Shown: positions 1 through 64,000 of the stretch, piece by piece
Layout of the letters: each line of letters starts with the position of its first letter
Numbering within the stretch: position 1 is the stretch's first letter
Origin: Haloplanus salinarum
GTDB taxonomy: Archaea > Halobacteriota > Halobacteria > Halobacteriales > Haloferacaceae
Direction of reading: 5' to 3'
Length of the DNA: 64,000 nt
Assembly (NCBI RefSeq): GCF_024498175.1
Contig: NZ_CP101823.1
Coordinates: forward strand, 2,548,987 to 2,612,986
Position numbers and translations under genes: made by a program
The notes under the pieces: generated by a model
Seen by the model: the letters and a program-made list of their open reading frames with translations, nothing else
Databases searched by the model: none
Told to the model about the DNA's origin: nothing

Positions 1-379
1 GGTCGACGAGGGCGAAGAGGAGGCCGACCACCAGGATGGTGCTGTACTCGGCGCTGGGGCCGGTGAGGAGGGCGTTCCCGGAGTCGTAGAGGAGTTTCAG
101 TCCGAGGAGGACGAGCACGCCACCGACGAAGAGGGCAGAGAGGGGTTCGAACCGTTCGTGACCGTGCGGATGGGAGGCGTCGGGGTCGTCGTAGACGAAT
201 CGGCCCCAGACGAGGACGACGGCGCTCGCCAGGAGGTCGGCGACCGAGTGGGCGGCGTCGGCCATGAGCGCGAGGCTCCCCGAGAGGACGCCGAGAACCC
301 CCTCGACGACGATCTTGAGGACGTTCGAGACGACGTTGACCCACGACGCCTTCAGGAACGCGGCGCGGTCCCCTGGCAT
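1..379 (-). CDS. Cation diffusion facilitator (CDF) metal exporter, N-terminal part
   Basis: The frame runs from an ATG at 379 to the window edge without a stop, giving the first 126 residues of a cation efflux protein that moves divalent metals out of the cytoplasm in exchange for protons. The visible part contains the CDF hallmarks: an early membrane segment with ALMADAAHSVAD, whose His and Asp residues form the transport metal site, followed by HPHGHERFEPL, a His-rich loop typical of the family, and two further hydrophobic segments. A TATA-like CTTATG at about 405-412 sits 25-30 bp before the start, fitting a leaderless transcript. The C-terminal cytoplasmic domain lies outside the window, so substrate cannot be guessed. 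Confidence 0.9.
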   Translation of the reverse strand, partial: MPGDRAAFLKASWVNVVSNVLKIVVEGVLGVLSGSLALMADAAHSVADLLASAVVLVWGRFVYDDPDASHPHGHERFEPLSALFVGGVLVLLGLKLLYDSGNALLTGPSAEYSTILVVGLLFALVD

Positions 380-451
380 GTGACTCCACCGAGGATCCAG
401 ACCCACATAAGCGGTGTCATTAGTGACGTAGAAGCGAGTTTTCGACTCGGT

Positions 452-1006
452 CTAATCCACGAGTTCGAGCGAGACCGCCCGCTCGTCACCGGGGACGGTG
501 GCGTCGGGCTGCGCGGCGAAGGCCGCGTGGAGGCGGTCGTAGGTATCGGCTACCGCCTCGACGATAACCTTCGTGTCCGCGACGACGGGCATGAAGTTGG
601 TGTCACCGTCCCACCGCGGAACGACGTGTGTGTGAACGTGGTCGTCGATGGAGCCGCCGGCCGGGCCGCCGCCGAGGTTGAGGCCCATGTTGAACGCGTC
701 GGGGTCGAAAGCCGCCTCCATGGCGTCGACGGTGCGCTGTTTGAGGCGGGCGTGATCCAGCAGTTCGTCCGCATCGAGCGCGCGGTAGTCCCCGTCGTGT
801 CGGTCCGGGACCACCATGGCGTGGCCCGGGTTGTACGGGTAGTTGTTCAGGACGACGAAGGCGTGGTCGCTCCGGGCGACGATCAGGTTCTCCCGGTGGT
901 CGTCGCGCTCGGGGAGGACACAGAACGGACAGCCGTCGACGGCGTCGGCGTCGGCGTCGTCGCGGGTCACCCACTCGATGCGCCACGGCGCGAACAGTTG
1001 CTCCAT
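452..1006 (-). CDS. HIT family nucleotide hydrolase/transferase (Ap4A phosphorylase-like)
   Basis: A 184-residue protein of the histidine triad superfamily, which cleaves nucleotide phosphate bonds through a covalent histidine intermediate. The triad is H123-V-H125-T-H127, followed by VVPRWDGDTNFMPV, a stretch typical of the Ap4A-phosphorylase-like branch. A CPFC pair at residues 26-29 probably contributes to a zinc site. The substrate is inferred from family only; dinucleoside polyphosphates or adenylyl conjugates are likely. The start is set by a TATA box (1031-1038) 25 bp upstream with no room for a Shine-Dalgarno leader. The CDF gene follows on the same strand after about 70 bp and has its own promoter. 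Confidence 0.92.
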   Translation of the reverse strand: MEQLFAPWRIEWVTRDDADADAVDGCPFCVLPERDDHRENLIVARSDHAFVVLNNYPYNPGHAMVVPDRHDGDYRALDADELLDHARLKQRTVDAMEAAFDPDAFNMGLNLGGGPAGGSIDDHVHTHVVPRWDGDTNFMPVVADTKVIVEAVADTYDRLHAAFAAQPDATVPGDERAVSLELVD

Positions 1007-1030
1007 GTGGTCGCGGGGGTCGTCCAGCCG

Positions 1031-1038
1031 TATATACC
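1031..1038 (-). promoter_or_regulatory. TATA box of the HIT gene
   Basis: Read on the minus strand this is GGTATATA, centred about 28 bp before the ATG at 1006. The spacing predicts transcription starting at or next to the start codon, a leaderless mRNA as is usual in haloarchaea. Confidence 0.7.
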
Positions 1039-1125
1039 GCCCGCCACGCGACGGGATGCCGGGACGCCGCGGGACGGTGCCCCCGTGTGACGCCCGTCCG
1101 ACAGCGATTGATTCTCACGGGTGAA

Positions 1126-1169
1126 AATCCGGCTGAGGCCGGATTAACCTGGTTTAATCCGGGTTAACC
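1126..1169. promoter_or_regulatory. Cluster of three overlapping inverted repeats upstream of the zinc beta-ribbon gene
   Basis: AATCCGGC (1126-1133) and GCCGGATT (1138-1145) form a perfect 8-bp inverted repeat around TGAG. Overlapping it, GGATTAACC (1141-1149) faces GGTTTAATCC (1151-1160), and a third palindrome GGTTAACC (1162-1169) follows. A TATA-like CTTATG lies at about 1180-1186, so the cluster sits directly upstream of the promoter element of the gene at 1211. The position fits an operator or activator array; no regulator is known. Confidence 0.5.
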
Positions 1170-1210
1170 GAGTGCGGGGCTTATGCGAACGGCACCGAAA
1201 GGGGGTATCG

Positions 1211-1411
1211 ATGAAGGCGAAACGACCGGACCCAGACACTAACCACGAACTGTGTCCTGACTGCGGCCGAGAGACCAGACACACGGTCAGGGTGGAGATA
1301 CGAACGGAGAACCCAGCCTCGGCGAACGCCGCGTTCTCACGGGAACCGTATCGGGTCGCGGTCTGTGCGGTCTGCGAGGCGGAATCGATCCAGCGGATGA
1401 ACGACGCCTAG
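1211..1411 (+). CDS. Small zinc beta-ribbon protein (haloarchaeal family)
   Basis: A 66-residue protein with CPDC near residues 18-21 and CAVC near residues 54-57, spaced as expected for one zinc ribbon. Haloarchaeal genomes carry many such short zinc proteins, most without known function. The ATG at 1211 is preferred over an upstream in-frame ATG at 1172 because the TATA-like box at 1180 is about 27 bp before it and because the extra residues would lie in the promoter region. Its TAG stop shares the bases CTAG (1408-1411) with the TAG stop of the convergent methionine aminopeptidase gene. A nucleic-acid-binding role is only a guess. Confidence 0.75.
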   Translation: MKAKRPDPDTNHELCPDCGRETRHTVRVEIRTENPASANAAFSREPYRVAVCAVCEAESIQRMNDA

Positions 1412-2298
1412 GCGGTCGTTACTTCGCACCCGTCCTCGGTGACGACGAGGGTGTGTTCGGCCTGACTGACGAGACGCCCCGCTTCCTCCTTCAACACGGG
1501 ATAGCCGTGGACGACGTCCTGCTGTTTGAGTCGGCGGAGCGCCATCTCCGTGCGGGGGGCGTCGAACCACCGGGCGGCAAAGGGGAGGGTGCGGTACTCC
1601 TCGGTGATCGTCTCGAGGATCTGCCGGGCCTGTCGGTTGCGGACCGACCGCTCCCGTTCCAAGCCGTAGATCTCCTCCTTGTTCCCCTCGCGCACCTTGC
1701 CGCGGCCGTCGGTGGCGAACGGTTCGATGGCGATCACGTCGCCGACAGCGAGTTCGGCCCCGTGGTCGACGCCGCGGTTGGGAACGCTCGGCCCCGTGTG
1801 GGCGTCCCACTGCTCGACGCCGTGGCCGGAGAGGTTGAGGACGGGCGTGTAGCCGTACCCCCGGATCACCTCCTCGATCTCGGCGCCGATCGTCCCCGTG
1901 TCCACGCCCGGGGCGACGGCGTCGACGGCGACGTCGAGCGCCTCCTCGGCGGCCTCCACGAGTTCGGGGTTGCCCGAGAGGTCGACCGTCGTCGCGGCGT
2001 CGGCGATGTAGCCGTCGACGTGGACGCCTACGTCGAGACAGACCATCTCCTCGCCGAACTCCGCGTCGTCGTCGCGGCCGGGCGTCGAGTGGCTGGCCTC
2101 CTCGTCGACGCTGATGTTGACGGGGAACGCGGGGCCGTCGGCCAACTCGTCGATCCGGTCCTCGGCGTGTTCCGCGACTTCGAGGTGGGTGACGCCCGGT
2201 TCGATCATCTCGGCCGCCTCGTCGAGGACGGTACGCAACGCCTCGCCGGCTCGGCGATACTTCTCGACGGTCTCCTCGTCGAGGGATCCAACGCTCAT
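1408..2298 (-). CDS. map: Methionine aminopeptidase, type II
   Basis: A 296-residue M24 family enzyme that removes the initiator methionine from nascent proteins. By comparison with type II enzymes the binuclear metal ligands are D89 and D100 (LDVGVHVDGYIAD), H159 (SGHG), E192 (IEPF) and E281 (SQAEHT), with the catalytic histidine at H70 (EEASHSTP). The insert between H159 and E192 is the type II feature typical of archaea and eukaryotes. The length is normal for an archaeal MetAP. Start ATG at 2298 gives MSVGSLDEE. It stands alone, with a decayed gene upstream and a convergent small gene downstream. Confidence 0.96.
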   Translation of the reverse strand: MSVGSLDEETVEKYRRAGEALRTVLDEAAEMIEPGVTHLEVAEHAEDRIDELADGPAFPVNISVDEEASHSTPGRDDDAEFGEEMVCLDVGVHVDGYIADAATTVDLSGNPELVEAAEEALDVAVDAVAPGVDTGTIGAEIEEVIRGYGYTPVLNLSGHGVEQWDAHTGPSVPNRGVDHGAELAVGDVIAIEPFATDGRGKVREGNKEEIYGLERERSVRNRQARQILETITEEYRTLPFAARWFDAPRTEMALRRLKQQDVVHGYPVLKEEAGRLVSQAEHTLVVTEDGCEVTTA

Positions 2299-2355
2299 GG
2301 CCGCTATTGACCCGAGTCGGGGAAAGAGGTTGCGGCATCGGCGGCCGCGGCGCCG

Positions 2356-2618
2356 TCACGCTTCGGCGACCCGCACCTGCATCGACGCGCTGTTGAACGC
2401 GCTCCCGACGCCGACGTCGTCACGGACGATCAGCCCCGCCGTCGACCCCGTCGCGTCCTCGAACGCCTCGATGTGGCGCCGTCCGCTCGGCGGCGGCGCC
2501 GACGGTGCGGTCGCTGGTCATACAGCCGGCGTCGACGCGGCTCCCGTCCGCGGCGTCGGCGAGGAGCGCCGCGCGGGGTCGTCGGGGGGACGCCCGCGCC
2601 GCCGTGGATGACGCGCAT
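2356..2618 (-). pseudogene. Remnant of an isoaspartyl peptidase / plant-type L-asparaginase gene
   Basis: Read on the minus strand from an ATG at 2618, the first codons give MRVIHGGAG, the typical start of Ntn-hydrolase isoaspartyl peptidases. A shift of frame then gives VDAGCMTSDRTVGAAA, matching the internal DAGIMTSD..VGAA block of the family. A further shift gives HIEAFEDATGSTAGLIV and a tail with GVGSAFNSASMQ, matching the family C-terminus, ending at a TGA (2356-2358). Three recognisable blocks in order are squeezed into 263 bp instead of about 850 bp, and the catalytic Thr region is missing. This indicates large internal deletions plus frameshifts. Recognition is by remembered family motifs, not by alignment. 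Confidence 0.75.
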
Positions 2619-2722
2619 GGTCGATGGATGGCAGGGAGACGGATTTTACCCTCGCCTGGCCGACCGGGGGGTTCCGGAATAACGGCAGTTCTTTCACGCT
2701 GGTCGGTGAACTGCGCGACGAT

Positions 2723-3982
<1,260 letters not shown>

Positions 3983-4026
3983 CCGGCCCGGTCGCGCCGC
4001 CCCGTCGCGGGCGATTCCTGCACGCA

Positions 4027-4033
4027 TTTATAC
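4027..4033 (+). promoter_or_regulatory. TATA box of adk
   Basis: TTTATAC centred about 25 bp before the adk ATG at 4054 predicts a leaderless transcript. The GGAGGGGG between the box and the start resembles a Shine-Dalgarno sequence but would be largely outside such a transcript. Confidence 0.65.
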
Positions 4034-4053
4034 TCGGAGGGGGTGCTATCCGT

Positions 4054-4701
4054 ATGAGCGAGCCACACGTGCTGTTGCTCGGGGCACCGGGTGCGGGCAA
4101 GGGAACGCAGAGCAAGCGCCTCGCCGAGGCGTTCGACATCGAACACGTCACCACGGGCGATGCCCTCCGGACGAACAAGGACATGGACATCGGCCACATG
4201 GACACCGAGTACGACACGCCGCGGGCCTACATGGAGGCGGGCGAACTCGTCCCCGACGCGGTGGTCAACGAGATCGTCAAGACGGCACTGGAGGAGGCGG
4301 ACGGCTACGTCCTCGACGGCTACCCGCGCAACCTCGATCAGGCCGAGTACCTCTCCGAGATCACCGACCTCGACGTCGTCGTCTTCCTCGACGTGAACGA
4401 GTCGGAACTCGTCGACCGGCTCACCGGACGGCGGGTCTGTGACGAGTGTGGCGCAAACTACCACGTCGAGTTCAGCCCGCCGGCGACCGAGGGCGTCTGC
4501 GACGACTGCGGCGGCGACCTGATCCAGCGGGACGACGACACCGAGGAGACCGTCCGCGAACGCCTCCAAGTGTACGAGGACAACACCGCGCCGGTCGTCG
4601 AACATTACCGCGAGGCGGGCATCCTGGTCGAAGTCGACGGCGAGGGGACGCCCGACGAGGTCTTCGAGTCGATCAGCGACGAGGTCGACGCCGCGATCTG
4701 A
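4054..4701 (+). CDS. adk: Adenylate kinase (long form with zinc-binding lid)
   Basis: A 215-residue enzyme interconverting ATP, ADP and AMP. The P-loop GAPGAGKGT is at residues 10-18, [10 protein letters not shown] is the AMP-side motif, and [14 protein letters not shown] opens the lid. The lid holds two Cys pairs (CDEC and CDDC) that would bind zinc, as in Gram-positive and haloarchaeal enzymes. This is the bacterial-type enzyme rather than the short trimeric archaeal one. It heads the cluster adk - membrane protein - EMC3-like insertase - cmk - truB, a remnant of the archaeal secY/adk/cmk/cbf5 ribosomal-protein neighbourhood, which ties nucleotide supply to membrane insertion and rRNA modification. 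Confidence 0.96.
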
Positions 4702-4710
4702 CGGGAAGCC

Positions 4711-4716
4711 TATATC
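4711..4716 (+). promoter_or_regulatory. TATA box of the membrane protein gene at 4741
   Basis: TATATC lies 25-30 bp before the GTG at 4741 and supports that GTG as the real, leaderless start. Confidence 0.6.
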
Positions 4717-4740
4717 TCGCTGGCGATCGGAGGCGCTCGT

Positions 4741-5169
4741 GTGAACGCGACCACGCACCGACGGCTGTGTGGCGTCCTCGGCCTCGGCCTGCTGACGGTG
4801 GTCGGTGGCGGGCTCGCCCTCGTCGGCGCGGCCCCGTTCGGCACGCCGACGCTCGCCGTCCAGGTCGTCCTCGTCGGCGCCGCGGGGGCGCTCGACGTCG
4901 TCGCCGCGTTCGGGAACCCGGTGACCGCCCGGATCGACTGGTTCCGGCTGAGCGGGGCGGCGAACGTCGCGCTCGGACTGGCGCTTCCGGTCGGGATCCT
5001 CGGCTGGGAGGGCGGCGCCGGCGGCACCCTGCTGCTCGCCGTCACGGCGGTCGGCGGGCTCTCGCTCGCCGCCGTCGGCGTCGACATGTGGTGTTGTGCC
5101 GGCAAACACGTCTACGAGCGGCCGCTGGACGCCGACACGGATCCCGCCACGGGTTCCGGCGACCGGTGA
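4741..5169 (+). CDS. Four-helix membrane protein of unknown function, between adk and the EMC3-like gene
   Basis: A 142-residue protein starting at GTG. Hydrophobic segments at about residues 8-30, 37-57, 70-88 and 94-113 predict four membrane helices with short loops. An adjacent Cys pair, MWCCAGKH, follows the last helix at the membrane edge, and a short acidic tail ends the protein. I recognise no family. Its place inside the adk/EMC3/cmk/truB cluster and its own TATA box suggest a lineage-specific insertion into a conserved operon. A role in membrane insertion with its neighbour is conceivable but unsupported by any motif. Confidence 0.7.
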   Translation: MNATTHRRLCGVLGLGLLTVVGGGLALVGAAPFGTPTLAVQVVLVGAAGALDVVAAFGNPVTARIDWFRLSGAANVALGLALPVGILGWEGGAGGTLLLAVTAVGGLSLAAVGVDMWCCAGKHVYERPLDADTDPATGSGDR

Positions 5170-5231
5170 CGGGGGGTGCCGCCGGCGACGGAGTAAAAGG
5201 TTCATAACCGGTGGGGGGTTACTCGGTGGCA

Positions 5232-6128
5232 ATGGCACGGATCGAGCAGAAGGTGCGGGACCTCGTCTCCGACGACGCGGGGATGGAGTCGGTCGTCCGG
5301 ACGGTCCTCGACCGTGCGGACGACGGCGAGGTCAAGTGGGTCGACGTCCGCGACGACGTATCGAGCGGACAGTGGGGCCGCCTGATCGAGAAGGGGGTGC
5401 TGGTCGACGGCGAGTCCGGGTTCAGACTGGCCGATCCCGAGGCGACCCGCGAGGCACTCGAGAACGGATCGACGACCGCGACGGCCTCGACGGACGACGA
5501 GGACGACTCGTCGTGGTCGACGTGGGACAAGGGAGCGGCGGTGCTCAGTGTGGGGCTCATGGCCGGCTACTCGTGGTCGCCGCTACGCAACATCATCGGC
5601 AACGCCATGGACGTCGCCCTCGGACCGCTGAACACGGCGCTTCCCTTCTACGCCGTCGTCATGATCCTCGCGGTGGTGACGGGACTGTACTCGACGCTCC
5701 TGCAGGCGAACCTGATGGACTCCGAGAAGATGGGCGAGTACCAGGAGAAGATGCAGGAGATCCAGGAGCGACGCAAGGCGGCCAAGGAACGGGGCGACGA
5801 CGAGGCCCTCGACCGCATCCAGGACGAGCAGATGGAGGCCATGGGCGATCAGATGGGCATGTTCAAAGAGCAGTTCCGTCCCATGGTGTGGATCATGTTT
5901 CTCACCATCCCCGTCTTCCTCTGGATGTACTGGAAGGTGGGGATCGGTGACCCCTCCAGCGGGCAGTTCGGGACGATCGTCCTCCCTTTCCGGGGGACCG
6001 TCGCGTGGAAGGAACAGATCCTCGGGCCGATCCAGGTGTGGATCGTCTGGTATTTCGTCTGCTCGATGGGCTTCACCCAGATCATCCGCAAGGGCCTGAA
6101 CATCGACATCAGCCCGACCGGCACCTGA
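5232..6128 (+). CDS. DUF106 / EMC3-TMCO1-like membrane insertase
   Basis: A 298-residue member of the archaeal YidC/Oxa1-superfamily branch (DUF106), homologous to EMC3 and TMCO1, which help insert membrane proteins. The N-terminal ~95 residues are soluble and acidic, a haloarchaeal extension. A first helix comes after WSTWDKGAAV. Then a core helix (PFYAVVMILAVVTGLYSTLL) is followed by a charged coiled coil rich in Met, Glu and Arg (SEKMGEYQEKMQEIQERRK), which in this family contacts the ribosome or nascent chain. Two more helices (MVWIMFLTIPVFLWMY and IQVWIVWYFVCSMGFTQI) end the protein. ATG 5232 is preferred; an in-frame GTG at 5226 is possible. An EMC6-like protein is encoded at 52154. Confidence 0.9.
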   Translation: MARIEQKVRDLVSDDAGMESVVRTVLDRADDGEVKWVDVRDDVSSGQWGRLIEKGVLVDGESGFRLADPEATREALENGSTTATASTDDEDDSSWSTWDKGAAVLSVGLMAGYSWSPLRNIIGNAMDVALGPLNTALPFYAVVMILAVVTGLYSTLLQANLMDSEKMGEYQEKMQEIQERRKAAKERGDDEALDRIQDEQMEAMGDQMGMFKEQFRPMVWIMFLTIPVFLWMYWKVGIGDPSSGQFGTIVLPFRGTVAWKEQILGPIQVWIVWYFVCSMGFTQIIRKGLNIDISPTGT

Positions 6129-6190
6129 TACCGTCCCCGTGTCGGATCCACCGATCGGACAGGACGCCCGCAAAACGAAGTGAACATACT

Positions 6191-6196
6191 CTTTTA
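6191..6196 (+). promoter_or_regulatory. TATA box of the cmk-truB unit
   Basis: CTTTTA, preceded by CATA, is centred 26 bp before the cmk ATG at 6219, the usual haloarchaeal spacing for a leaderless message. No comparable box precedes truB, whose start overlaps the cmk stop. Confidence 0.6.
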
Positions 6197-6218
6197 GACG
6201 GCCGCCATCAGTAGCGAT

Positions 6219-6800
6219 ATGTTACTCACCGTGTCCGGACCGGCGGGCAGTGGGAAGAGCACTACCGCCGCCGGGCTCGCGGAGGCGCTGGATCTGGAGC
6301 ACGTCAGCGGTGGCGACATCTTCCGCGACCTGGCGGCCGAACGGGGGTACTCGCCGGTCGAGTTCAACGAGCTCGCCGAGGAGGACGAACGGATCGACCG
6401 CGACCTCGACCGCCGCCTGTACGAGATCGCCCGGGATCGGGACGACCTCGTCCTCGAATCCAGGCTCGCGGGGTGGCTCGCCGGCGACCACGCCGACTTC
6501 CGCCTCTGGCTGGACGCCCCGATCGACGTCCGGGGCGCCCGCATCGCCGACCGCGAGGGGAAGTCAGTCCAGCGCGCCCGCGAGGAGACGGAACGACGCG
6601 AGCGAAGCGAGCACAAGCGCTACGCCGACTACTACGGCATCGATATCGACGACCTCTCGATCTACGATTTCGTCGTGAACACCGCACGGTGGACCGCCGA
6701 GGACGTACACGCGATCCTCACGAGCGCGATCGAACGTTACGACCCGGCGGCCGACGAGGGACGCTACCCAGTCGCCGTTGTCGACGATTTCCAGCCGTGA
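6219..6800 (+). CDS. cmk: Cytidylate kinase (archaeal type)
   Basis: A 193-residue kinase phosphorylating CMP/dCMP. It has the P-loop GPAGSGKST at residues 7-15, the short [14 protein letters not shown] motif of archaeal CMP kinases, [11 protein letters not shown] in the NMP site and RIADREGKS in the lid. The archaeal form lacks the long insertion of E. coli Cmk, and the length fits. The stop codon TGA overlaps the GTG start of truB in the tetranucleotide GTGA, so the two genes are translationally coupled. This pairing is conserved in archaea and places pyrimidine salvage next to rRNA and tRNA pseudouridylation. Confidence 0.94.
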
Positions 6801-7666
6801 GCCTCCGCGATCCACCCGGCGACCGGTCGCTCGACGACCGCCTCGCGTTCGGCGTCGTCAACCTCGACAAGCCACCCGGCCCCTCCGCACACCAGGTGGC
6901 CGGGTGGGTGCGCGACATGGCGGGCGTCGACCGGGCCGCCCACGCGGGCACGCTCGACCCGAAGGTGACCGGCTGTCTGCCGACGATGCTCGGCGACGCC
7001 ACCCGCCTCGCGCCCGTCTTCCTCGAAGGGCGCAAGGAGTACGTCGCAGTCCTCGAACTCCACGGCTCGCCGCCGGCCGACCTCGAAGATATCCTCGCCG
7101 AGTTCGAGGGCGACATCTACCAGAAACCGCCGCGCAAGAGCGCCGTCTCCCGCCGGCTCCGTACCCGCCGCGTCCACGCCCTCGACCTCCTCGAAACCCG
7201 GGACCGACAGGCCCTCGTCCGCATCGAGTGTGCGAGCGGGACCTACGTCCGGAAGCTCTGTCACGACCTCGGCCTCGCGCTCGGCACCGGTGCCCACATG
7301 GGCGACCTCCGGCGGACGGCCACCGATCCCTTCGACGACCGCGACCTCGTGACGCTCCACGACCTCGCCGACGCCCTCGCCTTCGCCGAGGCGGGCGACG
7401 AGACACCGCTGCGGGAGGTCGTCGCCCCCGCGGAGCGCGTCCTCGACGACCTGCCCGCCGTGACGATCGCCCCCAGCGCCGCCGAACAGGTGGCGACCGG
7501 CGCCCCCGTCTACGCCCCCGGCGTCCTCGACGCCGACGACGCGCCGCGGGACGCCCTCGTCGCCTGTGTCACCCCCGACGGGTCGGCAGTCTGTCTCGGC
7601 CGACTCGTCGGCGACCCCGGGGCCGAGTCGGGCGTCGTCGTCGACCTCGAACGGGTGCTGGTGTGA
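6797..7666 (+). CDS. truB: tRNA/rRNA pseudouridine synthase TruB/Cbf5
   Basis: A 289-residue pseudouridine synthase, the catalytic subunit of archaeal H/ACA RNPs. The catalytic Asp is D54 in [19 protein letters not shown] and the [16 protein letters not shown] block complete the TruB fold, and residues from about 210 to the end ([19 protein letters not shown] onward) form a PUA domain. The start is the GTG at 6797 inside the cmk stop; upstream in-frame codons overlap cmk in another frame and are not family-like. It is somewhat shorter than most Cbf5 proteins at the N-terminus. tRNA-Pro follows 47 bp downstream in the same direction. Confidence 0.94.
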
Positions 7667-7713
7667 GGCTGAAACGACACGCTTAACCCGGACACCACCG
7701 TGCCTCGAAACGC

Positions 7714-7784
7714 GGGACCGTGGGGTAGTGGTATCCTCTGCGCATGGGGTGCGTTGGACCCGTGTTCGAATCACGGCGGTCCCA
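7714..7784 (+). tRNA. tRNA-Pro (anticodon GGG), no intron
   Basis: Acceptor arms GGGACCG (7714-7720) and CGGTCCC (7777-7783) pair fully and are followed by discriminator A. The T arm is CCGTG-TTCGAAT-CACGG, and the D arm is GGGTAGTGGTATCC. The anticodon loop ATGGGGT places GGG after T33, giving proline; the stem TGCGC/GCGTT has a wobble and one mismatch at its base. CCA is not encoded. A T-run (GTTTTA) follows. The last 16 bases are repeated at 10994-11009, marking the tRNA as the integration site of the element downstream. Confidence 0.93.
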
Positions 7785-7787
7785 CTC
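7769..7787 (+). repeat. Attachment site copy 1 (tRNA-Pro 3' end)
   Basis: The first copy of the 19-bp repeat covers the end of the T loop, the 3' strand of the T stem, the acceptor 3' strand, the discriminator and CTC beyond. The tRNA is complete here. Confidence 0.85.
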
Positions 7788-8022
7788 GGTTTTACAGGCG
7801 AACCACCTCTATAACAACAGCTAATACTTGGTACTGCGTGAACAGCGTTGACTGGTAGCGCGGTACCCGTTCGTGTGAACGGGCGATTAGTTGCCCCCTC
7901 TATTCCAGAGTGATTTCACGGTGGTCACTGCCAAATCGGTGACGGGGGTCTTCCCTCGTACCCGTTCCCGAGAATCACATAGATTCGCCTTTCACAGGCT
8001 AATACCTAACTTGTCGGCGGAT
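7788..8022. other. Gap without a convincing gene; one strong hairpin
   Basis: This 235-bp low-GC stretch separates the tRNA from the first element gene. CCCGTTC and GAACGGG (about 7867-7884) form a perfect 7-bp stem with loop GTGT. TAATACC near 8000 is a plausible TATA box for the gene at 8023. An open frame from 7891 crosses the gap, but only its part from 8023 looks like protein. I see no RNA gene. Confidence 0.4.
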
Positions 8023-8346
8023 ATGCCTCAAATAATCGAAATTGAACTCGAAATCACCCTCTTCAGGGGAGAACACACGATGGAGTTCTCAGATGTCGTG
8101 GATGAGGGTGAGCCCACGGTACTCGTTGGTGAGGGCGATTCGGACTGGAAAATGGAGATTACTCCAGAAGAGGTGACTCAGGCCGCGGATATCGAGGCCG
8201 GTGACAAGTGCCCTGTCTGTGGCGATTTGACTGATGAGATCGTACCCGCGAAGAGAATTGGAGAGACGATTGATGTGGATCGTGTCTGCGTCGCGGATTC
8301 CGAAATTGAGGGCAGTGACTGCATTGTATACTTCCATCAGAAATAG
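8023..8346 (+). CDS. Small zinc-motif protein of unknown function, element-borne
   Basis: A 107-residue acidic protein. A single CPVCGDLTDE motif and a second Cys further on (RVCVADSEI) could hold a zinc ion. The first half (IEIELEITLFRGEHTM and following) is predicted beta-rich. ATG 8023 is preferred because TAATACC lies about 20-25 bp before it; ATG 8080 is an alternative. I recognise no family. Its codons are AT-richer than those of the flanking chromosome, in line with transfer on the integrated element. Confidence 0.6.
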   Translation: MPQIIEIELEITLFRGEHTMEFSDVVDEGEPTVLVGEGDSDWKMEITPEEVTQAADIEAGDKCPVCGDLTDEIVPAKRIGETIDVDRVCVADSEIEGSDCIVYFHQK

Positions 8347-8451
8347 CGAGAGATCCATGACGATAGCAATCGATGAGTGTGACCGAGAACACAATCGAAG
8401 TCAGACATCAGGATTAGATATTTACCTCCGGTTGTTGCCACATTAGGCAGA

Positions 8452-8709
8452 ATGGACTTTGAGGATGCGGAACTGGAAATGGGGCCTAATCAAGTCAACC
8501 ACAAGCGGTACTTCATTTGTACGTACGAGTTACCAGAGGACAGTAACAGAATCTACCACGAAGATCCGACCTGCTCGTTAATTCACAGCGGAAGCGATGT
8601 ACCCTTTGAAGCACTTGCGACCGTGTTTGTCCCCGAGGCAGCGAATAGGAGTGGTCTCACTTTCTGCAGTCGGTGTGCTCAGGTAACGCAAGAAGAAACC
8701 GAGGAGTAG
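8452..8709 (+). CDS. Small Cys-containing protein of unknown function, element-borne
   Basis: An 85-residue acidic protein with one Cys in FICTYEL, one in DPTCSLIH and a CSRC pair near the C-terminus, which could form a zinc site. GATATTTA at about 8417-8424 is a good TATA box 28 bp before the ATG, supporting a leaderless gene. No family is recognised. It shares the small size, the Cys pairs and the lower GC of the preceding gene, so both may belong to the cargo of the element. Confidence 0.6.
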   Translation: MDFEDAELEMGPNQVNHKRYFICTYELPEDSNRIYHEDPTCSLIHSGSDVPFEALATVFVPEAANRSGLTFCSRCAQVTQEETEE

Positions 8710-8850
8710 CTCAGTCTCAACGACCGGCCGTTTGTTTTGACCGAGAAGCACGGAAAGTCAGACACGATCGCCCTCGACGCCGGCCCGATCACGGTCGAAA
8801 GTACTAGATGCTCACGGTTCTTTGACTGATTTGTGAGGTGATCGGACGCG

Positions 8851-9435
8851 ATGAAGATGGGGGATCACGACGACCACGACGGTAGGAAGGTATGGCTACG
8901 CCTCGAGGAGGTCGACGCCCTGCTCGACGAGGTGGACGGAACGACACAGACGGTGGCGCTCGGGCTACTCGCTCGATGCGGACTCCGCGTCGCCGAGGCG
9001 GCCGACGTGACGCCCGCCGACGTCGTCGACACGCCCGTCGGCCCGTTCGTCCGCGTGCAGGACGGGAAGGGATCGAAGTACCGAGAGACGCCCGTGCCGA
9101 CCGATCTCGCGGCGTCCATGCGGGCGCTCGCCGACGTGCGCGACGAGGCTGCCGACACGCCGCTCGTGGACCGCTCGCCGCGGACGATCCGGCGGTGGGT
9201 CACCACAGCCGGCGAACGGCTCTACGCCGACACAGGCGACGACGGATGGACCTTCCTCGGTCCCCACGATCTCCGGCGCACTTGGGGTACCCTGCTCGTC
9301 GAGCGCGAAGTCGAGCCCGGGCTCGTGATGGAGTGGGGCGGCTGGGAGGACTGGGACACGTTTCGCGAGCACTACCTCGGCGCGTACAGTCTCGACGCGC
9401 AACAGCGCGGTATCGAGAAAGTCGACTGGCTCTAA
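8851..9435 (+). CDS. Tyrosine recombinase/integrase, catalytic core only
   Basis: A 194-residue phage-integrase-family protein likely to catalyse insertion at tRNA-Pro. The catalytic set is visible: R46 (CGLRVAEA), K76 in the beta-hairpin (DGKGSKYRETPVP), H139-D-L-R142, W165 in the His/Trp position (EWGGWEDW) and nucleophile Y175 (FREHYLG). The usual N-terminal SAM-like core-binding domain of about 100 residues is absent; the protein starts just before the catalytic domain. Either a short integrase class is encoded or the 5' part was lost, but the 140 bp upstream show no remnant in frame. It converges on the toxin-antitoxin pair with no intergenic space. Confidence 0.88.
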   Translation: MKMGDHDDHDGRKVWLRLEEVDALLDEVDGTTQTVALGLLARCGLRVAEAADVTPADVVDTPVGPFVRVQDGKGSKYRETPVPTDLAASMRALADVRDEAADTPLVDRSPRTIRRWVTTAGERLYADTGDDGWTFLGPHDLRRTWGTLLVEREVEPGLVMEWGGWEDWDTFREHYLGAYSLDAQQRGIEKVDWL

Positions 9436-9780
9436 CTACAGCCACTCCGTCCCGACATATTCGAGACCGTCGACCTCCTCTTGCGCGTACACCTGCGACA
9501 CTCGGTGAATCACGTCCGCCACCTGCTTGGCCGACAGGGTCGCGTCGGCGAAGTAGAACGCCGCTCGGTAGTCGTCATCACCGAGTTCGAGGGCGAAATC
9601 GTCGTCGTAGGTGACGATGATCCGGTCGGACTCTTGGGAGTACCGAGCGATTGGTCGGTCGTCAGTCCCCTTTCCAAGTTCGGTCGCGAAGTCGATGTGT
9701 TCGACGTCGTGGCCGTAGTTTTCGAGACGGTGGAGTACCCCGTGCTCGACGTTCTCGTCGAGAATCAACCGATACGCCAT
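9436..9780 (-). CDS. DUF5615 PIN-like toxin
   Basis: A 114-residue PIN-like protein; the family is a putative ribonuclease toxin. The N-terminal LILDENVEHGVLHRLENYGHDVEH matches the DUF5615 start (hydrophobic strand, then Asp-Glu-Asn), and IIVTYDDDFALE carries the second acidic cluster expected at the active site. It lies four bases downstream of a DUF433 gene on the same strand, the classic antitoxin-first order for this pairing. It converges on the integrase gene and abuts its stop codon. The module may stabilise the integrated element. Activity is inferred from family and context only. Confidence 0.85.
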   Translation of the reverse strand: MAYRLILDENVEHGVLHRLENYGHDVEHIDFATELGKGTDDRPIARYSQESDRIIVTYDDDFALELGDDDYRAAFYFADATLSAKQVADVIHRVSQVYAQEEVDGLEYVGTEWL

Positions 9781-9784
9781 CCGG

Positions 9785-10075
9785 TTACTCCTCGGGCGGT
9801 GTCAGCGTCGACCGGCGCTTGGCTTCTTCCACGGCCCGCTCGTGGCGCTCCTCGACTTCTTTCATCTCCTCGGGGTTGTTGTGGAAGTAGGCCAGCGCCT
9901 CGTACACGTCCGCGACGTCGAGGCCGTGACGGTCCGCAACCGTCTCCGGGCGAAGCCCTCGCTCCTCGACGCGTTCATGGACGTACCGGACGGTGATCCG
10001 ACTCCCCTCGATGTGGGGCTCTCCGTGGACCGTCGACTCCTCGCTCGACACGATCCGGTATGTCTGCGTCGCCAT
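9785..10075 (-). CDS. DUF433 antitoxin
   Basis: A 96-residue protein with the DUF433 domain, a helix-turn-helix-like DNA-binding fold. The markers are GEPHIEGSRITVRYVHE, where these proteins carry G.P.I.GTRI, and LDVADVYEALAYFHNNPEE, where they carry L....V..AL.YY..NP.E. A charged C-terminal helix (EVEERHERAVEEAKRRS) probably contacts the DUF5615 partner encoded four bases downstream. An AT-rich TATA-like TATTT lies about 30 bp upstream of the ATG on the minus strand. Autoregulation of the pair is likely by analogy, but no operator was identified. Confidence 0.85.
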   Translation of the reverse strand: MATQTYRIVSSEESTVHGEPHIEGSRITVRYVHERVEERGLRPETVADRHGLDVADVYEALAYFHNNPEEMKEVEERHERAVEEAKRRSTLTPPEE

Positions 10076-10130
10076 TCTGCTCCCACCTACGACGTCGATA
10101 CTGAAATAGATTCGCCGGTCATCCGAGGTC

Positions 10131-10818
10131 GTGTCAAGTTAAGCGTGAAGAGTGAGGCGTGCTGATTTCTGAGTGTCTATGCCCGAAATCACACGCCTCA
10201 GCGACTGTAGCGACTGGATCGAATTAGATTTTGTGGAGCGTCAGCGGACACCCGAGTTCGCGATGCGGCTCGGTATTCAGATGCACGTGGCTGGACTATC
10301 ACTTTCGAATACCATCTCGATTCTTGAAAGGTTGGGTGTCGAACGCTCTCGAACGGCCGTCCACAACTGGGTGCAGAAGGCCGATCTACAGCCCGAAGGC
10401 GGTGCGAGCCCGAATCACGTTACGCTTGACGAAACCGTGATTCGAATCAACGATCAGCAATACTGGCTGTACGCCGCCATCGATCCTGAAACAAACACAT
10501 TCCTTCACATACGGCTTTTTAGCACGTATACGACTGGTTTAACCGAAATCTTCCTGAGCGAATTACGCCAGAAACACGACGTCGAAACCGCCGTGTTTCT
10601 CGTCGACGATGCTCAATGGCTCCAAACTGCTCTTGATCGACACGACCTCGATTGCAGATACGAACGCCATGGCAATCGGAATGTCGTCGAGCGTCTATTT
10701 CGTGAGATAAAACGACGAACCTCTTCGTTTTCAAATACGTTCAACCACGTGGAGCCGACGACAGCAGAATCGTGGCTCCAAGCCCTCGCTGTCTGGTGGA
10801 ATCGATGCCAAAGTTAAC
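10131..10818 (+). mobile_element. IS6-family insertion sequence, right end apparently truncated
   Basis: The transposase gene fills the segment. At the left, GTGTCAAGTTAA (10131-10142) looks like an inverted-repeat end. Its expected complement at the right would read TTAACTTGACAC. At the right only TTAAC (10814-10818), overlapping the transposase stop, is present before the sequence changes to GCGACCAGG. The IS therefore seems to have lost the last seven or so bases of its right end. No target-site duplication is visible. The true repeat length of this IS was not determined. Confidence 0.6.
10179..10817 (+). CDS. IS6-family transposase
   Basis: A 212-residue DDE transposase of the haloarchaeal IS6 group. 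A DNA-binding helix-turn-helix lies in the first ~65 residues (HVAGLSLSNTISILERLGV and SRTAVHNWVQ). The catalytic acids are D84 (VTLDETVIR), D143 (FLVDDAQW) and E171 (NVVERLFREIKRRT). Length and motifs are complete, so the enzyme may be active on other copies even though its own right end is damaged. ATG 10179 is preferred over a GTG two codons upstream. Its composition (lower GC) differs from chromosomal genes. Confidence 0.9.
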   Translation: MPEITRLSDCSDWIELDFVERQRTPEFAMRLGIQMHVAGLSLSNTISILERLGVERSRTAVHNWVQKADLQPEGGASPNHVTLDETVIRINDQQYWLYAAIDPETNTFLHIRLFSTYTTGLTEIFLSELRQKHDVETAVFLVDDAQWLQTALDRHDLDCRYERHGNRNVVERLFREIKRRTSSFSNTFNHVEPTTAESWLQALAVWWNRCQS

Positions 10819-10999
10819 GCGACCAGGACGACCGCGTCACCCGAAATAAATAATCCAAGTGTGAGTACGATGCCAGCCATTAGGGCCCATATCCCCTTCG
10901 GAATCGACTCATATGATTTATTATAGTATTCTTCAATTTCTTCAAGTGCCTCTTCATTTTTAGATATAATATTCGAATATTCCGAGATAACGAAATCAC
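10819..10999 (-). pseudogene. Truncated membrane protein fragment between the IS and the right attachment site
   Basis: On the minus strand a GTG at 10999 opens a frame with a charged coiled coil (NEEALEEIEEYYNKSYESI) and then a strongly hydrophobic stretch (WALMAGIVLTLGLFIS) and the start of another. The second hydrophobic stretch is cut by the IS end at about 10818 and the frame runs into antisense transposase sequence. The segment is about 65% AT, far below the surrounding GC. Its upstream codons lie in the attachment repeat, so the true start is unclear. It looks like the 5' part of a small element-borne membrane protein disrupted by the IS. Confidence 0.55.
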
Positions 11000-11012
11000 G
11001 GCGGTCCCACTC
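10994..11012 (+). repeat. Attachment site copy 2 (right end of the element)
   Basis: The second perfect copy of the 19-bp tRNA-Pro-derived repeat. No tRNA structure surrounds it, so it marks the distal border of the element. The sequence immediately right of it is the broken vapC. Confidence 0.85.
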
Positions 11013-11036
11013 TCCTTCCGACGCGACCGATTCCGA

Positions 11037-11330
11037 ACCATCATCGACTATCTCGGCGGCATCGACTGCGTCGTCGACTGCGTCGTCGAGTACCTCGACG
11101 GCCGGGAAGCCTTCTTCACCTCGACGTTCTGTGTGTACGAGATCATCGCCGGCAAACTCGGATCGGGATCGACCGACGTGCAGAGCGTCCGCCGGGACTT
11201 CGGTGGCGTGCAGACCCTCGACCTCACCGAGGGAGTCGCGCTCGAAGCGGCGCGGCTGCAGAATCGGACGATGAGCGACGGCGAGAACCGATCGTCGGGA
11301 GGGACGAGTCCCGTCGGTATCGACCGGTAC
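11037..11330 (+). pseudogene. Broken VapC-like PIN-domain ribonuclease gene
   Basis: In one frame from 11037 the translation gives TIIDYLGGID..EYLDGREAFFTSTFCVYEIIAGKLG and later LTEGVALEAARLQ (parts given). These match the middle of a VapC toxin: F.T..F..YE, then G....A..ARL. The initial Met-hydrophobic-Asp active-site strand is missing; the sequence upstream is the attachment site. Beyond about 11270 the frame loses similarity, and a +2 frame gives GRDES, weakly recalling the RD-x-LI block. A 12-bp tandem duplication at 11064-11087 is also present. A toxin gene was thus cut at its 5' end at or near the element junction and has decayed. No antitoxin gene is seen. Confidence 0.65.
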
Positions 11331-11418
11331 GGGGAGTCGCGTTTCGTGCGACCACTTCTCGGCGTCTCGATCGACCTCGGATACGGCGTGAGACGGGCGG
11401 GCGCGAAGCACCGCCCAC

Positions 11419-11658
11419 CTACGCTCCACCCACGCGACGCGCTAGGGACCGGAGGAGCGCCGCCACACCCAGAAACAGCACGCCCACGAGTCGCACGCGC
11501 CGCGTCGCGTTCGGGCGGGGATCGAAGTCGACGGCGAGGAGGCGGTCGTACCCCCAGCGGGCCGTCGCCAGGAGTCGGCCGGCGAGGAGCAGGTGGGTGA
11601 GGCCGGCGAGCAGTCCGAGGGCCGAGAGCAACCGGAGGCGGGTGCGAAGCGAGACCAT
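11419..11658 (-). CDS. Small membrane protein, unknown function
   Basis: A 79-residue protein beginning MVSLRTRLRLL. Two hydrophobic segments (LLSALGLLAGLTHLLLAGRLL and VRLVGVLFLGVAALL) separated by an Arg/Asp-rich loop predict a two-helix hairpin in the membrane. ATG 11658 is chosen because the longer frame upstream is Arg/Pro-rich shadow sequence and a weak TATA-like GTGATAC lies about 25 bp before it. No family recognised. It is the first intact chromosomal gene beyond the element. Confidence 0.6.
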   Translation of the reverse strand: MVSLRTRLRLLSALGLLAGLTHLLLAGRLLATARWGYDRLLAVDFDPRPNATRRVRLVGVLFLGVAALLRSLARRVGGA

Positions 11659-11748
11659 CGACCGTACGTGGGTCGGGAGGCGTATCACGGTTCGGGGTGG
11701 TGGCCCCGCGGTGGACACGCTTTTGCGCGGCGCGGCCCGAGAGTCGGT

Positions 11749-11898
11749 ATGCTCGGCCTGCGGTACGTCGCCTGCGAGGCGTGTGACACCGTCAGCGCGA
11801 CACCGACGGTGCCACACGCCTGTCCGCGGTGCGGGGCGGCGGACCCCACGGACATCACGGATCGGCTTTTGCGGCCCGCGTACTTCGTCGACGACTGA
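11749..11898 (+). CDS. 49-residue zinc-ribbon protein
   Basis: A micro-protein with CEAC at residues 9-12 and CPRC near residues 25-28, a full four-Cys zinc site, followed by a short helical tail ending FVDD. The start ATG at 11749 is in frame with a longer open stretch, but upstream codons are promoter sequence. Rubrerythrin-like and short zinc-ribbon proteins of this size are common in haloarchaea. The next gene converges on it after six bases. Confidence 0.65.
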   Translation: MLGLRYVACEACDTVSATPTVPHACPRCGAADPTDITDRLLRPAYFVDD

Positions 11899-11904
11899 GC
11901 GTGG

Positions 11905-12720
11905 TTACGGCCGGGCCGTCTCCTCGTCGGCGACGACGACGGCCCAGTGGCCGTCGACGGGGGCGTCGAACATGTGCTCGGGGACGAGGGGGGCGGGGAC
12001 TGGGCGGAAGCCGCCGTCACGCATCGCCCCGATGCCGGGGTAGCGCTGGACGGGACGCCCGGCGAAGTCGACGACGCGGATCTGTTTGTCGCGGTCCCGC
12101 GCGTAGGCGTAGGGAAAGCGCTCGCGGGCGGGACAGTCGAGGGCGCCGACGCCGTCGAGACGGACCAGCACGTCGTCGTCGGCGAGCAGTTCGAGCCACG
12201 GACCGCCGGCGTCGGTCGTCGGCTCGTCGGGGAGCGCGGGGCGGTCGGCGTCGACCCGGATCCCGCTCATCGCCCGGGCGGTGGTCGACTCCCGCCACCG
12301 GAGGTCGGTCCCGGTGGGCACGGCGGCGTATCCGCCCTCGGCGAGGGGCACCCGATCCGGGCCGGTGTGGAACGTTCGGCCGCAGTCGTCGACGGTTCGG
12401 ACGCCGGCAGGGGCGGCGAGGAGCGCCTCGACGCGCTCGGCCGTCCCGCGGTCGGGGACGACGAACAGCGCCGCCCGCCCGTGTCGACGGTCGTTCCAGA
12501 GACGCGACAGCACGAGCGTCGGCGAGGGGTCCCGGATGGGCTCGACTGCCACCGGCCGCCCGTCGGTCGCGAGGTCGGCGACCGGGCCGGCGGAGTCCGG
12601 GGTCCCGTCGGTGCCCGGCCGTGCGATGGCGGGTGGCTTCCCGCTGTCCGCCGGACGGGTGACTGACAGGGCGGCCCGTCGACAGCGATCGATCCCGGCC
12701 GTCACCAACTGGTCGGTCAT
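11905..12720 (-). CDS. Conserved haloarchaeal hypothetical protein
   Basis: A 271-residue soluble acidic protein without membrane segments or a recognised motif. Sequence such as SRLWNDRRHGRAALFVVPD and GTAERVEALLAAP suggests an alternating alpha/beta fold. ATG 12720 (MTDQLVTAG) is preferred over the ORF extension upstream. It lies 64 bp from the next gene upstream on the same strand (MFS transporter) and might be co-transcribed with it. I cannot assign a function. Confidence 0.65.
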   Translation of the reverse strand: MTDQLVTAGIDRCRRAALSVTRPADSGKPPAIARPGTDGTPDSAGPVADLATDGRPVAVEPIRDPSPTLVLSRLWNDRRHGRAALFVVPDRGTAERVEALLAAPAGVRTVDDCGRTFHTGPDRVPLAEGGYAAVPTGTDLRWRESTTARAMSGIRVDADRPALPDEPTTDAGGPWLELLADDDVLVRLDGVGALDCPARERFPYAYARDRDKQIRVVDFAGRPVQRYPGIGAMRDGGFRPVPAPLVPEHMFDAPVDGHWAVVVADEETARP

Positions 12721-12783
12721 CGCCCGCGGTACGGGAGGGAGGGGCAAGTGTCTGTCCCACGGCGGGGGGCGTCGGCGTCGGGG

Positions 12784-14109
12784 TCAGTCCGGCAGTGGCT
12801 CCGTTCCGGGCTCGTCTCGCGGGTGGGCTCGCCGCGCGGTGACGGCGAAGACGGCCGTCGCGACGGCGAGAAAGCCCGCGGCGAGGACGAACCCGGCTTC
12901 GGTGGAGACAAAGTCCATGGTCGACCCGATCAGGACGGGACCGACGACCTGGCCGGTCTTCCAGGAGAGCGAGCGGAGGGACATGGCGCTGGCGACGGAG
13001 TCGAACCGGTCGCCCTCGTCGACGAACAGCGACATGCTCGCGGGCAGGCGGACGGAGTCCCCGAGGCCGAGCACGGAGAAGGCGGCAAAGAGCGTGAAGA
13101 AGGCACCGCCGAGGCGCTGTGTGTCCCCGAGAAGCGAGACGGCGACGGGGTCGATCCGCCCCTCGAAGTGGGCCGCGAGCGGGATGATCGCGGTCCCGAG
13201 CGCGTACAGGAAGGCACCGACGACGACGAAGTGGTGTTCGCGGCCGACGCGGTCGGTGAGGTTTCCCACCACCCCCTGTGTGAGCGCCTTGGTGAGCTTG
13301 CCGCCGGCCATGATCCAGCCGATGGCAAAGGCCGAGAGGCCAAAGCCCGTGCGGGCGTAGATGGGCAGGAAGACGATGACCGCCATCTTGCCGAAGCTGA
13401 ACACGAAGCGGAACCCGACGAGCGCGCGCAACATCGGGAGCCCGAGCAGGGATCGAAAGGTGCCGATCCCGGTCGACTCGTCGGGGTCCTTTCGCCCGCC
13501 CGGATCGTCGCGGAGGAAGAGCGCGACGAGGAGGAAGGCGCCGAGCGTGATGAGCGAGAGGACGGCGTACGTCGCGGTGAAGCCGTAGGCATAGAGGAGG
13601 TAGCCGCCGAGCAGGTCGCCGGCCAGCGACGAGAGGGAGGCGAACTGGTTGTACGAACCGAGCCACCGCCCCTGCTGGGCGTCGGGGCTGATGTCGCCGA
13701 CGACGGTCGTCCCGGTGATCCAGAGGATGCTGGCGCCCAACCCCTGTAGCGTGCGCACGAGGACGACGTGGACGGCGGAGTCGACCAGTGCGAACCCGAC
13801 GAAGACGCCGACGTTGATCAGAAAGCCCGCCAGCAGATACCGCTTCGCGTTGCCGGTGTCGACCGCCCGCCCGAGGGGGAGCACGACGAGCAACTGGACG
13901 AGGGCGAAGGCCGTGCCGAACAGCCCCTCGACGAACCCGGAGGTGCCGAAGAGGTCGGCGTAGAGGGCGAGCGCGATCAGGATCGTCGAGTACGCCTGGC
14001 TCCGGGCGAAGGCCGTGCCGGCCAGGGCGGCGAACTCGCGGTCCCGGAGGAGACCGATCGAATCGAAGTACGTCACTCGCGTCGGTGGATCCCCGAACGC
14101 GCCGTTCAT
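12784..14109 (-). CDS. MFS transporter
   Basis: A 441-residue major facilitator with about 12 hydrophobic segments. The A-motif-like loop LPLGRAVDTGNAKRYLL between helices 2 and 3 has the usual charge pattern, and GNLTDRVGREHHFV repeats it between helices 8 and 9. A central acidic loop (DDPGGRKDPDESTG) separates the halves. Overall it resembles a second MFS in this window (37571), including a helix-11 region with SLRSLSWKTGQVVGP against GVRSLVWKPGSVLAP, so the two are probably paralogues. Substrate unknown. ATG 14109 (MNGAFGDPP) is used. Confidence 0.85.
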   Translation of the reverse strand: MNGAFGDPPTRVTYFDSIGLLRDREFAALAGTAFARSQAYSTILIALALYADLFGTSGFVEGLFGTAFALVQLLVVLPLGRAVDTGNAKRYLLAGFLINVGVFVGFALVDSAVHVVLVRTLQGLGASILWITGTTVVGDISPDAQQGRWLGSYNQFASLSSLAGDLLGGYLLYAYGFTATYAVLSLITLGAFLLVALFLRDDPGGRKDPDESTGIGTFRSLLGLPMLRALVGFRFVFSFGKMAVIVFLPIYARTGFGLSAFAIGWIMAGGKLTKALTQGVVGNLTDRVGREHHFVVVGAFLYALGTAIIPLAAHFEGRIDPVAVSLLGDTQRLGGAFFTLFAAFSVLGLGDSVRLPASMSLFVDEGDRFDSVASAMSLRSLSWKTGQVVGPVLIGSTMDFVSTEAGFVLAAGFLAVATAVFAVTARRAHPRDEPGTEPLPD

Positions 14110-14186
14110 TAACGTCCCGAAAGGCGTGGCGCGTCGCCGGGACCGGCCACGCAAGACTCATCGCGCGACGCGGTGAAGCCTCATCG

Positions 14187-14945
14187 ATGGACCGCCGCCG
14201 AGTCGCCCTCCTGTTGCTCGTCGTCGGGATGCTCTGTCTCCCGGCACCGCAGTACCTCGGCTGGGCAGCGGAGGCCACGTCCCCGCCCGAACGGACCGCA
14301 CAGGTGTACGCCGCCGAACCGATCGACCTCGCGAACGAGTCCGACCGGACGCGGTTCGTCGACCGGTACGGCCACGAGGTCGCGGTCGCCGACTATCAGC
14401 TCACGACGCGGTACGGCGACGAGTACCGCGCGCCCGACGCCACGCGCCGCACGCTGGAGACGGCGATGGCGAACGGGTCGGCCACGGCGCCGGACGAGCG
14501 CGTCCGTGCGGATCTGCGAGCCATCGACGACGAGTACGCCTTCGTCCGCGACAGCGACGCCGGGACGGAGGGGTACTACCGCCTGACCGTCGAGGGGGAC
14601 GGCTCGACGGTCGCGGCCGATCCCGTCCCGCTTTCCGTCGTCGCCGACGCCACGGCCGAGCGGGCGCCCCGCTACGAGACGCTCTCGGCCGCCGAGCGAC
14701 GCACCGTCGACGCCGTGCTGAACGAGGGCGAGTACCGGCCGCGGGTGAACGACCCCTACGTCGACCGGCTTCCGACCGCGATCCGGAAGGATGGGACCCT
14801 CTATAGCATCCACGTCGTCGGCCACGTCGACGACTTCGGCCCCGGATTCGCCGGGTTCGTCGTCGGCCTCGGCGTCGCGGCACTGGGTGTCGTCCTGCTA
14901 CTGGCCGGGGGCGGCCTGTACGCCTACGACCGCTGGCTCGGATAG
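14187..14945 (+). CDS. Membrane-anchored extracellular protein, unknown function
   Basis: A 252-residue protein with an N-terminal hydrophobic segment (residues 5-20, signal or anchor), a soluble middle of about 195 residues rich in Asp, Glu and Tyr, and a C-terminal membrane helix (GFVVGLGVAALGVVLLLAGGGLYAY) before a short cytoplasmic tail. Such proteins are frequent in haloarchaeal genomes next to other surface genes. Here two more membrane or lipid-anchored proteins follow on the same strand (15028, 15382). Nothing recognisable indicates an enzymatic role. ATG 14187 precedes the signal segment directly. Confidence 0.65.
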   Translation: MDRRRVALLLLVVGMLCLPAPQYLGWAAEATSPPERTAQVYAAEPIDLANESDRTRFVDRYGHEVAVADYQLTTRYGDEYRAPDATRRTLETAMANGSATAPDERVRADLRAIDDEYAFVRDSDAGTEGYYRLTVEGDGSTVAADPVPLSVVADATAERAPRYETLSAAERRTVDAVLNEGEYRPRVNDPYVDRLPTAIRKDGTLYSIHVVGHVDDFGPGFAGFVVGLGVAALGVVLLLAGGGLYAYDRWLG

Positions 14946-15027
14946 CGCGGAGGGGACGTCTCCGCGCCGTCGACGCGGGAACGGGCGGCATCGTGGCGTT
15001 TATCGCCGGGGGGACGGAGGGAAGACC

Positions 15028-15360
15028 GTGTCCGCGCTCGTGATCGGTCTCGGGGTACTCGTCGCACCCATCGTCGCGTGGCTCGTCTACCGGGATGCCG
15101 CGCGTCACGGACGGTCGCGGGCGACGGATCCGTGGGCGGCCCTCGCCGTCGGCACCGTCAGCCTCGGTGGGTTTCTCGCCCCCGCACTCGCCGAGGGGGC
15201 GCTCGCGCGGGTGTACCTCGTCCGAGTGAAGTCGGCGCCGGTGGTCACGTCGCCGGCCGAACTGCTGATGCTCCGAATCGCCGTCGGACTGGGGGTCACG
15301 GCGGCCGCGCTCGTCGTCTACGGCGGGGTTCGGTGGGGCACTCGGCGCGACCGAGGGTGA
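15028..15360 (+). CDS. Small three-helix membrane protein, unknown function
   Basis: A 110-residue protein from a GTG at 15028 (MSALVIGLGVLV). Hydrophobic segments at about residues 2-20, 36-56 and 77-100 predict three helices; a basic loop DAARHGRSRATDP follows the first. TTTATC at about 15000 is a TATA candidate 25-28 bp upstream and supports the GTG. The fold recalls PLDc_N-like small membrane proteins only superficially. No function assigned. Confidence 0.6.
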   Translation: MSALVIGLGVLVAPIVAWLVYRDAARHGRSRATDPWAALAVGTVSLGGFLAPALAEGALARVYLVRVKSAPVVTSPAELLMLRIAVGLGVTAAALVVYGGVRWGTRRDRG

Positions 15361-15381
15361 CCCATCGGGCGAACCGCAGGG

Positions 15382-16218
15382 ATGATGAGCGTCACCCACG
15401 CGATGTGGGATATGGGTCACACGTCACTGCGGACGCTCGCGGTCGTGGCGTTCGTCCTCCTCGCGGGGTGTTCCGGCTTCGGGCCGGGCGGCGACGCGGC
15501 GTCGCCGACGACGTCGCCGGCGCCGACGCAGACGCCGGCGACCACCGAAACGCCCGGATCCACGACGTCAAGCGACGCGGAACCCGGCGAGCCGTCCTAT
15601 CCCGAGGGGTGGTCCGCAGCGGGCGTCGAGAACGCGACGGTCGCCCTCGACACGCACTACCGGGCCGCCCTCACCGGGCCCTCGACGACGGTTCGGTACC
15701 GATCCCGACAGGTCGACACCGGGGACGGACCCGCCAACGAGACCACCCTCGATATGGCGTACGAGACGGAGACGGGACGGCTGTACGCGTCGATCCGGGG
15801 GAGGGACGACCACCGGGAGGTGTTCCTGCAGGACGGCACGTTCTCGCAGTGGAGCGTCCGGAACGAGACGCTCGTGGGGCAGTCGAACGCGGAGTTCTAC
15901 CGGGTCGCCCAGTCGATCGATCGGCGGGTGTTGCTGTCGCAGCTCCTCCTCTACGAACTCGAACACGAGCGGACCGTCGAGCGCAACGGCACCACCGCGT
16001 TCGTCTACGACGTCACGGGCGTCCACGACAACACCGTCTCGAACACCTACGGCGCCGGGACGAACGGCTCCGGAACCGTCGTCGTCGCGGCGGACGGGCG
16101 AATCCTCGAACTCGAGACGACGGTGACCTACACGGGCGGAACCCTCCGGTATCGGTACGAACACACGCGTCTGGGCGAGACAGCCGTCGAGACGCCGGGA
16201 TGGGTCCGGGAGGGCTGA
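15382..16218 (+). CDS. Secreted lipoprotein, unknown function
   Basis: An up to 278-residue precursor. The signal segment ends in the lipobox LLAGCSG, so the mature protein is expected to carry a lipid on Cys and sit outside the membrane. A Thr/Pro/Ser-rich spacer (SPTTSPAPTQTPATTETPG), typical of glycosylated haloarchaeal surface linkers, precedes a beta-rich domain of about 200 residues with several N-glycosylation sequons (ENATV, NETT, RNETL, RNGTT, TNGSG). The start may also be ATG 15385 or, shortest, ATG 15415 (MGHTSLRTLAV), which still leaves a full signal peptide. A 9-bp inverted repeat follows the stop. Confidence 0.75.
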   Translation: MMSVTHAMWDMGHTSLRTLAVVAFVLLAGCSGFGPGGDAASPTTSPAPTQTPATTETPGSTTSSDAEPGEPSYPEGWSAAGVENATVALDTHYRAALTGPSTTVRYRSRQVDTGDGPANETTLDMAYETETGRLYASIRGRDDHREVFLQDGTFSQWSVRNETLVGQSNAEFYRVAQSIDRRVLLSQLLLYELEHERTVERNGTTAFVYDVTGVHDNTVSNTYGAGTNGSGTVVVAADGRILELETTVTYTGGTLRYRYEHTRLGETAVETPGWVREG

Positions 16219-16256
16219 GCCGCCGATGCGGCCGACGATCCGTGCCGATCGGCGGC
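16219..16256 (+). terminator. Inverted repeat right after the lipoprotein stop
   Basis: GCCGCCGAT (16219-16227) and ATCGGCGGC (16248-16256) are perfect complements separated by 20 bases. The location immediately after a TGA stop suggests a 3'-end structure; no T-run follows directly. Confidence 0.45.
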
Positions 16257-16620
16257 AGAATCGTACATTTATTATCAGGAAGGTGCATACACCGGTGGCT
16301 CCCGGCGCCCGTCGAGGGGCCGGGGCCCGCCCCGTGTCCCACACGCGGCGATCACGGCGTGAGTCTCGGGGCCTCGCCCCAGTCTCCCCCTCACGCCGTC
16401 GACGGGGTCGTCGGGGAGACGCGCCGCCGATCCACGCCGAGTGGCGACGCTGTGTGGCGTTCGGGGCGGGGCGACCCGCCCCACCATGGTACGAAAGGGG
16501 CCGTCGGGGTCGGGACGATGCGTGGTCGATCCGACTCGACGGCTGGCCGATGCGACGGCCGATCGGCATACAAAGGTACCGCCCCGATTTTCGGCGTCGA
16601 GAACTGGGGGCGTCGGCCGA
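16257..16620. other. Structured intergenic region, candidate non-coding RNA
   Basis: No convincing protein frame. ATTTATTA (16267-16274) resembles a promoter. Downstream, GC-rich arms pair: ACGGCGTGAG (16354-16363) with CTCACGCCGT (16390-16399), enclosing GGGGC-CTC-GCCCC (16368-16380). Further on, GGGGCGGG (16463-16470) pairs with CCCGCCCC (16475-16482) around the tetraloop GCGA, a GNRA loop. I looked for SRP RNA and RNase P RNA hallmarks on both strands and found none. A plausible reading is an unassigned structured RNA; GC-rich chance pairing remains possible. Confidence 0.4.
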
Positions 16621-17943
16621 TCAGTCGTCCTCGGGGGGCAGTCCCTCCTCGTCCACCACGGTGCCGTCGTCGTCGACGGTGACGACACCGCGGTTGTTCA
16701 CCGCGTAGGGGTCGAGCCCGATCTCCTCCATGAACCCCTTGTAGAGGCGCTCGACGGTCTCGCCGTCCTTCTGTCGGTCGGAGGCGCGGTCACAGAGCGC
16801 GATCAGGTCCTCGGGGACGTCGTTCTCGTGGACGATCCAGTGGTTGATGAGATCGGAGAGCCGCCGGATGGGCGAGGTGAAGTGGCCGTAGATGTCGAAG
16901 TTGAGCGCGTGGTGGCCGCCGAAGGGGTCGTTCATGTACTTCGCGCGGGGCATCACCTTCAACACGGCGCGCTGGATCTTCGAGAGCATCCGATCGGGGG
17001 CGGTCTCCAGCGCGCCGTTGACGGCCTTGCGCGGGTCGTCCCACTTGTCGGTGGGGATGGAGACGCCGTCGAGTTCCTGGATCTCTCGGAGGGCGTCGTT
17101 CCACTGATCGGGCGTCGGTTGTGGGTGGACGCGATACATCGCCTCGACGCCGCGGTTCCACATCAAGTCGTGGGTGACGGCCTTGTTCGCCTTCAGCATG
17201 CACTCCTCGATGATGGTGTGCGCGCGGTCCCGACGCGGGTTGAGGACGAGCGAGCCGTCCTCCTTGCGCTGTTCGTGCATCCGGTCGGCGAGTTCGAAGG
17301 CGAGGACGTTCTCCTCGTGGAGCGGCGCGTCGGGGTCCTCCAGTCGCGTCTCGCACTCGCCGTAGGTGAGGCGTTCGTCGCTCCGGATGACGGACTTGTA
17401 GATGTCTATCTCCTCGAAGGAGAGCGTCTCGGGATCGAGTTCCATCTCCACGGTGTGGGCGAGGCGGTCCTCGTCGGGGACGAGCGAACAGACCGTCTCC
17501 GCGAGCGTCGGCGGGAGCATGTGGACGGTGTAGGCGGGGAGGTAGACGGTGTTGCCCCGCTGGACCGCCTCCTCCCACATCGCCGAGTCGGGGTGGACGT
17601 AGTGGGTGACGTCGGCGATGTGTACCCACAGCCGGTAGGCGTCCTCCTCCTCCCGAACGCTGATCGCGTCGTCGAAGTCCTGAGCGTCGATGGGGTCGGT
17701 CGTCCACGCGGTCAGCTCCCGGAGGTCGCGCCGCTCGTCGAGTTCGGCCTCGATCTCCGCCTGGACGCCGTCGGTTCGCTCCTCGGCCTCGCGGAGCACC
17801 TCCCGCGGGAACGCGTCCCGGATCTCGAACTCCTCGAACAACTCCTCGCGTTTCTCCTGTAACTGCCTGGCCTCGGCCGGGCTGATCTCGACGGGACCCT
17901 GGCCCTCGGCCGTCCCGGCCTCGGCCTGCGCGTCGTTCGTCAT
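16621..17943 (-). CDS. RNB-domain exoribonuclease (RNase II/R family)
   Basis: A 440-residue protein built almost wholly of an RNB catalytic domain. The hallmarks are TTDPIDAQDFDDAISV with the catalytic aspartates, LWVHIADVTHYV, HMLPPTLAETVCSL and the C-terminal SPIRRLSDLINHW. It degrades single-stranded RNA 3'-5'. Compared with bacterial RNase R it lacks the cold-shock and S1 RNA-binding domains, as is normal for the haloarchaeal form, which serves in lineages without an archaeal exosome or as a partial substitute. The stop region lies next to the structured gap. ATG 17943 begins an acidic N-terminal leader. Confidence 0.92.
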   Translation of the reverse strand: MTNDAQAEAGTAEGQGPVEISPAEARQLQEKREELFEEFEIRDAFPREVLREAEERTDGVQAEIEAELDERRDLRELTAWTTDPIDAQDFDDAISVREEEDAYRLWVHIADVTHYVHPDSAMWEEAVQRGNTVYLPAYTVHMLPPTLAETVCSLVPDEDRLAHTVEMELDPETLSFEEIDIYKSVIRSDERLTYGECETRLEDPDAPLHEENVLAFELADRMHEQRKEDGSLVLNPRRDRAHTIIEECMLKANKAVTHDLMWNRGVEAMYRVHPQPTPDQWNDALREIQELDGVSIPTDKWDDPRKAVNGALETAPDRMLSKIQRAVLKVMPRAKYMNDPFGGHHALNFDIYGHFTSPIRRLSDLINHWIVHENDVPEDLIALCDRASDRQKDGETVERLYKGFMEEIGLDPYAVNNRGVVTVDDDGTVVDEEGLPPEDD

Positions 17944-18003
17944 GCCCCGAGGTACACGTGACGGGTAGTTAGACGTGTCGGGCGAGGGATCGGGGCCGTG
18001 CGG

Positions 18004-18315
18004 TCAGGATTCGGGACCCTCGGCCGAGCCGTATCGCTCCTCGACGGCACCGTAGTACCGCTCCAGAAAGTCGCTTCGCGAGAGCTCCTCGTCGTCCGCG
18101 ATGTCGACGAGCAACGCCTCGAGTTCGTCCCGCGGCTGGTGACAGAGGTTCCGGTAGCACTCCTTACAGAGGTGTTCGAAGTCCTTGCCCCGTCGGCTCC
18201 AGCGATCCCCCTCCTTGTCGTACTCGCGGGCGTCGGACCGACGGAGCGAGGATCCACACGCGATGCAGACGACCGTCTTCCCGTCCGCGCCGCCGTCCGA
18301 TCCCGAGCGCCACAT
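18004..18315 (-). CDS. Haloarchaeal zinc-ribbon protein with C-terminal helical domain
   Basis: A 103-residue protein: CIACGSS (residues 17-23) and CKECYRNLCHQPRDELEALL form a likely zinc ribbon, and the remainder is helical and acidic. It belongs to a conserved haloarchaeal family by its characteristic core SDAREYDKEGDRW, but I cannot name a function. ATG 18315 (MWRSGSDGG) is chosen because upstream codons lie in the intergenic region shared with the divergent DUF302 gene. Confidence 0.7.
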   Translation of the reverse strand: MWRSGSDGGADGKTVVCIACGSSLRRSDAREYDKEGDRWSRRGKDFEHLCKECYRNLCHQPRDELEALLVDIADDEELSRSDFLERYYGAVEERYGSAEGPES

Positions 18316-18428
18316 AGTCGAGGCCAGGCACCACGCCCACTTAGCGTTTGTTACACGTCCGACGCGTGACGGACGTTCGAAGTGTTCGGACCACAACCGG
18401 TAAACCACGCGAGACAGTATTGATTGTT

Positions 18429-18830
18429 ATGTCCTATACTATGGATATCGAGCTGTCCGGGGACTTCGATCACGTCGTCGACAGGACGGAAGCCGCCCTC
18501 TCGGAAGAGGGGTTCGGCGTCCTCTGTGACATCGACGTCCGGGCGGCGTTCGCTGAAAAGCTGGACTTGGACGAGACGTTCCGGCAGTACCGGATCCTCG
18601 GGGCGTGCAACCCCGCTCTGGCACACGAAGCCCTCGGCGAGGAGACGAAACTGGGGGCGCTCCTCCCGTGTAACGTCGTCGTCTACGAGACCGACGACGG
18701 GACGGTCGGCGTCAGTGCGGTCGATCCGACGACCCTTCTCGGCGTCGTTGACGACGCCGACTTCGATCACCTCGCCGACGACGTGCGCGAGCGTTTCGAG
18801 CGGGTCCTCGCGTCCGTCGCCGACGAGTAG
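18429..18830 (+). CDS. DUF302 domain protein
   Basis: A 133-residue protein of the DUF302 family, a compact alpha/beta fold of unknown function widespread in bacteria and archaea, often near redox or metal genes. The family features are FDHVVDRTEAALSEEGFGVL followed by DIDVRAAFAEKL, then YRILGACNPALAHEAL and GALLPCNVVVYE; the Cys in GACNP and in LPCNV are the usual conserved ones. The start is ATG 18429, with an AT-rich CAGTATT just upstream as weak promoter evidence. A small DUF2892-like membrane protein is encoded convergently downstream; that partner is also common near sulfur or redox proteins. Confidence 0.9.
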   Translation: MSYTMDIELSGDFDHVVDRTEAALSEEGFGVLCDIDVRAAFAEKLDLDETFRQYRILGACNPALAHEALGEETKLGALLPCNVVVYETDDGTVGVSAVDPTTLLGVVDDADFDHLADDVRERFERVLASVADE

Positions 18831-18856
18831 CGCCGACCCTCCTCACCACGTGGAAT

Positions 18857-19051
18857 CTACGCGTTCGAACGCCAGCGCCGACACGCTCGTCGGGGGGGAC
18901 AGATCCCCGTGAACGTGCTCTGAATCAGGTTCGCTCCCGCGAACGCGTCGATGAGGAAGAACCACTCGTTGACGAACCAGCCGAGCAGGAATCCGATGAG
19001 CACGACGACACCGGCGAACCTGCGGACGAACCGATCACATTGATGTTCCAT
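18857..19051 (-). CDS. DUF2892/YgaP-type small membrane protein
   Basis: A 64-residue protein with two hydrophobic segments (FAGVVVLIGFLLGWFV and FFLIDAFAGANLIQS) and the TGICP motif that ends the YgaP transmembrane domain family. In relatives the Cys-Pro is followed by a hydrophobic stretch; here the tail is PRRACRRWRSNA, so the last dozen codons may be frameshifted or divergent. ATG 19051 is preferred. The AT-rich block at about 19060-19080 (TATAAAAATT) gives promoter elements for this gene and for the divergent PUA gene. Confidence 0.7.
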   Translation of the reverse strand: MEHQCDRFVRRFAGVVVLIGFLLGWFVNEWFFLIDAFAGANLIQSTFTGICPPRRACRRWRSNA

Positions 19052-19130
19052 ATTGGGAATAAAACACAATACTATAAAAATTCATCGACGGAACGGGCGA
19101 CTTATGGACCGAGCGGTCCCAGACCCCAGC

Positions 19131-19610
19131 ATGGAGGTCAAATCCCGCCACCACCTGCGGAGCGACGAGATCGGGGAGCTGACCGCGACGATCGAGGACG
19201 CGCTCGGAGTCGAAGTCGACGGCGACGCGTTCGAGCGTGTCGACCTCGTCGGTACCGAGTTCGACCTCGTCCTCGTCGACGGCGAGCCGGCGGTCTTCGT
19301 CGTCGACGACGAGCCGTTCCTGACGGTGCGGGGAGCGAACGCCTACCCGCCCGAACGCCGGGTCGTCACCGTCGACGCCGGCGCCGTTCAGTTCGTCAGC
19401 GACGGCGCCGACGTGATGCGCCCGGGCATCGTCGACGCCGACGACGCCATCGCGGCCGGCGACCTGGTCGTGATCGCCGAGGAGACCCACGGCAAGGCGC
19501 TCGCCGTCGGGCGGGCGTTCGAATCCGGCGCGGACATGGTCGGCGATTCGGGGAAGGTCGTCGAGTCGGTCCACCACGTCGGCGACGACCTCTACGAGTT
19601 CTCGGTCTGA
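19131..19610 (+). CDS. PUA-domain RNA-binding protein (MCT-1-like)
   Basis: A 159-residue archaeal protein with an N-terminal pre-PUA domain (EVKSRHHLRSDEIGELTATIEDALG, part) and a C-terminal PUA domain. The PUA domain is recognisable by VDAGAVQFVSDGADVMRPGI, DLVVIAEETHGKALAVGRA and the Gly-rich end. Human MCT-1 and DENR relatives act in ribosome recycling and reinitiation; a translation role is therefore inferred. ATG 19131 is favoured; ATG 19104 would add nine residues. Its 3' end overlaps the convergent DUF1028 gene by 19 bp. Confidence 0.85.
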   Translation: MEVKSRHHLRSDEIGELTATIEDALGVEVDGDAFERVDLVGTEFDLVLVDGEPAVFVVDDEPFLTVRGANAYPPERRVVTVDAGAVQFVSDGADVMRPGIVDADDAIAAGDLVVIAEETHGKALAVGRAFESGADMVGDSGKVVESVHHVGDDLYEFSV

Positions 19611-20266
19611 GGATCGTATCGCTCCAGCGCGGCCTCGTATCCCCGCCTGGCCCGCCGGTAGGTCTCGCGCAGGTCCGCGACCGGCGAATCGCTGGCGTCG
19701 ACCCGCAGGTCGTGATACAGCGGTTCCCCGCCGTCGGGCGTCGAGACGACGACGGCGGCGCTCCCGACTGGCAGTTCCTCGCGGCGGTCGCCGCCCGCCC
19801 GCTCCCCCGCCGCGAGCGCGGTGAGCAGGCGCCGGACGAGCGGCGCGTCGCGTTCGTTCTCGCGGTATCCCCGTACCATGGCCTCCAGTGTCGCCTCGTC
19901 GGTGAGCGACGTGCCGCCGGCGGTGTAGGCGTCGGCCGTCCGGTGGGCCGCGACCGGCCGGCAGTCGGCGCCGGTGTGGGCGGCGGTCGACGCGGCGTCG
20001 ACGCCGTGGATCTGCCGGCCCGCGCCGTCGGCCGTCGCGTCGGCGAGCGCTGCGTCGATGGGGTCGCCGGCCGCGAGGGCCGCGAGACACCGCTCCCCGA
20101 CCCCGGGGTCGGTCAGGCCGGCCGTCGCGACGGCGCCGTGGTCGCCGGCGTGCGGGCAGACGCTCCCCACCGCGGGGAGACGGGCGGCGGCCGCGACGCC
20201 GAACCGGTAGCGGGGGGTGTCCCTCTCCCCCTCAACGCGCTCCCGGACGCAGATGCTGTAGGTCAC
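19592..20266 (-). CDS. DUF1028 family protein (Ntn-hydrolase-like)
   Basis: A 224-residue member of DUF1028, predicted to share the N-terminal-nucleophile hydrolase fold. The initial TYSICVRE, then AVGSVCPHAGDHGAVATAGLTDP and LAALAAGDPIDAALADATA are the family blocks; in relatives these read TYSIVARD and AVGSVVPWA..GVGAVATQ. The start is a GTG at 20266, confirmed because the domain begins at residue 2. Substrate and activity unknown; removal of the initiator Met would expose a Thr, the possible nucleophile. It overlaps the 3' end of the PUA gene, an arrangement that leaves no separate terminators. Confidence 0.85.
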   Translation of the reverse strand: MTYSICVRERVEGERDTPRYRFGVAAAARLPAVGSVCPHAGDHGAVATAGLTDPGVGERCLAALAAGDPIDAALADATADGAGRQIHGVDAASTAAHTGADCRPVAAHRTADAYTAGGTSLTDEATLEAMVRGYRENERDAPLVRRLLTALAAGERAGGDRREELPVGSAAVVVSTPDGGEPLYHDLRVDASDSPVADLRETYRRARRGYEAALERYDPQTENS

Positions 20267-20355
20267 GGGCCAAGGCGTGGGCGCCGCGGTGAAAAGTCCG
20301 CCGTCGCCGTCCGTCTGACGCAAGAACTAATGAGGCGGTGGTGCCTGTACGTACT

Positions 20356-20709
20356 ATGGGCATCATGAGCAAGATCCTCGGCGGGGGCGAGAGTCACAGC
20401 ACCGAGGACTACGTCGAACTGAGCCTCGACGACTTCGACACGGCGCGAGCCGAAGCGGGGATGAGCGTCCACTTCGCGGAGATCAGCGAACAGCGCGACG
20501 CGATGGCGATCAAGGACGCCGTCTACGACGGCGACCTCGTCGTCGCGGACATCACGCGGATGAGCCCGAGCGACAGCGTGGTCGACCGGGTGCTGGAGGA
20601 CCTCCGGCAGGTCGCCCGCGAGGTCGACGGCGACGTGGTCGTCAAGGAGGACGACCAAGTGGTCGTCACGCCGACCGGTGTGAAGATCAGCCGCGAGAAG
20701 CTCTCCTGA
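20356..20709 (+). CDS. sepF: Archaeal SepF cell-division protein
   Basis: A 117-residue protein that anchors FtsZ to the membrane in archaea. The N-terminal MGIMSKILGG is the expected amphipathic membrane-targeting helix. After a short linker (GESHSTEDYVEL) the SepF core follows, with VHFAEISEQRDAMAIKDAVYDGDLVVADI and a C-terminal DDQVVVTPTGVKISREKL. ATG 20356 is used; ATG 20365 would remove part of the membrane-targeting helix. The stop codon TGA (20707-20709) forms the first bases of a large nested palindrome, so the end of its mRNA is likely structured. The gene stands alone before uvrA. Confidence 0.93.
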   Translation: MGIMSKILGGGESHSTEDYVELSLDDFDTARAEAGMSVHFAEISEQRDAMAIKDAVYDGDLVVADITRMSPSDSVVDRVLEDLRQVAREVDGDVVVKEDDQVVVTPTGVKISREKLS

Positions 20710-20787
20710 TACTGCCGGCTGTAAGTCGATCAAGAGCTGCGCCACCCCCGAGTGGCGCAGCTCTTGAAACAGTTACAGCCGATAGTA
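20707..20787 (+). repeat. Nested palindrome element, copy 1, starting at the sepF stop codon
   Basis: Outer arms TACTGCCGGCTGTAA (20710-20724) and TTACAGCCGATAGTA (20773-20787) match at 13 of 15 positions. Inside lies a perfect 15-bp stem, CAAGAGCTGCGCCAC (20731-20745) with GTGGCGCAGCTCTTG (20752-20766), loop CCCCGA. Spacers are GTCGAT and AAACAG. The same layout with the same outer boxes (GTAAGTC, AAACAGTTACA, ACTATGACG-like end) but a different inner stem occurs at 35981-36064. In the sense of sepF the element begins with the stop codon itself. It could act as a 3'-end RNA structure or be a miniature mobile element. Confidence 0.85.
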
Positions 20788-20906
20788 TGACGGGAGGTCC
20801 GTCCACCGGCCGGGGACGCCCGGACGCCGGCTGACGATCCTGCCGCCCCCGTCGCGACCGCCGGAACCGACAGGGTTTCGGCGGTCCGGCCCCCAGTCGC
20901 GCGTAG

Positions 20907-23891
<2,985 letters not shown>

Positions 23892-23900
23892 TCCCGAGGA

Positions 23901-25031
23901 TCAGGCGAACGCCCGGCGCACCGCGTCGGCCATCGCGTTCGCCCGCTGGCCGTGTTCGACCTCGTCGCGGATGCCGTTCGTGACGTAGGCCATCGCCACC
24001 CCCGAGTCGGGGTCACCCCAGCCGACGATACTGCCCAGGCCGCCGTGGCCGAACGTCGTCCCCGGCGCGAGCGTGCCGTACTTGTCCCACGCGGTCCCGG
24101 CCCGCTCGAAGCCGAGCGCGTACCGCCGCGGTACCCCCATCGTCCCGTCCGTCTCGACGTCGGCGTGGACGCTCGTCGCCGTCTCGACGGTGTCGGTCGA
24201 CAGCAGTCGCGTCCCGTCGAGGGTACCGCCGTTGACGAGGCAGGCGTAGAAGCGCGCCATGTCGCGGGCGGTGCCCACGCCGGTCGCCGCCGGGACGACC
24301 GCCCGGCGGATCGACTCGCGGTTGAACAGCGCCGCGGCCTCGGCAGCGCTGCCCTCCAGTCCCACGCCGACGTCCCGGCAGCGCTCGCCCGGTTCGAAGC
24401 CGGCGAGCGTCGCGACGTCGTCGGGGTCGCCGTCCGGCAGACCGATCGAGGTGTCGACCATGCTCAGCGGTTCGAAGACGTGTTCGCGGGCGTAGGCGTC
24501 GACCGGCTGGCCGCCGACACGTCTGACGAGTTCGCCCACGAGGAAGCCGTAGGTGAGCGCGTGGTACGCGGCGGTCGACCCCGGACGGAATCGGGTGTCG
24601 AGGGCCTCCATCGCCGCGACGGCGTCCGCCCAGTCGGTCCACCGATCCGGGTCGTCGTCGAGGGGACCGTACGGCAGGCCGGCTTGGTGGCTGAGGACGT
24701 GCCGAACCGTCGCCGTCGCCTTCTCCGTGCCGGGGTCCGCGAACCCCGGCCAATGGTCGCGAACGGGGTCGTCGTAGGCCAGGCGGCCGCGCTCGACGAG
24801 GTGGTGGAGACAGATCCCGGCGTACGGTTTCGTGCACGAGAAGAGGACGTGCCGGCGGTCCGGCGTCGTCTCCGGGCCGTCGGGACCGACCGTCCCGGTC
24901 GCCAGGTCGAGGACGAGGTCCGTCCCGTCGTACACCGCCAACTGCGCGCCGTGGTGGAGGCCGGTCGCCGCGTGGCGCTCGAACACGCGCCGCACTCGGG
25001 TCGGGGGGTCGGCGTCGAACGTCGAAGCCAT
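23901..25031 (-). CDS. Serine hydrolase of the beta-lactamase / class C esterase family
   Basis: A 376-residue penicillin-binding-protein-like serine hydrolase. The nucleophile motif is SCTK (in LFSCTKPYAGICLHHL), the second motif is YHALTYGFL in place of the classical Tyr-x-Asn, and the third is FGHGG close to the C-terminus. No signal peptide is seen, so it is cytoplasmic and more likely an esterase or peptidase than a beta-lactamase. ATG 25031 (MASTFDADPP) is preferred; a long in-frame Arg-rich extension upstream is an artefact of high GC. The gene ends nine bases after uvrA, converging on it. Confidence 0.88.
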   Translation of the reverse strand: MASTFDADPPTRVRRVFERHAATGLHHGAQLAVYDGTDLVLDLATGTVGPDGPETTPDRRHVLFSCTKPYAGICLHHLVERGRLAYDDPVRDHWPGFADPGTEKATATVRHVLSHQAGLPYGPLDDDPDRWTDWADAVAAMEALDTRFRPGSTAAYHALTYGFLVGELVRRVGGQPVDAYAREHVFEPLSMVDTSIGLPDGDPDDVATLAGFEPGERCRDVGVGLEGSAAEAAALFNRESIRRAVVPAATGVGTARDMARFYACLVNGGTLDGTRLLSTDTVETATSVHADVETDGTMGVPRRYALGFERAGTAWDKYGTLAPGTTFGHGGLGSIVGWGDPDSGVAMAYVTNGIRDEVEHGQRANAMADAVRRAFA

Positions 25032-25123
25032 ACGAGGGTGACGGGCGCGGCGGCCGAAAGCCCGTCGCTGAGAACAACCGAACTTTCGGTGGATAAATGA
25101 GGGTTGACCCGTTGGAAAGGGAT

Positions 25124-26820
<1,697 letters not shown>

Positions 26821-26824
<4 letters not shown>

Positions 26825-29499
26825 TCGACCGTCGCGGGACGCTCCCGGTCGTCGGACTCACCGCCCTGGTGCTCGTGGCGGTCCCGGCGGCGGGCGCGGG
26901 GGTCGGATTCGGGGAGGCGAACGTCTCGCCGACGGCCGTCTCTACCGGCGCAACCACGACGGTCGACCTCTCCGTGAACGCGACCGGGGTGAACACCGGC
27001 GACGGAACGACGGGCGCGAACGTCACCGTGAGCGCGCCGGCGGCGCTCGATCTCTCGGGGGCGACGACGACGGCGTCGGCGACGACGCCGAACGCGACCG
27101 GCGTGACGGCGACGGTCGACGCGGGGACGAACGCGGTCGTCGTCTCGTGGGACGACGACGGCGGAATCGCCACGGAGACGGTATCCGTCTCCGTGTCCGT
27201 CGACGGCGTCGCCGTCGGTCGCACGGGGGACCACGAGGTGACGGCGACGGTCGACGCCGACGGCGACGGGACCACCGACGCCAGCGGGACGGTCGGCACC
27301 GTCACCGCCACCGCGACGGACAGCGACCGGAGCGTCACGACCGCGGGCTCGACGCTCTACCTTGGGGAGGAGGACGTAGACTTGACGGGACTCGACGGCG
27401 CGGCGCGGGCGGGCGAGGACGACCGGTTCTACGGCGTCGGTGGCGACGCCGAGGGTGGGGTCGCGACCGTCGACGACGCCGCCACCGCCGACGTGTCCCT
27501 GGGCAACGGGTTCACCGCCGGCACCTACGCGTTCGCGGCCGGCGGCCCCCGCGCCTTCTCGGTCGATCGCCCGAACGTGACGGCCGTCGAACTCTACGTC
27601 GGCGACACCGCGTCCGGCACCGAGGTGTCCGGGTCGTCCGTGCCACGGAGCGTCGGGACGCTCACGGTCGATCCGACGTTCGACTTCGCGGCGGCGGACG
27701 AGGCGAGGGTGACCGTCGAAGACGGTGACGGGCTGAACCTCACCGGCGAACTCGTCGACGATCCGACGGTCGCGAGCGACGACGGGACGGTCACCATGGA
27801 CGTCTCGGAGCTCTCGACCGGCACCTACACGATCAGGGTCGAGGGCGCTACCGACCTCGATCACGTAAACGGATCGACGACGGTGCGAATCCGTCCCGAA
27901 GCCCGCACCGTCTCGCTGAGTCGGACGCGCGTCGTCCACGGCGAGTCGACGGTAGCGACGGTGAGCGGCGCGCCGGGCGCGACCCGGTACGTCCGACTGT
28001 CGGGCGACGCCCTGCGCGACGGCCAGTCGGTGACGGTCCCCACCGCGAACGCCGTCTTCGGCGGGGCCGAAGGACTGGTGTTCGTCGACGCCGACGACGC
28101 GGCCAACGTCATCTACGCCGTCGTTTCCCTCGACGAGGACGGCTTCGCTCGGGTGAAAATCGGGACGGACCGACTCGCCGAGGGCGACCACGACGTCGCG
28201 GTGGCACGCGACGCCACGGCCGACGACGAGGCGACGGTGCCGCTCACGGTGGCCGACCGTGACGTCTCGGTGACGCCCGCACGGTCGACACTGGCGGTCG
28301 GCGAGACGGTGACCGTCTCGGGGACGGCCCGCGGCGCCGACGATGTGAAGCTGTACGCCGCCGTCGGCGGCGAGTACGCCCCGCTGTACGAGGACGACGA
28401 CGAACTCGCGGAGGCACGCGTCCGCAACGACGGCTCGTGGACCGTCGACCTCGACACCCGTTCGGTCCTGACCGTCCCGGGACGGTACCGGATCGTCGCA
28501 CTCCCCGACCCCGGCGACGACCGCCTGGGATCGACCACCCGTCTGTCCGAATCGACGGTCGAGGACGTCGACGACCGCGGCACCACGACCGTCCGGACGG
28601 TCGATCCGTCGCCGTCGGCGTCGGTCTCGCGGTCGTACGCCGCCACCGGCACCGACGACGACGTACGGATCACGGGCCGGGCACCCGGGCCGGCCGAGAC
28701 CGTCCGCCTCCACGTCGTCGGACCACGCGGCGCGGTCGACTCCCGGGACGTGTCCGTCGACGACGACGACGGGTTCGACGTCGACTACACCGCATTCGAC
28801 GAGACCGGCACCTACCGGCTCCTGGTCGTGACGGCCGGCCGCGACGGCACGTTCGGCGCCGACGGCGATGCGACGACGGCCGTCGAGGCGGAACTCTCCG
28901 GCTCCGAGACACGACGCGAGGCGATTGCCATCCTCCGCGACGCCTACGGTGGCGCCGGCGTCGACGACCGGCTCGTCGCACTGAACGTCACCGCGGCCGA
29001 CCCCCGAGTCGGCATCGCGGCGGTGCGCGAACGTGACGGGGGACTCGTCGTATCGGGGACCTCGAACCGCGAGAACGGGACGGTCGTCCTCCTCGACCTC
29101 CGAGACGGGAGTCGAACCGTCGCCGCCGCCGACGCCACGGTGAACGCCTCCGGCCGGTGGCGGACCGCCGTCGACGCAACCGCCCTCGACGCCGGCCGCT
29201 ACACGCTCCATGCCGAGATACCCGAGGCGAACGACGAACGGACCGTCGAAGTCGGGACGGCACCCACGGCAACGGCGGCGCCAGCCGGAACCCCGACGCC
29301 CGACTCGGCTGGGGCGGGAGCGGCGACACCGACGTCGACACCCACGGCGACCCCGGCCGGCGCCACGGGCGGGACCGCCGGAGCAACCGAGCGGGCGAAC
29401 CGAGCCGAGACGACCGGCGACGGCGCCGGGTTCGGCGTCGGCCCCGCGCTCCTCACGTGGGTCGTGGCGTGCCTCGTGGCGGCGGGACGGCGGCGGTAA
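26821..29499 (+). CDS. S-layer-glycoprotein-like surface protein (paralogue)
   Basis: An 892-residue secreted protein. A signal peptide (VVGLTALVLVAVPAAGAGV) leads into beta-rich repeats with many Asn-x-Thr sequons. STLYLGEEDVDLTG is the surface-glycoprotein block that the S-layer protein at 60232 carries as TVFQGESDVFLG. Several Ig-like segments follow, then a Thr/Pro/Ala-rich linker and a C-terminal helix (GPALLTWVVACLVAA) before Arg-Arg-Arg. The residues before the helix are GAGFG rather than the usual PGF, so archaeosortase recognition may be altered. ATG 26821 overlaps the stop of the substrate-binding protein gene in ATGA. It may form a receptor complex with it. Confidence 0.82.
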
Positions 29500-29599
29500 G
29501 GCGTCTCCGTCGCAGTCAAAACCCCACGGCTCCAAGCGCCGGTGTGATGTACGTCGAACTCCCCGCCCGGCCGTCGGCCGGCCGCCGATCGCGTCGCGC

Positions 29600-31000
29600 A
29601 TGAACGTCCGCATCCGTGGCATCTACACGACGGCGCTCACCCGCCGTTTTCTCGACGCCGATCACGCCGTCGTCGACGCCTCCGACCCCATCCGCGACCG
29701 GTTCGACGCGTCGTTCGGGACGGCCCCGTACGACGTCCACGTCGGGACGACCCGGGACCGGCAGGGCGTCGAGGCGACGGGAGACCCCGACGCGGTGGCG
29801 ACGGCGGTCGAGCACCTGGACGCGACCCGCGACACTTTCGCGTGGCCCGCCGCGGCCCCGAAGGAGGCCGTCTTCGACGCCCGCGTGACCGAGACGCTGG
29901 GGAGCGGAGCCGTGTGTGACCTCGGCGACGCGGAGGGCTTTCTCCCCTTCGGCAACGCCACCGACCACGTCGCGGTCGGGGACCACCGCCGCGTCCGCGT
30001 CGCGGAGCCGGCGGCGCCGTGGATCGATCGCCGGCCCGTCCTCGACACCGACCTGCGGGTGCGGGCGGGACCGGCGACGCTCGTCCACGGCGAGTCGGGC
30101 GTGACCGTCGACACCCGCGACGAGGCGGCCGGGCGTGAACTCGCCGGCATGACGGATCTGCTGGGGATCGAACCGCCCGACGGCTGGGGGCTTCGGTGGA
30201 GCGACGCGGCGACCGACGCCGACATGGGACGGCTGGAGGCGGCGCTCTCGCGGGCGGTCGAGCGGGCCCAGGCGCTCCCCGTGGACGACCCGGTCGAACC
30301 GGTCCGTCGGCTGGCCGCACCCGCGGCGACGACGTGGGTGTGGTTCGGCCGCGAGGCGCGCTTCGCCCTCGATTCGGACCGGCGGGCGGTGACGACGACC
30401 ATGACCGGCCACCACCGCGTCAAGGCGGCCTCGTCGGACGCGAGCCGCGCGGTCGACCTCGTGGAGGCGCTGTCGGACGACGACGCGGGACCGGCGGGCG
30501 AGGAGTTCCCCTTCGAGGCCGTCACCGACACCTTCGGCCCCGTCGCCGGCGACGACGTCCGCCTCGAACACGGCAAGCCCGACGGCCGGCTGATCGTCCT
30601 CGGTCGGGCCGCGGTGACGGACCGCGACCCCGACGGCACGCTCACGCTCCGCCGCGAGATGACCGCCGGCGGCACCTACGACGCCCTCGGCGTCGACCGT
30701 GAGGCCGGCGACGTGGCGACCACGAAGGTCCGCGAGGGGCGGTGGTGGTATCCGACCGTCTACCGCGACGCGGACGGGGAGCGCAAGGGGACGTACGTCA
30801 ACGTCTGTACCCCCGTCGAGTGTTTCCCCGACGCCGTCCGCTACGTCGACCTCCACGTCGACGTGGTGAAAGGACCGGACGGCGAGGTTCGCCGAGTCGA
30901 CGACGACGAACTCGACGCCGCCGTCGACGCCGGGCTGGTCTCCGCGGACGCCGCCGAGAAGGCGCGGTCGGTGGCCTCGGGACTGGTCGAGGCCATCTGA
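29600..31000 (+). CDS. FAU-1-like RNA-binding / RNase E/G-type protein
   Basis: A 466-residue member of the archaeal FAU-1 family, named for binding AU-rich RNA and related to bacterial RNase E/G. It starts MNVRIRGIYTTALTRRF. An S1-like region around residues 90-150 includes EAVFDARVTETLGSGAVCDL and EGFLPF, and the C-terminal YVNVCTPVECFPDAVRYVDLHVDV is a family hallmark. It probably processes or binds structured RNA such as rRNA precursors. ATG 29600 is chosen as the first residue of the conserved domain. The next gene is a separate SDR gene with its own promoter region. Confidence 0.9.
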   Translation: MNVRIRGIYTTALTRRFLDADHAVVDASDPIRDRFDASFGTAPYDVHVGTTRDRQGVEATGDPDAVATAVEHLDATRDTFAWPAAAPKEAVFDARVTETLGSGAVCDLGDAEGFLPFGNATDHVAVGDHRRVRVAEPAAPWIDRRPVLDTDLRVRAGPATLVHGESGVTVDTRDEAAGRELAGMTDLLGIEPPDGWGLRWSDAATDADMGRLEAALSRAVERAQALPVDDPVEPVRRLAAPAATTWVWFGREARFALDSDRRAVTTTMTGHHRVKAASSDASRAVDLVEALSDDDAGPAGEEFPFEAVTDTFGPVAGDDVRLEHGKPDGRLIVLGRAAVTDRDPDGTLTLRREMTAGGTYDALGVDREAGDVATTKVREGRWWYPTVYRDADGERKGTYVNVCTPVECFPDAVRYVDLHVDVVKGPDGEVRRVDDDELDAAVDAGLVSADAAEKARSVASGLVEAI

Positions 31001-31046
31001 CCGGGCCGACCCGTATCTCTTTGCGCGTCCCCGTCCATCCACGGGT

Positions 31047-31784
31047 ATGCTCACGACCGACCTCTCCGACCGGGTCGCACTGGTGACGGGTAGCGCGAAG
31101 GGCGTCGGCCGCGAACTGGCCCTCTCGATGGCCGAGGCGGGGGCGGCGGTGGCGGTCCACTACCACACGAGCGCCGAGGCGGCGCGGGCGACGGCCGCGG
31201 TGGCCAGGGAGGAGAGCGGTCGCGCGACGACGGTACAGGGCGACGTGACCGACCCCGACGACGTCGACGCGATGTTCGACGCCGTCGAGACGGACCTCGG
31301 CACCGTCGACGTCCTCGTCAACAACGTCGGCGACTTCGCGCCCCGCCACTGGGAGGACATCGACTTCGAGACGTGGAACCGGGTGCTGGAGACGAACCTC
31401 AACGGCACCTACCTCTGTTCGAAACGGGCGCTCCCGGCGATGCGCGAGGCCGAGTTCGGCCGCATCGTCAACGTCGGCTACGCGGGCACCGAGCGGGCGC
31501 TGGTCTACCCGAAGAACTTCCCCTACCTCGTCGCGAAAACGGGCGTCATCATGTTCACGCGGATGCTCGCCAACGACACCACCGAGGACGGCATCACCGT
31601 CAACTGCATCTCGCCGTACGTCGTCGAGAACTCCGACGAGTTCCCCGACGAGGCGCCGCGCGGCCGGTGGGCCTCCTTCGCCGACCTGCGGCAGGTGCTC
31701 TTTTTCTTCCTCGATGCCGACAGCGACTACGTGAGCGGCGAGAACGTGGAGGTGGACGGCGGCTGGATTCCGGAGGCGCTCTAG
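31047..31784 (+). CDS. Short-chain dehydrogenase/reductase, atypical active site
   Basis: A 245-residue FabG-like oxidoreductase. The NAD(P) motif is VTGSAKGVGRELA and the fold motif is VLVNNVGDF. The catalytic Tyr and Lys are in FPYLVAKTG (Tyr-x-x-x-Lys). The catalytic Ser normally found in a VNISS-like strand is absent: the equivalent segment reads GRIVNVGYAGTERA, so Ser is replaced by Tyr or compensated by the nearby Thr. The C-terminal YVSGENVEVDGGW is standard. Substrate unknown. Its stop codon shares the bases CTAG with the convergent DUF5611 gene. Confidence 0.88.
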   Translation: MLTTDLSDRVALVTGSAKGVGRELALSMAEAGAAVAVHYHTSAEAARATAAVAREESGRATTVQGDVTDPDDVDAMFDAVETDLGTVDVLVNNVGDFAPRHWEDIDFETWNRVLETNLNGTYLCSKRALPAMREAEFGRIVNVGYAGTERALVYPKNFPYLVAKTGVIMFTRMLANDTTEDGITVNCISPYVVENSDEFPDEAPRGRWASFADLRQVLFFFLDADSDYVSGENVEVDGGWIPEAL

Positions 31785-32173
31785 GCGTTCGGGACGTCGT
31801 CGGGGTCGTCCTCGACGGAGCGTTTCATCGAGTCGCGGCGGGATTTGGCGTCCCGACCCGTCACCTCGAGCAGGAAGTCGTTTTTCGCGTTCACCGCGTC
31901 CTCGGCGGCGTCGGCGTGACCCTCCTCGATGACCTGTGCGGCCGGCTTCTCCTCGAAGTGCACCGCGAGCTTGTCCTTCTTGCCGCTGTACTCCGCCGCA
32001 CCGGCGACGATGCGCTCGAACACGGGGTTGTCGGGCTCGCCGACCACGAAGAGGTCGTTCCCTTCGTACTCCTCGGTTCCCGTGACCGAGCCGAAGTACT
32101 CCTCGACCGTCCCTTTCAGATCCGGCGCGTTCTCGTCCAGAGTTTCCCCGCGACGCATCTTGTACTCCTTCAT
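31781..32173 (-). CDS. DUF5611 family protein
   Basis: A 130-residue conserved haloarchaeal protein starting MKEYKMRRGETL, soluble and highly charged. I recognise the family by its N-terminus and by KGTVEEYFGSVTG; the function is unknown. Its length is typical. ATG 32173 is preferred over the long upstream extension of the frame, which reads as shadow sequence. The convergent SDR gene overlaps it by four bases. Confidence 0.8.
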   Translation of the reverse strand: MKEYKMRRGETLDENAPDLKGTVEEYFGSVTGTEEYEGNDLFVVGEPDNPVFERIVAGAAEYSGKKDKLAVHFEEKPAAQVIEEGHADAAEDAVNAKNDFLLEVTGRDAKSRRDSMKRSVEDDPDDVPNA

Positions 32174-32225
32174 GCCGTCCGATTCGGAAGGCGACGGTTT
32201 ACCAGTTTCGTCCTCCCGACGACCG

Positions 32226-33182
32226 TCACCGCTCGCGCTCGGCGATGTAGCCCTGGTGACACTCGGGACAGATGTCGCCGGCGCGCATCGACGACCCGCC
32301 CGCACCCCGGGCGTGACCACAGTTGGGACAGAAGAACTCCGTCTCCGCCGCCGTCGTTCGGTCGTCGCCGACGGGTTCGACCTCCTGGGCGGCGACGAAC
32401 TGCTTGCCCGCGGCGCCGCCGGCCGCCTCGGTCGTCCCGTTCGCGGCGGTGCCGTCCCCGACGGCGGGCCCCACCTCCTCGTCGAGAGCGACGTCGTCCG
32501 GCGCCGCGTCGCCGGGCGCCGCGTCGAATCCCTCGTCCTCGCCCTCGGGGTCGGGCCACCCCTCGCCTTCGACCACGGTCGTGCCGTCGTCGGCCTCCGG
32601 GACGGCCGCCGTCTCCTCCGCGTCGTCGGCGGTGTCGGCGGTGGTGTCGTCGGCACCGGGCCACTCCCCGGGCTCCCGGTCGACACTCGGTCCGTCGTCG
32701 TCGAGGATAACCGCGTCGTCCTCCTCCGCGCTGGGCGACGGATCGGTATCGGCCTCGGCGGTCGCCGGGTCGTGGGCGGGCGACGGGTCGGCCTCGGCGG
32801 TCTCCGACTCGTGGGCGGACACCGGATCGACGTCGGCCTCGACGGCCGGCTCCGACCCCGAGTCCGGATCCACCTCGGCGCCGTCGTCCGCCGGCTTCCC
32901 CCCGGTGGCCGGCGTCTCCGCGTCCGTCGTCGCCTCCGCCTCGGCGTCGTCGGCGTCCAGATCGGGCGTCACGCCGCCGCCGAGTCCCGTCGTCACGCCC
33001 TCCTCGGTCGGGTCCCGCACGGGGCGGACCTCCTTGTTCTCGCTGACGATCCGGCGTTCCCCACACCGCTCACAGGTCTCGACGGTCCGGTACGTCACGA
33101 CCACCTCGTCGCCGCGCTCCTCCCGCTCACGCTCCACCTCGCGGTTCGCGTATTCGTGTCCCAGTAGGCACCTGAGTCCCAT
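32226..33182 (-). CDS. Two-zinc-ribbon protein with a long acidic disordered linker
   Basis: A 318-residue protein. The N-terminal 55 residues form a basic/zinc part (MGLRCLLGHEY and CERCGERRIV). About 200 residues of Asp/Glu/Ala/Thr/Pro-rich, low-complexity sequence follow, with imperfect repeats such as SAHESETAEADPSPAH. The C-terminus is a second ribbon (FFCPNCGHARG and CPECHQGYI). Such an architecture suits a scaffold or nucleic-acid adaptor with flexible spacing. A conserved haloarchaeal family with unknown role. It lies 43 bp upstream of the DUF5611 gene on the same strand, so the two may be co-transcribed. Confidence 0.78.
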   Translation of the reverse strand: MGLRCLLGHEYANREVEREREERGDEVVVTYRTVETCERCGERRIVSENKEVRPVRDPTEEGVTTGLGGGVTPDLDADDAEAEATTDAETPATGGKPADDGAEVDPDSGSEPAVEADVDPVSAHESETAEADPSPAHDPATAEADTDPSPSAEEDDAVILDDDGPSVDREPGEWPGADDTTADTADDAEETAAVPEADDGTTVVEGEGWPDPEGEDEGFDAAPGDAAPDDVALDEEVGPAVGDGTAANGTTEAAGGAAGKQFVAAQEVEPVGDDRTTAAETEFFCPNCGHARGAGGSSMRAGDICPECHQGYIAERER

Positions 33183-33290
33183 TGGGCACGGATAGCGGGG
33201 GCACCACCAAAAGCCTCCGTCAGACGCCCGTCCGACGGGTGAGCCCGGCGGTCGGTACTGGTAAACCGACCGCGGCCGTTACCACCGCTC

Positions 33291-33590
33291 ATGAAGGCCA
33301 AACGGGAGTTCCGGGACCGCGCGGACGTCGAGGTGGCGGTCCTCGACGCGCTGGTCGACCGCGGCGAGGACGGCATGACCGTCTTCGAACTCCGTGCGGC
33401 CGTCGAAGTCGACATCGACACGCTCGAAGACGCCCTCGCGGAGCTGAAGTCGGACTCGCTCATCGTCGTCGAATCGAACGACGGCCGGACGGTCGTGCTC
33501 CCGGACGACCGCGTCGTCCCCGACCCGAGGGAGGCGCCCGCGGAGGACGAAAGCCTGCTCGACGCCGTCCGCGACCGGCTGGGACTCTGA
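33291..33590 (+). CDS. Small winged-helix protein (DUF6432-like)
   Basis: A 99-residue protein with a winged helix-turn-helix pattern: VEVAVLDALVDRGEDGMTVFELRAAVEVDIDTLEDALAELKSD (part of 11-53) then the wing SLIVVESNDGRTVVLPDD. It resembles DNA-binding MarR-like modules; the haloarchaeal family DUF6432 fits in length and ending (LLDAVRDRLGL). No ligand domain is present. Target genes are unknown; the divergent two-zinc-ribbon gene shares its upstream region. Confidence 0.8.
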   Translation: MKAKREFRDRADVEVAVLDALVDRGEDGMTVFELRAAVEVDIDTLEDALAELKSDSLIVVESNDGRTVVLPDDRVVPDPREAPAEDESLLDAVRDRLGL

Positions 33591-33689
33591 ACCCCCGGCC
33601 GCCGTCCACACCCTCGCCGTCGCCACCGGCCAGTCCCGACGCACCCCCGACCGCGGCGCTTTTTCCCCCTGCCCGCCTACGGGTCGTCG

Positions 33690-34781
33690 ATGACACGGGG
33701 TCTCCACGCCGACTACGGCGCCGAGTTCGAGACGCGCGACGGGCGAACCGTCGTCGCCCACTACGGCCGTCCCGAGCGCACCCACCTCGCGGTCCGCAAC
33801 GGCGTCGGCGTCATCGAGATGGACTACGGCGTCGTCGTCGTCGAGGGAGCCGACGCCGTCGACTTCGTCGACAACACCGTCTCGAACCGCGTCCCCGCGG
33901 CCGACGGCGAGGGCTGTTACGCGCTCCTGCTCGACCCCCAGGGCGGCATCGAGACCGACTGTTACGTCTACAGCGCCGACGAGCGCCTGCTCTGTTTCAC
34001 CCCGGCGGAGCGTGCGACGCCCCTCGCCGAGGACTGGAGCGACAAGGTGTTCATCCAGGACGTCTCGGTCCGCGACGCCACCGACGAGTTCGCCGTCTTC
34101 GGCGTCCACGGCCCGTCGGCGACCGAGACGGTCGCCACCCTTCTGGCGGGGGCGAGCGTCCCCGAGACGCCCCTGACGTTCGTCCGCGGCTCCCTCGCCG
34201 GCACCGGCGTGACCGTCGTCGCGACGGACGAGCAGACCGGCGAGACGGGCTACGAGGTCGTCTGTGCCGCTGACGACGCCGAGGACGTCCTCGACGCCCT
34301 CCTCACCCGCGGCACGCCGACGACGCCGGTCGGCCACCGGACCTGGAACACGTTGACCCTCGAGGCGGGGACGCCGCGTTTCGACACCGAACTCGTCGGC
34401 CGCGTGCCGAACGTCGCCGGCGTGCGCAACGCGCTCGACTTCGACAAGGGATGTTACGTCGGCCAGGAGGTCGTCTCCCGCGTCGAGAACCAGGGGCGGC
34501 CCAGCGAGCGACTGGTCGGCCTCACCCTCGATACCGTCCCCGACGCGGGCGCGACGGTCGTCGACGCCGACGGCGCCGACGTCGGCGCGGTGACCCGCGG
34601 CGCCACGAGTCCGTCGCTCGATCGCCCGGTCGCGCTCGCGTACGTCGACAGCGGAACCCTCGAGGACGGCCCCGACCTCGCAGTATCCGTCGACGGCGAG
34701 ACCGTCGACGTGACGGTGACGGCCCTCCCCTTCGTCGAGGGGAGCGGTCGCTCGGCCCGCCTGCCCCGTTACTCCGACTGA
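33690..34781 (+). CDS. ygfZ: YgfZ/GcvT-like folate-binding protein
   Basis: A 363-residue aminomethyltransferase-fold protein of the YgfZ branch, which uses tetrahydrofolate to support assembly or repair of iron-sulfur clusters. The defining motif, KGCYVGQEVVSR (K-G-C-Y-x-G-Q-E), is present near residue 252. The GcvT-like N-terminal folds run from VGVIEMDYGVVVVEGADA to about residue 230, and a C-terminal barrel follows. The true glycine-cleavage T protein lacks the Cys motif, so assignment to YgfZ is secure. It overlaps the convergent geranylgeranyl-reductase-family gene by 13 bp. Confidence 0.92.
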   Translation: MTRGLHADYGAEFETRDGRTVVAHYGRPERTHLAVRNGVGVIEMDYGVVVVEGADAVDFVDNTVSNRVPAADGEGCYALLLDPQGGIETDCYVYSADERLLCFTPAERATPLAEDWSDKVFIQDVSVRDATDEFAVFGVHGPSATETVATLLAGASVPETPLTFVRGSLAGTGVTVVATDEQTGETGYEVVCAADDAEDVLDALLTRGTPTTPVGHRTWNTLTLEAGTPRFDTELVGRVPNVAGVRNALDFDKGCYVGQEVVSRVENQGRPSERLVGLTLDTVPDAGATVVDADGADVGAVTRGATSPSLDRPVALAYVDSGTLEDGPDLAVSVDGETVDVTVTALPFVEGSGRSARLPRYSD

Positions 34782-35908
34782 CCCGCGTCCGTCCGCGTCG
34801 GATCGTCGTCCCCCCGCCAGGGGAGGAGGCCACCCGCGAGCGCGCGGAGGTGTGCCGCCGAGAAGAAGGAGGTCGGCCGATCCATGTGGACCCCGATTTC
34901 GCCGTCGAGCGCCCCGAGTCCGAGCCGCTGGACCGGATCGGGCAGGGAGTACGCCCGGCGGATCAGCCCCCCGAGTCGGATCTCGCGGCCGAGTTCGGCC
35001 CGCCACGCTCGCTCGTAGGCCGCGAGCGTCGTGGGGTCGTCGGGATCGATCGTCTCGGCGGCACGGTCCGCCGCCGTCATGCCGTAGAGGATGCCGCCGC
35101 CGGTGAAGGGTTTGGTCTGGGCGGCGGCGTCGCCGACGAGGAAGACCCGGTCGCCCGTGACGGTGTCGGGCGGACCGATGGGGATCCCCCCCGAGCAGCG
35201 GCGATCCGTCTCGACGCCGTAGGCGTCGGTCAGGCGCTCGAAGCGCTCGGTCACGTCGGCGCCGGGCGGCGCCGCGAGGCCGTACTCGACGCCCGCGTCG
35301 CCGCGAGGGATACGCCACGCGAAGAAGCGCGGCACCGTCAGGTGGACGTCGACGAAGTCGCCGTGGTCCGGCGTCTCGTCGAACGCGAGGACGCCGTGGA
35401 GCGTCTCGGACGGCTCCGGGAGGCCGGCCTCGCGGCGCACCCGCGAGGCGGGACCGTCACAGCCGGCGACCAGTCGCGTCTCGAACGTGACAGTCCCCCC
35501 GTCGGCCCGGGCGGTCACCGTCGCGCGGTCGTCCGCGACGGTCACGCCGGTGACGGTGTGGCCCTCGCGCACGTCGGCGCCGGCGGCCCGCGCGGCGTCG
35601 GCGAGGGTGCGATCAAGCGCCACGCGGTCGATGACGTTCGACACCTCGTCGGTCTTGTAGAAGGGGTAGGCGCGGGACCCGGGGCCGCCGAGGTGGAAGT
35701 TCGCGCCGTAGACGCGGTTCTGTCGGAGGTCGGCCGCGCTCCCCTCGGGCACGTAGTCCCAGATGTCGGTGCTGACGTGGCCGGAGCAGGCGAGCGGCGT
35801 TCCTACCGTCCCCTTCTCGAGGGCGAGGACGTCGTACCCGGCCTCGGCGGTCCGGCGGGCGAGGCGTGCCCCCGCCGGCCCGACGCCGACCACGACGAGA
35901 TCGTACAT
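34769..35908 (-). CDS. Geranylgeranyl reductase family flavoprotein
   Basis: A 379-residue FAD-dependent oxidoreductase. The dinucleotide motif VVGVGPAGARLAR begins at residue 5. ALEKGTVGTPLACSGHVS holds the conserved Cys region of the family, and GDRVFLVGDAAAQTKPFTGGGILYGM is the second FAD motif. Relatives saturate the isoprenoid chains of archaeal membrane lipids or menaquinone. Lipid saturation is the most likely role here, though several paralogues per genome are usual, so the substrate cannot be fixed. ATG 35908 (MYDLVVVG) is favoured over an upstream Met. Confidence 0.88.
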   Translation of the reverse strand: MYDLVVVGVGPAGARLARRTAEAGYDVLALEKGTVGTPLACSGHVSTDIWDYVPEGSAADLRQNRVYGANFHLGGPGSRAYPFYKTDEVSNVIDRVALDRTLADAARAAGADVREGHTVTGVTVADDRATVTARADGGTVTFETRLVAGCDGPASRVRREAGLPEPSETLHGVLAFDETPDHGDFVDVHLTVPRFFAWRIPRGDAGVEYGLAAPPGADVTERFERLTDAYGVETDRRCSGGIPIGPPDTVTGDRVFLVGDAAAQTKPFTGGGILYGMTAADRAAETIDPDDPTTLAAYERAWRAELGREIRLGGLIRRAYSLPDPVQRLGLGALDGEIGVHMDRPTSFFSAAHLRALAGGLLPWRGDDDPTRTDAGQSE

Positions 35909-35980
35909 AGCCGTACTAGCCGCTCGGCGGGACAAATACTCGGCGGTCCGGGTCGTCGCGGCGAGCGCCCGGGCGTCGTC

Positions 35981-36064
35981 ATAGTGTTTATTGTAACTGT
36001 TTACCGGTGGTTCGCCGGGACGGGTCGGCGAACCACCGGCAATGACTTACGATAATCACTATCA
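35981..36064 (-). repeat. Nested palindrome element, copy 2, starting at the mqo stop codon
   Basis: Outer arms ATAGTGTTTATTGTAA (35981-35996) and TTACGATAATCACTAT (36047-36062) match at 14 of 16 positions. The inner stem CCGGTGGTTCGCCG (36004-36017) and CGGCGAACCACCGG (36026-36039) is perfect, loop GGACGGGT. Read in the sense of the gene (minus strand) it runs TGATAGTG... GTAAGTC ... AAACAGTTACA ... ACTATGACG, the same boxes and order as the element after sepF, while the inner stem is unrelated. The mqo stop TGA (36064-36062) is its first triplet. Confidence 0.85.
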
Positions 36065-37456
36065 GTCGTCGGCGGCGGGGACGCCGGCGGGGTCGGTGCC
36101 GGTCGACTCGTCGCCCTCGGTCCCGCGGGGGAAGTTGTCGATGGTGTCCGCGCGGAACGCCGCCTCGTCGAACTCGTAGTCCGCGTCGAGGAAGTCGAGC
36201 ACCGTCCGCGTGTCACGCATGGCGTTTTTCAGACACGTCGAGGCGCCCGGCGAGGGCGTGATGTTGAAGACGATGTCGTCGCCGACGATCTTCGCCTCGC
36301 CCATGTCGAGGGACTTCGCCGAGGTATCGACGATCTGTGGACGGACACCCCCGTACCCCTTCGCGCGCTCGATGTCGTCGAGGTCGACGTCCGGGACGAC
36401 CTTCCGGACGTGCGGGAGGAACTGCCGGCGCCCCACCTCGGGGAGGTCGTACACGAGGTTCCGCAGGACGTAGGGGAGGAGGACCCGATCGGAGAGGATG
36501 TTGGCGTAGCTGAGCGCCGCGGCGGCGTTCAGCCCGAACACGTCGAGGAAGTCGGTCACCGTCGAGAGGCGGCCGCGTTCGAGCGCGGGCACGAGCTTCG
36601 CGGTCGGCCCGAAGCGCGTGATGCTCGAATCGTGGACGTCGGCGTCGCCGTGGACGGCCGCGAAGGGGAGTTTCTTCATCTGCAGGGTGTATACCTTCCC
36701 GTTCAGGAGGTCGTCCGCGAGGAAGAAGCTCCCGGCGACGGGGAGCAACACCTTGTCCTGGCCGTAGCCGAGTTCCTTCGCGATCTGGAGGCTGTGACAG
36801 CCGGCGGCGACGACGGCCGCCGAACAGTCGAAGCGGCCGTCCTCGGTCTCGATCGTGTAGCCGTCGAGCGTCGGCGTGACGTCCGTGACCGCGGTCCCCG
36901 TGTAGACGTCGACGTGTGGCTCGTCGTCCGCGCGGTCGACGAAGGACTTCGCCGTCTCGCCGTAGTCGACGACGTAGCCGTCGGGGGTCTGGAGCGCCAG
37001 GAGTTCGGTCTCGGGATCCCGCCCCTCGACGACAGCGGGTTCGATCTCCGCGATCTCCTCGCGCTCGATCGGCCGCAGTTTGGGGAAGAGGTCGCCGAAC
37101 CCCTCCTCGTCGTAGCGGCGTTCGAGCTTTGACACCTCCTCGTCGCCGACCGCGAGCACCATCTTGCTCCGCTTTGCGTGCATCTCGCGGTCCGCGTCGT
37201 GGTGCTCCAGGTAGCCAGCGAGGAGTTCCGCCCCCTCCTTTACCTCCTCCGCCTTCTCTAAGGTGTAGTTCGTCTCGATGTCGCCGAAGTGGAGGGTCTG
37301 GGAGTTGTTCGTGTGATGTGAGTTGATGGCCGCGATCTCCGACTCCTTCTCGATCAACGCGATCGAGTCGATGTCGGTGAACTTCGCGGTGGTGTAGAGG
37401 AGCGATGCGCCGCTGATACCGCCGCCGACGATGACCAGATCGTACGTACCAGACAT
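36062..37456 (-). CDS. mqo: Malate:quinone oxidoreductase-type FAD enzyme
   Basis: A 464-residue membrane-associated flavoprotein oxidising malate to oxaloacetate with electrons to menaquinone. FAD binding is by LVIVGGGISGASLLY at residues 7-21. The family signatures NSHHTNNSQTLHFGDIETNYT, AAGCHSLQIAKELGYG, FLPVAGSFF-like LPVAGSFFLADDLLNGKVYTLQ and the C-terminal ITPSPGASTCLKNAM are present (parts given). L-2-hydroxyglutarate oxidase is a relative but lacks this combination. Together with icd it gives two TCA steps in the window. Its 3' end carries a nested palindrome beginning with the stop codon. Confidence 0.85.
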   Translation of the reverse strand: MSGTYDLVIVGGGISGASLLYTTAKFTDIDSIALIEKESEIAAINSHHTNNSQTLHFGDIETNYTLEKAEEVKEGAELLAGYLEHHDADREMHAKRSKMVLAVGDEEVSKLERRYDEEGFGDLFPKLRPIEREEIAEIEPAVVEGRDPETELLALQTPDGYVVDYGETAKSFVDRADDEPHVDVYTGTAVTDVTPTLDGYTIETEDGRFDCSAAVVAAGCHSLQIAKELGYGQDKVLLPVAGSFFLADDLLNGKVYTLQMKKLPFAAVHGDADVHDSSITRFGPTAKLVPALERGRLSTVTDFLDVFGLNAAAALSYANILSDRVLLPYVLRNLVYDLPEVGRRQFLPHVRKVVPDVDLDDIERAKGYGGVRPQIVDTSAKSLDMGEAKIVGDDIVFNITPSPGASTCLKNAMRDTRTVLDFLDADYEFDEAAFRADTIDNFPRGTEGDESTGTDPAGVPAADD

Positions 37457-37570
37457 AGTTGCCCCGTGGTAGCTACGTCCACGACTGCGCTCCAGCCTCA
37501 TAACTCATTTTTTCTCCGTCTCGTTATCGACAATTAACGAAGCAGCTTCTCGACGGGAGACGGCGGCGGC

Positions 37571-38812
37571 TCACCACTGCTGGAGGGCCCGCGAGCCGTG
37601 GGTCCGCGAGAGGACGCCGAGAAACGTCGCGGCGCCGGCGAGGGCGGCGAACCCGCCGAGGAAAAAGACCCACTCGATCCCGAACCGGCCCATCACCCAG
37701 CCCCCGGCGAGCGGCGCGAGGACGCTCCCCGGCTTCCAGACGAGCGAGCGGACGCCGAAACTGCTGGCGATGCCCTCGCCTTTCCCCTCGTCGGCGAAGA
37801 GAGCCATGCTGGCCGGCTCCCGGACGGCGTCGGCGATCCCGAGCAGCCCGTTCAGGACCAGCGCGGCGACCACGGCGCCGGTCACCCGGCCCGCGGTCGG
37901 GACGGAGAGGTCGACGAGGCCGGCGACGGCGGGGGCGAAGGGAAAGGCGAGCGCGACCAGTCCGTAGGCGCCGCCGCCGAGGAAAACGAAGAGGGCCCGC
38001 CCCCGTCGGTCCGAGAGCTGGCCGACGACCGGCTGACAGAGCATGTTCGTGAACTTCTCGACGGCGAGGACCGCCCCGACCACGACCGTCCCGTACGCGA
38101 GGCCGCCCTGGGCGGCGGAGACGCCGACGAAGATGGGCACCCACTGGCGGACGAGCGAGACGGCGACGGCGTACTGGGCGCGGAAACTCGTGAGCGTCAG
38201 GATGCGGCGGTTCAGGGCGAAGTCGGTGAACGCGAACCCGCCGATTCGCGTCCGGTCGCCCTCGACGAACAGACGAACGGCCACCGCGGCGACGAACAGG
38301 AGCGTCGCCAGGAGTCCGAACACGACGCGAAAGCCCGTGAGCGTATACAGCACGCCGGCCCCGAGGGTGCCCACGATGCCGGCGGCCATCCGGAAGGCGT
38401 TGTACCTGCCGATGCGGTTGGCTCGGCCGTCGTCGGGGGCGAGTTCGCCCACGAGCGCGAGGCTCAACAGCCCGGCGCCGGCGAGGCCGAACCCCTGGAG
38501 CACCCGCGCGATCAGGAACCCCTGAACCGTCGTCACGCCGGCGAACAGGACGTACGCGACGACGCTCACGAGGAGGGCCCCGACGAGGAGGGCCCGCTTG
38601 CTGTACCGGTCCCCCGCCCACCCCAGCGGGACGATGCCGGCCGTCCGGGCGAGTTCGAGGGCCGTGATGAACAGCCCGACCGTCACCCCCGTCGCCCCGA
38701 GCGCGTCGATGTAGTCCGGGAGGAGCGTCAAGACCGTCATGTAGCCGAAACTGGCGGCGAACCGGGTGACGTAGAGCGAGGAGAACTGCAGGTCGTCGCG
38801 AGCGATGTCCAT
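37571..38812 (-). CDS. MFS transporter
   Basis: A 413-residue major facilitator with about 12 helices. GWAGDRYSKRALLVGAL is the loop 2-3 motif and GQLSDRRGRALFVFLG its repeat in the second half. GIADAVREPASMALFADEGKGEGIASSFGVRSL is an extended loop also recognisable in the MFS at 12784 (DSVRLPASMSLFVDEGDRF), so the two proteins are related (parts given). Drug or metabolite efflux is possible; no substrate is implied by the neighbours. ATG 38812 is used. Confidence 0.87.
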   Translation of the reverse strand: MDIARDDLQFSSLYVTRFAASFGYMTVLTLLPDYIDALGATGVTVGLFITALELARTAGIVPLGWAGDRYSKRALLVGALLVSVVAYVLFAGVTTVQGFLIARVLQGFGLAGAGLLSLALVGELAPDDGRANRIGRYNAFRMAAGIVGTLGAGVLYTLTGFRVVFGLLATLLFVAAVAVRLFVEGDRTRIGGFAFTDFALNRRILTLTSFRAQYAVAVSLVRQWVPIFVGVSAAQGGLAYGTVVVGAVLAVEKFTNMLCQPVVGQLSDRRGRALFVFLGGGAYGLVALAFPFAPAVAGLVDLSVPTAGRVTGAVVAALVLNGLLGIADAVREPASMALFADEGKGEGIASSFGVRSLVWKPGSVLAPLAGGWVMGRFGIEWVFFLGGFAALAGAATFLGVLSRTHGSRALQQW

Positions 38813-38918
38813 CCGGACGCCGCCTCACGGTGAGCACACAAAACCGGTTCGGAACGCGCGCGACGTGCCGACGGCGGTCCGGGCCAAGAAATTAAACGCT
38901 GGACGCCGAGTCGGAGGT

Positions 38919-39929
38919 ATGTCGCGTAGACGGGACCCGGTCGAGGAGCGCGCCGGCGCCGACGTCGACCTGTACGACATCGCCACGTGGGAACCGCGCG
39001 GGGTGCTCGACGGGGTGGCGTCGGGCATCTATCGCGTCTTCGTGGCGTCGACTCGGCTGTTCGTCGTCGGCGTCGCCCTCCTCATCCTGATCGGGATCGG
39101 GGGGCTGAGCGCGCTGACCGATCCACAGATCGGTGCGCTGACGCTCCTCTCGGCGCTCCCGGCGCTCGCGCTCGCGCTCTACGTCCGCCGCTCCGACGTG
39201 ACCAGCGGCGAACCGCTCTCCGTACTCGTCGCAACCTTCCTGCTCGGCGTGTTGACCGCGAACTTCGCGGCCGTGCTCAACTCCTACTCGCAGGGGCTGT
39301 TCGCCGGGTTCGGCTTCCTCGGCACCGCGCTGTTCTTCTATCTCGTCGTCGGGCCCGTCGAGGAGACGGTGAAACTCCTCGCGGTCCGGCTCTACGCCTA
39401 CGGCCACGACCGGTTCGAGGCCGTCCTCGACGGCACGGTGTACGGGGCCGTCGCCGGCCTCGGATTCGCCACCATCGAGAACGCCCTCTACATCACCCAG
39501 AGTCTCGACGCGCCGACGGCCACCGCCGGCCTCGGCCTCATCGGCGTCGGCGGCGGCATCACCGCCGTCCGCGCGCTCGCCGGCCCCGGCCACGTCATCT
39601 ACTCCGCCTTCGCCGGCTACTACCTCGGCCTCGCGAAGTTCAACCGCGAACACCGCGGCCCGATCATCGTCAAGGGCCTCATCGTCGCCGCCCTCATCCA
39701 CGCCACCTACAACACCACCGTCGGCATCGGGACGGGGCTGATCGGCTTCGCGACCGGTCTCGGTCAACTCCCCTCGTTCCTGCTCTACGTCCTGCTCTAC
39801 GACGGGGTCTTCGGGTTCGTGCTCTTCCGGAAGATCCGACGGTACAACCGCACCTACCGCACGGTACACGACGACGAGCGGGCCGAGGAGTCGGCCTTCG
39901 CGTCCGAGCCGACGGAGTTCGACCCCTAA
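38919..39929 (+). CDS. PrsW-type intramembrane metalloprotease
   Basis: A 336-residue multi-spanning membrane protein of the PrsW/CPBP-like glutamic or metal intramembrane protease class. Family motifs are PVEETVK at residues 146-152 (E148-E149-x-x-K), FATIENAL with F183 and E187-N, H225 (GPGHVIYSAFAG) and H261 (LIHATYN). About eight helices are predicted. PrsW cleaves anti-sigma factors in Bacillus; archaea have no sigma factors, so the substrate here must differ. ATG 38919 follows an ATTAAA box 25-30 bp upstream. The stop shares four bases with that of the convergent ribE. Confidence 0.9.
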   Translation: MSRRRDPVEERAGADVDLYDIATWEPRGVLDGVASGIYRVFVASTRLFVVGVALLILIGIGGLSALTDPQIGALTLLSALPALALALYVRRSDVTSGEPLSVLVATFLLGVLTANFAAVLNSYSQGLFAGFGFLGTALFFYLVVGPVEETVKLLAVRLYAYGHDRFEAVLDGTVYGAVAGLGFATIENALYITQSLDAPTATAGLGLIGVGGGITAVRALAGPGHVIYSAFAGYYLGLAKFNREHRGPIIVKGLIVAALIHATYNTTVGIGTGLIGFATGLGQLPSFLLYVLLYDGVFGFVLFRKIRRYNRTYRTVHDDERAEESAFASEPTEFDP

Positions 39930-40504
39930 TCGACCAGCCGCTCGACGTATTTCGCCACCACGTCCACCTCGACGTGGACCGGATCGCCCGGCGCCTTCGA
40001 CGAGAGCGTCGTCAGATCGTAGGTCGTGGGGATCACCGCGACGCCGATCCGGTCGCCGTCCCGGTCGGCGACGGTGAGGCTGATCCCGTCGAGCGCGATC
40101 GAGCCCTTGTCGACGACGTACCGCCCCAAATCGGCGGGCAGGTCGAACTCGAACCGCCAGTCGTCGCCGACGCGTTCGACCGCCGCGACCGTCGCCACGC
40201 CGTCGACGTGTCCCTGCACGATGTGGCCGTCGAAGCGCCCGTCGGCGGGCATCGCCCGCTCCAGGTTGACGGCGTCGCCGACCTCGACCGCCCCGAGGTA
40301 CGTCTTCGCGACCGTCTCGGCCGCCAGGAACACTTCGAACCAGTCGTCGCCGTAGCCCTCGACGGTGAGACAGACGCCGGAGACGCTGATCGACTGTCCC
40401 GCCGCGAGCCCGTCGAAGTCGTGACCGATCCGGAGGCGACGGCCCCCGTCGGCGTCGTCGACGCCGATCACGTCGCCCGTCCCCTCGACGATACCGGTGA
40501 ACAT
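39926..40504 (-). CDS. ribE: Riboflavin synthase, bacterial alpha-type
   Basis: A 192-residue enzyme that dismutates two lumazines to riboflavin. Two tandem lumazine-binding domains are visible. Each begins with a FTGIVEG- or HGHIVQGHVDG-like segment, with SVSGVCLTVE in the first and SIALDGISLTVAD in the second. The opening MFTGIVEGTG is diagnostic. Haloarchaea use this bacterial alpha-type enzyme instead of the pentameric archaeal RibC, and the gene may have been acquired from bacteria in their ancestor. It stands alone, convergent with the PrsW gene. Confidence 0.95.
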   Translation of the reverse strand: MFTGIVEGTGDVIGVDDADGGRRLRIGHDFDGLAAGQSISVSGVCLTVEGYGDDWFEVFLAAETVAKTYLGAVEVGDAVNLERAMPADGRFDGHIVQGHVDGVATVAAVERVGDDWRFEFDLPADLGRYVVDKGSIALDGISLTVADRDGDRIGVAVIPTTYDLTTLSSKAPGDPVHVEVDVVAKYVERLVD

Positions 40505-40587
40505 ACTCCCCCTTGGCCGCCGCGGGGGTAAGTGGTTACGACATCCGTCGCGGCCGTTTTTTCATCCCCCACCACGTAGCGTCGGCG

Positions 40588-40833
40588 ATGCGACTCGGGA
40601 TCCTCGACACGCTCGGGCTGGTGGCGACCGTGATCTTCGCCGTCCCGGTGGGGGTGTTCGGGGTCGAGACGGCCCTCGCCGGGCGGCCGATGCTCGGCGT
40701 CGGACTGATCGTCGTCGCGGCGCTGATGGTGCTCCTGCCCCAGCGGCTCACCACCCCAACCGACCTGCCGGCGGCAGTCGTCGAACGCGTGGTCGGGGGC
40801 GCGGTGACGGAGCCGGACGACGACGAGGAGTGA
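40588..40833 (+). CDS. Two-helix membrane protein, haloarchaeal
   Basis: An 81-residue protein (MRLGILDTLGLV) with two membrane helices (residues about 8-25 and 34-50) and a short acidic tail EPDDDEE. ATG 40588 is preferred; the frame is open upstream across the promoter region of ribE. Small proteins of this pattern are conserved in haloarchaea without known role. Its stop codon directly abuts the stop of the convergent M24-like gene. Confidence 0.65.
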   Translation: MRLGILDTLGLVATVIFAVPVGVFGVETALAGRPMLGVGLIVVAALMVLLPQRLTTPTDLPAAVVERVVGGAVTEPDDDEE

Positions 40834-41502
40834 CTACCGGTACGCGTCCGGCGACAGCGACGTGGGGAGGTCACCGAGGACCCGACAGCCCGACTCGGTG
40901 ACGACGTAGAACGCCCCGATCCGGATCCGGCCGCGGTCGGCCGCGGGGTCGGGGTCGACCGCCGTCGGATCGAGGACGAACACCTGCCCCGCGGCGAGCG
41001 GCGTCTCGTCCGAGCGGTCGATCGGGTCGCCCGCGGCCGTGCGGGCCACGGGGTCCTCCGTCGGGGTCAGCCCGTAGGCCCCCAGTTCCGCGACCGCCTC
41101 GTCGACGAGTCGTCCGGCGGGGCGGCCGGGTTCGGCGACGCGGGAGACGGCGTCGTGGGCCATCTCGACGGCCACGGCCGCACGGCGGTCCCACCCGCCG
41201 CCGCCGTCGACGACGAAGGTGCGGGCGAGGGGGGCACCGAGGACCGCCGGACGGACCGCCACGACGACCGGTTCGCCCGGCTGGATCCGGTCGCCGCTCG
41301 GACGGACCCGTGTGTCGGCGTCGCCGCCCGCCTCGGCGACGGCGGCCTCGGCGGCGGTCGCCAGCCGTTCGGCCGTGAGGGGGTCGCCGTCGGCACGGAG
41401 GCGACCGTCGACTACCGTGGCTCCGTCGAGGCGGGTCGCCACGGCGCGGTGGCCGGCGGCGACCGTCGAGAGGGCACGCTCCGTCTCGGTGGCGTCGACC
41501 AC
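40834..41502 (-). CDS. M24 peptidase-like protein, probably inactive
   Basis: A 222-residue protein with the overall pita-bread fold pattern of Xaa-Pro aminopeptidase and MetAP (GEPVVVAVRPAVLG, AHDAVSRVAEPGRPAGRLVDEAV, AYGLTPTED). The metal ligands are missing: where active enzymes read D..G....G..aD..R the sequence is VAVRPAVLGAPLARTFVV, and the His-Gly and late Glu-His motifs are also absent. A non-catalytic binding role is therefore likely. It starts with GTG 41502 four bases after the stop of a UvrD-like helicase gene on the same strand, so they form an operon. Confidence 0.7.
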   Translation of the reverse strand: MVDATETERALSTVAAGHRAVATRLDGATVVDGRLRADGDPLTAERLATAAEAAVAEAGGDADTRVRPSGDRIQPGEPVVVAVRPAVLGAPLARTFVVDGGGGWDRRAAVAVEMAHDAVSRVAEPGRPAGRLVDEAVAELGAYGLTPTEDPVARTAAGDPIDRSDETPLAAGQVFVLDPTAVDPDPAADRGRIRIGAFYVVTESGCRVLGDLPTSLSPDAYR

Positions 41503-41506
41503 GGCC

Positions 41507-43351
41507 TCAGGGCTCCGGTTCGGGCACCGGCGTCGCCTGGGCCTCGTCCAGCATCTCCTCGGCGTCCGTCTCGCGGAGTTCGTCGTGCAGGAGGACGCTG
41601 ATGGGGAGCGTGGGGGCGCCGCCGATCAGGTTCTCCAGCAACACGAGCCGTTCGCGGGCACGGCTCATCCCGACGTAGAACACGCGGCGCTCGTTGTCGG
41701 TGAGGAGGGGCACGGGGCTGGTGTGGGCGGTGAACTCCTCGACGCCGGGGACGTCGGTCGGATCGTCGACGCTCGCGGCCATCTGCTCGACCACCTTCTC
41801 CGTGAGGTCGGTACAGACGAACACGTGGTCGGCCTCGCGACCCTTCGCGGAGTGGATGGTGCCGACGCGGACGCGGCTCGGATCCATGCCCGCGTAGTCG
41901 CCGCCGAAGTAGGCGTCGACGGCCTTCCGCTGGAAGCTCGTCACCTTGCGGAGCATGTCGCCGGCGGCGGCGGGTTCGGGCATGAACGGCGCGTGATCGC
42001 TCACGACGTCGGGGTCGATACTGATCTCGGCGATGTCGTCGGTGTCGGCGGCCTCCTCCCGGTCGTCGAGGTGGTCGTAGAAGTCGTCGCGGTCGTTGGT
42101 GCCGAACGCCGAGTCCTGGAGCATGTCGGCGAGGCGACGCGCCTCCAGTCCCGTGATCGGCTCGTCGGCGTCGATCTTCTCGACCGCGCGGACGTACTGG
42201 GTGAGGCGGTCGGTCCACATCCGCTGGTCGGTCATGACCGAGAAGGGGATGCCCTTGGGGAGGAAGTCGTCGATGAACTGGAACATCTGGTAGCGTGCCC
42301 GGAACAGGACCATGATCGTCTCGTCGGTGGTGTCGACGGTGTGCTGGACGTTCCGCACCACCTCGAACATCGAGGGGCTCTCGATACCCTCGACGACGCC
42401 GCCCTCCTTGCGGGGGTTGAGGTCCTTCTCCTGGCGTTTCGTGATGTGACGGATCTCGCGGTTGACGACGTTGAGGATGCGCGAGGGGAGCCGATAGGAG
42501 TTGGGGAGGACGACGTCCTCGTCGACCTCGGCGTCGAGCAGGATGCTCGGGTCGGCGCCCTGCCACGCGTAGACGACCTGGTCGTCGTCGCCCGCGATCA
42601 ACACCCCCTCCATGTGCGGTTTCCACTCCTCGTACACCTCGTACTGGAGCGTGGTGATGTCCTGGAACTCGTCGATGACGAGGTAGTCGACGTGCGGGAC
42701 CAGGGAGCGTTCGGCGACGCGTTCCAGCATGTCGGCGAAGCCGACCAGCCCGTGTTCACCCTTGTACGAGCGCCACGCCCGGATCACCTTCGGCACGTCG
42801 ATGCGCTCGTCGTCGGCGGGCCAGGTCGGCGTGTACTTGTTCCCCTCCTGGGCGTTGGGGTCGACGTCGGGGGGGAGACGGACCGTCTCGACGTCCCACT
42901 GGAAGGGCACGTCGTACCAGTCGGCGACGTCGCGCCGGGTGCGCTGGAGCCACTGGCTCGTCGCGATGATCTTGTTGCCGAGCGTCGTCGACCGGGCGGT
43001 TCGGCGGCCGGCGCCGCCGTACTCGTCCTCGTACTCGACGCCGTACTCCTCGCAGAACTCCTGTTTGTCGCTCTCGCCGACCACGTCGCCCCGCGAGAGG
43101 TCGAGCAGTTCGTACGCCTTCGCGTGCATCGTACAGACGTTGCCCTGGAGCGCCCGGGGCGACGTATCGAGGCGTTCGGCGAGTCGCTCGCGGACCTCCG
43201 CGGCGGCGGCACGGGTGTAGGAGACCACGAGCACGTCGCGAACGTCGACGTCGTCGTCCTCCAACAGGTCGTCGACGCGGTCGAGGAGGGCGGTCGTCTT
43301 CCCGCTACCGGGGCCCCCGAAGAGGCGGGTGACCGTGGCGTCGTCGCTCAT
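41507..43351 (-). CDS. UvrD/Rep-family superfamily 1 DNA helicase
   Basis: A 614-residue ATP-dependent 3'-5' helicase. Motif I is GGPGSGKTTAL near residue 12, motif Ia VSYTRAAAAEVRERL, motif II VIDEFQDI, motif III GDDDQVVYAWQGA, motif IV region VLFRARYQMF, motif V VGTIHSAKGREADHVFV and motif VI RRVFYVGMSRARERLV. It is shorter than bacterial UvrD, as usual for the haloarchaeal form. Likely in DNA repair or replication restart. It is the first gene of a two-gene unit with the M24-like protein. No nuclease domain is present. Confidence 0.93.
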   Translation of the reverse strand: MSDDATVTRLFGGPGSGKTTALLDRVDDLLEDDDVDVRDVLVVSYTRAAAAEVRERLAERLDTSPRALQGNVCTMHAKAYELLDLSRGDVVGESDKQEFCEEYGVEYEDEYGGAGRRTARSTTLGNKIIATSQWLQRTRRDVADWYDVPFQWDVETVRLPPDVDPNAQEGNKYTPTWPADDERIDVPKVIRAWRSYKGEHGLVGFADMLERVAERSLVPHVDYLVIDEFQDITTLQYEVYEEWKPHMEGVLIAGDDDQVVYAWQGADPSILLDAEVDEDVVLPNSYRLPSRILNVVNREIRHITKRQEKDLNPRKEGGVVEGIESPSMFEVVRNVQHTVDTTDETIMVLFRARYQMFQFIDDFLPKGIPFSVMTDQRMWTDRLTQYVRAVEKIDADEPITGLEARRLADMLQDSAFGTNDRDDFYDHLDDREEAADTDDIAEISIDPDVVSDHAPFMPEPAAAGDMLRKVTSFQRKAVDAYFGGDYAGMDPSRVRVGTIHSAKGREADHVFVCTDLTEKVVEQMAASVDDPTDVPGVEEFTAHTSPVPLLTDNERRVFYVGMSRARERLVLLENLIGGAPTLPISVLLHDELRETDAEEMLDEAQATPVPEPEP

Positions 43352-43402
43352 AATCCGTTCACACGCCCCCAGTCGTGATAAACGACGTGGCTCGCCGACC
43401 CG

Positions 43403-43588
43403 TCAGGCCGCGGGGTCCCAGCCACAGACGGAACAGTCGGCGGCCGACTCGTCGTGCAGCGCCCCACAGTCCGGGCACTGCAGCTTGTTATAGGATCGTT
43501 CCCAGCGTACCGGTGTGGTCTCGTGGCCGTTGTCCGCGAGGAACTGGTCGAACAGTTCGTCGTCGCGTGCGCTGGGTTCGGCTGCCAT
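43403..43588 (-). CDS. 61-residue zinc-finger protein (HVO_0416-like)
   Basis: A small acidic protein with LQCPDCGALHDESAADCSVCGWDP at its end (two Cys pairs, part of residues 36-59), a complete zinc ribbon, and an N-terminal helical part with RWERSYNKL. The haloarchaeal family with this Ser-Tyr-Asn-Lys-before-Cys pattern is conserved. ATG 43588 is preferred over ATG 43612, since a palindrome (43596-43612) and promoter-like sequence occupy the latter position. Confidence 0.72.
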   Translation of the reverse strand: MAAEPSARDDELFDQFLADNGHETTPVRWERSYNKLQCPDCGALHDESAADCSVCGWDPAA

Positions 43589-43595
43589 ACACGCT

Positions 43596-43612
43596 ATGGT
43601 ACGCCATACCAT
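43596..43612. promoter_or_regulatory. Palindrome at the start of the zinc-finger gene
   Basis: ATGGTA (43596-43601) and TACCAT (43607-43612) are perfect inverted repeats around CGCCA, 8-24 bp before the ATG at 43588 on the minus strand. The location between a likely TATA region and the start codon fits a repressor site. Confidence 0.4.
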
Positions 43613-43654
43613 TACTTAGTCGTACTGGTGTGGGTAATTGTGACACGCTGACAC

Positions 43655-45157
43655 CTACAGCCCGTACAGCGACCCGTATTTCTCCCTCGCGTAGTCGACG
43701 AAGGCGTCGGCGGACACGTCGTCGCCGGTCGCCCGGGAGACGAGTTCGTTCGTCTCGAAGCGCTTGCCGTGGCGGTGGATCCGATCGGTCAACCAGTCGT
43801 GGAGCGGGTCGAACTCGCCCGCCCGGATCGCGTCGTCGAGGCCCTCGACCTCCGCCTCGGCGGCGTCGAACAGCTGTGCGGCGATCACGCTCCCCAACGA
43901 GTAGGTGGGGAAGTAGCCGAAACTGCCGTGGGACCAGTGGATGTCCTGCAGACACCCCTCGGCGTCCGTCTCCGGCCGGACGCCCAGGTACGACTCCATC
44001 TTCTCGTTCCAGACGGCGGGCACCTCCGTCACGTCGAGGTCGCCCCGGATGAGGTCCCGCTCGATTTCGAACCGCAGGACGATATGCAGGTGGTAGGTGA
44101 GTTCGTCGGCCTCGACCCGAATGAGATTGGAGGGGTCGACGGCGTTGACCGCCTCGTAGGCCTCGCGGACGCTCGGGTCGCCGACGGCGGGGAACGCCTC
44201 GACGACGCGGGGGAGAAAGCCCTCCCAGAACGCTCGCGAGCGCCCGACGTGGTTCTCCCACAGCCGGGACTGTGACTCGTGGATCGAGAGGTCGCGGGCC
44301 TCGCCGAGCGGCGTCCCGTGGGCCTCGTCGGGCAGGCCGAGCGTGTAGGTGGCGTGGCCGAACTCGTGGACCGTCGAGAGGAGGGCGCCGATCGGATCGG
44401 TCTCGTCGTACCGGGTGGTGATCCGGGCGTCGTAGGTCGTCCCCGTCGAGAACGGATGCGGCGCGGCGTCGAGACGGCCCCGCTCCCAGGGGTAGCCCAG
44501 GTCGTCGAGCGCGTCCCGGACGAGCGCCTCCTGACGATCGGCGTCGAACGTTCCGGCGAAGGTGTCGGTCGCCAGGTCGGCGTCGGCCCCCCTGATGTCG
44601 TCGACCAGGGGTACCACCGCCTCGCGGAGCGTCGTCAGTACGTCCTCGGCGTGGTCGAGGGGGAGGCAGGGTTCGTACTCCTCGAACAGCACCGCGTAGG
44701 GGTCGCGGTCCGGGTCGACGTGCTCCGCGTACCGCCGCTTCAGGTCGAGGAGCTCCCGCAGGTGGGGCGCGAAGGTCCCGAAGTCGTCCGCCTCCCGGGC
44801 CTCGCGCCACGCGGTCAGCGCCTCCGAGGACGCCGCGGAGATGCGTTCGACGAGGTCGGTCGGGACGCGGACGGCGCGTTCCTGTTCGCGGCGCACCTCG
44901 CGGACGACCGCCCGTTGCTCGGGGGTGAGATCCGCCGTTTCGAGTTCGTCGAGCAGGCGGCCGAGTTCGTCGGCGACGAGCAGGTCGTGTTCGACCGCCG
45001 AGAGCGCCGAGAGCTGCCGGGAGCGGGCGGGTGTCCCCTCGTCGGGCATCATCACCTGCTGGTCCCAGGAGAGCAGGTCGGAGGCGTGCGAGACGTTCGC
45101 GATCCGGCCGACCCGATCGAGCAGGTCGTCGTAGGCCGCCGGCGTCGTGTCGCTCAT
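43655..45157 (-). CDS. Carboxypeptidase Taq (M32 family)
   Basis: A 500-residue thermostable-type metallocarboxypeptidase. The zinc motif HEFGH occurs in STVHEFGHATYTLGL, with the downstream Glu in SIHESQSRLWENHVG, and the C-terminal HWSHGSFGYFPTYSLG is the M32 signature. The whole is helical, cytosolic and near the normal 500 residues. It releases C-terminal amino acids broadly, in peptide recycling. ATG 45157 is preferred over upstream codons. The gene is divergent from the NRAMP-like gene with about 100 bp between them holding the 45203-45227 palindrome. Confidence 0.94.
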   Translation of the reverse strand: MSDTTPAAYDDLLDRVGRIANVSHASDLLSWDQQVMMPDEGTPARSRQLSALSAVEHDLLVADELGRLLDELETADLTPEQRAVVREVRREQERAVRVPTDLVERISAASSEALTAWREAREADDFGTFAPHLRELLDLKRRYAEHVDPDRDPYAVLFEEYEPCLPLDHAEDVLTTLREAVVPLVDDIRGADADLATDTFAGTFDADRQEALVRDALDDLGYPWERGRLDAAPHPFSTGTTYDARITTRYDETDPIGALLSTVHEFGHATYTLGLPDEAHGTPLGEARDLSIHESQSRLWENHVGRSRAFWEGFLPRVVEAFPAVGDPSVREAYEAVNAVDPSNLIRVEADELTYHLHIVLRFEIERDLIRGDLDVTEVPAVWNEKMESYLGVRPETDAEGCLQDIHWSHGSFGYFPTYSLGSVIAAQLFDAAEAEVEGLDDAIRAGEFDPLHDWLTDRIHRHGKRFETNELVSRATGDDVSADAFVDYAREKYGSLYGL

Positions 45158-45202
45158 GTCCGGACGTGGGTCCGGGTCGTAATCAACCCCCCGCCGGCCC
45201 CG

Positions 45203-45227
45203 GGTGATACCACGGAGTGGTAACACC
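45203..45227. promoter_or_regulatory. 11-3-11 palindrome before the NRAMP-like gene (likely operator)
   Basis: GGTGATACCAC (45203-45213) and GTGGTAACACC (45217-45227) are complementary at 10 of 11 positions around GGA. CCTATAC (45226-45232) is the TATA box about 27 bp before the ATG at 45256, so the palindrome covers the BRE region. Binding here would control recruitment of TFB; a metal-responsive DtxR-like regulator is plausible but not shown. Confidence 0.6.
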
Positions 45228-45255
45228 TATACGGGCGAGGCGTCGACCGGGTGGC

Positions 45256-46578
45256 ATGACGGACAACGCGGGCGTGGAGTCGGCCGGACCGGCCGAACGG
45301 ATCCGAGGGTACGCCGGAGAGATGGGACCGTCGTGGATCGCCGGGGCCATCGCCGCGGGGCCGGCGACCATCGCCAGCCTGGTGACCGGGGGGGCGCTCT
45401 TCGGCTACGGCCTCCTCTGGGTGGTCGTCCTCTCGGCGGGCGCGGGCGCGCTCGTCCAGTACCTGTCGATGCGGCTCGGCCTCCTCACCGAGCGGGGCAT
45501 CGTCGCCGTCGTCGAGGACCACCTCGGCACGACCTGGGCGTGGCTCCTCGTCGCCGACGCGGTGCTCGCGGCCGGCGTCGCCCAACTGGTCATCATGAAG
45601 ACCGTCGCGACGGTGTCGGCGACGGTGACGGGCGTCGACGCCCGGATCTGGGGCGTCGTCTGGGCGCTCGTGCTCGCGCTCGGGCTGGCCGGGCGGGGGT
45701 ATCGCTTCCTCGAACTAGCCGCGAAGCTCCTCGTCTCGCTGGTCGTCGTCGCCTTCGTCGCCAGCCTCTTCGTCGTCCCCGTCGACTACGGCGCGGCGGC
45801 GGGGGGTCTGGTGCCGAGCGTCCCCAGCGGGGGCGCGCTCGTCGCGGCCGGCATCCTCGGCGGCGCGGTCCACATCACGCTCATCACGATGCAGTCGTAC
45901 ACGATGCGCTCGCGCGGCTGGACCCGCGACGACTACGGGACCGCCGCCTTCGACGTCGGCGCGTCGATGCTCGTCGCCTTCGGGGTCTACAGCCTCGCCA
46001 TCTTCCTCGTGGCCGCGAGCGTCCTCACTCCCGAGGACCCCTCGACGGCGGTGGGGGCGGCACAGGCGCTGGGCCCGCTGGTCGGCGCCGACGCCAAGTG
46101 GCTGTTCCTGCTCGGTCTCTGGGGGGCCGCCGTCTCGACGCTCGGCGGCAACACCATCGTCCCGCCGTTCCTCCTCGCGGACAAACTCGGCTGGGGGACC
46201 ACCATCGACGACGCCCGCTACCGCTGGCTGCTCGTCGCCGCCGCCCTCCTCTCGGCGCCGGGGGCGTTCATCGGCGGCGCCGTCATCGGCCAGCTCGTGC
46301 TCGTCCTCGCGGTCGGCACCGTCGGCACCCCCTTCGCCATCGCCGTCGTCCTCTACCTCCTGAACTCCGACGCCGTGAGCGACCGGAACTCCCGGCTCGC
46401 CAACGTCGGCGGCGTCGCGCTGTTGCTCGTCACCGGCGCGCTCGCGGCCAACTTCGTCCGCGAGCAGGTCGCGGGCGGCATCGGGCCGCTGTCGGGGTTC
46501 GTGCTGGCCTTCGCCGTCGCGCTCGGCGTCGCCATCGTCGGCCTCGGCGGCAAGTACGCCGTCGAGGAGGTCGGCTGA
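45256..46578 (+). CDS. Divergent NRAMP-family transporter
   Basis: A 440-residue, 11-12-helix protein of the NRAMP superfamily. The first helices align well with Mn/Fe transporters (GPSWIAGAI..., LVTGGALFGYGLLWVVVLS). The metal-binding signature DPGN in helix 1 is GPAT here (residues 35-38), and the helix-6 MPHN motif is replaced (GGAVHITLITMQS). The residues that bind Mn or Fe in canonical NRAMPs are thus missing. It may carry another substrate, as NRAMP-related magnesium or organic transporters do. Expression is likely controlled through the palindrome at 45203. A P-loop gene follows after six bases. Confidence 0.87.
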   Translation: MTDNAGVESAGPAERIRGYAGEMGPSWIAGAIAAGPATIASLVTGGALFGYGLLWVVVLSAGAGALVQYLSMRLGLLTERGIVAVVEDHLGTTWAWLLVADAVLAAGVAQLVIMKTVATVSATVTGVDARIWGVVWALVLALGLAGRGYRFLELAAKLLVSLVVVAFVASLFVVPVDYGAAAGGLVPSVPSGGALVAAGILGGAVHITLITMQSYTMRSRGWTRDDYGTAAFDVGASMLVAFGVYSLAIFLVAASVLTPEDPSTAVGAAQALGPLVGADAKWLFLLGLWGAAVSTLGGNTIVPPFLLADKLGWGTTIDDARYRWLLVAAALLSAPGAFIGGAVIGQLVLVLAVGTVGTPFAIAVVLYLLNSDAVSDRNSRLANVGGVALLLVTGALAANFVREQVAGGIGPLSGFVLAFAVALGVAIVGLGGKYAVEEVG

Positions 46579-46584
46579 CCGGCC

Positions 46585-47154
46585 GTGACCGACGCTCTGC
46601 CCCGCCCGGGAACGACCCTGATCGTCGGTCCCTCGAACGCCGGCAAGACCCGCCGGACCGCGGCGGCGCTCGACGCCTGGCTGGACCGCGAGGGGCCCGA
46701 GGGAGTGGTCGTCTTCGAGTTCGCCCCGGAACTCGAACGGGACGGGCGGATCCTCGGCGGCCGCCTCGACCGGTTCACGACCGTCCCCGGCGACGTCTGG
46801 CACGGCGTCCTCGACGCCCACGCGCCGCGGGCGACCGCCGACGCCGACGCCGAGGCCGTCGAACTGGCGGCCGACAACGCCCGGCGGGCCGCCTCGCTGT
46901 TCGACGCCGCACCCGCCGACCCGCGGGCGGTCTTCGTCAACGACGCCACCATCCCTTTCCAGCACGCCGACGGCGACCCGAACCGCCTGCTCGACTACTG
47001 TGCGCGGGCCGAGACGGCGGTCCTGAACGCCCTCGCCGGCGACGCCCTCGCCGGCGAGGACCCCGTTTCGCGGGCCGAACGGGAGACGCTCTCGACTTTC
47101 CGACGACGGGCCGACCGGGTGGTGGAGCTGGGGAGCGAACCGTCGCGACGGTAG
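46585..47154 (+). CDS. P-loop NTPase-like protein of unknown function
   Basis: A 189-residue protein with Walker A GPSNAGKTRR at residues 15-24 and a hydrophobic strand before an acidic residue (EGVVVFEFAPELE), possibly a Walker B variant; later AVFVNDATIPF could be a second acidic strand. It starts with a GTG six bases after the NRAMP-like gene, so the two are almost surely co-transcribed. Some transporters are controlled by cytosolic NTPases, but no direct evidence exists. Without a known family, only the nucleotide-binding fold is claimed. Confidence 0.7.
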   Translation: MTDALPRPGTTLIVGPSNAGKTRRTAAALDAWLDREGPEGVVVFEFAPELERDGRILGGRLDRFTTVPGDVWHGVLDAHAPRATADADAEAVELAADNARRAASLFDAAPADPRAVFVNDATIPFQHADGDPNRLLDYCARAETAVLNALAGDALAGEDPVSRAERETLSTFRRRADRVVELGSEPSRR

Positions 47155-47177
47155 CGACCGCCGCTCGGTCGACCCCG

Positions 47178-48608
47178 TTAGTCGTCGGCGAGTGGCGTCT
47201 CGTCGATTAGGGTTTCCAGTATCTCTTCCGACATCTCGACGATCCTGTGCTCCGCCCGTTCTCCGTGAATGAGTGACCCGATGTCGAATTCGGCGTACGA
47301 CAGGTTTCGCTTCGAGACCAGCAGCGTCAGCCCGATGTCGAACTCCCAGCCGGTGTACTCCGTGAGGCTACGCCGGTAGGAGCGCCGGAAGAAGACGATT
47401 CCCCCGAGCGGCTGATCGGCGCCCGCCACCGAGGGGAAGAAACGCCGTAACAGCGGTTTGACACACTGTACGACTAGCGGTGGATAGTAGTCGGGATCCG
47501 CGCGAACGATGTCATTCCCCTGGTCGTGTCGGTCGATCGCCTCGTACAGCCAGTCTGCCGACGGGTTCTCGATATCCCCGTCTATCGAAAAGACGAAGTC
47601 CGTGTCGGCCGCGTCGAGGCCGGCGAGGACCGCGTGTCCTTTGCCCACTCGCGTCTCCTTGATCACGTGGGCACCTGCCTGGCCGGCGGCGGTGGCTGTG
47701 GAGTCGTTCGAATCGTTGTCGACGACGATCACTTCCTCGACGGGAGCGAGGCCACGAAAGGTCGTGACTATCTTCGGGACGGTCTCCGCTTCGTTGCGAC
47801 ACGGGACGACGACAGTCACCTCGTTTTCGTATCTCTCGGGGGGGCGCCGGTGGTCGAGAACCCAGTCGTCTTTCGGGGATCGAGGCTCGATGGATTGCAG
47901 GTGATCCCAGTAGATATCACCGTCCATGAGCTGTCCTTTCTCGTCGAACACCACTCGATACGTGAACTGAAAGAACTCTCCGCTCGTTTTGCGCCAGATC
48001 TCGTCGATGTTCCGAACGACCAGTTCGACGCCCCCGAGGGTCCCCTGACCCCAGCAGCCGGCGACTAGAAAGACGACGTCGCCGTCGTACGGATGTGGCA
48101 GAAGGGACACGATTCCGTAGTCTTCCATCCGCTCTTTGGGATTCGGATCGGGCGGGTCATGAACCACGTAGTCATTGCTGAGCACACGATTCCGGTCGGT
48201 ATCGAAATAAAACTCCAACCCCAGATTCCGCTCCGGATTCAGAACGCGTTCGGCGATAGTGTTGTTCACCGGGCCGCCCAACGCGATGACGTTCTTGTCC
48301 CGCCAGTCACCGGGATGTTGTTCGGTCACTGACGACGGCGTCCGGTCCGGCGAAGAGATTCCCGCCAGATGTGACGTCAGTTCCTGGAGGGCGCGAGCGT
48401 CGAACGGGCCAGTACCCCTAGTTCGGCCCGGATGCCTGTTTTCGGTCGTCGCGGAGATGATGATCGAGTCGTGATCGAGCCACGGCTCCCAGAAGTTGCG
48501 GGAAGCACGAACCTCGTATCGGTCGAGCAGATATCGGGCCGAACGATCGGCGGCGACACCGAGAAGTCCCGAAACGAGCGCGATACCGATAGAGCCTGTC
48601 ACACTCAT
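47178..48608 (-). CDS. Membrane-anchored protein with an S-layer-like domain fused to a GT2 glycosyltransferase
   Basis: A 476-residue protein. A hydrophobic N-terminus (IGIALVSGLLGVAA) is followed by a domain of about 220 residues containing VIALGGPVNNTIAERVL, GIVSLLPHPYDGDVVFLVAGCWGQGTLGG and a strand-rich end; these recall a GGP-x-x-N domain of archaeal S-layer-type proteins (parts given). From residue 265 a family-2 glycosyltransferase begins: VTVVVPCRNEAETVPKIV, VDNDSNDSTA, RVGKGHAVLAGLDAADTDFVFSIDGDIE (part) with the DxD metal site (D-G-D). GC is lower than in neighbours, which suggests acquisition. A TATA-like TATTTATC sits 30 bp upstream. Role unknown, likely cell-envelope sugar transfer. 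Confidence 0.75.
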   Translation of the reverse strand: MSVTGSIGIALVSGLLGVAADRSARYLLDRYEVRASRNFWEPWLDHDSIIISATTENRHPGRTRGTGPFDARALQELTSHLAGISSPDRTPSSVTEQHPGDWRDKNVIALGGPVNNTIAERVLNPERNLGLEFYFDTDRNRVLSNDYVVHDPPDPNPKERMEDYGIVSLLPHPYDGDVVFLVAGCWGQGTLGGVELVVRNIDEIWRKTSGEFFQFTYRVVFDEKGQLMDGDIYWDHLQSIEPRSPKDDWVLDHRRPPERYENEVTVVVPCRNEAETVPKIVTTFRGLAPVEEVIVVDNDSNDSTATAAGQAGAHVIKETRVGKGHAVLAGLDAADTDFVFSIDGDIENPSADWLYEAIDRHDQGNDIVRADPDYYPPLVVQCVKPLLRRFFPSVAGADQPLGGIVFFRRSYRRSLTEYTGWEFDIGLTLLVSKRNLSYAEFDIGSLIHGERAEHRIVEMSEEILETLIDETPLADD

Positions 48609-48703
48609 GACTGCGTACGATGATTAGTCAATAGATAAATATGTTTGTCGCCCTGCAGGCCGCGTGCGGCCCCGTCGGACGTGCAAACGGATCCGACCCC
48701 GGG

Positions 48704-49780
48704 TTAGCCGAGATCCGATTCGGCGGCCCCACGATAGATCCGCACGCACCGCTCGACGACGTCCACGGAGACGCTCTCGGCGTCGGTGTGGGCCTCGCCG
48801 GGTTCGGCCGCGCCACAGACCACGCAGGTCGTCCCCGCGGCGGCCAGCCAGCCCGCGTCGGTGGCGTGTGGTTTGACCACCCGCTCCGGGTCCCCCTCCT
48901 GGGCCGTTCGGGCTGCCTCGACCACCCCGTCCGCGAACCCGGCGTCGTCGCAGGCCATCGGCGGGAGGTCCTGGTCGACGACCCACTCGACGCCGTCGAC
49001 CGCCTCCGTCCGTTCCAGCGCCGCCCGGTCGCCGGGGACCGTCCGCTCGTCGACGGTGACGGCACACGACTCGGGGATCACGTTCCAGGCCGATCCGCCC
49101 TCGATTTCGGTGACCGCGACGCTCCCGCGTACGTCGTGACCGAGCACCGTCGTCGCCGGGGCGTCGAGGTCCCGGACGACGTCGACGGCGTCGCAGGCAC
49201 GGTAGACGGCGTTGGCGCCGGCCTCGGGCTCGCTGGCGTGGGCGCTCTCGCCGGCGACGCGGAGCGTGCTCCCGCGCCGGCCCTTGTGGGCGACGGCGAC
49301 GTCGGTGACGCCCGGCGCTGAGTAGCCGGTCGACCCCTCGCCGACGACGGCGAAGTCGGGGGCGAAGCCGTCGTCGACGGCCGCGCGGGCGCCGACGCCA
49401 CCCCGTTCCTCGCCGACGAAGGAGGCGAAGACGAGTTCGTGTTCGGGGGCGGCGTCGCGGAAGGCCACCATCGCCGCCGCGAGGCTCCCCTTCATGTCGG
49501 CGGTGCCGCGGCCGTACAGGCGGCCGTCGCGCTCCGCGATCACGTAGCCGTCGTCGGCGACCTGTTCGTCGGCGGGCGGCACCACGTCGTGGTGGCCGAC
49601 GAGCGCGAGCGAGCGCTCGCCCGCGCCGCGGCGGGCGATCACGTTCCCGTGGGCGTCCCGCTCGACGGCGGCGTCGGTCTCCGTGCGGAGCCACGACTCG
49701 ACGGCGTCGCCCGCGGCGCGTTCGTCCTCGTGGCTCGGTATCTCGGCGAGCCGGTGGGTCAGATCGACGGCGTCGTGCAT
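48704..49780 (-). CDS. M20 family metallopeptidase/deacylase (DapE/ArgE-like)
   Basis: A 358-residue zinc amidohydrolase. The metal and catalytic residues are in ALVGHHDVVPPAD (His and catalytic Asp), RGTADMKGSLAA (bridging Asp), VGEERGGVGA (catalytic Glu pair) and the C-terminal EAHTDAESV (His). A lid or dimerisation domain covers about residues 160-265, with AGESAHASEP. Substrates could be N-acyl amino acids or succinyl-diaminopimelate; haloarchaea lack diaminopimelate walls, so an acylase, or the lysine/arginine biosynthesis step, is more likely. ATG 49780 is used. Confidence 0.88.
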   Translation of the reverse strand: MHDAVDLTHRLAEIPSHEDERAAGDAVESWLRTETDAAVERDAHGNVIARRGAGERSLALVGHHDVVPPADEQVADDGYVIAERDGRLYGRGTADMKGSLAAAMVAFRDAAPEHELVFASFVGEERGGVGARAAVDDGFAPDFAVVGEGSTGYSAPGVTDVAVAHKGRRGSTLRVAGESAHASEPEAGANAVYRACDAVDVVRDLDAPATTVLGHDVRGSVAVTEIEGGSAWNVIPESCAVTVDERTVPGDRAALERTEAVDGVEWVVDQDLPPMACDDAGFADGVVEAARTAQEGDPERVVKPHATDAGWLAAAGTTCVVCGAAEPGEAHTDAESVSVDVVERCVRIYRGAAESDLG

Positions 49781-49880
49781 GGCTCCGCCGAGGGGGGCCG
49801 GCCCCTTAGGCCCTGTCGGTCGTGCGGTCGCCGGAACGTCGCTTGAATACGCTTATCCGTCTCGCCGCCCGAATTCCGGC

Positions 49881-51755
49881 ATGAACATCGTCCCGGACAC
49901 GAGCGCGGTCGTCGACGGCCGCGTGTCCGAACGCGTCGAGTCGGGGGCCTACGAGGGAGCGACGATCACCGTTCCCGAGGCCGTCGTCGGCGAACTCGAG
50001 TGGCAGGCCAACGAGGGTCACGACACCGGCTGGGAGGGCATCGAGGAGCTCCAGCGGCTGATCGGCCTGGCCGAGGACGGCACGATCACCGTCGAGTACC
50101 ACGGCGCGCGGCCCGACGCCGGACAGAAGCGCGACGCCGACGAGGGCGAGATCGACGCCATCGTCCGCGACGTGGCCGCCGACCTGGACGCCACGCTGCT
50201 GACCAGCGACGTAGTGCAGGCCGAGGTGAGCAAGGCCAAGGGCCTGACCGTCGAGTACGTCGAACCCCGGGGTCGCGAGGAGGGCGGCGACGAGGGCCTG
50301 GAGATCGAGCAGTTCTTCGACGAGACGACGATGAGCGTCCACCTCCGGGCAGGGGCGAAGCCCAAGGCCAAGCGCGGCGCCATCGGCGACATGCATTACG
50401 AGACCATCCGGGACGGGGCGACGACCGAGGCGGAGATGAAGGAGTTCGCCCACGACGTCATGGAGACGGCACGGGCGAGTCCGGACGGCTTCGTCGAACT
50501 CGACGAGCCGGGGATGACCATCGTCCAGTACCGCTCCTACCGGATCGCGGTCGCGCGCCCGCCCTTCGCCGACGGCTTCGAGATCACCGCCGTCCGGCCG
50601 ATCGTCAAGACCGACTTGGACGACTACGAGTTCGCCGACGACCTCAAGCAGCGCCTGCTCGAACGCCAGCGGGGCGTGCTCATCTCGGGGGCACCCGGCG
50701 CCGGCAAGTCCACGTTCGCCCAGGCGGTCGCGGAGTTCCTCGCGAGCCACGACAACGCGGTCAAGACGATGGAGAAGCCCCGCGACCTGCAGGTCGGGTC
50801 CGATATCACCCAGTACACGGCGCTCGGCGGCGACATGGCCAAGACCGCCGATTCGCTCCTCTTGGTCCGCCCGGACTACACCATCTACGACGAGGTGCGC
50901 AAGACCGACGACTTCGAGGTCTTCGCCGACATGCGACTGGCGGGGGTCGGCATGGTCGGCGTCGTCCACGCCACCCGCGCCATCGACGCGCTGCAACGAC
51001 TCGTGGGCCGGGTCGAACTCGGCATGATCCCGCAGGTCGTCGACACGGTGGTCTACATCGAGGCCGGCCGCGTCGACACCGTCTACGACGTGACGACCGA
51101 GGTAAAGGTGCCCGAGGGGCTGACCGCCGAGGACCTCGCGCGCCCGGTCATCCAGATCGCCGACTTCGAGACCGGCAAACCCGCCTACGAGATCTACACC
51201 TTCAACCGGCAGGTCGTCACGGTCCCCCTCGACGACGATGAGGGGAGCGAGACCGGCGTCTCCCGACTCGCCCGCAAGGAGGTCGAACGCGAGATCCGCT
51301 CCATCGCCCGCGGCCACGTCGAGGTGGAGTTGAAGGGGCAAAACGAGGCCGTCGTCTACGTCGAGGAGGACGACATCTCCTACGTGATCGGCAAGGGTGG
51401 CGGCCGGATCAGCGACGTGGAGGACCGCCTCGGCATCGACATCGACGTGCGGACCCTCGACGAGCGGCCGGGCGGGAGCGGCGGCTCGGGCGGATCGAGC
51501 GGGAGCGACGGGAGCGCCGCCGGCCGCGAGGGCACCGTCGTCACGCCCGAGGTCACTTCCCGACACGTCGTCGTCGACGCGGGGTCGGCCGCCGAAGTGG
51601 GCCAGACGGTCGAGGTGCGGGCCGACGGCGAGTACCTGTTCACCGCGACGGTGGGCCGCGGGGGCGAGATTCAGGTGTCACGGGGGAGCGCCATCGCCGA
51701 CGAACTCGAGCGGGCCATCGACGACAAGCGACGGATCACGGTCGTCCAGGCCTAG
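49881..51755 (+). CDS. PIN domain - ATPase - KH protein (archaeal VirB11-like)
   Basis: A 624-residue modular protein. The PIN nuclease domain opens with IVPDTSAVVDGRV (first acidic residue) and has ATLLTSDVVQAEVSKAKGL as its later acid site. A VirB11/PilT-like ATPase follows, with ISGAPGAGKSTFAQAV (Walker A), DYTIYDEVRKTDDFEV (Walker B) and VGVVHATRAIDALQRLVGRVE. A KH RNA-binding motif follows (DISYVIGKGGGRISDVEDRLG), then a Gly/Ser linker and a small C-terminal beta domain. The family is conserved in archaea and suspected in RNA processing; it is unrelated in function to secretion. A TATA-like CTTATCC precedes ATG 49881. Confidence 0.92.
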   Translation: MNIVPDTSAVVDGRVSERVESGAYEGATITVPEAVVGELEWQANEGHDTGWEGIEELQRLIGLAEDGTITVEYHGARPDAGQKRDADEGEIDAIVRDVAADLDATLLTSDVVQAEVSKAKGLTVEYVEPRGREEGGDEGLEIEQFFDETTMSVHLRAGAKPKAKRGAIGDMHYETIRDGATTEAEMKEFAHDVMETARASPDGFVELDEPGMTIVQYRSYRIAVARPPFADGFEITAVRPIVKTDLDDYEFADDLKQRLLERQRGVLISGAPGAGKSTFAQAVAEFLASHDNAVKTMEKPRDLQVGSDITQYTALGGDMAKTADSLLLVRPDYTIYDEVRKTDDFEVFADMRLAGVGMVGVVHATRAIDALQRLVGRVELGMIPQVVDTVVYIEAGRVDTVYDVTTEVKVPEGLTAEDLARPVIQIADFETGKPAYEIYTFNRQVVTVPLDDDEGSETGVSRLARKEVEREIRSIARGHVEVELKGQNEAVVYVEEDDISYVIGKGGGRISDVEDRLGIDIDVRTLDERPGGSGGSGGSSGSDGSAAGREGTVVTPEVTSRHVVVDAGSAAEVGQTVEVRADGEYLFTATVGRGGEIQVSRGSAIADELERAIDDKRRITVVQA

Positions 51756-52036
51756 TCGCACTCGGCGCAGGCCGCCTCCGTCTCGCCGCACTCCTCGGCC
51801 AGTTTCGCCTCGTTGAGTTGATAGAGGTTCTGTCGGGCGTCGGCGAAGTAGACGTCCTCGTCGACGACGCCGATATCTTCGAGTCGTTCGAGCGCGTACC
51901 GAACCGTCCGAGCCGAGAGCATCGACTCCTCGACGATCCCCTTCTGGGTCAGCGACCCGTTGTATTCGAGGACCTTGAAAACCAGTTTCGCGCTCGGGGG
52001 AAGGTCGTCCAGACCTTCCTCTTCAGTTCCAGCCAT
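51752..52036 (-). CDS. Small winged-helix transcription regulator
   Basis: A 94-residue MarR/TrmB-like HTH protein: LPPSAKLVFKVLEYNGSLTQKGIVEESMLSARTVRYALERLEDIGVVDE (part of 12-59) gives helix-turn-helix and wing. The C-terminus holds several Cys (EECGETEAACAECD) that could bind metal or sense redox. A TATA-like ATTTATG at 52062-52068 lies 28 bp before ATG 52036. Its stop shares CTAG with the convergent PIN-ATPase gene. Targets unknown. Confidence 0.82.
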   Translation of the reverse strand: MAGTEEEGLDDLPPSAKLVFKVLEYNGSLTQKGIVEESMLSARTVRYALERLEDIGVVDEDVYFADARQNLYQLNEAKLAEECGETEAACAECD

Positions 52037-52153
52037 CGTGTGATGGAAGCGTAGCCACCGGCATAAATCTTCACGACCGACGCCGGTACGATGGACGACC
52101 GACCGGTTCCCCGTATCGAACGCCTTTTGACGCCCGGTGCCGGAGGGGCGTGT

Positions 52154-52468
52154 ATGGCTACGGAAACGCAGACGGGCCTCACGGGACACATTCGTGGGGT
52201 GACCGTCACCACGCTCGCCTGCCTCGGCGGCCTCGTCGCCGCGGTGGTCGCGGGCGTCGTCGTCGGGACCGGACCCGAGGCGGCGAGCGACACCCGGGCG
52301 CTCGCCTTCCTGGTGGCCGCCGTCGCCGTCCAGTATCCGGTGCTGAAGGCGATCGGCGTCGACGTCTCGGACTTCGGCGCGAAGGACCACCTCTACGTGG
52401 CGTTCATGACCTTCGCGCTCTGGTTCATCACGTTCGCAATCCTGCTCACCACTGGCGCCTCGCTCTAA
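52154..52468 (+). CDS. EMC6-like small membrane protein
   Basis: A 104-residue protein with three hydrophobic segments (VTTLACLGGLVAAVVAGVVVG, ALAFLVAAVAVQYPVL, LYVAFMTFALWFITFAILLTT). The arrangement and the DFGAKDHLYVAFMTFALWF block resemble the archaeal EMC6-like family; EMC6 binds the insertase core EMC3. The DUF106/EMC3-like gene is at 5232, so the window may encode both halves of an archaeal insertase complex. ATG 52154 follows the HTH gene promoter region. The gene ends one base before the ABCE1 start, so the pair is co-transcribed. Confidence 0.8.
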   Translation: MATETQTGLTGHIRGVTVTTLACLGGLVAAVVAGVVVGTGPEAASDTRALAFLVAAVAVQYPVLKAIGVDVSDFGAKDHLYVAFMTFALWFITFAILLTTGASL

Positions 52469-52469
52469 C

Positions 52470-54299
52470 ATGGCCGACGACAGCATCGCGGTCGTCGACC
52501 TCGACCGGTGCCAGCCGGACCGGTGTAACTACGAGTGTGCGAACTTCTGCCCGCCGAACCGCACCGGCGAGGAGTGTATCGTCACGCTGGAGGAGCGCCA
52601 CGACGACCCGGACCTCTACGACGGCGGGCCCGACCAGATCAGCATCTCCGAGGAACTCTGTCTCGGCGAGACCTGTGGCATCTGCGTCGAGAAGTGTCCG
52701 TTCGACGCCATCGAGATCATCAACCTGCCCTCGGAACTCGACGACGATCCGGTCCACCGCTACGGCGAGAACGCCTTCTCGCTGTACGGCCTGCCGGTCC
52801 CCGAGTCGGGGACGGTCACGGGGCTGCTCGGTCCGAACGGCATCGGGAAGTCCACGGCGGTCCACGCCCTCGCAGGCGAGACCGTCCCCAACCTCGGTCG
52901 CTACAACGACCCGCCGGAGTGGGAGACGGTACTCGACCGCTACCGCGGCACCGCGCTCCAGAACTACCTCGAACGGCTGATGGCCGACGAGGTGAGCATC
53001 GCGCGCAAGCCCCAGTACGTCGACCGCATCCCGGACAGCTTCGACGGGAAGACCCGCGAACTGCTCGCGGGGACCGACGAGCGCGGCGTCGTCGACGACC
53101 TGGTCGACCGCCTGTCGATCCGGCCGGTGATGGACCAGGCCATCGACACGCTGTCGGGCGGCGAACTCCAGCGGGTGGCCCTCGCCGCGACGCTGGCCCG
53201 CGACGCCGACTTCTACTTCCTCGACGAGATCACCCCCTATCTCGACATCGGCCAGCGGGTGACCGCCGCGAGGCTCGTCCGCGAACTCGCCGAGGAGGAG
53301 GACCGCTCGATGCTCGTGGTCGAACACGACCTGGCCGTCCTCGACCTGCTCGGCGACCGCCTCCACGTCGCCTACGGTGAACCCGGGGCGTACGGCGTCG
53401 TCACCGACCCCAAATCGGTGCGCAACGGCATCAACGAGTATCTCCAGGGCTACCTCGACAACGAGAACATGCGTATCCGGCCCGAGGCGATCACGTTCGA
53501 GGAACACGCCCCCCGCCAGTCGACCACCGGGACGCCCCTGGTCGACTACCCCGACCTGCGGAAGTCCTACGGCGAGGGGGAGTTCTCCCTCGCCGTCGAG
53601 GGCGGGACCATCTACGAGAACGAGGTGCTGGGCGTCGTCGGGCCGAACGGTATCGGGAAGTCGACGCTCGCGAAGCTGTTCGCGGGCGCCATCGACCCCG
53701 ACGCGGGCGAACTCGCCTTCAGTCTCGACATCGCCTACAAGCCACAGTACGTCGAGGTCGACCAGCCGATGCGGGTCGACACCTTCCTCTCGACGATCAC
53801 CGACGACTTCGGCACCTCCTTCTGGAACACCGAAATCGCCCGTCCCCTCCAGCTGGAGCGGATCATGGAACAGCAGTTGACGGACCTCTCGGGCGGGGAG
53901 CGCCAGCGGGTCGCCATCGCGGCCTGCCTCTCGGAGGACGCCGACCTCTACGTGCTCGACGAGCCCTCGGCGCACCTCGACGTCGAACAGCGGGTGCAGG
54001 CGACGACCGCCATCCGCCGGTACGCCGAGAACCACGACGCCACGGCGATGGTCATCGACCACGACATCTACATGATCGACCTGCTGGCCGACCGCCTGAT
54101 GGTGTTCGACGGCGAACCCGCCGAGCGCGGCCACGCATCGACGCCACAGGGCATGCGCTCGGGGATGAACGACTTCCTCGCGGACCTCGACATCACCTTC
54201 CGCCGCGACGAGCGGACGGGGCGTCCCCGCATCAACAAGCCCGACAGCCAACTCGACCGGAAACAGAAGCGCCAAGGCGAGTACTACTACGCCCCCTGA
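52470..54299 (+). CDS. ABCE1/Rli1 ribosome-recycling ATPase
   Basis: A 609-residue cytosolic ABC protein that splits ribosomes after termination. The N-terminal ferredoxin-like domain carries two Cys clusters (DLDRCQPDRCNYECANFC and CLGETCGICVEKCPFDAI) for two 4Fe-4S clusters. Two ABC modules follow: GPNGIGKSTAVHAL with LSGGELQRVA and DEITPYLD, and GPNGIGKSTLAKLF with LSGGERQRVA and DEPSAHLD. A helix-loop-helix and hinge segments are present. Sequence and length are typical of the family; it is essential in most archaea. Transcribed with the EMC6-like gene immediately upstream. Confidence 0.97.
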   Translation: MADDSIAVVDLDRCQPDRCNYECANFCPPNRTGEECIVTLEERHDDPDLYDGGPDQISISEELCLGETCGICVEKCPFDAIEIINLPSELDDDPVHRYGENAFSLYGLPVPESGTVTGLLGPNGIGKSTAVHALAGETVPNLGRYNDPPEWETVLDRYRGTALQNYLERLMADEVSIARKPQYVDRIPDSFDGKTRELLAGTDERGVVDDLVDRLSIRPVMDQAIDTLSGGELQRVALAATLARDADFYFLDEITPYLDIGQRVTAARLVRELAEEEDRSMLVVEHDLAVLDLLGDRLHVAYGEPGAYGVVTDPKSVRNGINEYLQGYLDNENMRIRPEAITFEEHAPRQSTTGTPLVDYPDLRKSYGEGEFSLAVEGGTIYENEVLGVVGPNGIGKSTLAKLFAGAIDPDAGELAFSLDIAYKPQYVEVDQPMRVDTFLSTITDDFGTSFWNTEIARPLQLERIMEQQLTDLSGGERQRVAIAACLSEDADLYVLDEPSAHLDVEQRVQATTAIRRYAENHDATAMVIDHDIYMIDLLADRLMVFDGEPAERGHASTPQGMRSGMNDFLADLDITFRRDERTGRPRINKPDSQLDRKQKRQGEYYYAP

Positions 54300-54363
54300 C
54301 GCTCGGGCACCGCACGCACACGACCGCTTCAGAGGTTTACCGCTCCCGTCCCGAATCGTAGGT

Positions 54364-54489
54364 ATGGCCACCGCGACCGACGACGCCGACGAGGCAGCCG
54401 AGGAACCCACGCGACCCCGCTTCCGGGGTTGCGTGATCTGTTACAGCGCCGAGTGGCTCGCCTACGGCGCGCGGACACTGTGGCGGTAG
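54364..54489 (+). CDS. 41-residue conserved haloarchaeal micro-protein
   Basis: The frame MATATDDADEAAEE then TRPRFRGCVICYSAEWLAYGARTLWR ends with TAG (parts given). An acidic head is followed by a basic, aromatic tail with two Cys (CVIC). GGTTTACC at about 54334-54341 is a TATA-like element 25-27 bp before the ATG, which supports expression. I recall similar haloarchaeal micro-proteins ending in a VCYSxEWLAYG core, but cannot name a function. It is too short for most gene finders and lies between ABCE1 and the amidohydrolase gene. Confidence 0.6.
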   Translation: MATATDDADEAAEEPTRPRFRGCVICYSAEWLAYGARTLWR

Positions 54490-54526
54490 GGACAAGCGTT
54501 AGGTCCCTCGCCCGCGGCCATCCGCC

Positions 54527-56056
54527 ATGACCGAGGCCGCCGACCTCCTCCTGACGAACGCGGAGGTCCACACGCTGACCCGCCCCGACGAGACCCACGA
54601 GGCGGTCGCCATCCGCGACGGGCGGATCGTTCGCGTCGGCGACGCCTACGAACTGAACTTTCTCGCCGGCGTCGACACCCACACCCTCGACCTCGGGGGG
54701 CGGGTCCTCCTGCCCGGGTTCGTCGACGCCCACACCCACCTGGACGTTGTCGGGCGAAAGCTCGTCCACGCCGACCTCTCGACGGCCGGGAGCCGCGCGG
54801 ACGCGCTCGACGCGCTCCGCGAACGGGCCGACGCCGTCCCGGACGGCGACCCGGTCCTCGGGTTCGGGTACGACGAGTCGACGTGGGAGACGGCCGGCCA
54901 CCTCACCCGGCGCGACTTGGACGCCGTCGACGCCGCGGGGCCCGTCGTCGCCGTCCGCGAGGACCTCCACGTCGTCTCGCTGTCCTCGACGGGTATCGAA
55001 CGGTTCGGCGACGACCTGCCCGAGGCGGGGGTTCGGCACGAGGGTGGGGAGCCGACGGGCGTGGTCGTCGAGGCGGCCGCCGAGGCGGTCCTCGACGCCC
55101 TCGCGCCCGACGAATCGGGGACCGAGCGACTCCTCCGGGCCGCCCAGGAGCACGCGAACGAGCGGGGCGTGACGGGCGTCCACGACATGGTCCGGCGGTC
55201 CCACGCGCCGCGGGTCTACCGCGACCTGGCGGCGGCCGGGGAGTTGACCCTCCGGGTCCGGCTCAACTACTGGGCGGACCACCTCGACGCCCTCGTGGAG
55301 ACGGGGCTGCGGACGAACCACGGCGAGGGGCCGGTCCGGGTGGGCGCGATCAAGACGTTCACCGACGGGAGCATCGGCGGGCGGACGGCGCGACTCTCGT
55401 CGCCGTACGCGGACGCCCCCGACGAGCGCGGCGGGTGGACCGTCGGCCCCGAGGCGTTCCAGGACCTGCTGGACAGCGCCGGGGCGGCGGGGTTCCAAGT
55501 CGCCGCCCACGCCATCGGCGACGTGGCGGTCGGGGCCGTGGTCGACGCCTACGCCGACGCCGACCCCGCGACCGTCCGCCACCGGATCGAACACGCCGAA
55601 CTCGCGAGCGACGCGGCCATCGAGCGGATGGCCGACCTGGGCGTCGTCGCCTCCGTCCAGCCGAACTTCCACCGGTGGGCGGGCGAGTCGGGGCTGTACG
55701 CCGACCGCCTGGGCGACCGGCGGACCGAGACGAACCGGCTGGGTCGGCTGGCCGACGCGGACGTCCCGCTCGCCTTCGGGAGCGACTGCATGCCCCTCGA
55801 CCCGCTGGTCGGCGTCGCCCACGCCGTCGACGCGCCGACCGACGCCCAAGGGCTCGGCGTGACCGAGGCGCTGCGGGCGTACACGCTCGGCAGCGCGTAC
55901 GCCGGCTTCGACGAGGACCGACTGGGGACGGTCGAACCCGGCAAGCGTGCCGACCTGGTGGTCCTCGACGACTCGCCGTGGACGGCCGACGATATCGCCG
56001 CCGTCGACGTGGCGCTGACCGTCGTCGACGGCCGGATCGTCCACGAGGCGCTGTAG
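54527..56056 (+). CDS. Amidohydrolase, YtcJ-like
   Basis: A 509-residue metal-dependent hydrolase of the amidohydrolase superfamily. GFVDAHTHLDVVG near residue 64 has the first His pair. IKTFTDGSIGGRTA lies near residue 280, VAAHAIGDVAV near residue 325 carries the later His, and LAFGSDCMPLDPL the final Asp. N- and C-terminal beta-sandwich strands (VEPGKRADLVVLDDSPW) are typical. This class hydrolyses N-formyl or exocyclic amides; its natural substrates are uncertain. It sits just upstream of pyrF in the same direction without an obvious metabolic link. Confidence 0.9.
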   Translation: MTEAADLLLTNAEVHTLTRPDETHEAVAIRDGRIVRVGDAYELNFLAGVDTHTLDLGGRVLLPGFVDAHTHLDVVGRKLVHADLSTAGSRADALDALRERADAVPDGDPVLGFGYDESTWETAGHLTRRDLDAVDAAGPVVAVREDLHVVSLSSTGIERFGDDLPEAGVRHEGGEPTGVVVEAAAEAVLDALAPDESGTERLLRAAQEHANERGVTGVHDMVRRSHAPRVYRDLAAAGELTLRVRLNYWADHLDALVETGLRTNHGEGPVRVGAIKTFTDGSIGGRTARLSSPYADAPDERGGWTVGPEAFQDLLDSAGAAGFQVAAHAIGDVAVGAVVDAYADADPATVRHRIEHAELASDAAIERMADLGVVASVQPNFHRWAGESGLYADRLGDRRTETNRLGRLADADVPLAFGSDCMPLDPLVGVAHAVDAPTDAQGLGVTEALRAYTLGSAYAGFDEDRLGTVEPGKRADLVVLDDSPWTADDIAAVDVALTVVDGRIVHEAL

Positions 56057-56093
56057 TCGCAACCTTCTAGTCCGCGCCCCGCGGAGTCGGTCC

Positions 56094-56906
56094 ATGACCG
56101 CCTTCTTCGACCGTCTGAGCGAGCGGATCGACCGCGTCGACAGCGTCGTCTCGGTCGGCCTCGACGCCGACCCCGACCGGATCCCCGACTTCCTCGCCGA
56201 CCGCGACCTGCCGCGGTGGGCGTTCAACCGCCGGATCATCGACGCCACCCACGAACACGCGGCCTGCTACAAGCCGAACGCCGCCTTCTACGAGGACGCC
56301 GACGGCTGGCGGGCGCTCCGCGAGACGGTCGCCTACGCCCACGGGAAGGACGTGCCGGTCCTCTTGGACGCCAAGCGCGCCGACATCGGCAACACCTCCC
56401 GGCGGTACGCCGATCTGCTCGACGTCGCCGACGCGATCACCGTCAACCCCTACATGGGACGGGACTCGCTCGATCCCTTCCTCTCCCGTGCGGACGCGGG
56501 CGTGTTCGTCCTCTGTCGCACCTCGAACCCCGGCGGGGCCGACCTGCAGGACCTCGAACTCGCCGCCGGCGAACCGCTCTACCGGCGGGTGGCAGCGCTC
56601 GCGGATCTGTGGAACGAACACGGGAACGTCGGCCTGGTCGTCGGCGCGACGGCGCCGGCGGAACTGGAGACGCTGCGGGCCGAGGTGCCCGACCTCCCCT
56701 TCCTCGTCCCCGGCGTCGGGGCACAGGGGGGCGACGTCGAGGCGGCCGTCGAGTACGGCCTCGCCGACGGCGTCGGCCTCGTCAACTCCTCGCGAGGGAT
56801 CATCTTCTCGGGCGAAGACGCCCCTCGCGACGATCCGGACGCCTACTTCGGCGCGGCGGGCGAGGCGGCGAAACGGCTCAAGGGACGTCTCAACCGCCAC
56901 CGCTGA
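56094..56906 (+). CDS. pyrF: Orotidine 5'-phosphate decarboxylase (type 2)
   Basis: A 270-residue enzyme of UMP synthesis. The catalytic Asp-Lys-Asp set is D92-A-K94-R-A-D97 in LLDAKRADIGNT, and K60 (CYKPN) is the other charged residue. FLVPGVGAQGGDVE holds the phosphate-binding Gly residues near the C-terminus. The length corresponds to the longer type 2 form found in haloarchaea and some bacteria. The short zinc-finger gene at 56907 converges on it without spacing. ATG 56094 is the natural start. Confidence 0.95.
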   Translation: MTAFFDRLSERIDRVDSVVSVGLDADPDRIPDFLADRDLPRWAFNRRIIDATHEHAACYKPNAAFYEDADGWRALRETVAYAHGKDVPVLLDAKRADIGNTSRRYADLLDVADAITVNPYMGRDSLDPFLSRADAGVFVLCRTSNPGGADLQDLELAAGEPLYRRVAALADLWNEHGNVGLVVGATAPAELETLRAEVPDLPFLVPGVGAQGGDVEAAVEYGLADGVGLVNSSRGIIFSGEDAPRDDPDAYFGAAGEAAKRLKGRLNRHR

Positions 56907-57044
56907 TTACGTCCGCGCCGCGCAGTCGGCACACAGCCCGGTCGCGCGGTCGTAGTGGGTCCCACAGACGGCCGCCCCGCACCCGTCACAGGTGTCCACG
57001 GCCGCCGCGGACTCACAGATCTGACAGAGGTTCGTGACGCTCAC
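56907..57044 (-). CDS. 45-residue Cys-rich zinc-finger micro-protein
   Basis: From GTG 57044 the minus strand encodes VTNLCQICESAAAVDTC, then DGCGAAVCGTHYDRATGL and CADCAART before TAA (parts). The pattern of C-x2-C pairs with an intervening Cys and His is that of a compact two-site zinc finger. Every codon is consistent with protein use in a high-GC genome, and the family of short zinc-binding proteins is abundant in haloarchaea. It directly abuts the pyrF stop codon and precedes the membrane protein gene at 57070 in opposite genomic order on the same strand. Confidence 0.65.
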   Translation of the reverse strand: MSVTNLCQICESAAAVDTCDGCGAAVCGTHYDRATGLCADCAART

Positions 57045-57069
57045 GTCCGGCGTAGGGACGCGGCCGGTT

Positions 57070-57798
57070 TCAGAGTTCGGGGCGGTCCGTCCCGCGCAGT
57101 TGTTCGAAGGCGGCCGACACCGCCGCGACGTTGTACATCGTCATCGGGGCGACGAGGACGGCGGTCAGCAGAGGTGTCAGGGGTTCGAGGCCGGCGAGCG
57201 CGAGGACGAGACTCGCCAGCCCGAAGCCGACGCCGGCGGCCGCGCCGAGCGCCGCCACGACGACGACGAGGCCGAGGATCGACAGGCGGTTGCCGCGGGC
57301 CAGCCCCCAGCTTCGCCGCATCGCGGTGACGAAGTCGTCGCCTTCGACGGCGATATACATCGCCATGAACGCCAGCCCGACGAGCAGGAACAGGCCGGGA
57401 AGGATCAGGAAGACGAACCCGACGGTCACGAGGACCGACGTCAGGAGGCCGCCGACGACGAGGTTGGGGAGCGCCCACCCGACCCCGTCGGTCCAGAAGC
57501 CACGCGGGATGGCGTCGCGTTCGCCGGCGACGAAGGTCCGGATGGCCACGAGGCTCACCCAGGTGAGCACGAGGAGGGCGGCCGCGACGACGGCGGCCGC
57601 GACCGGCAGGGGGAGGCCGATCGGCGCGGGAATCGCAGCTGGGAGCCCGATCCGGGCGTAGAGGGCGTTCATCAGGACGTTGAAGCCGGTCTGGTAGACG
57701 GCGTACAGGCCGAGATAGCTGACGGTGAGGAGGGTGCCTGTCCGGCTGACGAGCCGGGAGCCGCCGCTCTGCAGGGCGGCACCGATACGGAGGGACAT
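57070..57798 (-). CDS. Six-helix membrane protein, haloarchaeal DUF
   Basis: A 242-residue integral membrane protein with hydrophobic segments near residues 20-40, 60-90, 110-135, 128-150, 172-195 and 200-225. The [21 protein letters not shown] loop before the fifth helix matches a widespread family of haloarchaeal membrane proteins resembling the glycerophosphoryl-diester-phosphodiesterase membrane domain. Function unknown. Start ATG 57798 ([12 protein letters not shown]). It could share transcription with the zinc-finger micro-protein downstream, separated by 25 bp. Confidence 0.75.
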
Positions 57799-57890
57799 AC
57801 GGCGACTCGCCGGGGAACCGACCTGAACCTTTCGCCGGGTCGCCGGCGACGGGCGAGACGCTTACAACGGTGGCGGACGGAGTAGGGGGC

Positions 57891-58379
57891 GTGGACAGGG
57901 ACCGGCTCGTACTCGGCCTGGCGGCGGTGTTCGCCGGCGTCACCACCGTACTGGTGGTGCTCGCGTTCGTCAGACAGCTGTTCTTGCTGTTTCTGGCGCT
58001 CCCCTTCGCGGCGACGACGTACATCATGTGGAGCCACGCGACGGGACGGCTGGCGGCGCGTACCCGACGGCGGGCGCGGCGGGCGTCGGGAGCGAGGACG
58101 GCACGGGCCGGGTCGAACCCCGGCCCCGGCGGCTTCGGCGCCACGGCCCGCGGTGCGGCCGGCCGGGGGGCCACCGGCGGACGGACCGACACCGCGGCCG
58201 AGACCGGCCCGACCCGGCGGGAAGCGTACGAGCGGCTCGACCTCGACCCGGACGCCGCCGACGACGAGGTGCGGCGCGCCTACCGGGCGAAAGTCAAGGA
58301 GGTCCATCCCGACACCGAGGGCGGCGACGAGGAGCGGTTCAAGCGCGTGAACCGCGCGTACGAGCGACTGCAGGACTGA
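57891..58379 (+). CDS. Membrane-anchored J-domain protein
   Basis: A 162-residue protein with an N-terminal membrane region ([21 protein letters not shown] and [17 protein letters not shown]), a basic Arg/Ala linker, a Gly-rich low-complexity part and a C-terminal J domain ([32 protein letters not shown], part) with the HPD motif that stimulates DnaK. Most J-proteins are soluble with N-terminal J domains, so this is a divergent, membrane-tethered co-chaperone likely to recruit Hsp70 to the membrane. GTG 57891 is chosen over GTG 57870 since CTTACA at 57861-57866 is a fitting TATA position. Confidence 0.85.
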
Positions 58380-58453
58380 CTCCGGACCGCTCGTGTGTCG
58401 AACGTACCCACACGACGGAAAGGGTTTTGCCGGGTGATAGCGTACCACGGTCC

Positions 58454-60058
58454 ATGACCGCCGATCGGGCCGCGCTGGAGCAGGCCCTGGAACGCGGCGA
58501 GGAGGAGGGCGGCCCAATCGAGTTCAAGGAACGGCTCTCCCGGGACGTCCACCTCGTGGACGGGCGGATGGAGAGTCTGGCGGCACAGCTTCGCCACCGC
58601 GTGCTGTCGGGCGACGGCGAGGCAACCTACGTCGTGGGCGTCACGGACGACGGCCACGTGGCCGGCATCGAACCGTCGGCGTTCTCGGAGTCGATGGACG
58701 TGCTCTCCTTGCTCGCCGAGGAGGCAGGGACTCACATCGAGGACGTGGAGACTTGGGGGGTCGGGCGCGAGGACGAGGACGGACTGGTCGGCGTCGCCAC
58801 GGTCCGCGAGGGTTCCATCCTCGACACGGACGACACCCACATCGTCGTCGGCACCGCCGGGCACGTCGACCACGGCAAGAGCACGCTCGTCGGGACGCTC
58901 GTCACCGGGCAGGCCGACGACGGGGAGGGAGGGACCCGGTCGTATCTCGACGTCCAGCCCCACGAGGTCGAACGCGGCCTCTCGGCTGACCTCTCCTATG
59001 CGGTGTACGGCTTCGACGGCGACGGCCCGGTGCGGATGGACAACCCCCACCGGAAGTCGGACCGCGCACGCGTCGTCGAGGAGTCCGAACGGCTCGTCTC
59101 CTTCGTCGACACCGTGGGTCACGAGCCGTGGCTGCGGACCACGATCCGCGGGCTGGTCGGGCAGAAACTCGACTACGGGCTCCTGACGGTCGCCGCGGAC
59201 GACGGCCCGACGAGGACCACCCGCGAACATCTCGGCATCCTGTTGGCGACGGAACTGCCGACCATGGTTGCGATCACCAAGGCCGATCTCGTGAGCGAGG
59301 AACGGCTACAGGAGGTCGAACGCGCGGTCGAGCGCCTCCTGCGGGACGTCGAGGAGACGCCGCTCCGGATCGAGCGCCACGGCGTGAGCGCCGCGGCCGA
59401 GGAGATCGGCGACGTGGTGCCGATCCTGCGGACCAGCGCCGTCTCGGAGGCGGGACTCGACGCCCTCGACGACCTGTTCGAGCGCCTGCCGAAGACCAAC
59501 GGCGGCGAGGGCGACTTCCGGATGTACATCGACCGGACGTACTCGGTGACCGGCGTCGGCGCCGTCGCCTCCGGGACGATCAACGCCGGCAGCGTCGAGG
59601 CGGGCGACGAACTCCTCCTCGGACCGATGCCCGACGGCTCCTTCCGCGAGGTGGAGGTCCGCTCCATCGAGATGCATTACCACCGGGTCGACCGCGCGGA
59701 GGCGGGGCGGATCGTCGGCATCGCGCTCAAGGGCGTCACCGAACCCGCGGTCGAACGCGGGATGGTGCTCCTGCCGGCGGACGCCGACCCCACGCCGGTC
59801 CGCGAGTTCGAGGCCGAGGTGGTCGTCCTCAACCACCCGACCCGAATCGGGACGGGCTACGAACCCGTCGTCCACCTGGAGACGATCAGCGAGGCGGCGG
59901 TCTTCCGCCCCGAGGGTGGCCACCTCCTCCCCGGCGACCGCGGCACGGCGACGGTCGAGTTCAAGTTCCGCCCGTACCTGATCGAGGAGGGCCAGCGGTT
60001 CGTCTTCCGGGAGGGTCGGAGCAAGGGCGTCGGGACGGTTACCGACATCGACGGGTAG
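58454..60058 (+). CDS. GTPBP1-like translational GTPase
   Basis: A 534-residue protein of the GTPBP1/2 branch of the EF-Tu superfamily. An N-terminal extension of about 130 residues precedes G1 GTAGHVDHGKSTLVG. Switch II DTVGHEP and the base-recognising TKAD (in AITKADLVSEE) are in order, and a SAVSE-like element follows. Beta-barrel domains II and III follow (YSVTGVGAVASGTI and MHYHRVDRAEAGRIVGIALKG). The human protein delivers aminoacyl-tRNA and assists mRNA decay; in archaea the role is open. The S-layer gene follows with a separate promoter. Confidence 0.9.
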   Translation: MTADRAALEQALERGEEEGGPIEFKERLSRDVHLVDGRMESLAAQLRHRVLSGDGEATYVVGVTDDGHVAGIEPSAFSESMDVLSLLAEEAGTHIEDVETWGVGREDEDGLVGVATVREGSILDTDDTHIVVGTAGHVDHGKSTLVGTLVTGQADDGEGGTRSYLDVQPHEVERGLSADLSYAVYGFDGDGPVRMDNPHRKSDRARVVEESERLVSFVDTVGHEPWLRTTIRGLVGQKLDYGLLTVAADDGPTRTTREHLGILLATELPTMVAITKADLVSEERLQEVERAVERLLRDVEETPLRIERHGVSAAAEEIGDVVPILRTSAVSEAGLDALDDLFERLPKTNGGEGDFRMYIDRTYSVTGVGAVASGTINAGSVEAGDELLLGPMPDGSFREVEVRSIEMHYHRVDRAEAGRIVGIALKGVTEPAVERGMVLLPADADPTPVREFEAEVVVLNHPTRIGTGYEPVVHLETISEAAVFRPEGGHLLPGDRGTATVEFKFRPYLIEEGQRFVFREGRSKGVGTVTDIDG

Positions 60059-60126
60059 GAAATGCCCCGTCGTCCCGCTCCGGAGGGCGACGACGGTGCC
60101 GCCGCGGGTCGGCGTCCAACACAAGA

Positions 60127-60231
60127 CATTTTACGTAGACGGTATGAACAATCATCCGGAACCCCGGGGATAGCCCTCCAGCGCGCGACACACGTTCGAT
60201 GACACGTGTCGCATCCCCGGGACCAACAATC
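60127..60231 (+). promoter_or_regulatory. Promoter and 5' leader of the S-layer glycoprotein gene
   Basis: CATTTTAC (60127-60134) is the TATA candidate, giving transcription near 60155 and a leader of about 75 nt, unusual where leaderless mRNAs dominate. The leader contains GCGACAC (60185-60191) and GTGTCGC (60206-60212), a 7-bp stem over a 14-nt loop, about 20 nt before the ATG. No Shine-Dalgarno sequence precedes the ATG (ACCAACAATC). Long structured leaders are known for csg genes. Confidence 0.6.
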
Positions 60232-63216
60232 ATGACAGGAAACAGTACCAAGATCCGCGCGGTCGTTCTCGCGGCGCTCATGGTGTTCAGCGTCTTCGCT
60301 GGCACCGTGGCGCTGTCGGGGACGGCTGCGGCCGATGTCAGTAACATCGGTAACACCAACGCGACAGACGTGACCGCTGGTTCCAGCGGTCAGGCGCAGA
60401 CAGTATCGTTCAACGCCACCGGCGGCTCCGGTGGGACGGATAACTTCACACTGGTATACTCCGGCTCCGGCGCGAGTGACGTTACGGCCGCCGGCATCAG
60501 TAACATCGACGTCTCCGGTAACGTCGACGGCACTCCGACAAGTGTGAACAACAGCACGGTCACCAGCAGCGGTGACATCGTGGTCGGCCTCGATAACGTC
60601 AACTCGACGTCGCTGACTACCACGAACGCGCTGTCGAACCAGACGAGCGTCACCATCGACGCCACGGTCGACGTCGGCTCGGGCATCACCACCGGCTCCC
60701 GGACGCTCGGCATCAGTACGCAGTCGTCCGGTAGCGTCGGCAGCGCCTCGTTCAACGTGAACGTGGCCAGCCCGAGCAACAACCGTGCCGGTAACGCGGA
60801 CGGCACTGACGACTTCGACACCGCGGACGGTGAAGGCTACATCTTCCCCGGTGCGACGGTCTTCCAGGGCGAGTCCGACGTCTTCCTGGGTGACAGCTTC
60901 GACGGCACCCCGACGAAGGACGCCGGGAACGACGAGGGTGTTCCGCTCGAAACGCCGAACATCCCCCAGAGCCAGTCCACCGGTAGCTACACTGACGACA
61001 GCGGCAACAGCGTCACTGTCCAGACGCCGCGTGTCACCACGCTGGACGTCCTGAACAGCAACCTCAACGACATCGCCGGCGGTTCGGTCGCGGAAGGTAC
61101 CAGCCCGAGTTCCGACAGCGACGGTAGCGGTGCTGGTAACCTGACGGTCATCGGCGCCTGGAACTACCAGAACGCCGAGGACCTCGAACTGACCGTCGAG
61201 GACGACTCCGGTCTCGACGTGACCGGTGACGTCGTCGACGACAACGTCAACCCGTCCAACAGTCCCATCCGGTCGGCCGGCGACCGCGGGACCGAGTACA
61301 CGACCGATGATGGTAGCGATCGCGGTGGCGACATCTCCGACAACGAAGTCGCCTACCCGATCGACCTCGCGAACACGGGTACCGGCACCTACACGATCTC
61401 CCTCGCTGGCACGGACGACCTCGGCTTCGGTGAGGCGTCCCAGTCCACGACCATCACCGTCACCGGTGACGACGACGCGAACCTCGTGCTCGACTCGGAC
61501 GAAGTCACTCGCGGCGAGGACGTCCGCTTCGAGATCCAGGGTTCGGACGCCGGTGACACCCACACGGTCATCATCGAGTCCGACGACTTCCGTGACGACA
61601 CCCTGACTGCGGAGAACGCCGCGCGCATCTTCCGCCAGGTTGGCGACACGGGCGAAGTCGGCTTCGTGAACAACTCCGGTGACACTGCGGTCAACCGCTC
61701 GGTTGCGGACTCGACCGGAGTCTCCGGCACCATCGACTACGCGTACGCGAACATCACCATCGACGACGACACCGGTGTCGGCGTCGGTCAGGTCGAAACG
61801 CAGTACCTCGACGACTCGGACGTCGACCTCACGCTGTACAACGCCTCGACTCAGGTTCCCTTCGAGATCGGCAGCAACACCGATCAGGAGGGTGAGGACG
61901 ACGAGCAGACCCTCACCGTCAACGAAGGCGACCTCACCATCGAGTCGCCCGGCGGCACCTACGTCGTCGGCAGCGAAGTCGACATCAACGGCACGGCCTC
62001 GGAAGGCATCGACGAAGTCGCCTTCTACGCCCGCCGGAACAACAACTACGAACACGTCCCGATCGACGGGGAGGACACGCTCACCGTCGACGCTGACGAC
62101 ACCTTCGAAGAGGAAGACATCGTCCTCTCGGAGGACAGCGATATCCTGAGCCAGCCGGGCACCTACCGCTTCGGCGCGCTCGACGTCGACGGACTCAACC
62201 AGCCCGTGACCGACGACCTGACGACCTCGGAGTTCAACACGAACACGAGCACGCAGATGTCCCTGCGTGTGACCGACACGGAACTGACGGCCAACGTCAA
62301 GACCGTGGGCGGGCAGGTCTCGACGACCGACTCGACGGTCAACATCTCGGGCACCGCGTTCGGTGCCAGTAACGTCGACGTGATCTTCGTCGGCGACCGT
62401 GGCAACACCTACACCACGGACATCTCCGTGGACGACGACAACACGTTCTCGGAGGACGAGGTCACGATCAACAACGTCCAGGGCTCCCAGAGTGTCAGCG
62501 TCCACGTCCTGTTCCCGGGTCGTGACGGCAACTACGGCAACACGGACACGGACGTTGTCGACGACATCGTGCCGAGCGACGGCACGCTGACGGGCGCTCA
62601 GGTCCGTGCCCGGATCGTGGACAACACGACTGAAGCAGTCGCGAGCGACGACCGGATGGTCACCTCGACGTTCCGGTACGCCGACGCGCAGTCGACGATC
62701 CAGAACGTCTACCCCGAAGGCATGGAAGCCTCGGGCGTCAACCCGGTCGGAGTCGACGACACGATGGTCGTCGAAGGCCAGACGAACCTCCGTCCGGACG
62801 ACAACTCGATCACGGCCGAACTGCTGACGACCGAGGGCGACTCGGTCGCGCTGTCGACGACCGACGAGTGGTCCTACGACGGCACGTGGTCGACCACCAT
62901 CGAGCTTGAGGACGTCCAGACGGGGACGTACGACCTCGAAGCCGACGACGGTGAGAACACGGACATCGTCACCGTAGAGATCGTCCAGAACGTCCAGACG
63001 GCGACGCCGGAACCGACGGAGACGCCGGAACCGACGCCGACTGAGACGGCAACGCCCGAACCGACGGCCACGGCAACGCCCGAGCCGACGGACACGGCGA
63101 CCGCCGAACCGACCGACACGCCGACGCCCACCGAGGGCGGCGGCCCCGGCTTCGGCGCCATCGTCGCGGTCATCGCGCTGCTCGCGGCCGCGCTGCTGGC
63201 CACCCGGCGCGACTAA
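60232..63216 (+). CDS. S-layer glycoprotein with PGF-CTERM signal
   Basis: A 994-residue major cell-surface protein. A signal peptide (KIRAVVLAALMVFSVFAGTVALSG, part, cleavage near TAAA-DVSN) starts the precursor. Repeated Ig-like beta domains follow with many Asn-x-Thr/Ser sequons, and VFQGESDVFLG is the surface-glycoprotein signature. A Thr/Pro/Glu repeat linker (ATPEPTETPEPTPTETATPE) for O-glycosylation and GGGPGFGAIVAVIALLAAALLA before Arg-Arg end the protein (parts), the archaeosortase signal. Acidic residues and favoured codons indicate very high expression. The cell envelope is thought to be built from this protein alone. ATG 60232 is used; ATG 60199 lies inside the leader hairpin. Confidence 0.95.
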   Translation: MTGNSTKIRAVVLAALMVFSVFAGTVALSGTAAADVSNIGNTNATDVTAGSSGQAQTVSFNATGGSGGTDNFTLVYSGSGASDVTAAGISNIDVSGNVDGTPTSVNNSTVTSSGDIVVGLDNVNSTSLTTTNALSNQTSVTIDATVDVGSGITTGSRTLGISTQSSGSVGSASFNVNVASPSNNRAGNADGTDDFDTADGEGYIFPGATVFQGESDVFLGDSFDGTPTKDAGNDEGVPLETPNIPQSQSTGSYTDDSGNSVTVQTPRVTTLDVLNSNLNDIAGGSVAEGTSPSSDSDGSGAGNLTVIGAWNYQNAEDLELTVEDDSGLDVTGDVVDDNVNPSNSPIRSAGDRGTEYTTDDGSDRGGDISDNEVAYPIDLANTGTGTYTISLAGTDDLGFGEASQSTTITVTGDDDANLVLDSDEVTRGEDVRFEIQGSDAGDTHTVIIESDDFRDDTLTAENAARIFRQVGDTGEVGFVNNSGDTAVNRSVADSTGVSGTIDYAYANITIDDDTGVGVGQVETQYLDDSDVDLTLYNASTQVPFEIGSNTDQEGEDDEQTLTVNEGDLTIESPGGTYVVGSEVDINGTASEGIDEVAFYARRNNNYEHVPIDGEDTLTVDADDTFEEEDIVLSEDSDILSQPGTYRFGALDVDGLNQPVTDDLTTSEFNTNTSTQMSLRVTDTELTANVKTVGGQVSTTDSTVNISGTAFGASNVDVIFVGDRGNTYTTDISVDDDNTFSEDEVTINNVQGSQSVSVHVLFPGRDGNYGNTDTDVVDDIVPSDGTLTGAQVRARIVDNTTEAVASDDRMVTSTFRYADAQSTIQNVYPEGMEASGVNPVGVDDTMVVEGQTNLRPDDNSITAELLTTEGDSVALSTTDEWSYDGTWSTTIELEDVQTGTYDLEADDGENTDIVTVEIVQNVQTATPEPTETPEPTPTETATPEPTATATPEPTDTATAEPTDTPTPTEGGGPGFGAIVAVIALLAAALLATRRD

Positions 63217-63228
63217 CTGATCACGACT

Positions 63229-63265
63229 GACCGCCGAAAGCGGTCACCCGACACGGTCTCTTTTA
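63229..63265 (+). terminator. Terminator-like hairpin after the S-layer gene
   Basis: GACCGC (63229-63234) and GCGGTC (63240-63245) pair over CGAAA, followed 13 bases later by a TCTCTTTTAT stretch. A strong 3' end is expected for such an abundant mRNA. Confidence 0.6.
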
Positions 63266-63337
63266 TCGAACTCACCCACACAGCGACGGCCGGGTCGCAA
63301 ACGATATACCGTCGCCGTCCGCCCCTCGGAACGAACG

Positions 63338-63682
63338 ATGCCCGACCGTATCATGTCCGGTGACCCCGGCGAGCGTCCCTACGGGGGAACGTGTCCGGCC
63401 TGCAAGCGGGAGTATCGACGCGCGATCACGTTCACCGGCGACGGGGTGATCAGGGGCGAACTCACGGGAGACGTCTGTATCACGCCAGAGTTCCTGTTCG
63501 CTCACTCGGAGATCACGGTCGCCGAGCCCGACGACGACTTCCCGACCAAGGAAGTGGGTGGAATGGGGAACAGACGGGAGATCCCGGTCGAGCCGACGGC
63601 GGTGACGGACGTCTGGGTCTCGGCGGATTCGGCGGGTTCCGAGGACGACGGGTTCGTCTTCCCCGACGCGGACGAGGAGTAG
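63338..63682 (+). CDS. Small zinc-pair protein, haloarchaeal hypothetical
   Basis: A 114-residue acidic protein with GTCPACKREYRRAITF early on (one Cys pair) and a single Cys in GDVCITPEF, then a long acidic C-terminal part (SAGSEDDGFVFPDADEE). Not enough Cys for a full zinc ribbon, so a dimeric or mixed site is possible. GATATACC at about 63302-63309 is a good TATA box 28-30 bp before ATG 63338. No family recognised. Confidence 0.65.
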   Translation: MPDRIMSGDPGERPYGGTCPACKREYRRAITFTGDGVIRGELTGDVCITPEFLFAHSEITVAEPDDDFPTKEVGGMGNRREIPVEPTAVTDVWVSADSAGSEDDGFVFPDADEE

Positions 63683-63770
63683 CGGGAGCGAAACGGGACC
63701 ACCGTTCCGGTCGTGTTGCCCGTGGATCCAGCCGCGACGGGGTCAATATCGTGGGGATCGACGATTCGAT

Positions 63771-64000
63771 GTGACACTCGAAGGCGCGACGGCACCCGAC
63801 TTCACGCTCGAGAGTACGGCCGGCGAACCGGTCACACTCTCGGAGACGCTCGACGACGGCCCGACGGCCGTCCTGATCAACCGCGGCCACTGGTGCAGCT
63901 TCTGTGCCGAGCAGCTACAGACGTTCAGCGAGGTGGCGTAGGACCTCTGGTTCCACGACGACATGGACGTCCTTCCGGTCGTGACCGACTCGCTCGGGCC
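63771..64000 (+). pseudogene. Redoxin/peroxiredoxin-like gene with in-frame TAG, cut by window edge
   Basis: From GTG 63771 the frame gives a short start then APDFTLESTAGEPVTL, VLINRGHWCSFCAEQLQTF and SEVA, followed by TAG at 63939-63941, then in the same frame DLWFHDDMDVLPVVTD and SLG to the window edge. The thioredoxin-like fold and the WCSFC redox pair are those of AhpC/TSA-type redoxins, and relatives carry Tyr where TAG stands (a TAT or TAC codon). TCAATATCG is a TATA candidate 25 bp upstream. A single nonsense mutation, a sequencing error or readthrough would explain it. The rest of the gene is outside the window. Confidence 0.75.

Follow-up and report, generated by a model that had tools for sequence, protein, structure and literature searches.

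The sepF gene and an Mqo-like FAD-dependent oxidoreductase gene of Haloplanus salinarum each end in a nested palindrome that starts at the stop codon, raising the question of what such hairpins are and how they came to lie there. The first-pass annotation of the window, the 64,000-nucleotide stretch of DNA analysed here, had proposed either an RNA module that acts in stability or termination at the 3' UTR or a miniature mobile element that inserts at stop codons, and had read conserved ends around unrelated inner stems as a sign of selection on structure.

The window contains two nested palindromes, at 20707-20790 on the plus strand and 35979-36064 on the minus strand, with the 3-bp flanks counted in (Table 1). 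Both had been located previously, with ends that fell 2-3 bp short. The box pair GTAAGTC ... AAACAGTTAC occurred twice in the window at the element spacing, as compared to none in 100 dinucleotide shuffles, and the box AAACAGTTACA was found 14 times in the 3.45-Mb genome, as compared to 0 for its reversed control. With their strongly negative fold z-scores, the palindromes are thus real structures, and their boxes are not a chance pair. The start points of the two copies coincide exactly with the stop codons of sepF and the Mqo-like gene, as had been stated. However, the TGA itself lies outside the palindrome, and is one of the two direct repeats (TGA...TGA) around the element. The inner stems at the two sites are indeed unlike, because the copies belong to separate subfamilies, type B at sepF and type A at mqo. 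Between the sepF element and uvrA, at 20863-20906, a block GGAACCGACAGGGTTTC..CGGTC is kept in the sister sepF-uvrA loci, including the element-free ones, and is perhaps a uvrA promoter or operator.

Table 1. Features of the two element loci, in positions of the window
Feature	Position	Strand	Basis or detail
sepF, 114 aa from MSKIL, stop codon = insertion site	20365-20709	+	PF04472; ORF
Left target duplication TGA = sepF stop codon	20707-20709	+	TGA/TGA flanks; element-free sister sepF genes end at the same TGA
Type B element, 78 bp	20710-20787	+	Covariance model 81.3 bits; fold z -10.8
Type B outer arms	20710-20724 / 20773-20787	+	
Type B boxes	GTCGA 20725-20729, AACAG 20768-20772	+	
Type B inner arms	20730-20745 / 20752-20767	+	Loop 20746-20751
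Right target duplication TGA	20788-20790	+	TGA/TGA flanks
Second target duplication copy, TGA on minus strand	35979-35981	-	Flanks; sister genomes G010, G006/G001
Type A element, 80 bp, perfect inner stem	35982-36061	-	Covariance model 93.5 bits; fold z -9.2
Type A outer arms	36047-36061 / 35982-35996	-	Boxes GTCAT and AACAG
Target duplication copy = stop codon of Mqo-like gene (TGA on minus strand)	36062-36064	-	
Mqo-like FAD-dependent oxidoreductase gene, host of second copy	36062-37501	-	PF01266, PF06039; ORF

A covariance-model search and a comparison of orthologous loci, both suggested with the first-pass annotation, placed the two palindromes in a family. The search gave about 94 distinct places in this genome, where the family numbers about 95 copies, a count that leaves out a third subfamily described below, and matches in 11 of the 11 sister species searched, in very unequal numbers. 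Further copies are scattered elsewhere in Halobacteria, and in many other genera the model found none. The aligned copies from this genome and other haloarchaeal species have a fixed register, namely TSA, a 15-bp outer arm starting from TA[C/G]NG, GTCNN, inner arm, loop, inner arm, AACAG, outer arm and TSA. They accordingly follow a nested hairpin plan, composed of a 15-bp outer stem, a conserved 5x5 mismatch GTCNN/AACAG and an inner stem of about 15 bp, to which type A adds an inverted TTTACCGG box. Covariation in the alignment of copies is strong, with 90% of the cells paired, two-sided changes in 20 of the 30 pairs and a covariation score of 0.449; shuffles scored 0.148, and slid controls no more than 0.105.

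The third subfamily (L251, L252, L253; own genome near 26 kb, 132 kb and 535 kb) combines unrelated stems (TAGGGGTTATCGTAACTGTCCATAGGTTCTCGCC...) with the same boxes and TCA flanks. A longer relative with a larger centre (TSATACTGATTAGTGCAAGTCTTTACCGCC ...; L312-L316 around position 3000, L182) is present in at least five copies in G016 and seems to be a further MITE of this kind. The segment C1:1190000-1610000 of the own genome, which holds many PF01609 transposase matches and several non-stop element copies, may be a recently acquired region.

The elements are mobile and duplicate 3 bp of their target. Identical TSA flanks surround 67 of the 95 copies (40 with TGA and 27 with TCA), and in the first cross-species set each of the 38 clear copies has the same middle base in its two TSA flanks. 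At the end of the mqo-like gene, G006 reads GACGAT-TGA-element-TGA-CTCGGCG and G001 reads GACGAT-TGA-CTCGGCG with the same flanks, which is a base-exact empty site. The G000 and G006 elements at this stop have opposite orientations, and the mqo-like gene of the close relative G010 ends without an element (L292); on this comparison of sequences, the two insertions therefore look independent. The sepF stop carries type B in G000, reversed type A in G003 and a diverged hairpin in G008, which may be a third insertion there, while the remaining sister sepF genes have an empty site or a TAG end. The elements are short (78-80 bp), lack a transposase gene and are bounded by 15-bp outer terminal inverted repeats; together with the dispersed copies, the TSA duplications and the empty site, these are the properties of a MITE. 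The proposed miniature mobile element is thereby borne out, as it also is by insertion sequences (IS) with similar ends.

In a search of genomes with few copies, single ends found in G004 led to such an IS, of 1154 bp, with TSA duplications and the ends TACGGTCGTGCGAAAG and TACGGTCGTGCGTTAAATTTTACCGGT. Its IS630-type transposase is split over two overlapping ORFs (L301-L303), which suggests programmed frameshifting. The DDE_3 assignment lies above the cut-off (PF13358, E 2e-33), and NF033545 is the best match for both ORFs, with 96 and 89 bits; each falls short of the cut-off of 100, since the transposase is split in two. In its transposase, this partner IS resembles known IS630/Tc1-mariner elements, such as ISY100 and ISNpe3, and its terminal repeats are in the MITE register. 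On the other hand, the classical target duplication of IS630 is TA (PMC2170065), whereas 16 of 17 copies of the partner IS have TSA/TSA. It was therefore filed as a divergent IS630-related subgroup rather than a standard member; TA-type relatives were also seen here. The main subgroup further differs in having 51-56 residues from the second D to the E, instead of the 34 found in the TA-type and in a second lineage, and the split transposase and the gene-free window elements are likewise unlike the known elements.

Related elements, about 1128 bp long, were found in G004, G001, Halorubrum, Halovenus, Natribaculum and others. Their ends are TAGTG, their TSA duplications are mostly intact, and their box TTTACCGG is in register with that of type A. 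The second IS lineage (Natribaculum L436, with a TSA duplication; G039 L368) has TACTG ends, in which 17-21 of 33 positions are like those of the sepF type B copy. The G015 MITE has its ends in common with the autonomous G004 IS (24/31 and 24/32 positions matching), and both duplicate TSA; the ends of the window's own subfamilies are similar to those of the IS, not identical. The right end of the mqo element matches the Halorubrum IS at 25/33 positions. Overall, the resemblance between the window elements and the IS ends is moderate, with 17/25 inner positions for the best pair, whereas the highest value among 54 background sites is 14.

No recognisable DDE_3 (IS630) transposase was found in this genome, though eight element copies are identical; the enzyme that mobilised them was lost, arrived on another replicon or escaped recognition. 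Viral contigs, plasmids and Natrialbales genomes yielded no IS with exact TGTAA-type outer ends. In this genome, all exact matches to lone TSATACNG...GTAA ends lie within short copies (matches with one mismatch were listed in part). A PF01609 IS was rejected as the parent, as none of the 15 examined among the 18 matches in this genome has TSA-TAC ends. From the similar ends and the common duplication, we infer that a TSA-type IS630 transposase moved these particular subfamilies, presumably through the cut-and-paste mechanism of other IS630 members.

According to a home-made, codon-usage-based gene caller, a gene stop is exactly one of the duplicates in 70 of the 95 copies, and a recheck of the remaining ones suggested up to three more. 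The expected share, estimated from the window's non-coding TSA sites together with its stops, is 14-33%; 30 of the 65 predicted genes there end in TGA. Other genomes gave a comparable picture, with 32/46 copies at stops. The excess was observed in codirectional gaps (40/46 copies at the stop, against 85/363 in the background) and in convergent gaps (30/40 against 50/107). Where the duplicates are unequal, the stop-side copy is the conserved one, as it should be if the other is dispensable, and the non-stop duplicate is preferentially decayed.

When the distance to the nearest other copy is taken as age, the share at stops rises from 3/8 among identical copies, a small sample of young ones, to 15/27 at distances up to 3 and 48/54 at distances of 3-15 (young versus old, p = 0.001). 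An integration complex that reads the stop context (for example GAC-TGA-G) or a feature of the transcript 3' end could also concentrate copies at stops, in which case the bias would reflect targeting rather than survival. The share at distances up to 3 already exceeds the 26% expected (p = 0.0015), the excess persists in the convergent gaps, which are free of promoters, and the sepF and mqo-like stops have each been struck more than once in the genus. However, the low share among identical copies and its climb with age speak against active aiming. Moreover, among 17 copies of the full-length IS relatives, whose ends are similar and which likewise duplicate TSA, 8 are in genes, 8 are intergenic and 1 is at a stop, so the enzyme as such seems not to favour stops. 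Given both the rise with age and the full-length relatives without a stop preference, the bias looks mostly like survival. We therefore regard active aiming as unlikely, although some direct preference for stop contexts is possible. Just as unlikely, in our estimate, is a true stop-codon preference in which the TSA duplication evolved as a device for harmless landing and some long-resident hairpins were adopted as host 3'-end signals. The earlier suggestion of an element that inserts at stop codons thus describes correctly where most copies reside, but not, as it seems, where the enzyme prefers to insert.

Taken together, these results make it very probable that the hairpins form a MITE family with IS630-type ends, inserted in trans by a TSA-duplicating transposase of the IS630 family (DDE_3), and that they persist at stops mainly through the restoration of the stop by the duplication. 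The enzyme would belong to the haloarchaeal IS630 subgroup whose 3-bp target is TSA, preferably as C-TSA-G, and which duplicates it. The IS630-type ends consist of the TA[C/G]NG outer repeat, followed in fixed register by the asymmetric left/right box, with the inverted TTTACCGG in addition in type A. Landing on a TGA stop, the element would have the stop remade by the duplication and leave the protein unchanged, so that a stop-codon copy would be, in effect, a neutral 3'-end hairpin. Copies in genes or near promoters would tend to disappear, and stop-codon copies would consequently build up with age.

An alternative is that the hairpins, whatever their origin, are 3'-end RNA modules selected in the host genes for stability or termination. 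The exact position at gene ends, the very stable folds, the covariation across lineages and the long persistence at stops are all compatible with such a role. However, as copies diverge from the consensus their mean pairing drops from 0.90 to 0.76, and the private stem states are mostly mismatches, which argues against a maintained RNA function in resident copies. Furthermore, the elements lie in both orientations relative to the host gene (41 to 29), the element is missing from most of the orthologous gene ends of sister species, and Rfam has no family that matches at or above the gathering score, giving only sub-threshold matches to miRNA hairpins. An RNA module is thus quite improbable. The compensatory cores between conserved ends, from which selection on structure had been deduced, do covary strongly across lineages, but this looks like a property of mobile source elements. 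Active sources would keep near-perfect pairing, either through selection for mobility or through template-switch correction of the palindrome, and the pairing would erode once the copies are resident.

It is extremely unlikely that the element is REP-like or derived from IS200/IS605 and that a Y1 (HUH) transposase moved it in the form of a single-stranded hairpin: the hairpin does have a conserved internal mismatch, small size and high copy number, and the genome has one Y1 transposase gene, but HUH transposition is not known to leave a target duplication, whereas TSA is duplicated here and the element ends resemble those of DDE_3 elements. The Y1 gene, rejected with any RAYT-like neighbour as the source, lies far from every listed copy, no recurrent gene stands beside the copies, and PATEs, too, lack a target duplication (PMC3119063).

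As a MITE family, the elements resemble those of bacteria and archaea, including Haloquadratum walsbyi (PMC3119063), in being short and gene-free, with IS-related terminal repeats, target duplications and many copies. They are unlike the known MITEs in that nearly the entire element is made up of two nested stems, which carry a conserved, asymmetric mismatch, and in sitting exactly at stop codons remade by the duplication. The SMR elements of H. walsbyi are also about 80-110 bp long and numerous, with prominent inverted terminal repeats; however, they do not duplicate their target, are without known IS relatives and insert into other mobile elements (PMC3119063). The present family is the opposite on all three counts, with TSA duplications, IS relatives and sites mostly at gene ends. 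Within the IS630-Tc1-mariner group, pogo/Fot and Zator likewise have non-TA duplications, but these are eukaryotic, whereas the haloarchaeal group uses TSA. The duplication of Zator is 3 bp long. That of Fot is TAA (PMC7386202). In the open-access library searched, subscription journals and ISfinder being outside the search, we found no paper that brings haloarchaea, IS630 and MITE together, and none that links MITEs with duplicated stop codons.

For a selfish element in a gene-dense genome, a 3-bp duplication that may coincide with a stop codon makes TGA gene ends harmless sites, and the survival filter can be measured on copies that differ in age. The haloarchaeal IS630-related subgroup, with TSA instead of TA and mostly a longer D-E spacing, renders the target choice of Tc1/mariner transposases testable. 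Annotators would otherwise take such hairpins for apparent terminators or regulatory RNAs.
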